Shown piece after piece: positions 1-32,332 of a DNA stretch of 32,332 nucleotides (position 1 is its first letter; each line of letters opens with the position of its first letter). The stretch covers positions 1-32,332 of the forward strand of contig DULG01000027.1 of NCBI GenBank assembly GCA_012840485.1, given 5' to 3'. The notes below the pieces were generated by a model, which was not told the origin of the DNA, searched no databases, and was given only the letters and a program-made list of their open reading frames with translations. Origin of the DNA: Clostridia bacterium (GTDB lineage: Bacteria; Bacillota; Thermoanaerobacteria; Thermoanaerobacterales; Thermoanaerobacteraceae). Both the position numbers and the translations under genes were made by a program.

Positions 1-271
1 CCTTTGCGAATATGGCCATGGCTTTTTTTAATATTTCATTCTCCTCTTCAAGCCTTGCCATCTTCTTTAACATAGCCTGATATTCTGCTACTGTAATTGT
101 TGTGCCTTTGTTGTCTATATTTATTGGTTTTGCTTTTTTTAACCAACCTGATATTGTGGATTTTGAAATGCCATATTCGCTTGAAAGCTCTGCTAGACTT
201 TTACCATGGTTATACAACTCTACTATAGTATTCTTGAATTCATCATTATATTTTTTTTGTCCTCTTGGCAT
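1..271 (-). CDS. IS3-family transposase OrfA, partial (runs off the window)
   Basis: Reading the minus strand from the ATG at 271 gives an open frame of 90 codons that continues past base 1. It begins MPRGQKKYNDEFKN and contains a helix-turn-helix (LAELSSEYGISKSTISGWLK) followed by a leucine-rich coiled coil (MLKKMARLEEENEILKKAM). This is the layout of IS3-family OrfA proteins (HTH_Tnp_1), which bind the element ends. OrfB, with the DDE domain, would lie outside the window. A purine-rich ribosome site (GAGAGGAAG) lies just upstream, partly inside an inverted repeat described separately. The family is clear; the subgroup (IS150 or IS3) cannot be decided from this piece. Confidence 0.9.
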   Translation of the reverse strand, partial: MPRGQKKYNDEFKNTIVELYNHGKSLAELSSEYGISKSTISGWLKKAKPINIDNKGTTITVAEYQAMLKKMARLEEENEILKKAMAIFAK

Positions 272-272
272 T

Positions 273-333
273 TTGTAGACACTTCCTCTCTTTATATTTT
301 TATTATATCTTGTTCGAGTTAAAGTGTCTACAA
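273..333. repeat. IS3 element end with internal inverted repeat
   Basis: TTGTAGACACTT (273-284) is perfectly complementary to AAGTGTCTACAA (322-333). On the minus strand the outer arm begins TGTAGACACTTTAAC, which fits the 5'-TG terminal inverted repeat of IS3 elements, so the element boundary is probably at about 332. The inner arm ends one base before the OrfA ATG and carries part of its ribosome site. A transcript entering from outside could fold 12 bp and hide the start. The target duplication cannot be tested because the other end is off the window. Confidence 0.7.
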
Positions 334-363
334 TAATATACTAACACCACAAGATTAGAAACA

Positions 364-3300
364 ATGGCATATTGCATATGTTCGAATAAATATCAAAAAA
401 ATAAACCATACATATCAAAATCTCGTTTAAAAAGTATTTATAATACCAGTATGTACGGACTTGAACAGATTGCAGTTTATGAAGATCCATTTGAACAAAT
501 GTTTACAGAGTCAATTACTTTTTTTGGTGGATCATATATTGTTTTACCAGGAATTATTGAAAACGGTGCTTTCATAGTTAAGCACTTGTTAAAGAGCATT
601 TTCTTATACAGAAGGCATTCTGAGTTTAATGAATTTTACAATAAAGCATATCAAATTTCTTTATTATTGCTAACTATTAGTGATATTATGGCAAAAAGAG
701 CAGGGTTAGGTTATAGTGAAACAAGCAAGGTCACGGATAATGATATTCAGTTGCCATCTCACGAAAGAGAAGAAATTTTATTTAAGGCTGTAACATTTGA
801 AATTTCTGAAATTGGACAGTTAATGGTTGAAAAAAATATAAATCCAGCTATATTGGAAGCGTTCGTTATTGAGTTTGGAGATCTAGACATTAATGAATTT
901 TCACAAGAAAATCATAAATTACATTTGTATCCTTTTGTGCGCATTGAAAACAAGATTATAGTGGCTATGCCTTGTAATCTTTTAGCCGTATTACGTCATT
1001 CATTAATTAACCTTTCCATTGAGTATAACTTTATTAGTGAATTCAAAAAAAATTTTGAATTAGCCATATGGAATACCGTAGTGAAATCATTAAATATAAT
1101 GGACATTAAACAACTTGAATATTCTCTTCCTGCTTATGATAAAGATCTTTCTTTTAAAGAAGGTATATTTTCCATAGATCTTGACAAAGTATTATATATT
1201 CAACTTCATACAGACGATTTTTCAAATTACGATAAAAGCATTGTGTTCGATAGAGGTTATCAGATTGATAATGAAATCTTGGAACAAAGGGCTTTGGAAG
1301 TTAAACGCTTTATACTTGAAAATAATTTAGAGATAAGAGAAGTTCTCATTATAGTACTTGTACAAACGGCAGGTCGTGGACTATTTTTAGGGTTGGAACA
1401 TTTGGTTGATGATAATTGTTTAATAATGTCAGTTAATGATTTGGAAACTATTGCATTATTAGAAGGAGGAGATTCTCTTCACCTATATAAATATGCTAAA
1501 GCTTATAGAAAGTTAAATTCTACGGCAAAGTGTATCAGCATAAACTTCTTGGATGCGTATAGTATTTATAGATCTAAAAACAAAAGTTTTTATTTATCAG
1601 ATGACAAGCATCCAAATGTGATTTATTTTTGTGTCGGAGAAGGTAGAGATGTAATTGAAGAAATGCATAGGAAAATTGCACCTCACGGAATACCATCACC
1701 TGATGGTAATGGTATTATTGAAGTTGTTTCTTTATATGGGGACAATTCAATTCCTATATTTGTATCATTAGACATGATTGGAAGAAAAGTTGCGTTGGCA
1801 GTTGAGGGAGGACAATGGATAATATGGATTAGTAGCCCTCACTTACATTCAATAGTTGCACAATTTATTGATATGGTTGCCTATTGGATATGGCAATTTT
1901 CACCAGAGCTCAACAGATTATTATTAAATGGATCGGTTTTGCATTTAGTAATTAAGCTCCATCCCATTGAATATTGGGTAGGTAAGGTTTATCCATCGCA
2001 CGATGAAGAAACAAAAATAGATTGTGTTTCATATACTGTGTCGAAAAATAGCATTTTTATAAATGTTCATTATAAGTTTACTGAATTACTTAAAGGTCCA
2101 ACAAATTTCGGTGAGCGAGAATTAATAAAAAAGATATTAATCGCTATTCAAGAATTATATGGGATTAGTTTCTCTAAGGAAATTGATGAGTTATTGGATG
2201 AATATGCTCCCTTGGGTCCAAAAAAGAAATTATTAGTCTTTGATCAAGATAATTATTCAATATTATGTGAACCTGGGACCTTCCCAAAATTAAGGTACAT
2301 TGATTCAGCCGATGAAATATTGGATAGCATAGGATTGTGGTTGCGTAATAAAAAAGGTATAAAATATGGGCAGATAGAAAATCGGATAGAAATACTTAAC
2401 GATGTAGTGGGTTATCTTTATTCAGAAATTAAAAAAATAATTTCTACATTGAAAGACCCACAGAGTGTTTTAGAAACTTTCATGCTTTATTATGAAGCAT
2501 TATTATATGAACGGGAAAAAAACAAGTTAACGTTAGTTACGGCATTATATTGTTTTTCAAATAGTAACAAGCAAAATATGATAGACCAAATTAGGGAAAA
2601 CATCGATAGAATCAATAAGTTATCACTAAGCTTGCGATTTTTAATTGAATATATAAGTGCTTGTCCACCGTATAATGGCACACAACCATTAACCTTGGAA
2701 CTGATTGATAGGTTGCTGGCGTTGTCTTCTGAACTGATTAATTGGGCCAATTATAGTGATCTTGCCAAATATCAGCTTGCTGATTTACATTTAACAATGT
2801 TGCCATCTGGTAGATTAGGGATAAGTGATGATGAGGTATATATTTCTGCTTGTACAAAATATTTACAAGAACACGCGTCAGATGTGTTAAATAAGGCTAT
2901 TGAAATGTATGAGTCAAACTGGGGGGTAAAAATAGATAATAATGATAAAATAGAAATTGATCAAGATTTAGTCGAAGCTTTTGAAGATGAGTTTGGATTT
3001 GGTTTATTTGAACTTATTGATATTATATCATCGTTGATAGAGATGGGTAGAGGAATTGCAAATGAAATTAAAAGATTGCCATTGAATAAACTCATAGATG
3101 AGTTAAAAGATCTAACTGGTTTGAGTGAAGTAACGATAAATAGAGCTATTAAGGCGTTAAGTTTAAGACCACGAGAAGATTATTTATCTCCTCCAGAAGG
3201 ATTTAGAAAAGAGGATATTTATCCCTGGAAATTTAATAGAGAACTGTCGTATTTAAGGAGGCCGTTAATATTATTTAATGACAGTGTGTTTTGGAGTAAT

Positions 3301-3897
3301 AGGCATTTATGTTATTGTTGTGGCCATATCCTTGATTTATGTTTAGATGGAAAATTAAAAGCAAAAAGTACGAAGATGAAGAAATTAATAAGCAAATACC
3401 AAAATATTAAAGGTGCAGAATTTAATCAGTCAATTTGCAACTTGTTCGCTAAGTATAACTTTTTAATAGTAAGAAGTAAAGTTAAAAAAATTAACGGCAT
3501 GAGAATAATGGATGAGAAAGGTGAATTAGGTGATATTGATGTATTGGTTATTAACCCTAAGAATAAAAAGATTTATACAATTGAATGCAAAGATCTTTCT
3601 ATTGCCAGAAACCCTTATGAGGTACATCATGAACTACATCTGATATTTTATGGTTATAAAAGCAAGGCGTCTATCGTAGAAAAGCATCTTAAAAGGACTA
3701 ACTGGATAAAGCAAAATATATCAAAAGTATTAGATGCTTACGATTTGAAACATATGAAGGGAAAATGGGCAGTTAAACCGTTGATCGTTATTAGTGAAGA
3801 AATGATTTCACCATATCTTTATGATTCTAAGGGCATACAAATTATCTCATACAATAAATTAAAAGAGGAAGTTGAGAGTGGTAAATTTTTTCGATAA
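364..3897 (+). CDS. Large multidomain protein with C-terminal PD-(D/E)XK nuclease motif
   Basis: This 1177-residue protein has no signal peptide or clear membrane segment. The first ~960 residues are mixed alpha/beta with no P-loop or other motif I recognise. A cysteine/histidine cluster lies at C983, C985, C986, H988 and C993 (CYCCGHILDLC), possibly metal-binding. The C-terminus carries a restriction-endonuclease-like signature: E1019 (KGAEFN), G-D1057-I-D1059-VLVIN, then IE1074-C-K1076. That order fits Mrr/NERD-type PD-(D/E)XK nucleases. The ATG at 364 has no good ribosome site, and the frame stays open back to 337, a few bases from the IS3 end. The native N-terminus or promoter may therefore have been cut off by the insertion. 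DNA cleavage in defence is inferred from the motif and the neighbourhood; the N-terminal role is unknown. Confidence 0.85.
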   Translation: MAYCICSNKYQKNKPYISKSRLKSIYNTSMYGLEQIAVYEDPFEQMFTESITFFGGSYIVLPGIIENGAFIVKHLLKSIFLYRRHSEFNEFYNKAYQISLLLLTISDIMAKRAGLGYSETSKVTDNDIQLPSHEREEILFKAVTFEISEIGQLMVEKNINPAILEAFVIEFGDLDINEFSQENHKLHLYPFVRIENKIIVAMPCNLLAVLRHSLINLSIEYNFISEFKKNFELAIWNTVVKSLNIMDIKQLEYSLPAYDKDLSFKEGIFSIDLDKVLYIQLHTDDFSNYDKSIVFDRGYQIDNEILEQRALEVKRFILENNLEIREVLIIVLVQTAGRGLFLGLEHLVDDNCLIMSVNDLETIALLEGGDSLHLYKYAKAYRKLNSTAKCISINFLDAYSIYRSKNKSFYLSDDKHPNVIYFCVGEGRDVIEEMHRKIAPHGIPSPDGNGIIEVVSLYGDNSIPIFVSLDMIGRKVALAVEGGQWIIWISSPHLHSIVAQFIDMVAYWIWQFSPELNRLLLNGSVLHLVIKLHPIEYWVGKVYPSHDEETKIDCVSYTVSKNSIFINVHYKFTELLKGPTNFGERELIKKILIAIQELYGISFSKEIDELLDEYAPLGPKKKLLVFDQDNYSILCEPGTFPKLRYIDSADEILDSIGLWLRNKKGIKYGQIENRIEILNDVVGYLYSEIKKIISTLKDPQSVLETFMLYYEALLYEREKNKLTLVTALYCFSNSNKQNMIDQIRENIDRINKLSLSLRFLIEYISACPPYNGTQPLTLELIDRLLALSSELINWANYSDLAKYQLADLHLTMLPSGRLGISDDEVYISACTKYLQEHASDVLNKAIEMYESNWGVKIDNNDKIEIDQDLVEAFEDEFGFGLFELIDIISSLIEMGRGIANEIKRLPLNKLIDELKDLTGLSEVTINRAIKALSLRPREDYLSPPEGFRKEDIYPWKFNRELSYLRRPLILFNDSVFWSNRHLCYCCGHILDLCLDGKLKAKSTKMKKLISKYQNIKGAEFNQSICNLFAKYNFLIVRSKVKKINGMRIMDEKGELGDIDVLVINPKNKKIYTIECKDLSIARNPYEVHHELHLIFYGYKSKASIVEKHLKRTNWIKQNISKVLDAYDLKHMKGKWAVKPLIVISEEMISPYLYDSKGIQIISYNKLKEEVESGKFFR

Positions 3898-4423
3898 CAA
3901 GTCTAAGTGGTGAGTTGTAAAAAAGCGTGTTTTTATAGTATTCCACAGTCCCAAGAGTAAAATTAAATTTCCCAAATACCCAGCTGGTTCAAGGTATTTT
4001 CTCTTGATTTGACCTGCTTTTTCTATTAGGGATGAGGGAAAAGGAGTAAGAGAGAAAGAAAACCATATCAATTTGCTTGATAATTTAGCTTTTTGCTTGG
4101 CTTTTAGGATTTTCCCAAACTGGATATTATTGCTGTGCTTAATTACAGGCGCATGGCTTATTAATTGTCAGGTTCTTCGAAAGGAGGATTCTTTGAAAAA
4201 GATTTATAATGAAGAATGCATGGGATGCTGTAAAGAAGTCCGCAGGTATCTTTAATAGCAGGTGGAGAGTGTATGAATTAAATTCATATACTGCTTCAAT
4301 AGTAGGAGCGGTAAAGAGATTAAAAGTTTTATTTTGTTGTATAGGAAAATTAGTCTAATCAGTTTATAATCTTCCCATGATGCTTGATTGTAGGAGAATG
4401 AGTAGAAGTGTGAGGTGGATAAA
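3898..4423. other. Gene-poor, probably decayed stretch
   Basis: There is no convincing gene apart from a possible 20-codon ORF listed separately. A palindromic patch (GTATGAATTAAATTCATATAC, about 4270-4290) could form a hairpin. No terminator with a T-tract is visible directly after the large nuclease-type gene. Confidence 0.5.
4193..4255 (+). CDS. Possible 20-residue peptide with strong ribosome site
   Basis: A very good ribosome site (AAGGAGGA, 4181-4188) stands 4 bases before a TTG. The TTG opens a 20-codon frame, MKKIYNEECMGCCKEVRRYL, ending in TAA. A CxxCC motif is present. The same frame is open further upstream, so this could also be the tail of a decayed gene. I do not recognise it. 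It is listed because the ribosome site is stronger than anything else in this stretch. Confidence 0.2.
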   Translation: MKKIYNEECMGCCKEVRRYL

Positions 4424-4725
4424 GTGCGTAAAAAATATTTTTAATAGCAGTCTTAATCTTTTTATCAGTAATTGTTTTTTACCTTACTCCTACGGGGACA
4501 ATCCGATTTTATATTGCCTTATACGGTAGCCCTATTGCAGCAGTGAAAGTTAAAATTACACAAGGGGGGTACCACGAGCCTCACTGGGCGACTACAGCTT
4601 ACGGATGGCAATTCTTCGTTGAGGGTTACCGTGATCGTCGATTGGGTGAAAAATTATGTTTCTTTTATTTAAACAAAAACCCTCTCGGTTTATGGACAGT
4701 TACTTTGGTTGGTACAGGTCCATGA
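4424..4725 (+). pseudogene. Small membrane-anchored or secreted protein, frameshifted near its start
   Basis: A GTG at 4424 starts VRKKYF and then hits TAA. A one-base change of frame at the A6/T5 runs (4430-4442) continues into about 95 sensible codons: a hydrophobic segment (FLIAVLIFLSVIVFYL), then TPTGTIRFYIALYG, and a globular tail ending TVTLVGTGP before TGA at 4723. The intact product would be about 100 residues with one N-terminal membrane segment or signal. The family is not recognised. A shortened form could still start at GTG 4543 (60 codons), but it would lack the membrane segment. Homopolymer slippage or a sequencing error are both possible. Confidence 0.5.
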
Positions 4726-4791
4726 GAAGCTCTAGAGGTTAATGCACAAAATATGTTTAAGACTTGCGGATTGTAAAATGAGCGAGCTTAA

Positions 4792-5022
4792 CCCTTGACC
4801 CATTCCCCTTAGTGGGGAATGAATGAGGGAAAAGGAATAATGGTTAAGTTCTAAAGAATAACAAAGGGATAAGGGGAGAGCATTAAAAAACCAATGTTTA
4901 CGCCACTTATCCCTTTTTTCCTTGAACCATGAACTTGCTCTTTTGGAAAAACTTTTTTCACACAAATTAAAGGAGTATTTGGGTGGGGGAATGACAGGGG
5001 AAGGGCTTTTTTTAAAAATTAA
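4792..5022 (+). repeat. Copy A of the structured island repeat (shortened)
   Basis: This shares blocks in the same order with 9056-9380 and 9404-9728. First is a hairpin (CATTCCCC 4801-4808 with GGGGAATG 4814-4821), then GGGAAAAGGA. Next is a second hairpin whose arms are GGGATAAG (4866-4873) and CTTATCCC (4916-4923) followed by T6. The tail TTGGAAAAACTTTTTTCACA and a closing run of T with AAATTAA follow. About 100 bases of the tail present in the other copies are missing. Confidence 0.75.
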
Positions 5023-5028
5023 TAATAA

Positions 5029-5259
5029 AGGGGACTCTTAGAAAAACATTTGGATAAGTTGCCCCTTACCAACCAGTACCTTGATTCGGTGAAGGAAAAC
5101 AGAAGGGATTTTCAATTAAGAAGGATAAAGTGGGCGGTTAGGGAGTTGAGAAGTCAGGGAGAAATTCCAAAGCTGTGGAAAGTGTTGAGAAAAGCAGGTA
5201 TAAGGAAGGAATTTTGCAAAGACATGGAGAATTACATACTTCAAATAATTGACAAATAG
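5029..5259 (+). pseudogene. Possible C-terminal remnant of a TnsD/TniQ-like transposon protein
   Basis: The frame is open from 5029, directly after the end of repeat copy A, to TAG at 5257. Its only possible start is a TTG at 5050 with a weak ribosome site. The product contains LPLTNQYLDSVKEN, then a basic helical stretch (FQLRRIKWAVRELRSQG, then PKLWKVLRKAGIR) and a short helical tail. From memory this resembles the C-terminal end of TnsD/TniQ-type target-selection proteins of Tn7-like elements in Firmicutes; no search supports it. No tnsABC genes are visible nearby. It is probably what is left after a repeat copy or deletion removed the rest. It could instead be a small stand-alone DNA-binding protein. 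Confidence 0.4.
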
Positions 5260-5409
5260 TAAAATTATTGTAAATGACGTATAATAATTATGTGATATGT
5301 AAATACTTAATATCAGATCTTCTATTTTCCAGATTAACTAATGTTGTAGCAAAACTTCTATAATTTTTGGGTGTTGCATTCAATTTTATAATGAACCAAA
5401 CGTATTTGG

Positions 5410-5440
5410 AATGCCTGATTGCGATGGCATTTCTTTTTTT
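5410..5440 (+). terminator. Rho-independent terminator
   Basis: AATGCC (5410-5415) pairs with GGCATT (5426-5431) around a 10-base loop, followed by CTTTTTTTATTTT. This is the usual plus-strand terminator form. It sits about 150 bases after the TnsD-like fragment. The rest of 5260-5510 holds no gene I can support, only an AT-rich palindrome (CGTTTTTAAAAACG) near 5452. Confidence 0.6.
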
Positions 5441-5510
5441 ATTTTCGAGGACGTTTTTAAAAACGATAGTCCTATTGCTTATAATTTAGAATATTAAAGT
5501 TAAAATTTAA

Positions 5511-5587
5511 TGGGATACCTTAATAGGTATCCCACAAAACTGTTGAGAATGCTCTGGACAGCGTCCAGTGCGATATCAGTTGTACTA
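5511..5587. repeat. Structured hairpin unit 1
   Basis: Two hairpins lie in series. The first is a perfect 10-bp stem, TGGGATACCT (5511-5520) with AGGTATCCCA (5525-5534) and a 4-base loop. The second has arms GCTCTGGAC (5551-5559) and GTCCAGTGC (5563-5571) around loop AGC, with one T-T mismatch. The linker before it reads GTTGAGAATG, and after it comes GATATCAGTTGTACTA. The same plan recurs in unit 2. No T-tract follows, so it is not a simple terminator. The transcribed strand is unknown. Confidence 0.6.
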
Positions 5588-5634
5588 TATATTATGCGAA
5601 AGCTTCCAAATTTAATACCATACAAATAATTGTA

Positions 5635-5706
5635 GCCAGTATAGCATACTGGCCGTAAAAGTTGAAAATGTTCTAAATAGCATTTAGAACGATATTTGTT
5701 GTACTA
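5635..5706. repeat. Structured hairpin unit 2 (compensatory changes relative to unit 1)
   Basis: The first hairpin pairs GCCAGTAT (5635-5642) with ATACTGGC (5646-5653) around loop AGC. The second pairs GTTCTAAAT (5670-5678) with ATTTAGAAC (5682-5690), again with loop AGC. The linker GTTGAAAATG and the tail GATATTTGTTGTACTA match unit 1 closely, while the stem bases differ on both arms and still pair. A short piece (CATA(T)CAAA-AATTGTAGC) preceding this unit near 5620 is repeated near 5775. Confidence 0.6.
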
Positions 5707-5811
5707 ATTAAATTTTAAAACCTTTTTGCCAGTATGTCAAGACCAGTACGAAGAAATTTTATTGATGGTTTTACATATCAAACAATTGTAGCAAAGCAGG
5801 CTTTATTTTGT

Positions 5812-6378
5812 TTAATGTCCTTTCATTAATAATTGCAACATGTGACTTTTCGAGTTTTTCTTACTTATAGTCCTTATTTGAGCGAGATTTATGTATCCAG
5901 TGATTTCTTTTTTGTAGTCAGGCATAATTTCAACTGGTATCTCATAATAGTCCAATTTCTTATAGCATTCATTGCCTTGATCATCCAAATATTTGATATA
6001 ATGCTTACCGTTTTCTTCCTTTAAAACTGTCATTCCTCGGTGTGTAGTGATTGGAGCTACAATAGTGGTTGGTGAACTGCTATTACCCTTATCATTTTGT
6101 AAGACTACTACTGGGCGTTTGTGATTCTGCTCGCTTCCAATATTAAAACCAAGCTCACAAAAGAATATGTACCCTTTCTTGACTACATTTGGAGTCCCCT
6201 TAAAAAAGATGCGGTACTTTTTTAGTGACCACTCCAGTATTTTTTTACCTAAAACCAGATGTTCAAGCCATATTTTTTCAATTTTATTAGGTTTTGTAAT
6301 TTGTAATTTTATTTTTTCTAGTAGCTTTGTTATATCTGATAAAAGCAGTGTTATTTCGGATTGCTCTTTATCACCCAT
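5812..6378 (-). CDS. PemK/MazF-family protein with N-terminal helical extension
   Basis: The product has 188 residues. Residues ~1-65 are helical and charged (LLLSDITKLLEKIKLQI and so on). A MazF/Kid-type domain follows: KKGYIFFCELGFNIGSEQ, KRPVVVLQND, SSPTTIVAPIT, and near the C-terminus INLAQIRTISKK. The SEQ...RP motif and the threonine of TTIVAPIT correspond to the RNA-cleaving site of MazF endoribonucleases. The start at 6378 is well supported by GGGAGGGGG a few bases upstream. The domain is longer than usual MazF (about 110-120) because of the leader and an insertion around LKEENGKHYIKYLDD. No antitoxin gene lies upstream on the same strand, unlike the mazEF pair at 24918-25546. It may be a solitary toxin or a housekeeping relative. 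Confidence 0.85.
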   Translation of the reverse strand: MGDKEQSEITLLLSDITKLLEKIKLQITKPNKIEKIWLEHLVLGKKILEWSLKKYRIFFKGTPNVVKKGYIFFCELGFNIGSEQNHKRPVVVLQNDKGNSSSPTTIVAPITTHRGMTVLKEENGKHYIKYLDDQGNECYKKLDYYEIPVEIMPDYKKEITGYINLAQIRTISKKNSKSHMLQLLMKGH

Positions 6379-6543
6379 AAGTATGTTACCCCCTCCCTGA
6401 ATGATTTTAAGATATTCTCGTTGTATAAAATTATAAGTATCATTTTCCTATTTCTCAATACTATTCTTTATCTTTTTCATAATGGATGCTATAATTCTAT
6501 CATCAGCCAATGAAGGGGGATGTATTGCTTGACATGGCAGTAA

Positions 6544-6696
6544 GAAAAACTCATCAATGCAGCCCAGGCGATCATCTTTACCGCATGTTTAAGCGGAAGC
6601 GACCTGGTGCAGTTCGGCAGGGAAGTGGCGCAGATATTTTTTGATTATGGGCTTCTGGAGAAAGGATCTTATGAAATTCTTGCAGGGAAGGTATAA
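6544..6696 (+). pseudogene. Unidentified 50-codon coding remnant, higher GC than surroundings
   Basis: The frame opens after TAA at 6541 and ends at TAA 6694. It reads EKLINAAQAIIFTACLSGSD, then LVQFGREVAQIFFDYGLLEK and a short tail ending ILAGKV. It has no start codon with a ribosome site. The segment is visibly richer in G and C (ggcagggaagtggcgcag) than the flanks, which suggests a transferred fragment of a larger gene. I do not recognise the family. The remainder of 6379-6868 shows nothing more than the ribosome site of the next gene. Confidence 0.35.
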
Positions 6697-6868
6697 TTAA
6701 ATTGAGAGTGTATATTCAAAATTGCGTTTGAGGTAATTAGTGATATGCTGAAGTAAGAAAATGCTCGTATTGAAGGAATAAGTTTGAATTCAATTTCGTA
6801 ATATCTTTAGGTAAACGTTAAATAGGTATCCTTAATTATAACTTCTACTTTGCCTTGGAGGTGATTTC

Positions 6869-8356
6869 ATGTTGCAAAATATTTTGGAAAGAATTGAATG
6901 GGAAGTATTAAGAGACAAAATCATTATTCAAAACTTAACAAGTCTCGGTGGACTTCCAAAAGGTTCCCAACGAATTGAAGTTTGGAGAGATGAGTCATAT
7001 AAAATTAAAGCAAAAGTGTATGGAACCGTCAGCAATAATGATGAGCATAGTAAATTTGAAAAAGGTATAGCTGGAACTAAAGTACCAACGTTTACTGTTG
7101 AAGGTACTGATGTTACTGGCTTAGTAAAATATACATTAAATCATTGTTTTGTAAGAAACATTCAAAAGAAGTTTGTTTGGAACGGTAAAGGTTATGTGAC
7201 AAATTTTGAGGCAGAACTAGTTACATATGAGTTAAAGATTCAATTTTCTGCACAAGAGCAAAGTGACTGGCATGTTGAGTGGTTTTTGAATGGACCCGAT
7301 GATTCTGAACATATATTTCTATTTCCGAGAACTACAAAAAGAAGTTTTTCCCAAACATTTGTAAGGGAACGTCTATCAGTTGACAGGGAAAGTAAAAGTT
7401 ATTCTGTAGGTGCAGGTGAAAGTTATAATAACGATTTTGCTTTTATTGATACAGGTAAAATAAAATATATTCTTAGTAAGGTTCCTAAAGGTTTAGGACC
7501 CGAGTGGTCAAATAATATTGGTATAGAATACCGTAGGGAATGGGGGGGAATCCCAGACCGAGACACAAGAGAAGCTATAGCTGAAATAACAAGTTTTATA
7601 ATTGGCAAGCATTTATTGAATATTGGTTACTCAACATTTGATTCAATGGGACAACCAATTGAACAGGTCGCTTTAAATCCATGGGGCAATAACGTGATCT
7701 CTTTGTCTCGGTCACCTGGGTTATCTCCTATTCGGTTTTCTTTTTCTGATTTTAACAGAATAGAAAAAGTTTTGAATCAGGTTGTACCCAGGTATTTAGA
7801 ATTACGGAACGTATTAAATTTGAACGAGGCGCTATGGAGGTATTGGATTTCTAATGACCTGCCTATCGGGGCAAACCTTCCAATATTACATGCAGGTGTT
7901 GAGATATTAGCAAAAGCGTGGTTCAAATCAAACAAATCAAAGACAAAGGGTGTTTATTTATCGAAGAAAGAGTTTGATGAGTTAATTGAAGATGGTATGA
8001 AAATCATTGTCCCCAAATTACAAGGGCAAAAATACGGAGATAGGATGATTCGTAAAATATCAGACGCCTATAAAATGACACAAAACGAACAGTTAGCATT
8101 CTTTTTTGAGGAGATTGGTTTGAATATTGGAGAAGTGGAAAATGAGGCGTTAAAAGGAAGAAATATAATGGCTCATGGAAGTTCTAGTCAACCCGATGAG
8201 GAAATAAGTTACCTTATTTATTTAACCCGTTCTTATCAGACATTATTCCATCGCATTTTCCTAAAAATTTTAGGATATACAGAGAATTATATTGACTATT
8301 CAACAGAGGGATGGCCAGAGCGGCATATAGATGAGCCATTAGGAGGGAATAAATAA
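6869..8356 (+). CDS. HEPN-domain protein, possible ApeA-like RNase
   Basis: The product has 495 residues and starts at ATG 6869 behind a good GGAGGTGAT ribosome site. There is no signal or membrane segment. The N-terminal ~300 residues look beta-rich and contain no motif I can name (an FPRTTKRSF segment and YRREWGG stand out). The C-terminal ~170 residues are helical and carry R431-N-I-M-A-H436 (LKGRNIMAHGS), the RNxxxH signature of HEPN ribonucleases. The layout of a long beta-rich domain ahead of a HEPN domain recalls ApeA-type abortive-infection proteins, but I cannot confirm the N-terminal family. It stands alone, with a remnant of another gene 280 bases downstream. RNA cleavage upon infection is an inference from the motif and the island. 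Confidence 0.7.
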   Translation: MLQNILERIEWEVLRDKIIIQNLTSLGGLPKGSQRIEVWRDESYKIKAKVYGTVSNNDEHSKFEKGIAGTKVPTFTVEGTDVTGLVKYTLNHCFVRNIQKKFVWNGKGYVTNFEAELVTYELKIQFSAQEQSDWHVEWFLNGPDDSEHIFLFPRTTKRSFSQTFVRERLSVDRESKSYSVGAGESYNNDFAFIDTGKIKYILSKVPKGLGPEWSNNIGIEYRREWGGIPDRDTREAIAEITSFIIGKHLLNIGYSTFDSMGQPIEQVALNPWGNNVISLSRSPGLSPIRFSFSDFNRIEKVLNQVVPRYLELRNVLNLNEALWRYWISNDLPIGANLPILHAGVEILAKAWFKSNKSKTKGVYLSKKEFDELIEDGMKIIVPKLQGQKYGDRMIRKISDAYKMTQNEQLAFFFEEIGLNIGEVENEALKGRNIMAHGSSSQPDEEISYLIYLTRSYQTLFHRIFLKILGYTENYIDYSTEGWPERHIDEPLGGNK

Positions 8357-9055
8357 TAAGAGAAAAGCCAAATTGGAGATAATAGAATAGTTGAGGATTT
8401 CTTGTGTTGCTGGTTATTTTGGTTTAAAGGGTTGTTTTATACAAAGAAGGACCTCATTGAGTCTTTGATAAAAAAGGAAAAAGAAAGTATTTACGATATG
8501 CACTTGCCATGCGAGATTGTTCCATCAATCTTTAATAGCAATATTGAAGTTTTGTAAGAAGATGTAAATTATTCAGTGATTTTATTAAATAATTGCTGGG
8601 ACTACCTCATGATATTTATTTAGGTGTAATAAAAGTAAATTAGACAGTTTATCGGTTCTTTAACTGCAATTAATTTCAAACTTGAACTTGCGTATGCTAT
8701 GTTTGTAGCGTCAATAGAATCGCTTCCACAAGATTTTGATAGTTATGAGACAAAATGGGATTACTGCCTAAAAATTAACTAATACATGGTTTATTATAAA
8801 TAAACAGTTGAAAATGAATTAGTCAGTTGAGAATGGTTATTGATAATACTAAAACTTTGATAGAAAGGGATAAGCGTAATTAGTAGCAATAATACTTACA
8901 TCCCAATTATTAACAGGAATGTAGCATTATTAGAACTTGTTAGAATTTTTATAATTTTGGTAATAAGAGATTTTAAGACTAATTGTATGTTTTGTTTTAG
9001 AACTAAACCTTAATCCTTACCACTTATTTCCGAACTATGTATTTATCATTTATAC
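8357..9055. other. Decayed stretch between the HEPN gene and the tandem repeats
   Basis: Short, broken frames are present (for example 8402-8557 and the remnant at 8639-8782), but no intact gene or clear promoter. Bases 9007-9030 (CCTTAATCCTTACCACTTAT) are complementary to the GGATAAGTGGTAA and GGATTAAGG parts of the repeat that follows, so the repeat region may extend this far upstream. Confidence 0.5.
8639..8782 (+). pseudogene. Remnant of a second defence-type or HEPN-related protein
   Basis: The frame runs from just after TAA 8636 to TAA 8780 without a usable start. The translation is protein-like: IRQFIGSLTAINFKLELAYA, then MFVASIESLPQDFDSYETKW and a short tail. The AINF(K)LELA-FVASIESL-QDFD pattern resembles helical C-terminal regions of hypothetical proteins near HEPN genes, from memory only. 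Upstream frames (around 8500-8635) look like pieces of the same gene with shifts. It is best read as the tail of a decayed gene. Confidence 0.35.
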
Positions 9056-9380
9056 CTTTTCCCCATGCGAAAAAAGGGGTTCCGTTGATGGGTAAGAAAG
9101 GGAAAAGGATTAAGGATTAAGTCTTTACAGAATAACAAAGGGATAAGTGGTAAAGCCTCGAAAAATTCTGGATTTACGCCACTTATCCCTTTTTCCTTTT
9201 ATCCTTGACACTGTCCATTTGGAAAAACTTTTTTCACACAAATTAGAGCAGAATTTGGGAAATTATAGGAGAAATATTACTGCCTTACGGAAAAACTTTA
9301 TTACCTCCCAGAAAATGCCATGTAGATATTATGCTGGTTTGAGGGGAGGGGAATGGAAAGGGTTTTTTTTAAATCAACAA
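9056..9380 (+). repeat. Copy B of the structured island repeat (tandem unit 1)
   Basis: The unit is 325 bases and repeats at exactly 348-base offset in copy C with no net insertion or deletion. Parts in order: CTTTTCCCCATGCGAAAAAA with GGGGTTCCG (a CCCC/GGGG hairpin), GGGAAAAGGATTAAGG, then a long hairpin. That hairpin pairs GGGATAAGTGG (9140-9150) with CCACTTATCCC (9179-9189) and is followed by TTTTTCC. Last comes a tail with TTTGGAAAAACTTTTTTCAC, a block TTTATTACCTCCCAGAAAAT and a closing T8-AAATCAACAA. An 84-codon frame crosses the second half; it is listed here as repeat because the hairpin arms are inside it. Confidence 0.85.
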
Positions 9381-9403
9381 TTTGTTGTATATTTCATTTA
9401 AAT

Positions 9404-9728
9404 CTTTTCCCCATGCGAAAAAAGCGGTTCCGTTTGGGTAGGGAAAAGGGAAAAGGATTAAGGTTCAAGCAGTAGTGAGAAAGAGGAGGGATAAGTAGTG
9501 AAGCCTTGAGAAATGAGGGCTTTACACTACTTATCCCTTTTTCCTTTTGCCCTTGATCCTGTCCTTTTGGAAAGACTTTTTTCGCACAAATTTGAGAGGT
9601 GTATGGGAAATTTTAGTAGAAATATAGTTGCTTTACGGAAAAACTTTATTACCTCCCAGAAAATTCCATGCAGGTTTTATGCGGGTTGGAGGGATTGGAA
9701 ATGGAAAGGGTTTTTTTTAAATCAACAA
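9404..9728 (+). repeat. Copy C of the structured island repeat (tandem unit 2)
   Basis: This is the second unit of the 348-base tandem. The large hairpin is kept with compensating changes: GGGATAAGTAGT (9488-9499) pairs with ACTACTTATCCC (9526-9537), where copy B has GTGG/CCAC. The CCCC/GGGG hairpin of copy B is spoiled here (GCGG). The tail and the closing T8-AAATCAACAA are nearly identical to copy B. Confidence 0.85.
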
Positions 9729-9757
9729 GTTTATGAACTAATAATATTGAAGGCATG

Positions 9758-9787
9758 TTGACATGCCATTAAACAATTTGCTATTAT
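9758..9787 (+). promoter_or_regulatory. Sigma-A-type promoter for yjbQ
   Basis: TTGACA (9758-9763) and TATTAT (9782-9787) are separated by 18 bases, about 40 bases before the yjbQ start. The -35 box is inside a small palindrome GGCATGT-TG-ACATGCC (9752-9767), which could be an operator. Confidence 0.6.
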
Positions 9788-9826
9788 AAAAAGCAAATCC
9801 AGAAGACAAAAAATGGAGGAGTCGTT

Positions 9827-10216
9827 ATGGTTGTTTTGGAGATAAATACACCGACAAGGGAAGTTATGGTGGATATTACTGATATGGTAATGCAAGAAAT
9901 TAAAAAATCTGGCGTTGTTGATGGCCTTTGTGTTATCTTTGTGCCCCATACAACAGCGGGAATTACAATAAACGAAAATGCAGATCCAACTGTAAGAGAA
10001 GATATAATGGCAGCCTTAGAAAAAATAATTCCTAATATGCGTTTTAAACACATGGAAGGCAATTCTGATGCCCACATCAAGGCGTCTCTTATGGGAAGTT
10101 CAGTAACTCTCATTATTGAAAATGGAAAGCCACTTTTAGGAACTTGGCAGGGTATTTATTTATGTGAGTTTGATGGTCCAAGGAGAAGAAGAGTGTATAT
10201 TAAGTTTTTGAAGTGA
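9827..10216 (+). CDS. yjbQ: YjbQ/UPF0047 family protein
   Basis: The product has 129 residues, the usual size of the family. Diagnostic segments are present: FVPHTTAGITINENADPTV (residues ~42-60), HMEGNSDAHIKASLMGSSV (~84-102) and the C-terminal GTWQGIYLCEFDGPRRRRV. YjbQ proteins form trimers with a histidine-lined pocket; some complement thiamine-phosphate synthase mutants in E. coli, but the true reaction is unsettled. The start has GGAGG 7 bases upstream. It is convergent with the ligase gene, which ends 3 bases away, with no terminator between them. No thiamine riboswitch is visible upstream. Confidence 0.9.
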   Translation: MVVLEINTPTREVMVDITDMVMQEIKKSGVVDGLCVIFVPHTTAGITINENADPTVREDIMAALEKIIPNMRFKHMEGNSDAHIKASLMGSSVTLIIENGKPLLGTWQGIYLCEFDGPRRRRVYIKFLK

Positions 10217-10218
10217 GT

Positions 10219-11142
10219 TTATTCAAACCTGCACTCTTCTGGTTTTACGTTATACTCAAATTGAATAAAAGAAGGTGCCCTCATCTTCGTGTTTTCAGAC
10301 CATTCCATAAATCTCACTTTACATGTTAGCAAGGGTTTTAACCACTGCACATTTTTTTCTTTAAAGTTATAATAATTATCTGGGGCTTTTATCTCCTTGG
10401 CAACTTCATAGAATGCTTTTAATTCCTTCTGGGATAGGCCTGATTCACAACTTCCTATGTTTATTAAATTATTTTCCTCATCGTAAAGCCCCAGTATGAG
10501 GGCTGTTTTGTCAGTTCTGTATCCTATAATAACAGCATTTATTACAATAAAATGTTTTGACTTAAGCCAGAGTTTACTCCTTTTTCCTATTAAATATTTT
10601 GAATCTGCTTTTTTGGCAACAATTCCTTCAAGTCCTTTTTTCCCTGTCTCTTCAAAAAGCATTTTTCCATGTTCAAATATAAAATCTGATAGTTTTATGA
10701 TCTCGTTTTCTTTAACTGTTTTTCTAAGGATATCTTTTCTCTCTATAAGTGGCAATTCTACAAGAGATTTGCCGTTTAAGTATAATATATCCCATGTTAT
10801 GAAAATTACGGGCATTATCTTGCTTAAAAGATTTATTTTTACTAAATTTTGTTGATGCTTTCTCGACATAATGCTTTTGTAACTGGGCTTGCCGTTTTTT
10901 AAAACTACAAGTTCACCGTCAAGTATTGCTTCTTTTGCTTTTATTTGCTTATAAAGTAATGCCAAATCCGGAAACTGGTGGGTTATATCAACAAGCCTTC
11001 TATCTTGAAGTCTTGTTTTATTTGAAAGAAAGGCAATAGTCCTTGAACCATCCCATTTGATTTCATATATCCATTCGGGGCTATCAAAAGGGTCACTGCT
11101 GGATGCCAGCATAGGTGATATTTTTTCTTCCATCATAGACAT
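10219..11142 (-). CDS. ligD: Stand-alone ATP-dependent DNA ligase (LigD ligase-domain type)
   Basis: The product has 307 residues from the ATG at 11142; a TTG at 11148 would add two residues but leaves only one base after the ribosome site AAGGAAG. Nucleotidyltransferase motifs are visible: I, EIKWDGSR with the adenylated lysine K29; III, AILDGELVVL; IV, GLEGIVAKK; V, KLWLKSK. An OB-fold tail ends in CRFE. It seals breaks in bacterial non-homologous end joining together with Ku, whose gene ends 14 bases upstream in the same operon. It lacks the polymerase and phosphoesterase domains of mycobacterial LigD, as is common in clostridia. Confidence 0.92.
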   Translation of the reverse strand: MSMMEEKISPMLASSSDPFDSPEWIYEIKWDGSRTIAFLSNKTRLQDRRLVDITHQFPDLALLYKQIKAKEAILDGELVVLKNGKPSYKSIMSRKHQQNLVKINLLSKIMPVIFITWDILYLNGKSLVELPLIERKDILRKTVKENEIIKLSDFIFEHGKMLFEETGKKGLEGIVAKKADSKYLIGKRSKLWLKSKHFIVINAVIIGYRTDKTALILGLYDEENNLINIGSCESGLSQKELKAFYEVAKEIKAPDNYYNFKEKNVQWLKPLLTCKVRFMEWSENTKMRAPSFIQFEYNVKPEECRFE

Positions 11143-11156
11143 ATTCAATCTTCCTT

Positions 11157-11969
11157 TTATGCGCCTTTTCTTTTGCGTCCTTTTTTTGCTTTTTCTTCAT
11201 TCTTTACAGATTCAATGCTCGCTTTTAATGCACTTACTAAATCAAGAACATTATCAGCTTCAGGTGCTTTTTGGGGAATTTCTATATCTTTGTCCTGTAT
11301 CTTTGACTCAATCATTTCGATTAACATTTTTCTGTAGCTATCATCATATTTTTCGGGTTTAAAGTCGGAGGTCAAAGTATCAATAAGTTGTTTGGCCATT
11401 TTTATTTCATTTTCCTGTAAGCTGACTTCTCTTAAGGGAGGAAGCTGGTTTGTGTTTTTTATTTCATCAGGAAAATGCATTGTTTCCATGACCATGTATT
11501 TTTCCTCATACACTCGTATGCATGCGAGGTTTTGCTTTGACCTAATTACCACTTTCGCTATTGCAACTCGTTTTGTTTCTTTCATAGAATCTCTTAAAAG
11601 TACATAAGGCTTTGTACCAATATCTTCGGGTACAATGAAATATGTTTTATCATAATATATGGGGTCTATTTGTCCTATATCGGTAAAATCTACTATATCA
11701 ATGGTTTTAACTGTTGGCATAGGTATCCTTTCCAAATCTTCATCATCTATAATGACAAATTTACCTGGTTCGTATTCATACCCTCGAACTATTTCCTCAT
11801 CTGAAACGGGTCTATTACATACAGGGCATATTTTTTCATATTTTATGGGGGATTTACATTCTTTGTGAAGTTGCCTAAAATGTATGGCATGGTCTTCTGT
11901 AGCGGTATATAGTTTTATGGGGATACTTACAAGACCAAAACTTATTGCTCCTTTCCACATCGAGCGCAT
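11157..11969 (-). CDS. ku: Ku protein of bacterial NHEJ
   Basis: The product has 270 residues, typical for bacterial Ku. It begins MRSMWKGAISFGLVSIPIKLYTA and contains the core HFRQLHKECKSPIKYEKICP, VSDEEIVRGYEYEPGKFVII and TYFIVPEDIG segments. A lysine-rich tail (KNEEKAKKGRKRKGA) is of the kind that aids DNA binding and threading. It forms homodimeric rings on DNA ends and recruits the ligase encoded next. The start is supported by GAGGTG 8 bases upstream. NHEJ genes in spore formers commonly serve repair in spores or stationary phase; no sporulation promoter is clearly visible here. Confidence 0.96.
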   Translation of the reverse strand: MRSMWKGAISFGLVSIPIKLYTATEDHAIHFRQLHKECKSPIKYEKICPVCNRPVSDEEIVRGYEYEPGKFVIIDDEDLERIPMPTVKTIDIVDFTDIGQIDPIYYDKTYFIVPEDIGTKPYVLLRDSMKETKRVAIAKVVIRSKQNLACIRVYEEKYMVMETMHFPDEIKNTNQLPPLREVSLQENEIKMAKQLIDTLTSDFKPEKYDDSYRKMLIEMIESKIQDKDIEIPQKAPEADNVLDLVSALKASIESVKNEEKAKKGRKRKGA

Positions 11970-12062
11970 GTTTAAATCACCTCATATTTAATATTCCCAT
12001 TAAGAAACTTTTTATTTATAAAAACATATATATAAGTTGGTATATATGGATATATATATTTA

Positions 12063-12091
12063 TTGAAATATGATGTTATATACAGTATAAT
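12063..12091 (+). promoter_or_regulatory. Sigma-A-type promoter for the serine-hydrolase gene
   Basis: TTGAAA (12063-12068), 17 bases, then TATAAT (12086-12091). The -10 box directly touches an in-frame ATG at 12092, so that ATG cannot be in the transcript. This supports the TTG at 12116 as the true start. Confidence 0.7.
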
Positions 12092-12115
12092 ATGGAGTTG
12101 AATGGGGGGATAAAA

Positions 12116-13369
12116 TTGAAGAATATAAAAAAGATACTTTCATGGATTCTTATTATTGCTATTGTTGTATTGATACCTATATTTTCGTATGCAAGAAATC
12201 TTCCAAAATTCGTTTTTGGGTCAAGGCTTTTATATAGCGGGACGTATGGAACTGATGTAGAAGAATTACAAGCTATGTTAAATAAAGCGGGATTTGATAC
12301 AGGTACTGTTGATGGCATATTTGGTAAAATGACATTAAATGGAGTTTTAGACTTTCAAAGGTCCAAAAATCTTGTGCCCGATGGAATTGTAGGTCCTAAG
12401 ACATATGCTGCTCTTGAAACTGTTTCATGGGCTGACCCGATAGTTTACTCTGTCAAACCAGGGGATAACTTATACTTTATAGCAAAGCGCCATGGAACGA
12501 ATGTCCAAAATATAATGGATGCAAATGGATTAAATGATGGGGATAGTTTATATGTTGGGCAAAAGATTTTAATTCCTCATCCGCCTGTTGAAGTGCCGCA
12601 GCAATTGAACAATGCTACAAATTATCAAGAACTTAAAAATAACATTCAGGCATTAATATCTCAATATCCTGGTAAATACGGAGTTTACTTTATTGACTTA
12701 AATACAGGGCAAACTTTTGAAATAAACGGTTATGATTCGTTTATTGCGGCAAGCACTTATAAAGTACCTCTTAACTTTTACCTTTATACTCTTATAACCG
12801 ATGGAAAAATAGACCCTAATATGAAAGTGCAATACACTCAAGCTGACTATGAAGGGGGTGCCGGTTCTATACAGGCAGACCCTGTTGGAAGTTATTATAC
12901 TATAAGAGAGCTTTCAAGACGTTCGATTGAAGAAAGTGACAATATAGCATCAAATATGATTATGAGAGTTGTAGGGCGGGATAACTATATAAAATTCATG
13001 GAAAGCTTAGGAGCAAATGTAATACCTTATAACAGCAATGTTACTTCCCCAAGAGATATGAGTATGTATATGGAAAATCTCTTAAATTATGTGAAGGCTC
13101 ATCCGGATACAGCTGGAGAATTGATGTATTATCTCAAAAATACCATATACAACGATAGAATATCATATCCAATACCTGATGAAATAGAAGTAGCACACAA
13201 AATAGGCAACCTTTCAAATGTTGTAAATGACACTGCAATAGTTTTTCATCCCACAAAGCCTTATATCTTGACGGTCTTGGCAAACAATGTAGATGGGTCA
13301 GATGATTCTTATGCATATACTGTAATAAGGCAAATATCAAAGATGGTGTACGATTTCCAAAGCAGGTAA
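12116..13369 (+). CDS. Secreted PG-binding/LysM protein with beta-lactamase-fold serine hydrolase domain
   Basis: The product has 417 residues from TTG 12116, chosen for the GGGGGG ribosome site and the promoter position. The order is: signal peptide or anchor (residues ~5-25, ILSWILIIAIVVLIPIFSY); PG_binding_1 repeat (~38-100, GTDVEELQAMLNKAGF, VDGIFGKMTL, VPDGIVGPKTY); LysM (~108-152, YSVKPGDNLYFIAKRHG); and a class A beta-lactamase-like domain (~170-417). Catalytic motifs are S213-T-Y-K216 and S274-D275-N276, with K362-I-G in place of KTG. Between LGAN and TSPRDM there is no room for the omega loop with the deacylating Glu166. It is therefore unlikely to be an efficient beta-lactamase. A wall-bound peptidoglycan-processing role is more likely, but is an inference. 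Confidence 0.88.
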   Translation: MKNIKKILSWILIIAIVVLIPIFSYARNLPKFVFGSRLLYSGTYGTDVEELQAMLNKAGFDTGTVDGIFGKMTLNGVLDFQRSKNLVPDGIVGPKTYAALETVSWADPIVYSVKPGDNLYFIAKRHGTNVQNIMDANGLNDGDSLYVGQKILIPHPPVEVPQQLNNATNYQELKNNIQALISQYPGKYGVYFIDLNTGQTFEINGYDSFIAASTYKVPLNFYLYTLITDGKIDPNMKVQYTQADYEGGAGSIQADPVGSYYTIRELSRRSIEESDNIASNMIMRVVGRDNYIKFMESLGANVIPYNSNVTSPRDMSMYMENLLNYVKAHPDTAGELMYYLKNTIYNDRISYPIPDEIEVAHKIGNLSNVVNDTAIVFHPTKPYILTVLANNVDGSDDSYAYTVIRQISKMVYDFQSR

Positions 13370-13406
13370 AAGTTTAAGCCGGAAAATTCCGGCTTAAACT
13401 TTTTTA
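13368..13406. terminator. Bidirectional terminator
   Basis: AAAAGTTTAAGCCGGAA is mirrored by TTCCGGCTTAAACTTTT around a 2-base centre, followed by a T-run on the plus strand and preceded by an A-run. It lies between the convergent serine-hydrolase and peroxiredoxin genes and overlaps the end of the latter. Confidence 0.85.
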
Positions 13407-14059
13407 TAACATAAATACCAGTCAGTACAATTATATCCTTCAATGTTTTTAACTCTTTCTTTAAGTTCGGCATAAGTTTTTGGAGGTGGAACGATGACAG
13501 GCATACCCGGATACCAGTTGGCGGGTGCTAAAACCTTGTATTTATCTACTGTTTGCAGTGCATCAATAATTCGTATTATTTCCTGGATGTTTCTACCTAT
13601 TTCGAGAGGATAATACAGTATAAGGCGAAGTATCTGTTTGTCATCAATTACAAATACAGCTCTAACAGTACTTGTAGAACTTTCTGCGGGGGATATCATT
13701 CCGTACAATTTTGCTATTTTCATATCTTTATCTTCTATTATAGGGAAAGGAATTTCTATACCAGTATTTTTGTATATATTTTGTACCCAAGCTAAATGGG
13801 AAGGATTACTGTCTATACTTAATCCAATCAATTGGACATTTCTCTCTACAAAACTGGTATAGACTTGTGTAAAAGCTATAAATTCAGTAGTACAAACAGG
13901 CGTAAAATCTCCTGGATGTGAAAATAGTACAATCCATTTACCTCTATAATCTGATAATTTTATAGGTCCAAAAGTGCTATTAGCTTTGAAATCTGGGGCT
14001 GGTGCTCCTATTTGAGGAAGGCAAGTTCTTGGGATACTTTCCACTGCTTCTGTTTCCAT
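13394..14059 (-). CDS. Prx6-type peroxiredoxin with C-terminal CX5C
   Basis: The product has 221 residues. The AhpC/TSA thioredoxin fold is shown by GAPAPDFKANSTFGPIKLSD, then WIVLFSHPGDFTPVC56TTEF with the peroxidatic cysteine, and STSTVRAVFVIDD. The long C-terminal arm (YKVLAPANWYPGMPVIVPPP) is typical of the Prx6 subgroup that includes archaeal enzymes such as ApTPx. C211 and C217 (NCTDWYLCYKK) form the CX5C pair known in those enzymes to contribute the resolving cysteine. It reduces H2O2 and organic peroxides in the cytoplasm, an oxygen-defence role in an anaerobe. Start: AGAGGTG 7 bases upstream. It is not in an operon with its neighbours. No perR operator was identified with confidence. 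Confidence 0.93.
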   Translation of the reverse strand: METEAVESIPRTCLPQIGAPAPDFKANSTFGPIKLSDYRGKWIVLFSHPGDFTPVCTTEFIAFTQVYTSFVERNVQLIGLSIDSNPSHLAWVQNIYKNTGIEIPFPIIEDKDMKIAKLYGMISPAESSTSTVRAVFVIDDKQILRLILYYPLEIGRNIQEIIRIIDALQTVDKYKVLAPANWYPGMPVIVPPPKTYAELKERVKNIEGYNCTDWYLCYKKV

Positions 14060-14131
14060 AAAATCACCTCTTAGCTTTTACTTTCAATACATTATATTCA
14101 AGGATTATGACAAGTGTTATAATTTTAAAGG

Positions 14132-14761
14132 CTAGAACAAAGCTTTATAAGCTATTATAAGTAAAATAACCCCGCTTATAATTGTGCCAAATTGTCCGAT
14201 AGTAAAAGAGCCTATTCGTATATTAGCAACTTTTGTCCCGAATTGTACTCCTGCCCATACAGAAACAAAGCTTCCAATTGCTGTATTGAAAGATATAGCA
14301 AAAGGAGAAAAGCCCCAAAGCCCTGCTCCTAATCCGTTTGTCAGGGCATTTGCCGAAAGGGCAATTCCTAAAAGAATTGCTTCTAATAGACTTATTTCTC
14401 CTGATTTATCTAAATCTACAATTTCAGGATTTTCTAATATGTCTTTTATGGAAGTAGTTTTCGGTGAAGATTGCTGTATTTTTTCAGCTGGAGGTTTTCG
14501 GGGAACAGCCATCAAAATGATTCTAAGGCCTATTATAAAAAGCAAAAAGGCTCCTACGATTACGGGCAATGACCCAGGAAGAATTAGATTTAACCATTTG
14601 CCAAAAAATATGCCAGATATACTAAATAAAAAGGCAATTATCGCAATGATTGAATTTGAAAAAAGACCTATTCGTATGTTTCTTATACCATAAGAAATGC
14701 CCACCGCAAAATTGTCTATACTAGCTGATATTGCAAAACCTAAGATAATTAACCACTCCAT
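14132..14761 (-). CDS. ytaF: Sporulation membrane protein YtaF (MntP-like)
   Basis: The product has 209 residues and about six membrane segments in two halves related by repeat: ILGFAISASIDNFAVGISYG at the N-terminus and AILLGIALSANALTNGLGAG at ~130-150. The hydrophilic middle (~85-125) contains DLDKSGEISLLEA. These are hallmarks of YtaF/MntP, a family of putative ion exporters; in Bacillus YtaF is produced during sporulation but its substrate is not established. The start is backed by AGAGGTGG. The gene is monocistronic, followed by the divergently placed peroxiredoxin promoter region. Confidence 0.88.
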   Translation of the reverse strand: MEWLIILGFAISASIDNFAVGISYGIRNIRIGLFSNSIIAIIAFLFSISGIFFGKWLNLILPGSLPVIVGAFLLFIIGLRIILMAVPRKPPAEKIQQSSPKTTSIKDILENPEIVDLDKSGEISLLEAILLGIALSANALTNGLGAGLWGFSPFAISFNTAIGSFVSVWAGVQFGTKVANIRIGSFTIGQFGTIISGVILLIIAYKALF

Positions 14762-14840
14762 ATATTTCCACCTCTTTTTATCAGTCTCTATTTATAATAC
14801 GCATTAGGTAGAGAAGGTGTGATTCATAGGAAGTTGATAA

Positions 14841-14867
14841 AAAAAGAACCACCTTGTTAGGTGGTCC
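14841..14867 (-). terminator. Terminator of the sigY-like operon
   Basis: On the minus strand GACCACC, TAACAA, GGTGGTT, then CTTTTTTT. It lies just past the stop of the ABC permease gene and ends the six-gene minus-strand operon. Confidence 0.85.
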
Positions 14868-14873
14868 ATACAA

Positions 14874-15629
14874 TCATATAAGTTCACTTTTATTTATCAT
14901 TTTTACAGTGAGTATGGATAATATTATGCAGTATAGTACAACTGATAAAACTGTGGTAAATATATCATCTGTGTTAAACGAATTTGCGGTTAATATTAAA
15001 TTATATGGAATAAATTTAGATATGCTATCAACATTCATCAATATTGCCGAGACTACGTGGACTACTAATACTGATATTGCAGCTATTATACCTCTTTTTA
15101 AAATGCTACTGAAAAATATAAGTAATGTTACTATAAAAACGAAATAAAGTGACATAAGCAATGAAGATATTAATATTTTATCAAATGTTATGACATTTTT
15201 ATTAAAAAGTGTTGTTGCATAATAGTAATTAATAGCAAATCCGCTTATTACAAAAATTGACAAAATTGCCGAATGATGAAGGATTTTTGAAATAACGACG
15301 GCAGAAAGATTACATCCTTTAGAATATGGAAAAATTAATTTTTGTGATGATATTTCATCACTTAGAGTACTCATGAGAGTGAGAGTTACGATTAATAACG
15401 ATATTTGACTTAAATCTTTTATGTAATTTTGCACAGCTGCTTTCCTGTCAATCTGTATAAGTGAACTCAAATCTCCGGGTATTTTGTTTTTAAGTATCTC
15501 CGGTAACAATTTAAGTATTACAGGGTCAACTATGGCAAATAAAATAACTCCGATTAAAATGATTAAATATTTGTATTGTCTTACTGATTCTATAATTTCT
15601 TTTTTCAGGTATGCTTTAAATGTTTTCAT
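14874..15629 (-). CDS. yxlG: ABC transporter permease (YxlG-like)
   Basis: The product has 251 residues with six hydrophobic segments in the ABC-2 arrangement: segment 1 at ~21-40 (LIILIGVILFAIVDPVIL), then segments near 75-90, 115-135, 155-175, 180-200 and 225-243. It partners the ATPase, whose coding end it overlaps by 14 bases, implying coupled translation. Position and size match YxlG of the Bacillus sigY operon. The substrate is unknown; relatives export peptides or give bacteriocin immunity. The symbol is assigned by operon parallel rather than close sequence recognition. Confidence 0.8.
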   Translation of the reverse strand: MKTFKAYLKKEIIESVRQYKYLIILIGVILFAIVDPVILKLLPEILKNKIPGDLSSLIQIDRKAAVQNYIKDLSQISLLIVTLTLMSTLSDEISSQKLIFPYSKGCNLSAVVISKILHHSAILSIFVISGFAINYYYATTLFNKNVITFDKILISSLLMSLYFVFIVTLLIFFSSILKRGIIAAISVLVVHVVSAILMNVDSISKFIPYNLILTANSFNTDDIFTTVLSVVLYCIILSILTVKMINKSELI

Positions 15630-16542
15630 TTTGTTTCACCATCCTTATAAATATATCCTCAAGATTATTTTCTCTTATTTGGAATGATATTACTGGTACT
15701 TTAAGTTTTGATATTTCATTAATAATATTCTTTTTTGCTCTCTCAATGTCATTGACATAAATACTCACTTTATCATTATTTATTTTAATATCATCGATCC
15801 ATTCTATGTTATTAAATTTTTCTTTGATATTTTGGGGAAATGTCTCAAAAGTAATATCGTATATTGGTTGAATATATTTTTGCTTTAACTCTCTAAGTTC
15901 TCCTGAAAAGATGATTATACCATTATCAAGTATACCTATATAATCACAAACTCTCTCAGCATCGCTCAAAATATGGGTGGATAAAAAAATAGTTTTCCCA
16001 TTTTTCTTCATATCTAAAATTAAATTAAGTATATCATGCCTACTTTCTGGGTCGAGAGCAGATGTAGGTTCATCTAAAAAGATTATTTCAGGGTTATTAA
16101 AAAGTGCTACTGCAAGTCCTAATTTCTGTTTCATCCCTCTTGAATATTCTTGGATTTTTTTCTTAGCATGGTCTTTTAGTTTTACTATTTCAAGAAGCTC
16201 TTCTACTTGCATTTTAACTTTTTGGTAAGGGATACCACTTATTTCCCCTATAAAATAAAGATATTCATATGCGGTCAAATAGCTATAAAAAGCGGGACTC
16301 TCCGGAAGATATCCTATATTATTCAATGTTTTTCTATTATTTCTTTTTAGTATTTTTCCATCAATATATATTTCACCATCATCATAATCGATAAGTCCTG
16401 TCAGAATGTTCATTGTCGTTGTTTTGCCGGCCCCATTTCGTCCTAACAATCCGTAAATTGTACCTTTTTCAACTTTAAAGCTTATCCCTTTCAAAACCTC
16501 GTGTATACCATATTTTTTTGTCAGATTAGTGACTTTTATCAT
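15616..16542 (-). CDS. yxlF: ABC transporter ATP-binding protein (YxlF/BcrA-like)
   Basis: The product has 308 residues. Walker A is GLLGRNGAGKTTTMN (residues ~31-45), the Q-loop region follows as GYLPESPAFYSYLTAYEYLY, the signature is YSRGMKQK, Walker B is IIFLDEPTSALDPES and the H-loop is STHILSD. A C-terminal regulatory stretch of ~80 residues is typical of BcrA/NatA-type drug or peptide exporters. It energises the permease encoded next. It starts 2 bases after the stop of the PLDc_N gene. Position corresponds to yxlF in the Bacillus sigY operon. Confidence 0.92.
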   Translation of the reverse strand: MIKVTNLTKKYGIHEVLKGISFKVEKGTIYGLLGRNGAGKTTTMNILTGLIDYDDGEIYIDGKILKRNNRKTLNNIGYLPESPAFYSYLTAYEYLYFIGEISGIPYQKVKMQVEELLEIVKLKDHAKKKIQEYSRGMKQKLGLAVALFNNPEIIFLDEPTSALDPESRHDILNLILDMKKNGKTIFLSTHILSDAERVCDYIGILDNGIIIFSGELRELKQKYIQPIYDITFETFPQNIKEKFNNIEWIDDIKINNDKVSIYVNDIERAKKNIINEISKLKVPVISFQIRENNLEDIFIRMVKQNENI

Positions 16543-16544
16543 TT

Positions 16545-16751
16545 TTACTCTCTCTCCCTACCTATAGTTAAAAATATCAAGCATCCAAGTATTTCTCCAA
16601 AAAGTATAATTAAAAGCCATAACCATTTAGGGAAATACTTAACTTTATCTTTCGAAAGCCTGTAAATTGAAAATATAACAAGTCCCAACTGAACTATAAT
16701 TAAAGGAAGAATTAGCGTTATGAATTCAGAAGTACTTAACTTATCAACCAT
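16545..16751 (-). CDS. PLDc_N-domain small membrane protein (YxlE/YxlD-like)
   Basis: The product has 68 residues and two membrane helices (LILPLIIVQLGLVIFSIYRL and WLWLLIILFGEILGCLIFLT). The pattern PKWLWLLIILF-GxxLGxxxFLTIGRE is the PLDc_N domain that precedes cardiolipin synthases and also occurs alone. In Bacillus, small proteins of this class (YxlD/YxlE) lie between sigY and yxlF and help restrain SigY. A similar regulatory role is inferred here from position. Start: AGGAGG upstream of ATG 16751. Confidence 0.85.
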   Translation of the reverse strand: MVDKLSTSEFITLILPLIIVQLGLVIFSIYRLSKDKVKYFPKWLWLLIILFGEILGCLIFLTIGRERE

Positions 16752-16772
16752 AATTCAATCCTCCTAAGATTC

Positions 16773-17102
16773 TTATAATTTTCTTGAACATTCCGGACAA
16801 TATCTCCAATCTTCTTTTATTTCTATACCACAAGTTGGACATGTTTTTTTTAAAGCATTACCACAATAAGGACAATATTTGTAATTATTTTTTACTGTTT
16901 TACCACAGTCTGGACATTTCAGATATCCATGCCTTGTTACAATAAGGTATATGATTAGGGAGGTGGGAAAATTTAGAAGACCAAGAAGTCCCCACGCCCA
17001 ATAATATTTTTCACCTCTTTTTCTTGCATCCATAAAAATCCAAGTGGCTTGAAGAAGTAGAAGAGGTGTTACAACTATTAAACTTAGTGTAATTTTTGAC
17101 AT
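16773..17102 (-). CDS. Membrane protein with double zinc ribbon
   Basis: The product has 109 residues. Two membrane helices (~5-23 and ~35-55) are followed by a cytoplasmic double zinc ribbon: C63-x2-C66 with C77-x2-C80, then C88-x2-C91 with C102-x2-C105. Each finger begins CPDCG, CPYCG, CPTCG or CPECS. The first helix region WIFMDARKRGEKYYWAWGLL resembles the PLDc_N/YxlE group fused to ribbons. It is probably an accessory regulator of the sigma factor, since it sits where Bacillus has another small yxl gene, but no direct evidence is visible. Ribosome site: AAGGAGATG before ATG 17102. Confidence 0.75.
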   Translation of the reverse strand: MSKITLSLIVVTPLLLLQATWIFMDARKRGEKYYWAWGLLGLLNFPTSLIIYLIVTRHGYLKCPDCGKTVKNNYKYCPYCGNALKKTCPTCGIEIKEDWRYCPECSRKL

Positions 17103-17106
17103 TTCA

Positions 17107-17526
17107 TCATCTCCTTGAAAGTTTTAATTTATAAAGCGGTATTAAAACCAATGGTAAATTAAAATAAAGAAAAATTTGTATATATACTAATAACTTAATG
17201 TCTAAATTTGCAACAAATAATATTGAAGATAGAGAAAATATTAGTGAAGTAGTTATAAATAGGAAGAGTTCAAGTTTGTTTTTGCGTTTGTTTTTTAGTT
17301 CATTTGCTTTTTCTATGAGTTCAGCAATATTTACTTGTAGGTCAGGTATATCAGGTATAGTATCCAAGCTATCCATGTAATTTAAAGATAATTCTAATTT
17401 TTTTCTAAAAGCACTGCAAACAGAACAATTTTCAATATGGGAATTTGGTTTTGTACTGTCATTGGTAAATTCGTTATAATACATATCAATTATTTTATTT
17501 TGGATTTGACTACATTCCCTTTTCAA
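17107..17526 (-). CDS. ZAS-type anti-sigma factor (YxlC-like position)
   Basis: The product has 139 residues. The N-terminal cytoplasmic part has H30-x3-C34-x2-C37 (HIENCSVC), the zinc-binding anti-sigma signature. A charged helix (LIEKANELKNKRKNK) and two membrane helices (~84-105 and ~108-130) follow. It overlaps the sigma gene by 4 bases (ATGA), the usual coupling of an ECF sigma and its antagonist. It likely holds the sigma factor at the membrane until an envelope signal arrives. It is shorter than RsiW-type proteins and has no extracytoplasmic sensor domain, as in YxlC, which fits an accessory two-helix sensor. Confidence 0.82.
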   Translation of the reverse strand: MKRECSQIQNKIIDMYYNEFTNDSTKPNSHIENCSVCSAFRKKLELSLNYMDSLDTIPDIPDLQVNIAELIEKANELKNKRKNKLELFLFITTSLIFSLSSILFVANLDIKLLVYIQIFLYFNLPLVLIPLYKLKLSRR

Positions 17527-18053
17527 AACACATTCCTTCTTTCCAATTCTGATATTATTTCCTTTATGGCATTATGTAATCGTGAGCGCACTGTTCCAAC
17601 AGGACAATCCATTATTTTTGCAATTTCTTGATATTTGTAGCCATAATAATGTTTCAAAATAAATACTGCCCGTTTTTCATAAGACAATTTCATTAAAATA
17701 TTCATTAGTTCGCTGTATTGGATATTTGTAATAACCGTTTTTTCTATATCTTCTTCTCTATTTGCAGTTATTTCTTCAACAAATTCGATGTTTTTGTATT
17801 TCCTTAAATGGTCTTTGTAATTGTTAGTTGCGATTTTTAAGAGCCATGTAGAAAATTTTACGTCAGGATTAAATTTGCTTATCTTCAAAATGGCTTTAAG
17901 TATTGTGTCATGTGCTATGTCTTGGGCAAGTGCTGGATTGCCTGTCATTTTAATACAATATCCCACTAATATATTATAGTTTTGTATCAGTAATTCATTT
18001 AGAGCTTGTTTATTGCCATTTTTAGCTTTCAGTATTAATTCTTTTTCTTCCAT
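17523..18053 (-). CDS. sigY: ECF sigma factor, SigY-like
   Basis: The product has 176 residues. Region 2 is present as YNILVGYCIKMTGNPALAQD, then IAHDTILKAILKISKF and FSTWLLKIATNNYKDHLRKY. Region 4 is SYEKRAVFILKHYYGYKYQE followed by the HTH IAKIMDCPVGTVRSRLHNAI. A longer frame opens at ATG 18104, but that ATG lies in the predicted -35 box of the gene's own promoter and has no ribosome site. The ATG at 18053 has GGGTGG/AGGTG upstream. It is the first gene of sigma / anti-sigma / zinc ribbon / PLDc_N / ABC ATPase / permease, the same plan as Bacillus sigY-yxlCDEFG. The symbol is assigned from operon structure and promoter type; the exact ECF subgroup needs a tree. Confidence 0.85.
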   Translation of the reverse strand: MEEKELILKAKNGNKQALNELLIQNYNILVGYCIKMTGNPALAQDIAHDTILKAILKISKFNPDVKFSTWLLKIATNNYKDHLRKYKNIEFVEEITANREEDIEKTVITNIQYSELMNILMKLSYEKRAVFILKHYYGYKYQEIAKIMDCPVGTVRSRLHNAIKEIISELERRNVF

Positions 18054-18078
18054 CACCTGCCCACCCTTCTGCAAATTT

Positions 18079-18103
18079 AACGTATCAAAAAGTAGAAAGT
18101 TCA
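18079..18103 (-). promoter_or_regulatory. Predicted autoregulatory ECF promoter (TGAAC-N16-CGTT)
   Basis: On the minus strand TGAAC (18103-18099), 16 bases, then CGTT (18082-18079), about 25 bases before the sigma start. Bacillus SigY recognises TGAAC-N16-CGTC, so this is a near-exact match and suggests autoregulation of the operon. Confidence 0.65.
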
Positions 18104-18202
18104 TGACTTTATTTTATCAAAAATTGGATGTGTAATTTATGAAAATTTAATAAATCAAGCGTAATGAATAAGCTATTTTAAAAAATTGCCAATTGTACCT
18201 AC

Positions 18203-18230
18203 TTGCATAAAAATAGATATAGTGTATAAT
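18203..18230 (+). promoter_or_regulatory. Sigma-A-type promoter upstream of the SanA-like gene
   Basis: TTGCAT (18203-18208), 16 bases, then TATAAT (18225-18230). It lies about 95 bases before the ATG at 18324, in the divergent gap with the sigY-like operon. Confidence 0.55.
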
Positions 18231-18323
18231 CGTGTTGAATGATAAAAATTGAACTATTTTAATGGTTGTACAGAGAGGAGATTAATTAAATTTTGTAAAC
18301 ATAAAAATTTGGAGGAAATTTTG

Positions 18324-18897
18324 ATGAAACTGATTTTAAAAATTCTTGGCATTTTAATAGCATTTTTCATGATTATAGTTGTAATATTGGAGGGAGAGAT
18401 AATCTTTTTTGCCTCTAATGAAAAGCCAAAAAAATCTGATGTAATTATAGTGTTGGGTTGCAGTATATGGCGATACTCCAAGTCCTTTTTTTAGAGAAAG
18501 GCTTGAGGAAGCTTTAACACTCTATAATAAAGAATATGGTAAATATATAATAGTCTCTGGAGGAAAAGGACCGGGAGAAAATATTTCTGAAGCGGAGGCA
18601 GGGAAAGAATACCTTGTAAAAAAGGGTGTACCACGTGAGCTTATTTTAACTGATGATAAATCTTTTTCTACTTATGAAAATTTGCTGTTTTCCAAGGAAA
18701 TTATGGAGGAGAACTCTTTAAAAACGGCAATAATTATATCGAATAAATTTCATTTAAAAAGGGCAAGTGTGATAGCAAAAAGAGTCGGAATAGAAGCAAG
18801 TTTCTCAGGAGTATTTGTAAAAAGGTATATGGGTGATGAAATTTACGGCTTTTTACGCGAAGTACCTGCACTTTTATATTTATATTTAAAAGGATGA
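18324..18897 (+). pseudogene. SanA/YdcF-like DUF218 membrane protein, frameshifted
   Basis: ATG 18324 follows GGAGG. The first part has a membrane helix (LILKILGILIAFFMIIVVIL) and then KPKKSDVIIVLGCSI, the start of a DUF218 domain. The frame then runs into TAG at 18492. Inserting two bases in the ATAT at about 18462-18466 restores CSIYGDTPSPFFRERLEEAL and the rest: YIIVSGGKGPGENISEAEAG, FSTYENLLFSKEIM and NKFHLKRASVIAKRVGI, ending at TGA 18895. DUF218 proteins are membrane-anchored and implicated in envelope integrity or vancomycin tolerance. A TA-dinucleotide slip or a sequencing error explains the break. The remainder is well conserved, so the event is recent or artificial. Confidence 0.85.
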
Positions 18898-18903
18898 GGA
18901 GAG

Positions 18904-19191
18904 ATGGTTGTATCCTATTGTAAAATATATTTGCGTGCAAATTGGGTTCAGTCACTAAAAGAAAAGAGAATGATTATAAGAAGCCTTATAGGAAAAGTAA
19001 AAAATCACTACAATATTTCAATATGTGAAGTAGAAAACCAAAATCTTCATAAATCTATTGTAATGGGTTTCTCTATTTGCGGAAATGATGCTGTTTTGAT
19101 AAATAAGATAGTTCAAGAGGTTGTAGATTATATTGAAGAAAGTACAGATGCCTATATAGAAAATATAGAGATGGATACGATAAATGTGTAA
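18904..19191 (+). CDS. DUF503 family protein (YlxP-like)
   Basis: The product has 95 residues, the standard DUF503 size. It contains YCKIYLRANWVQSLKEKRMI followed by IRSLIGKVKNHYNISICEVE, the family signature (SLKEKR...RSL...NISV-E). Members are small cytoplasmic ferredoxin-like-fold proteins; Bacillus YlxP lies in the nusA-infB operon and a ribosome-related role is suspected but unproved. Here it follows the SanA-like gene by 6 bases with GGAGAG as ribosome site and shares its transcript. It ends at a terminator. Confidence 0.85.
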   Translation: MVVSYCKIYLRANWVQSLKEKRMIIRSLIGKVKNHYNISICEVENQNLHKSIVMGFSICGNDAVLINKIVQEVVDYIEESTDAYIENIEMDTINV

Positions 19192-19198
19192 TAAAAAG

Positions 19199-19219
19199 GC
19201 GGCTGAAAAAGTCAGCCGC
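19199..19219. terminator. Terminator hairpin between convergent genes
   Basis: GCGGCTGA (19199-19206), AAAAG, TCAGCCGC (19212-19219), followed by TGTTTTATG. A perfect 8-bp GC-rich stem with a short T-tract, placed between the DUF503 gene and the XRE regulator. Confidence 0.75.
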
Positions 19220-19258
19220 ATGTTTTATGATTAATTATTAATCCTATTAATTTTGAAA

Positions 19259-19651
19259 TTATTTTTCTTCTTTAAAATATTTTTCTAAGTCAGAGGTATG
19301 AAGGCAAACTTTTATGTATCCTTCTATATCCCTTTTCTTTTCTTCAGATAATTTTTTAAAAGCTTTAAGGAGCAGTTTTTCTCTTTCATTCATTTCTTTT
19401 AGGTCTTTCTCTATAATGTATGCTTCTTCTTGTTCTTTTACTTCTCCAAACATTTCACCTGTTAAAAGCCAATCTATAGAAACATTAAGAGCATTTTTTA
19501 ATTTGATTAAAGCATTAGAGGATGGCATTGATTTGTTGTTTTCAAGGTCACTCAAATTTCCAACAGATAAACCTGTCAGTTTGCTTAAAGCAGTTATAGT
19601 TAAATTGTTTTTCTTGCGGGCATATTTTATGCGTTCACCAATTGTTTGCAT
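19259..19651 (-). CDS. XRE-family transcriptional regulator
   Basis: The product has 130 residues. The N-terminal HTH_3 domain is IGERIKYARKKNNLTITALS, then KLTGLSVGNLSDLENNKSMP and LKNALNVSIDWLLTG. A charged helical C-terminus (~65-130) probably mediates dimerisation. It is a phage-repressor/SinR-like regulator. It reads away from a small HTH gene at 19816, and a 13-bp inverted repeat in the gap begins about 18 bases upstream of its start codon. Ribosome site: GGAGGAG before ATG 19651. Autorepression is the simplest inference. It could be a remnant of a prophage switch, but no phage genes follow. Confidence 0.88.
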   Translation of the reverse strand: MQTIGERIKYARKKNNLTITALSKLTGLSVGNLSDLENNKSMPSSNALIKLKNALNVSIDWLLTGEMFGEVKEQEEAYIIEKDLKEMNEREKLLLKAFKKLSEEKKRDIEGYIKVCLHTSDLEKYFKEEK

Positions 19652-19669
19652 AAGACTCCTCCTTTGTTT

Positions 19670-19712
19670 ATCTGAATTACGATATTAGTATTGACAATTT
19701 CGTAATTCAGAT
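19670..19712. promoter_or_regulatory. Operator: 13-bp perfect inverted repeat
   Basis: ATCTGAATTACGA (19670-19682) and TCGTAATTCAGAT (19700-19712), 17 bases apart. On the minus strand a TTGTCA -35-like box lies between the arms, so a protein bound there would block the XRE promoter. Probable binding site of the XRE regulator. Confidence 0.65.
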
Positions 19713-19815
19713 ATATATTTAAAGTAGTTAATTCTTAATCATAAATTAATTTTAGCACAAATATTTTATTATTCCTACTGAATAAATATACTTTTGAAAC
19801 AAAGGGGGTGGAGCA

Positions 19816-20001
19816 GTGAAAAAGAGGAAGCTTACTGATTTTGGTAAGCTTGTGAATGATAAATTAGCTGAAATAAATATGACGCAAAAGGAATTGGCTC
19901 AATTGATTGGCACAAGTGAACCATATTTAAGCATGATTTTACATGGGGAAAGGTCAGGGAAAAAGTACAAAGATAAAATAAAAGAAATATTGAATCTTTG
20001 A
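19816..20001 (+). CDS. Small Cro/CI-type HTH protein
   Basis: The product has 61 residues, nearly all one HTH fold: TDFGKLVNDKLAEINMTQKE, then LAQLIGTSEPYLSMILHGER. The start codon is GTG at 19816 behind GGGGGTGGAG. It is the size of phage Cro-like proteins or helper regulators. It faces away from the XRE gene at 19651, forming a switch-like divergent pair. No phage genes follow downstream; the next gene is the DUF6514-like one. A regulator of its own region is likely, with target unknown. Bases 20002-20252 after it are very AT-rich and hold no feature I can support. Confidence 0.75.
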   Translation: MKKRKLTDFGKLVNDKLAEINMTQKELAQLIGTSEPYLSMILHGERSGKKYKDKIKEILNL

Positions 20002-20252
20002 AAAATTTTTTTCGACATTTATGATGATAATATTGGATACAGATAAAATAATTTACAATTTTCGATATTACAAAAAGCAACACTCAACTTTACAGAAAAT
20101 TGTTAATGGAATATTAAAGTAAAAAAAGTGTTTTTTCTGTCGATAAAAAATTTTCAAAAAAATAAAGGATTTTTTAGAAAAAAATAGAATATAATAATAT
20201 GTATTGTAAGTTAAGAATTAATCTTAAAAAATAAATGGGAGGGAATAGGAAA

Positions 20253-20615
20253 ATGTATTACAAGAAAGTAAACGGGTACATCTCGACAAGGGAAGGGGAA
20301 GGAAAGGGCATTTATACACGCTATTCAGTTATTATGTCTGAAGTAAGTGTTTTTAATGGAAAAGAGGAAGTGAAATTGCCGTCGTACGGTATCGAAATCC
20401 TACAGGAGGTTTTTGAGGGGGAACAAAAAGTAGAAGTTTTAGAAGAAAAAGTGACAAATATAAGCCCTTATTTTGAAAAAGTGGACATGCTTGCTCAATT
20501 TTTCAAAGATATGGAAGTATCTCCTCTGCACTTGTGTGAAATAATAGATGATATGTGGGAAGACTACATAGGAGATTACGATGTACAGGCTAAACTACAT
20601 AAAGTTGCTATTTAA
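20253..20615 (+). CDS. Conserved hypothetical protein, DUF6514-like
   Basis: The product has 120 residues from ATG 20253, chosen because GGGAGGG stands 9 bases before it; an earlier ATG at 20235 would put that site inside the gene. The N-terminal half is beta-rich (YYKKVNGYISTREGEGKGIY, then YSVIMSEVSVFNG and LPSYGIEIL). The C-terminal half is helical and acidic (VDMLAQFFKDMEVSPLHLCE, then IIDDMWEDYI). From memory it fits the DUF6514 group of clostridial proteins of unknown function. There is no signal peptide or catalytic motif. It is a single-gene transcript ended by a strong terminator. Confidence 0.65.
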   Translation: MYYKKVNGYISTREGEGKGIYTRYSVIMSEVSVFNGKEEVKLPSYGIEILQEVFEGEQKVEVLEEKVTNISPYFEKVDMLAQFFKDMEVSPLHLCEIIDDMWEDYIGDYDVQAKLHKVAI

Positions 20616-20640
20616 GAAGGTGTTATACCTTCTTTTATTT
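20615..20640 (+). terminator. Rho-independent terminator
   Basis: AGAAGGT (20615-20621), GTTAT, ACCTTCT (20627-20633), then TTATTTTTTT. It overlaps the stop codon of the DUF6514-like gene and isolates it from acpS. Confidence 0.85.
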
Positions 20641-20652
20641 TTTTGAAGGATT

Positions 20653-20682
20653 TTGCTAAATAATATAGAAATAATATATTAT
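20653..20682 (+). promoter_or_regulatory. Possible sigma-A promoter for acpS
   Basis: TTGCTA (20653-20658), 18 bases, then TATTAT (20677-20682), 27 bases before the acpS start and just after a terminator. The -35 match is modest and the whole region is AT-rich. Confidence 0.4.
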
Positions 20683-20708
20683 AGTCTCAAAATTGGAGGA
20701 TTTTTAAG

Positions 20709-21125
20709 ATGGAATTATTTGTAGGAACAGATATAATAGAAGTGGAGAGGATAAAAACGGCTTGTGAGAAGAATAGCAAATTTTTAGAGAAGGTTTTTAC
20801 GACAAAAGAAGTAGAATATTTTAATAGCAAAAAATCCAAATGGCCTCACATAGCAGGTTTTTTTTCAGCGAAGGAAAGTGTAGCAAAACTTTTGGGGACA
20901 GGTGTGAGAGAATTTAAGTGGCAAGATGTTGAGATACTTCACAACAAACTAGGGGCACCTGTTGTAGTTTTAAAAGGAGAGGCTCAAAATATTGCACTTA
21001 AAAAGGGAATTAAAAAGATAAAATTATCTATTTCTCACACCAGGTTTTATGCTATGAGTTTTGCTGTTGCCATTGGAGGTGAAAAAAGTGATAGTATTGA
21101 CGTCTCAACAAATGAGGGAAGTTGA
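20709..21125 (+). CDS. acpS: Holo-[acyl-carrier-protein] synthase
   Basis: The product has 138 residues. It transfers 4'-phosphopantetheine from CoA to acyl carrier protein. Family motifs are present: GTDIIEVERI with metal-binding D8, FFSAKESVAKLLGTG with E56, and the C-terminal KLSISHTRFYAMSFAVA. Ribosome site: GGAGG 9 bases upstream. The last ~12 codons overlap the start of nnr (38 bases), giving a slightly longer tail than usual. It heads the acpS - nnr - lipoprotein - alr - mazEF run, the same order as ydcB to ndoA in Bacillus except that nnr is inserted. That synteny supports the call. Confidence 0.95.
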   Translation: MELFVGTDIIEVERIKTACEKNSKFLEKVFTTKEVEYFNSKKSKWPHIAGFFSAKESVAKLLGTGVREFKWQDVEILHNKLGAPVVVLKGEAQNIALKKGIKKIKLSISHTRFYAMSFAVAIGGEKSDSIDVSTNEGS

Positions 21126-22620
21126 AAAATTAGCTATAGAAAAACTAGGAGTTCCTTCTATATGTCTTATGGAGAATGCAGGAAGGGAAACAGCTTTAGA
21201 AGTGAAAAAAATTTTAGAGGATAATACTCTTAATTCTGTCGTAATTATAGCAGGAAAAGGGAATAATGGCGGAGATGGGTATGTGGTAGCGAGAAATCTT
21301 TACAATTGGGGAGTCGATGTAAAGGTATTTTTAATAGCTAGTTTCGGAGCAATTTCAGGAGATGCAAAAGCTAATTTGGAAATAATACAAAATATGGGGA
21401 TTTATGTTGCGGAAATTACACAAAGAGAGCATTTAAAGTTTTTAGAAAAGACTATCAAAGATTGTGATGTGATTGTCGATGCTATTTATGGGACAGGTCT
21501 TAAAGGAGAAGTGACAGGCCTTGCAAAAGAAGTTATAGAAATGATAAATCAGTCAGATAAAATTGTGGTTTCAATAGATATTCCATCAGGTCTAAATGCT
21601 GATACAGGCAAAGCAGAGGGGTGTGCTGTTAAAGCTACTAAGACAGTTACTATGCAGTTTTTAAAGCCTGGATTGTTAGTGTATCCGGGGGTTGATTATG
21701 CTGGAGAAGTCCGAGTTGCTGAGATAGGAATTCCTTATCGTTTAGCATTAGAGGTAGGATACAATTACAATTATGTAGTTTTAGAAGAAGTAAGATTGCC
21801 TAAGAGATATGAAAATACTCATAAAGGGGATTATGGAAAAGTTTTGATTGTAGCGGGTTCTAAAAATATGACAGGTGCAGCGTATATGGCAGCTAAAAGT
21901 GCAATTAAGACAGGCTGCGGATTGGTAAAACTGGCTGTTCCTAAAAGTGTACAGCCAGTACTTCAGAGTGGATTGTATGAAGTCATAACTTATGGTTTAG
22001 AAGAACAAGAGGGGATTTTGTCTTATAATGCCCTCAGTAAAATATTAGAACTTACAGAGGAAAGCGATATAGTTGCAATTGGTCCTGGTCTAACCCATGA
22101 AGGAGATATTTCTCAATTGGTATATGATATTGTAAAAAATACCGATAAATCCATGGTTTTAGACGCAGATGCTTTAAATACTTTGGTGGGAAGATTGGAA
22201 GTTATAAAGGGGAAAAATGTCATTTTAACTCCCCATTATGGTGAAATGTCAAGGCTTACAGGTCTAAAAATTAATGAAATCAAGAATAATCTTTTTGAAG
22301 TGGTAAAAACTTTTACTGAAAGATATAAAGTTACTCTTGTACTTAAAGGTGCCAAAACTGTAATAGCTACAGAACATGGCAGCATATATATAAATAGCAC
22401 AGGCAATTCTGGTATGGCAACTGCTGGAAGTGGAGATGTTCTAACGGGAATGATTGCATCTTTTTTGGCTCAGGGGTTTAGTAAGGAGAAAGCGGCAATT
22501 TATGGTGTATTTTATCATGGAAAAGCAGGAGACATTGCTAAAGAATACCTAGGAGAATATGGGATGACAGCGATGAATATTCTTGAAAGTATTCCAGAGG
22601 CTCTTAAATGTGGTTCGTAA
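21088..22620 (+). CDS. nnr: Bifunctional NAD(P)H-hydrate repair enzyme (epimerase + dehydratase)
   Basis: The product has 510 residues from GTG 21088, preceded by GGAGGTG; an upstream in-frame TTG at 21061 would bury that site. Residues ~1-210 are the YjeF_N epimerase domain (SICLMENAGRETA; VVIIAGKGNNGGDGYVVARN; VVSIDIPSGLNADTG). Residues ~225-505 are the ADP-dependent NAD(P)HX dehydratase, a ribokinase-like fold (GDYGKVLIVAGS; AIGPGL; VLDADALNTL; NSGMATAGSGDVLTGMIAS). It repairs hydrated NADH and NADPH, which form faster at high temperature. It overlaps acpS by 38 bases and is followed 14 bases later by the lipoprotein gene, so it is in one operon. Confidence 0.95.
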   Translation: MIVLTSQQMREVEKLAIEKLGVPSICLMENAGRETALEVKKILEDNTLNSVVIIAGKGNNGGDGYVVARNLYNWGVDVKVFLIASFGAISGDAKANLEIIQNMGIYVAEITQREHLKFLEKTIKDCDVIVDAIYGTGLKGEVTGLAKEVIEMINQSDKIVVSIDIPSGLNADTGKAEGCAVKATKTVTMQFLKPGLLVYPGVDYAGEVRVAEIGIPYRLALEVGYNYNYVVLEEVRLPKRYENTHKGDYGKVLIVAGSKNMTGAAYMAAKSAIKTGCGLVKLAVPKSVQPVLQSGLYEVITYGLEEQEGILSYNALSKILELTEESDIVAIGPGLTHEGDISQLVYDIVKNTDKSMVLDADALNTLVGRLEVIKGKNVILTPHYGEMSRLTGLKINEIKNNLFEVVKTFTERYKVTLVLKGAKTVIATEHGSIYINSTGNSGMATAGSGDVLTGMIASFLAQGFSKEKAAIYGVFYHGKAGDIAKEYLGEYGMTAMNILESIPEALKCGS

Positions 22621-22634
22621 GAGGGTGAGAGCTG

Positions 22635-23642
22635 TTGAAAAGAAGTTTTTTTGCAATTATTTTTATACTTATATTTCTTATTACGGGTTGTGGGGTTAAA
22701 ACGAAAAAAATCAAAGACCCATTTATGTCTATTAAAGAACAACTAGATAAATTAGAAAGTTATGTTGCTATAGCAGAGGTAGAGCTTTATCAAAACAAAA
22801 TAGATACTAAATTTACGGCAATGCAGTTTTATAAAAAAGGCAAATTTAGATTGGAAATATTAAATGAAAGTAAAAGTCCAGATAAAATTATTGTGTATGA
22901 TGGAGTGAGAAGTTATATTTATTTTTCAAAGGTCAATCAAGTGTTTGTGGCGGAAAATACTCAGGAAATTCCTTTATATTCGTTGGTGAGTTCTTTTATA
23001 AAAAATTATATCTATTCGGGTGGAGAAATAGAAAAGAAAGAAAATGACAAGTTTTATTTAATAACAGTGCCTATTTTGGATAAAAATGTTTTCATGTATA
23101 AAGAAGAGATGGCATTTTCAAAGGGAAATTTAATGCCAGAAGAATTAACTATTTTTGATATCAATAACAAAATTTTTTCTAAGATTGTGTATGAAGATTT
23201 TAAATACAATCCCGAAATAAATGATAAATTATTTACAAAAGAAAGTGTTACAACATTAGCCACAAATCTTTTGATATATTCAGCAAAAGAAATAGATGTC
23301 AAAGAGGTTTATAAATATTGTGGCATAAATCCTGTAATGCCTTTATATCTGCCAAAAGGTTTTAAACTTTTAAATATACTCGTGGATAGTGAGAAAGATA
23401 ATGTCGTGACTTTTATATATACTTCGGGGAGAGAGTTTATACAAATTTCTGAATCGATAGTAGATCAAAATGAAAGCTTTAGTAATAAAGGATTTCCTTT
23501 AATTGAAGGGGTGTATTATGAAGAGAAAAGTGATAGAGAGAAGGAATATATGACAATGGTGAATGGCTTGCAAATAAAGGTTACTTTAAAGGGAAATTTA
23601 AGTCAGGAAGAAATACTTAAGATGATAAAGTCTTTGAGGTAA
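22635..23642 (+). CDS. ydcC: LolA/YdcC-like lipoprotein
   Basis: The product has 335 residues. A TTG start at 22635 has GAGGGTGAGAG upstream. The signal peptide ends in a lipobox (IFLITGC), so lipid attachment at C19 on the outer face of the membrane is expected. The middle, ~40-210, is LolA-like beta-rich (YVAIAEVELYQNKIDTKFTA, then KIIVYDGVRSYIYF). The C-terminal ~100 residues look like DUF4367 (GFKLLNILVDSE, REFIQISESIVDQ). Position directly before alr matches Bacillus ydcC, a sporulation-linked lipoprotein. Function in Gram-positives is unknown; the symbol follows synteny. Confidence 0.85.
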   Translation: MKRSFFAIIFILIFLITGCGVKTKKIKDPFMSIKEQLDKLESYVAIAEVELYQNKIDTKFTAMQFYKKGKFRLEILNESKSPDKIIVYDGVRSYIYFSKVNQVFVAENTQEIPLYSLVSSFIKNYIYSGGEIEKKENDKFYLITVPILDKNVFMYKEEMAFSKGNLMPEELTIFDINNKIFSKIVYEDFKYNPEINDKLFTKESVTTLATNLLIYSAKEIDVKEVYKYCGINPVMPLYLPKGFKLLNILVDSEKDNVVTFIYTSGREFIQISESIVDQNESFSNKGFPLIEGVYYEEKSDREKEYMTMVNGLQIKVTLKGNLSQEEILKMIKSLR

Positions 23643-23661
23643 AAACAAAGGAGGATTTTTG

Positions 23662-24828
23662 ATGTTTGACGATATAAGGCCAACAAGGGCAGAAATATAT
23701 TTGGATAATATAGTGCATAATTTGAAGGAAGTGAAAAAGGCGGTTGGCGAAAAGGTCAAAATAATGGGGGTAGTAAAGGCAAATGCGTATGGTCATGGCT
23801 CTTGTCAAGTAGCAAAGGTTCTGATAGAGAATGGGATTTATTATTTGGCAGTTGCTACAGTAGAGGAAGCTTTAGAATTAAGGGAATGTGGTATTGATTT
23901 TCCTATTCTTATTTTTGGATATACACCTTTGACTCAAGCAAAGGAGTTAGTTAGGTATGATATAACTCAAACTGTCTTTGACATAAGGTATGTAAAGGAG
24001 TTAGAAAAAATTGCTTTAAGTATAGGTAAAAGAGCGAAAGTTCATGTGAAAATTGATACGGGTATGGGGCGAATAGGTTACACTGATTTAAATTTAGCAG
24101 AAAGAGGAATAAAAGAGATGATGACAATGGAAGGAATAGAAGTGGAGGGAATATTTAGCCATTTTGCTACTTCTGATGGAAAAGACAAAACTTATACTGA
24201 AAAGCAGTTCGAATTGTTTAAAATACTAATAGATAGATTAAAAGGAAAGGGCATAAATATTCCTTTAAAACATATAGCCAATAGTGGAGCAATTATTGGA
24301 CATCAATATAGTTATTTGGATATGGTAAGGCCAGGAATAGTATTGTATGGCAGTTATCCTTCAGATGAAGTAGAGAAGCGATTAGATTTAAAAGAAACAA
24401 TGGGCTTTAAAACCAAAATAGTGCATATAAAAGAGGTACCTGAAGGTACTTCAATCAGTTATGGGAGGACTTATAGAACTAAAAGAAAAAGCAAAATTGC
24501 TACTCTTCCTGTGGGCTATGCTGATGGTTTTAACAGATTGCTTTCTAACAATCATAAGGTTTTAGTAAAAGGGAAGTATGCTCCAGTTGTAGGAAGAATA
24601 TGTATGGACCAAACAATGATAGATGTTACTGATATAGAAGGAGTAGAAGTAGGAGACGATGTGATTATTTTAGGGAATCAAGGGGGAGAAAAGATTACAG
24701 CTGATGAAATTGCTAAAAAAATAAAAACTATACCCTATGAGGTATATTGTGGAATATCTAGAAGGGTACCTAGAATATATATTTACCAGGGGAAAGTAGT
24801 CGAAACAAAAAATTATTTAAAAATTTGA
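23662..24828 (+). CDS. alr: Alanine racemase
   Basis: The product has 388 residues. ATG 23662 is 7 bases after GGAGG; a TTG one codon earlier is too close. It makes D-alanine for peptidoglycan. The PLP lysine is K39 in VVKANAYGHG. Other motifs are GRIGYTD, GIFSHFATSDG, HIANSGAI, MVRPGIVLYG, SISYGRTYRT with the second catalytic tyrosine, and GRICMDQTMIDVT. It is the usual length for the PLP alpha/beta-barrel type. It follows the lipoprotein gene by 19 bases and is probably co-transcribed; the next promoter (24856) begins the mazEF unit. Confidence 0.97.
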   Translation: MFDDIRPTRAEIYLDNIVHNLKEVKKAVGEKVKIMGVVKANAYGHGSCQVAKVLIENGIYYLAVATVEEALELRECGIDFPILIFGYTPLTQAKELVRYDITQTVFDIRYVKELEKIALSIGKRAKVHVKIDTGMGRIGYTDLNLAERGIKEMMTMEGIEVEGIFSHFATSDGKDKTYTEKQFELFKILIDRLKGKGINIPLKHIANSGAIIGHQYSYLDMVRPGIVLYGSYPSDEVEKRLDLKETMGFKTKIVHIKEVPEGTSISYGRTYRTKRKSKIATLPVGYADGFNRLLSNNHKVLVKGKYAPVVGRICMDQTMIDVTDIEGVEVGDDVIILGNQGGEKITADEIAKKIKTIPYEVYCGISRRVPRIYIYQGKVVETKNYLKI

Positions 24829-24855
24829 CTTTTATAGTATAAAATTTACAGATGA

Positions 24856-24885
24856 TTGACATCCTTATATATAGTAATATATAAT
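24856..24885 (+). promoter_or_regulatory. Sigma-A promoter of mazEF
   Basis: TTGACA (24856-24861), 18 bases, then TATAAT (24880-24885), about 30 bases before the mazE start. The sequence around the -10 box is a run of alternating TATA, possibly a site for autorepression by the antitoxin. Confidence 0.75.
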
Positions 24886-24917
24886 AAATTATATAAGTGC
24901 GTAAGGAGGTCCTAAAA

Positions 24918-25193
24918 GTGGGCGAGACGAAACGGATACTTGTAAGTTTACCCCAAAGCTTATTGGAAGAAGTTGACATTCTTGCCGCTATGGAAAATAG
25001 AAACCGGAGCGAATTTATAAGGGAAGCGATGAAATTGTATATACGGGAGAGAAAAAAAGTTCAAATACGAGAGAGTATGAAAAAAGGTTATCTTGAGATG
25101 GCAGCTATAAATACTGAACTTGCGGAAATGGGCCTAACCGCAGAAAATGAATGTTTTACAGGATATGAAATGAAATTGAAAAAGTGTGATTGA
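24918..25193 (+). CDS. mazE: MazE/EndoAI-type antitoxin (ribbon-helix-helix)
   Basis: The product has 91 residues from GTG 24918, chosen because AAGGAGGT (24902-24909) stands right before it; an upstream GTG at 24897 precedes that site. The N-terminal RHH fold is [20 protein letters not shown] followed by [20 protein letters not shown], and an acidic tail follows. It binds its own promoter and neutralises the MazF encoded 2 bases downstream. It is the equivalent of Bacillus NdoAI (YdcD), which lies in the same place after alr. Confidence 0.92.
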
Positions 25194-25195
25194 CT

Positions 25196-25546
25196 ATGGT
25201 GATAAAGAGGGGAGATATTTTTTATGCCGATTTAAGCCCTGTAATAGGCTCTGAACAGGGTGGAATTCGGCCTGTACTTATAATTCAAAATGATATTGGC
25301 AATAAGTATAGTCCCACCGTAATTGTGGCAGCGATTACATCCCAAATTAATAAAGCTAAGTTACCCACTCATGTTGAGATAAATGGGGCAGAATATGGAC
25401 TTAATAAAGATTCTGTGGTATTATTAGAACAGATAAGAACTATTGATAAAAAGCGTTTAAGAGAAAAAATTGGGCATTTTGATCAGGAAATGATGGAAAA
25501 GGTCAATGAGGCTTTACAAATAAGCCTGGGGTTGATTGATTTTTAA
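25196..25546 (+). CDS. mazF: MazF/NdoA mRNA endoribonuclease toxin
   Basis: The product has 116 residues from ATG 25196, exactly the length of Bacillus NdoA (EndoA). It starts [20 protein letters not shown] and contains [37 protein letters not shown] and [15 protein letters not shown]. It cleaves mRNA, in Bacillus at UACAU. No separate ribosome site is seen and the ATG is 2 bases after the mazE stop, so translation is coupled. Compare the orphan relative at 5812-6378, which has a leader and no partner. A terminator follows at once. Confidence 0.96.
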
Positions 25547-25583
25547 GGAGCTTATCAGGAAGTGGTGAGCCCTTTATTTTTTT
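25545..25583 (+). terminator. Terminator of mazEF
   Basis: AAGGAGCTTATC pairs with GGTGAGCCCTT with one bulged A and G-T pairs, loop AGGAAGT, followed by TATTTTTTT. It overlaps the mazF stop codon. Confidence 0.65.
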
Positions 25584-25654
25584 GTTTAAAGAAAAAAATA
25601 AATTAATTATTGGTGTATCCATAAATTGGTTTTGATGCGAAGTGAAATTTTTTA

Positions 25655-25663
25655 TGCTATAAT
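25655..25663 (+). promoter_or_regulatory. Extended -10 promoter for the DUF5693-csaB-tagA genes
   Basis: TGCTATAAT: a consensus -10 box (25658-25663) with the TG of an extended -10. No good -35 at the normal distance (the nearest, TTGATG at 25632, is 20 bases away). It lies 75 bases before the DUF5693 start, after the mazEF terminator. Confidence 0.55.
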
Positions 25664-25738
25664 ATAGTGGGTGAGTTGCTTTTAATTGTGATTTTATCTT
25701 TTTTGAATAATTAAATTGGCAAAAAGGAGAGAGCGATT

Positions 25739-27751
25739 TTGAAACTTAGAAAAGCACTAGCATTAATCGTTTTGTTTTCATTAATCGTTTCTGCTGTAGT
25801 AAATGTAAATAGAATAAAAGCAGAGAATCAATATGATATGGTAGAAATTGTAGGAGATTTAAAAAGTTTTAAAGACTTGGCTGTGGTTACAGGAGAAGAC
25901 TTGTCTTCTCTCCTTTCCGTGATGAAAGCATCAGGGCTTACTGGTATTGCAGTAAATGAAATTACCTTAGAAAGTCTTCAGCAATCTGGTAAAATTTCTT
26001 TAAGTCTTTTAAAAGAAGTAGAAAATCTTTATTTGCTGTCTCCAAATTTAGGAAATGTAGCATTAGAAAATTATTTAAAAAGCTTAACAGATAAGGAAAA
26101 GGAGAAATATGGCAATTATATAGTTGTTACAACAAAAGATCCAAGCACCTTTAGTTTTTTGAAAGATGAATTAACAAAAAGAGTAGATAAGAATGATTTG
26201 ACAGTCCTTCAAGAAAAAGAAAACTATGCTTTTATCATCAACAAACCAAAAGATGTTTTTATAGAAAAGGGATTGGGATTTGATGAGAGTGAATTAAAAC
26301 TTGTAAAATCTTTGGGATTTGATGTAATACCACGTATTGAAAATTTCACTGGCATAAAAGATAGGGATATAAAAGAGTATGTAGATGTTTTAAAGAAATA
26401 CAATGTTAAAACTGTAATTTTTAATGGCACTGATGTTTTAGGAAACCCAGAAAAAATATCCTATGCTGCTTCTCTCTTTAAGAAGAATGATATAAATGTA
26501 GGAATTATAGATGTTCCCATGGGGAAAAAGCTCCAAGAGGGAATGAATAAATTTGCTAAATTTGATGGTTACAGAGGGATTAAAGTTTTTGGAGTTTCTG
26601 AGAAAGAAACTGAAAAATATGATGCTTCCGAAATAGTAAATAAATGGTATAGAGGAATAATAGAGAGAAACGTAAGAATTATTTATATGAGAGCAAAGAT
26701 AGAAGATTTTAAAAGTGCCAACTATAATATAAAGCAGAATCGTGACATGATTGAAAATATAACGAAATACATAAAAAAAGCTGGACTTAAAATAGGTATT
26801 GCAAAACCACTTCCGGAAATTCATCAATCAAAACTTATAGAAATATTTATAAGTTTTGGAGTGATTGCAGGGGGGTTACTGCTCCTACAGATGTTGGGCA
26901 TTGGAGAATATCTGTTAATTTTATTAGGATTATTAGGTATTATATTGACTTCTTTGATATTGATAAGCAAATTTAATGATTTAGGGGTGAAAATAGTAGC
27001 TTTAGCTTCTTCTATAATTTTTCCTTCTCTTGGGATAGGATATTTTATAAACAAAACGAAAGAAATATTGGAGAAAAAGCAAAATATCAGCTTCACATAT
27101 ACCTCACTAAAAATATTTATTAATTCACTATTGATTTCTTCGATAGGAGCTCTTAGTATAGCAGCGATAATGGCCGATAGCAAGTATATGCTAAAAATTG
27201 ACTATTTCAGGGGTGTAAAATTTTCTTTTATACTGCCATTATTGTTTTATGTTTTATACTATATCATAAAGATATACAATGCCAATGACTGTCAAACTTT
27301 TATGAAAAAGATAAAAGAATTTTTAAATATAGACATAAAAGTATGGCATTTAGTAGCTATTGCTATAGCAGGGATTATCGGAATTATATACATTTCAAGG
27401 ACGGGCAATGAACCAATTGTCACACCGACAGAGTTAGAGCTTAAATTTAGAGATTTTCTTGAGCATACTCTTGTAGCACGACCGCGCACTAAGGAGTTTT
27501 TAATAGGTGACCCCTCGATTATATTAGGAATTTATGCTGCTTCTAAACGTTCAAAGGTGTGGACATTTATTATGGGGATATTTGCTTCAATAGGGATACT
27601 ATCTATTGTCAATACTTTTAGCCATATAGAAAGTGTACTTACAATTGCAATAGAGAGGACGATGTTTGCTTGGATATTTGGCGCTATAATTGGCTTGGTA
27701 GCAGTTTTTGTGTTAGACAGGATTTTAAAAAATATAAAAAGGGAGTATTGA
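25739..27751 (+). CDS. DUF5693 family membrane protein
   Basis: The product has 670 residues, with a TTG start 7 bases after GGAGAG. The N-terminal signal or anchor is ~5-22 (ALALIVLFSLIVSAVVNV). An extracellular domain of ~340 residues (barrel-like repeats such as GLTGIAVNEITLESLQQSG and YNVKTVIFNGTDVLG) follows. From ~365 there are about eight or nine membrane helices, with a conserved-looking loop GNEPIVTPTELELKFRDFLE and then LVARPRTKEFLIGDPSI. This is the DUF5693 pattern. The family sits beside csaB in many clostridia, so a role in export or assembly of the pyruvylated wall polymer is inferred; no biochemical function is known to me. Confidence 0.85.
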   Translation: MKLRKALALIVLFSLIVSAVVNVNRIKAENQYDMVEIVGDLKSFKDLAVVTGEDLSSLLSVMKASGLTGIAVNEITLESLQQSGKISLSLLKEVENLYLLSPNLGNVALENYLKSLTDKEKEKYGNYIVVTTKDPSTFSFLKDELTKRVDKNDLTVLQEKENYAFIINKPKDVFIEKGLGFDESELKLVKSLGFDVIPRIENFTGIKDRDIKEYVDVLKKYNVKTVIFNGTDVLGNPEKISYAASLFKKNDINVGIIDVPMGKKLQEGMNKFAKFDGYRGIKVFGVSEKETEKYDASEIVNKWYRGIIERNVRIIYMRAKIEDFKSANYNIKQNRDMIENITKYIKKAGLKIGIAKPLPEIHQSKLIEIFISFGVIAGGLLLLQMLGIGEYLLILLGLLGIILTSLILISKFNDLGVKIVALASSIIFPSLGIGYFINKTKEILEKKQNISFTYTSLKIFINSLLISSIGALSIAAIMADSKYMLKIDYFRGVKFSFILPLLFYVLYYIIKIYNANDCQTFMKKIKEFLNIDIKVWHLVAIAIAGIIGIIYISRTGNEPIVTPTELELKFRDFLEHTLVARPRTKEFLIGDPSIILGIYAASKRSKVWTFIMGIFASIGILSIVNTFSHIESVLTIAIERTMFAWIFGAIIGLVAVFVLDRILKNIKREY

Positions 27752-27752
27752 T

Positions 27753-28826
27753 ATGAATATCGTCATATCCGGTTATTACGGATTTGATAATGTGGGGGAT
27801 GAAGCTGTTTTAAAATGTCTCGTAGAAGGCTTAAAAGAGAGAGGTATAGTAGATATAACAGTTCTTTCTAATAAGCCTGATGAAACTTCAAAAAAATACA
27901 AAGTAAAAGCTGCAAATAGAAATTCTTTTGTAGAGATATATAAAGCGATAAAGCAGGCAGATGTGGTACTAAGTGGCGGAGGAAGTCTTATACAAGATAA
28001 AACTAGCAGCAAAAGTTTGTGGTATTATCTGGGGATAATGCTTTTAGGTAAAATTCTTCACAAAAAAGTTTATGTTGTAGGACAAGGCATTGGTCCTGTT
28101 GATAAAAAATTTAATAGGTGGCTTACTGCAAAAATTTTAAATAAAATCGATGGAATAACTGTAAGAGAGGAATTGTCAAAAGAATATTTAAAGCAATTAA
28201 ATGTAAAAAAGGAGGCAATGGTAGCTGCAGATTTTGTGTTAGGCTTTTCCAATGGTAATGTCAAAGAGATTTTCGGCAAAGTTCTTCTTAAAGAAAACAT
28301 TGATCTAGCTTCTTCAGAATATGTGTTGATTTGCACGAGGGAATGGGAAAATTCTGAATTATCAAGAGTGGAATTAGCAAGGGCTGCAGATTTTATTGCG
28401 CAAGATTATGGATATAAAATTGTTTTTCTGCCTTTTTATCATGAGGATATGGAAGAGAGCGATAGGGTTGCTACTTATATGAAAATGCCTTATGAAATTT
28501 TAACTGAAAAATACGAAATAGAAGAAATATTAAGCATTATCAAGGGGAGCAATTTGTTGATAGGAGTTAGATTGCATTCTTTGATTTTTGCTTTTATATC
28601 AATGGTTCCATTTGTTGGTATATCTTATGACCCAAAGGTGGAAGGTTTTTTAAAATCAATTGGAGAAACCAGTGCAGGCGATATTAATTCTTTTACCGCA
28701 GAAGACATTTTAAATAAAGTAAATTTAATTTTACAGCAGAAAGAAGAATACATAAAGAAAATGTCTAAACGTTTAGAAAAATTAAGAGAAAGGGTAAAAA
28801 AGAATTTTGACATACTATTTAACTGA
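27753..28826 (+). CDS. csaB: Polysaccharide pyruvyl transferase CsaB
   Basis: The product has 357 residues. It begins MNIVISGYYGFDNVGDEAVL, the CsaB signature. It also has ADVVLSGGGSLIQDKTSS, VYVVGQGIGPV and, near the C-terminus, LIGVRLHSLIFA with GISYDPKVEGF. It adds ketal pyruvate to a peptidoglycan-linked wall polymer, the ligand for SLH-domain proteins, so an S-layer or SLH-anchored proteins are expected in this organism. It starts 2 bases after the DUF5693 stop and is followed by tagA after 9 bases; all three are one operon. Confidence 0.95.
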   Translation: MNIVISGYYGFDNVGDEAVLKCLVEGLKERGIVDITVLSNKPDETSKKYKVKAANRNSFVEIYKAIKQADVVLSGGGSLIQDKTSSKSLWYYLGIMLLGKILHKKVYVVGQGIGPVDKKFNRWLTAKILNKIDGITVREELSKEYLKQLNVKKEAMVAADFVLGFSNGNVKEIFGKVLLKENIDLASSEYVLICTREWENSELSRVELARAADFIAQDYGYKIVFLPFYHEDMEESDRVATYMKMPYEILTEKYEIEEILSIIKGSNLLIGVRLHSLIFAFISMVPFVGISYDPKVEGFLKSIGETSAGDINSFTAEDILNKVNLILQQKEEYIKKMSKRLEKLRERVKKNFDILFN

Positions 28827-28835
28827 GGTGTAAAA

Positions 28836-29579
28836 ATGAGAAAATTAGATATATTTGGAGTTCCAATAGACCCAGTGACAATGACAGAAGCGTTAGAGAT
28901 TTTAAGTGGTTTTTTACGAGAAAGTAAACTGCACATTGTTGCAACTCCTAATGCAGAAATTGTGATGATGGCACAAAAAGACAGAGAATACATGGAGATA
29001 TTGAATAATACAGATTTGAATGTGCCAGATGGAAGTGGCATTGTATTTGCTTCAAAGGTTTTTAAAAAGCCACTTAAGGAAAGAGTGGCTGGTTTTGACC
29101 TTATGATGGAATTTATAAAAAATATATCTTCTAAGAATGTCAAGATTTATTTGTTAGGAGCTAAACCTGAAATTGTAGAACAAGCGCGAATTAATTTAAG
29201 GAAATTATATCCAGCAATTAAAATAGTAGGAACACATGATGGCTATTTTACTGAAAATGAAGAAGAAAAAATTATAGATGAAATAAACAGTAGTGGGGCA
29301 GAAGTGCTTTTTGTGGCATTAGGGGCCCCAAAACAAGAAAAATGGATATATAAAAACAGGGGGAAATTAAAAGTAAAAATAGCAATGGGAGTAGGAGGTA
29401 GCTTTGACGTAATTGCAGGAAAAGCAAAAAGAGCCCCTTATTTGTATAGGAAATTGGGCTTAGAGTGGCTATACAGGCTAATTCAAGAACCATGGAGATA
29501 TAAAAGAATGATGGCACTTCCTAAATTTGCCTTTAAAGTTCTGTTTTATAGAAAGAAGGCTAAAAAACAAGGAGGATAA
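28836..29579 (+). CDS. tagA: WecG/TagA/CpsF glycosyltransferase
   Basis: The product has 247 residues (GT26 family). Motifs: VATPNAEIVMMAQKDREYME, LNVPDGSGIVFASK, RVAGFDLM, IYLLGAKPEIVEQA, GTHDGYFTENEE, VALGAPKQEKW and GVGGSFDVIAGKAKRAP. The enzyme adds N-acetylmannosamine (or a similar sugar) to lipid-linked GlcNAc on the inner membrane face, the second step of teichoic-acid-like wall polymer linkage. With csaB just upstream it probably makes the same secondary wall polymer. Start: GAGGTG 6 bases before ATG. It ends 1 base before the yitT start. Confidence 0.94.
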   Translation: MRKLDIFGVPIDPVTMTEALEILSGFLRESKLHIVATPNAEIVMMAQKDREYMEILNNTDLNVPDGSGIVFASKVFKKPLKERVAGFDLMMEFIKNISSKNVKIYLLGAKPEIVEQARINLRKLYPAIKIVGTHDGYFTENEEEKIIDEINSSGAEVLFVALGAPKQEKWIYKNRGKLKVKIAMGVGGSFDVIAGKAKRAPYLYRKLGLEWLYRLIQEPWRYKRMMALPKFAFKVLFYRKKAKKQGG

Positions 29580-29580
29580 C

Positions 29581-30426
29581 ATGAGAATTACTTTCAAAAA
29601 GATAGTAACCGATTTTTTTTGGGTAACAATAGGAACTTTACTAGTGTCCTTATCTTTAGATTTGTTTTTAGCTCCCAATAAAATTGCACCGGGTGGAGTT
29701 AGTGGTCTTGCAGTTGTTTTGCAACATTTGTTTGGATGGCCAATTGGAGCAGTTACCTTAGCAATAAATATTCCGCTTTTTTTAATTGCGACTAAGGTGT
29801 TAGGTACGGGTTTTGGTGCAAAAACTCTTTATTCAACTATTTTATTAGGTGTTTCTATTGATGCATTAGCTTTTTTAAATCCTCTTACTCATGATACTAT
29901 GTTGGCAGCGGTATACGGTGGTATAATAATGGGTGTAGGATTGGGGATAGTAATAAAATATGGAGCAACGACTGGCGGAACAGATATGGCAGCTATGACA
30001 CTGCATAAATACATACATTTTTTAAGTGTGGGCAGAATACTTCTTATCATAGATTTTATTATAATTACATTGGCAGGAATAGTTTTTAGCCCAGAGCTTG
30101 CTCTTTATGCCTTAGCTACGGAGTTTATTTCTATTAAGGTTATTGATGTTATACAAGAAGGAAGTGGCGATGAAAGAATCGCCATAATTATTTCTGATAA
30201 ATATGAGGAAATTACCAAGGCAATATTAAAGGAAATGGAAAGGGGAGTGACAGAACTTAAGGGAAGAGGAGCATATTCTAAAAGAGATAAAAATGTACTA
30301 TTATGTGTTGTAAGCCGAAGAGAGGTGACTACTTTGAGAAATCTTGTAAAAAAGATAGATCCCAATGCTTTTGTAATACTTTCAACGGCTCATGAAGTTT
30401 TGGGAGAAGGATTTAAAAACATGTGA
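29581..30426 (+). CDS. yitT: YitT family membrane protein (DUF2179)
   Basis: The product has 281 residues from ATG 29581; GGAGG lies 5 bases upstream, at the very end of tagA. Five or so membrane helices occupy residues ~10-165 (VTIGTLLVSLSLDLFLAPNK, then IAPGGVSGLAVVLQHLFGWP, and GLGIVIKYGATTGGTDMAAM). A cytoplasmic DUF2179 domain (~220-275) follows, with RGAYSKRDKNVLLCVVSRRE. The family is widespread in Firmicutes, often with several copies per genome. Its substrate is unknown. The symbol is a family label, not a proof of orthology. Confidence 0.88.
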   Translation: MRITFKKIVTDFFWVTIGTLLVSLSLDLFLAPNKIAPGGVSGLAVVLQHLFGWPIGAVTLAINIPLFLIATKVLGTGFGAKTLYSTILLGVSIDALAFLNPLTHDTMLAAVYGGIIMGVGLGIVIKYGATTGGTDMAAMTLHKYIHFLSVGRILLIIDFIIITLAGIVFSPELALYALATEFISIKVIDVIQEGSGDERIAIIISDKYEEITKAILKEMERGVTELKGRGAYSKRDKNVLLCVVSRREVTTLRNLVKKIDPNAFVILSTAHEVLGEGFKNM

Positions 30427-30441
30427 ATGGAGGTATTAATT

Positions 30442-31263
30442 ATGGATAAAGAATTTTTAAAACAAAAAGCAAAAGAAATTAGGATAGATATAATAAATAT
30501 GTTAGCAGAAGCAGGATCTGGTCATCCAGGAGGGTCATTGTCTTGTACAGATATTTTAACAGTGCTTTATTTTGAGAAAATGAATGTAAAGCCTGACAAT
30601 CCCAAATGGGAAGACAGAGATAGACTGGTACTTTCAAAGGGACATGCAGCTCCTGCACTTTATGCTGTATTAGCTGAAAAAGGCTTTTTCCCAAAGGAAG
30701 AATTGAAGACTTTAAGAAAATTAGGTTCAATACTTCAGGGGCATCCTGATATGAAGTCTACACCGGGACTTGATATGACCACAGGGTCATTAGGGCAAGG
30801 GTTCTCTGCTGCGAATGGTATGGCATTAGCAGGGAAGCTAGATAAAAAGGATTATAGAGTTTATGTAATATTAGGAGATGGAGAATTGCAGGAAGGTCAA
30901 ATATGGGAAGCAGCTATGACAGCAGCTCATTACAAACTTGACAACTTGACAGCAATACTTGACTTTAACGGCTTGCAAATAGACGGTCCAAACAGAGAAG
31001 TAAAGAATGTAGAACCCGTAGCAGATAAGTTTAAGGCTTTTGGATGGCATGTAATAGAGATAAATGGACACGACTTTGACCAAATAGACAAAGCCATAGA
31101 AGAAGCAAAAGTTACAAAAGGGAAACCTACTCTTATAATAGCTCATACAATAAAGGGAAAAGGTGTATCCTTCATGGAGAATCAAGTAGGATGGCATGGC
31201 AGTGCGCCTAACGAAGAACAAAGACAAAAAGCTATACAAGAGCTTGAAGGGAGTGGAGTATAA
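30442..31263 (+). CDS. tktA: Transketolase, N-terminal subunit
   Basis: The product has 273 residues from ATG 30442, 9 bases after GGAGGT; an upstream ATG at 30427 overlaps that site. It carries the thiamine-diphosphate half: [49 protein letters not shown], and the ThDP motif [20 protein letters not shown]...[10 protein letters not shown]. It moves two-carbon units between sugar phosphates in the pentose phosphate pathway. Split two-gene transketolases are usual in clostridia and archaea. Its TAA overlaps the ATG of the second subunit by one base. Confidence 0.95.
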
Positions 31264-32183
31264 TGGCTACAGCGACAAGAGAAGCCTATGGGAAAGCTTT
31301 AGTAGAATTAGGTGCAAAAAACAAAAATGTAGTAGTATTAGACGCAGACTTATCAAAATCTACAAAGACGGCAGATTTTCAAAAAGTATATCCAGATAGA
31401 TTTTTCAATATTGGAATATCAGAGCAAGACATGATGGTAACAGCAGCAGGACTCGCTACATGTGGGAAAATTCCTTTTGCCAGCACCTTTGCCATATTTG
31501 CAACAGGAAGAGCTTATGAGCAAGTTAGAAACTCCATAGGTTATCCACACTTAAATGTAAAAATAGCGGCAACCCATGCTGGTATAACAGTAGGAGAAGA
31601 CGGAGCGACACACCAATCAATAGAGGACATATCCCTTATGAGAGGGATACCTGGGATGGTGGTAATAAACCCCGCCGATGCAGAAGAGACGAGAGAAGCC
31701 ATATTTGCGGCGGCAGAGCACTATGGACCAGTATACATAAGGCTGGGGAGGATGGCAGTACCAGATATACATGACCAAAACTATAGATTTGAATTAGGAA
31801 AAGGGGAACTAATAAGAGAAGGGAAAGACGTAGCGATAATAGCGACAGGAATAATGGTAGCCATAGCGATTGAAGCAGCTGATAAATTAAAAGAAGAGGG
31901 AATAAAAGCAACAGTGGTCAACATTCACACCATAAAGCCGATAGACAAAGATTTAATAGTAGAAGTAGCTAAAAAGACGGGCAAAGTTATAACAGCGGAG
32001 GAGCACAATATAATAGGGGGACTTGGTTCTGCAGTGTGCGAGGTGCTTTCAGAAGAATATCCAGTGAAAGTAAAGAGAATAGGAATAAAAGACCAGTTTG
32101 GTCAATCAGGTTCACCTAAAGAACTTTTAAAGCATTATGGACTCACCGCAGAGGACATTATAAAAGCAGTTAAGTTATTCTAA
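31263..32183 (+). CDS. tktB: Transketolase, C-terminal subunit
   Basis: The product has 306 residues. The pyrimidine-binding half has VVVLDADLSKSTKTADFQKV, FNIGISEQDMMVTAAGLATC with the catalytic glutamate, and THAGITVGEDGATHQSIEDI. The transketolase C domain (~190-300) has DVAIIATGIMVAIAIEAADK and AEEHNIIGGLGSAV. It forms the active enzyme with the upstream product, coupled by the TAATG overlap. Codon use here has a run of purine-rich AGA/AUA codons like its neighbours. Two hairpins follow the stop. Confidence 0.95.
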   Translation: MATATREAYGKALVELGAKNKNVVVLDADLSKSTKTADFQKVYPDRFFNIGISEQDMMVTAAGLATCGKIPFASTFAIFATGRAYEQVRNSIGYPHLNVKIAATHAGITVGEDGATHQSIEDISLMRGIPGMVVINPADAEETREAIFAAAEHYGPVYIRLGRMAVPDIHDQNYRFELGKGELIREGKDVAIIATGIMVAIAIEAADKLKEEGIKATVVNIHTIKPIDKDLIVEVAKKTGKVITAEEHNIIGGLGSAVCEVLSEEYPVKVKRIGIKDQFGQSGSPKELLKHYGLTAEDIIKAVKLF

Positions 32184-32209
32184 AAATGCCAGGTTAAATC
32201 CTGGCATTT
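32184..32209 (+). terminator. Hairpin after transketolase
   Basis: AAATGCCAGG (32184-32193), TTAAAT, CCTGGCATTT (32200-32209), a perfect 10-bp stem. Only a short T-run inside the stem end, so it is a moderate terminator on this strand. Confidence 0.6.
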
Positions 32210-32230
32210 CAGACTGTTGACAAAATATCG

Positions 32231-32267
32231 GGAACCCGTTATTATGAGAAGGGTTCCTTGTTTTTTT
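32231..32267 (+). terminator. Terminator hairpin ahead of the transposase gene
   Basis: GGAACCC (32231-32237) pairs with GGGTTCC (32251-32257), followed by TTGTTTTTTT. It lies in the leader of the next gene, probably inside the insertion sequence, where it would block outside transcription from entering the transposase. Confidence 0.7.
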
Positions 32268-32296
32268 ATGAAGCAAAAGAGGAGAGGAGAAGAAAG

Positions 32297-32332
32297 ATGT
32301 TATCAAAGAAACAGGATGTCAGACATCAAATA
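32297..32332 (+). CDS. Start of a probable IS1182-family transposase, partial
   Basis: Twelve codons remain before the window ends: MLSKKQDVRHQI, preceded by a purine-rich GGAGAGGAGAAG ribosome site. From memory, IS1182-type transposases commonly start with ML(S/T)K(K/N)Q(D/E)(V/I)R(H/N)QI, so this is the likely family. The segment around 32211-32222 (GACTGTTGACAA) may be the element's left end. The piece is too short to be sure. Confidence 0.5.
   Translation, partial: MLSKKQDVRHQI

What the first reader, a model, noticed from the sequence alone, without database searches (positions are those of the whole stretch)
5511..5706. Two hairpin units with compensatory stem changes: a candidate structured RNA
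Units at 5511-5587 and 5635-5706 share the same plan: hairpin, linker GTTGARAATG, hairpin with AGC loop, tail GATATYnGTTGTACTA. Linkers and tails are conserved while stem bases differ on both arms and still pair, e.g. CTGGAC/GTCCAG versus CTAAAT/ATTTAG. That is the footprint of selection on base pairing. I cannot match it to a family I know.
Basis: seen in the sequence. Interest (0 to 1): 0.65.

Follow-up and report, generated by a model that had tools for sequence, protein, structure and literature searches.

The report
Toxin gene with tandem-hairpin RNA partner
The two hairpin units belong to a small structured RNA, read from the opposite strand, that sits beside a MazF/PemK-type RNA-cutting toxin gene; related toxin genes on bacterial chromosomes, plasmids and phages carry similar RNAs of their own, which suggests that the RNA may be the toxin's antidote.

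Summary
It lies on the minus strand as a ~197-nt RNA (5706 to 5510) holding four hairpins in two pairs. A consensus promoter (TTGACA-17-TAAAAT) stands directly in front, and a terminator-like hairpin ends it. It follows a PemK/MazF-type toxin gene that has an N-terminal helical extension and no protein antitoxin gene. A second genome, from another family of the order, has the same cassette at 88% DNA identity; homology stops at the last hairpin. Promoter and hairpins changed little there, while spacers changed a lot.

Relatives of this extended PemK (Firmicutes, a Bacillus plasmid, a Fusobacterium plasmid, phage contigs) mostly carry their own tandem hairpins just downstream, usually behind a promoter. 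Canonical mazF genes do not. Stems covary strongly, and wobbles fit only the toxin's strand. An RNA-first search of 396 genomes hit five genomes; in four the hit lies beside an extended pemK. No Rfam family matches, including Rfam's own 'pemK RNA'.

Best reading: a type III-like toxin-antitoxin system with an RNA antitoxin, but with a MazF-family toxin and the RNA downstream under its own promoter. RNA-toxin binding is inferred, not shown. In the window the toxin gene has a C-terminal frameshift, while the RNA looks intact.

The parts
5812..6378 (-). PemK/MazF-type toxin gene with N-terminal helical extension (188 codons as read; C-terminal frameshift relative to homologs, whose aligned stop would fall at about 5771-5773)
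   Evidence: PF02452 at 2.5e-15 over residues 67-178; homologs with the same extension and a longer C-terminus; MazF fold for residues 73-203 of a homolog model, two helices before it; dN/dS about 0.08 against the G002 copy
5712..5740 (-). promoter of the RNA: -35 TTGACA (5740-5735), 17-nt spacer, -10 TAAAAT (5717-5712)
   Evidence: 11 of 12 consensus matches; both hexamers unchanged in G002 while the spacer before them is badly diverged
5634..5706 (-). RNA unit 2: 5' segment TAGTACAAC..., hairpin A (9 bp, loop GCT), linker CATTTTCAACTTTTAC, hairpin B (loop GCT)
   Evidence: covariation
5591..5596 (-). -10-like CATAAT in front of unit 1; no good -35, so unit 1 may have a weak promoter of its own or be read through from unit 2
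   Evidence: unchanged in G002 within a 25-nt conserved block; same arrangement in the viral contig L148
5510..5587 (-). RNA unit 1: 5' segment TAGTACAAC..., hairpin A, linker CATTCTCAAC, hairpin B (GGGATACC/GGTATCCC), terminator-like
   Evidence: homology to G002 ends exactly at the end of this hairpin
6430..6458 (-). promoter-like site of the toxin gene (TTGAGA-17-TATAAT)
   Evidence: 11 of 12 consensus matches

Best explanation
The element is a minus-strand gene for a small RNA of tandem hairpins, the RNA partner of the adjacent extended PemK toxin. Shown: a conserved promoter, covarying hairpins, co-transfer with pemK, and similar RNAs beside most related toxins. Inferred: the RNA is made in excess from its own promoter; its hairpin units, with the conserved single-strand CAAC-type segments, bind PemK (perhaps through the N-terminal helical extension) and block its ribonuclease site. 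Loss of the unstable RNA, for example when phage infection stops host transcription, would free the toxin. So it would work like a type III (RNA antitoxin) system, with a MazF-family toxin and with the RNA gene downstream under its own promoter. In this genome the toxin reading frame is broken near its C-terminus while the RNA looks intact, so the system is probably decaying here.
For: Promoter, hairpins and terminator on one strand. G002, another family of the same order, carries pemK plus the same RNA: no substitution in the -35 or -10 and 4 substitutions in the 88 positions of the four hairpins, against 11 substitutions plus 11 indel columns in the 50 nt before the promoter. Covariation: window/G002/L148 units, 7 of 9 pairs changed on both sides, score 0.77 against 0.28 shuffled; L086/L092/L232 units, all 84 cells paired, 7 of 7 pairs changed on both sides, 1.35 against 0.28. 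Strand: 16 G-U against 1 A-C pair. Extended PemK genes: downstream fold z median -2.8 (n=20) against -0.6 for canonical mazF (n=79), p=1.5e-6; promoter within 80 nt in 9 of 20 against 3 of 79. RNA-first search: 5 of 396 genomes hit, 4 beside an extended pemK. No pemI/mazE-sized ORF upstream. No antisense match to pemK mRNA.
Against: No expression or binding data. The RNA lies after the toxin, not before it as in known type III systems. RNA sequences diverge so fast that covariance models R1 and R2 do not reach most relatives. Some extended PemK loci (L142, L143, L172, L177) show no obvious downstream RNA. One genome (G125) has the RNA without a pemK. Hairpin units were chosen because they are hairpins, so the percentage paired is partly by construction. 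The window's toxin may be inactive. The ext/canonical comparison uses loci that are not phylogenetically independent.
Confidence: 0.6

Rival explanations
1. The RNA is a genuine structured sRNA or substrate linked to PemK but not its antitoxin: for example a trans-acting regulator, a decoy, or an RNA that PemK cuts to start signalling.
For: An orphan RNA without pemK exists in G125; conserved CAAC and TTTCAA single-strand segments could serve other partners.
Against: In four of five RNA-first hits the RNA lies directly after an extended pemK; no protein antitoxin gene is present to control the toxin.
Confidence: 0.17
2. The hairpins are 3' UTR or terminator structures of the pemK mRNA that end or stabilise the transcript; the promoter between is incidental.
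For: The last hairpin is terminator-like and no other terminator follows pemK.
Against: A consensus promoter between gene and hairpins is conserved in G002 and recurs in many relatives at 0-70 nt after the stop. Four hairpins with conserved linkers and loops exceed what a terminator needs; canonical mazF genes lack them.
Confidence: 0.1
3. Type I-like system: the RNA pairs with the pemK mRNA and blocks its translation.
For: Adjacent sRNA gene next to a toxin gene.
Against: Best duplexes with pemK mRNA or its start region are no better than shuffled RNA in either genome; the RNA gene does not overlap pemK.
Confidence: 0.07
4. The units are ends or remnants of a mobile element (MITE, IS200/IS605-type end, attC-like site).
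For: The cassette moved between families and homology stops at the terminal hairpin.
Against: One copy of the cassette in the genome; no transposase or terminal repeats; promoter and hairpins conserved as in an RNA gene; G-U bias; the attC core rule (inverted RYYYAAC/GTTRRRY) is not met on inspection.
Confidence: 0.03

Closest known systems
Type III toxin-antitoxin systems (ToxIN, AbiQ, CptIN, TenpIN; review PMC5086642)
   Same: RNA of short tandem structured units beside an endoribonuclease of the MazF/Kid-like fold; mobile; phage, plasmid and defence-island setting.
   Different: Known systems have near-identical sequence repeats upstream of the toxin in one operon with a terminator between. 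Here the RNA is downstream with its own promoter, units share plan more than sequence, and the toxin belongs to PF02452 (PemK/MazF), not to the ToxN, CptN or TenpN families.
AbiF with its ncRNA (PMC12373285)
   Same: RNA with two tandem structured motifs acting as type III-like antitoxin of a Bacillota prophage toxin.
   Different: AbiF is a HEPN protein and its RNA lies upstream; the RNA sequences differ.
Type II MazEF/PemIK
   Same: Toxin domain PF02452 and predicted fold.
   Different: Extra N-terminal helical domain; no protein antitoxin gene upstream; an RNA gene downstream instead.
Rfam pemK RNA (RF02913)
   Same: The name links it to pemK.
   Different: A different 61-nt three-stem motif classed as cis-regulatory; no match in the window genome or in any of the extended-pemK loci scanned.

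Membership tests
Type III toxin-antitoxin | antitoxin RNA made of short tandem repeats | tested here: inconclusive
   Four tandem hairpin units in two pairs, period about 36-40 nt within a pair; units share structure and short motifs, not near-identical sequence.
Type III toxin-antitoxin | RNA upstream of the toxin in one operon, Rho-independent terminator between them (PMC5086642) | tested here: not met
   RNA lies downstream of pemK with its own promoter.
Type III toxin-antitoxin | toxin of the ToxN, CptN or TenpN sequence families | tested here: not met
   Only PF02452 PemK_toxin is matched above cut-off; PDB sequence hits are MazF/EndoA/PemK. This concerns sequence family only; a shared barrel fold with type III toxins is literature knowledge (PMC5086642).
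Type III toxin-antitoxin | RNA neutralises the toxin by direct binding | not testable with these tools
   Needs expression and binding experiments.
Type II MazEF/PemIK | PemK/MazF endoribonuclease domain | tested here: met
   PF02452 2.5e-15; VIA-align Z about 12 (rmsd 2.3, about 100 residues aligned) to MazF chains for a homolog model, mean pLDDT 67.
Type II MazEF/PemIK | adjacent protein antitoxin gene | tested here: not met
   Upstream of pemK only 28-35-codon ORFs on its strand within 490 bp; G002 has an unrelated gene there.
Type I toxin-antitoxin | antitoxin RNA complementary to toxin mRNA | tested here: not met
   Duplex energies no better than shuffled RNA, whole mRNA and start region, two genomes.
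Rfam RF02913 pemK RNA | match to the covariance model | tested here: not met
   No match in G000 or G002 at E<=1; none in window scans.

The most novel reading that the evidence does not exclude
A widespread, undescribed class of MazF/PemK-superfamily toxins is neutralised by RNA instead of protein. An N-terminal helical extension replaces the protein antitoxin as partner interface, and the antitoxin RNA, tandem covarying hairpins, is encoded after the toxin under its own promoter. It spans Firmicutes, Fusobacteria, plasmids and phages and would bridge type II and type III systems.
Probability: 0.5. Interest if true: 0.75.

Novelty: new variant of a known kind. Interest (0 to 1): 0.62.

Why it matters
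[quoted passage not shown] A family that is PemK/MazF by sequence and appears to have an RNA partner would be a candidate intermediate. It would also explain some of the many 'orphan' PemK genes without an antitoxin. Published surveys of type III systems looked for repeats upstream of ToxN-like genes (PMC5086642) and would have missed this arrangement.

Tried and rejected
Exact-pattern scan of 85k genomes: 34 hits, about the number expected by chance; almost all lie in long open frames and nearly none has the stem. Viral pattern hits L004 and L040-L048: none has the stem in the expected place. Nucleotide searches of plasmids and phages with the RNA: nothing. Model R1 in 398 genomes of the phylum: only the window itself. 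Model R2 did not reach relatives beyond window, G002 and L148. Rfam sub-threshold matches to the window are chance. RF02913 (pemK RNA) was suspected from memory, tested and rejected. Antisense pairing rejected. Integron attC, MITE and IS200/IS605 ends considered and rejected. Single-sequence AlphaFold of the window protein failed (pLDDT 38). No ToxN/AbiQ/CptN chain was among the fold-search rows shown, which does not exclude the fold. G125's RNA-first hit is a genuine-looking hairpin pair but has no pemK beside it. Literature: no description of such an RNA found in the open-access library, but the 2017 paper of 224 candidate RNAs is not held, so an earlier description cannot be excluded.

Full report
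WHAT IS THERE. The two units are present as described. Read on the minus strand they form an RNA gene. A consensus promoter TTGACA-17-TAAAAT lies at 5740-5712, and transcription would start at about 5706, the first base of the conserved segment TAGTACAAC. Then follow hairpin A, a linker with TTTTCAAC and hairpin B of unit 2 (5706-5634), a spacer with a -10-like CATAAT (5596-5591), and unit 1 (5587-5510) with the same plan, ending in an 11-bp terminator-like hairpin. The 197-nt RNA folds at -56.3 kcal/mol, z = -5.3. Rfam has no match.

A SECOND COPY. The genome has one copy of the cassette. Among the 24 genomes held for the order only G002, in another family, has it. The homologous block runs from window 5510 to about 6751 at about 88% identity and includes the neighbouring pemK. 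It ends exactly at the end of the unit-1 terminal hairpin. Changes are not spread evenly: none in the -35 and -10, 1 in the promoter spacer, 0 in 21 positions of unit-2 hairpin A, 1 in 21 of hairpin B, 2 in 21 and 1 in 25 of the unit-1 hairpins, against 11 substitutions and 11 indel columns in the 50 nt between pemK and the promoter and 8 substitutions in the 46 nt between the units. Stem changes keep or restore pairing (C-G to U-G; A-A to A-U; G-U to A-U).

THE NEIGHBOUR. The gene at 5812-6378 (-) is a PemK/MazF-family protein (PF02452, 2.5e-15, residues 67-178) with about 65 extra N-terminal residues. A model of the close homolog L148 (pLDDT 67) has two N-terminal helices followed by a MazF barrel. 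No pemI/mazE-like gene precedes it. Against G002 the first 118 codons show 24 synonymous and 7 nonsynonymous differences, dN/dS about 0.08, so the protein was under purifying selection. Yet both copies are now damaged: G002 by a 29-bp deletion, the window by a frameshift near the C-terminus, as comparison with intact relatives shows. The RNA is intact in both.

RELATIVES. The nearest proteins come from viral contigs: L147 and L148 (50% identity) and L149 (45%). L148 has, 19 nt after its stop, TTGACA and then four hairpin units in two pairs. Its units CAAC-TTTTAGC-[9 bp]-3 nt-[9 bp] align without gaps with those of the window, and its second pair is preceded by its own TATAAT. L147, L149, L151 and L152 have a promoter-like sequence 0-6 nt after the stop and two hairpins. 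More distant relatives with the extension repeat the plan with other stems: L153 and L154 (four hairpins); the Bacillus velezensis plasmid pA, NZ_CP130609.1 (four hairpins, linker TTTCAAC, promoter 9 nt after the stop); a Fusobacterium nucleatum plasmid, CP053469.1 (two hairpins, linker TTTTTCAAA); and genomes G325, G286, G295, G383 and G367 and viral contig L232.

TESTS. (a) Covariation. Ten units from window, G002 and L148: 92% of cells paired, 7 of 9 pairs with changes on both sides, covariation 0.77 against 0.28 after shuffling; sliding the partner by one base drops pairing to 31-34%. Twelve units from L086, L092 and L232: 100% of 84 cells paired, all 7 pairs changed on both sides, 1.35 against 0.28, around a nearly constant loop ACGAGTG. 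(b) Strand. On the pemK strand the stems hold 16 G-U pairs and 1 A-C pair; on the other strand the 16 would be mismatches. (c) Association, protein first. In the region 30-200 nt after the stop, extended PemK loci (n=20) fold with median z -2.8, canonical mazF loci (n=79) with -0.6, Mann-Whitney p = 1.5e-6; promoter-like sites within 80 nt: 9 of 20 against 3 of 79. Loci are not independent, so p is indicative. (d) Association, RNA first. Model R3 (two hairpins of L086/L092/L232) hit 5 of 396 genomes at E<=0.001; in four the hit lies directly after an extended pemK, including G295 and G241, which were not used to build it; G241's pemK is broken. The fifth, G125, has the RNA alone. R3 also picks up L233, L101, L153, L154 and L145. 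(e) Antisense. No complementarity of RNA and pemK mRNA beyond shuffled RNA.

MECHANISM. Shown: a conserved, structured, promoter-bearing RNA gene that travels with an antitoxin-less PemK family. Inferred: the RNA neutralises the protein. The logic matches type III systems, in which RNA units of 34-50 nt bind and inhibit an endoribonuclease of the same fold (PMC5086642, PMC12373285). Survival of the RNA when the toxin is broken (window, G002, G241) or absent (G125) is what an antitoxin would show, but few cases are known and decay of a toxin has other causes.

FILING. It works like a type III system but is not filed as a member: the defining operon order was tested and not met, and the toxin belongs to PF02452. 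It is not type II (no protein antitoxin found), not type I (no complementarity) and not Rfam RF02913. I call it a new variant of a known kind. The open-access library holds no description of it, but key subscription papers are not held.

WHAT REMAINS OPEN. Transcription, binding and toxicity. Some extended PemK loci (L142, L143) show only a terminator downstream; they may use another antitoxin.

Noticed in passing
window 4800-4935 and 9099-9208: A ~110-bp repeat (79% identical, itself an imperfect inverted repeat AACAAAGGGATAAG...CCACTTATCCCTTTTT) flanks the pemK-RNA-HEPN region in direct orientation; two more copies lie on contig C12.
   Followed up: partly
window 364-3897 (+): Large protein with partial match to the anti-phage protein Upx, far below its cut-off (NCBIfam 2.1e-58, PADLOC 1.6e-47): a divergent relative in an apparent defence island.
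   Followed up: no
window 6869-8356 (+): 495-aa protein with weak HEPN/ApeA-like C-terminus (RNIMAHG motif; Pfam E 0.036). A fragment of it lies on the other side of the RNA in G002 (L025:7894-8049), so island order is rearranged.
   Followed up: partly
L086:1810-1846 (-): An abiF RNA-like hairpin (RF03085, 33.9 bits, cut-off 37) sits about 100 nt upstream of the extended pemK of G325, beside the downstream tandem hairpins.
   Followed up: no
L242:1501-1578 (-), genome G125: Orphan two-hairpin RNA of the L086 type without any pemK nearby; neighbours include a PIN-like and a Phd-like gene and an HD-like protein (names by eye).
   Followed up: partly
window 25187-25546 (+): Second, canonical mazF (PF02452, 3.7e-40) in the same window; no extension.
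   Followed up: no
L083 (genome G367): Similar two-stem units occur both upstream and downstream of the extended pemK, which could link upstream and downstream RNA arrangements.
   Followed up: no
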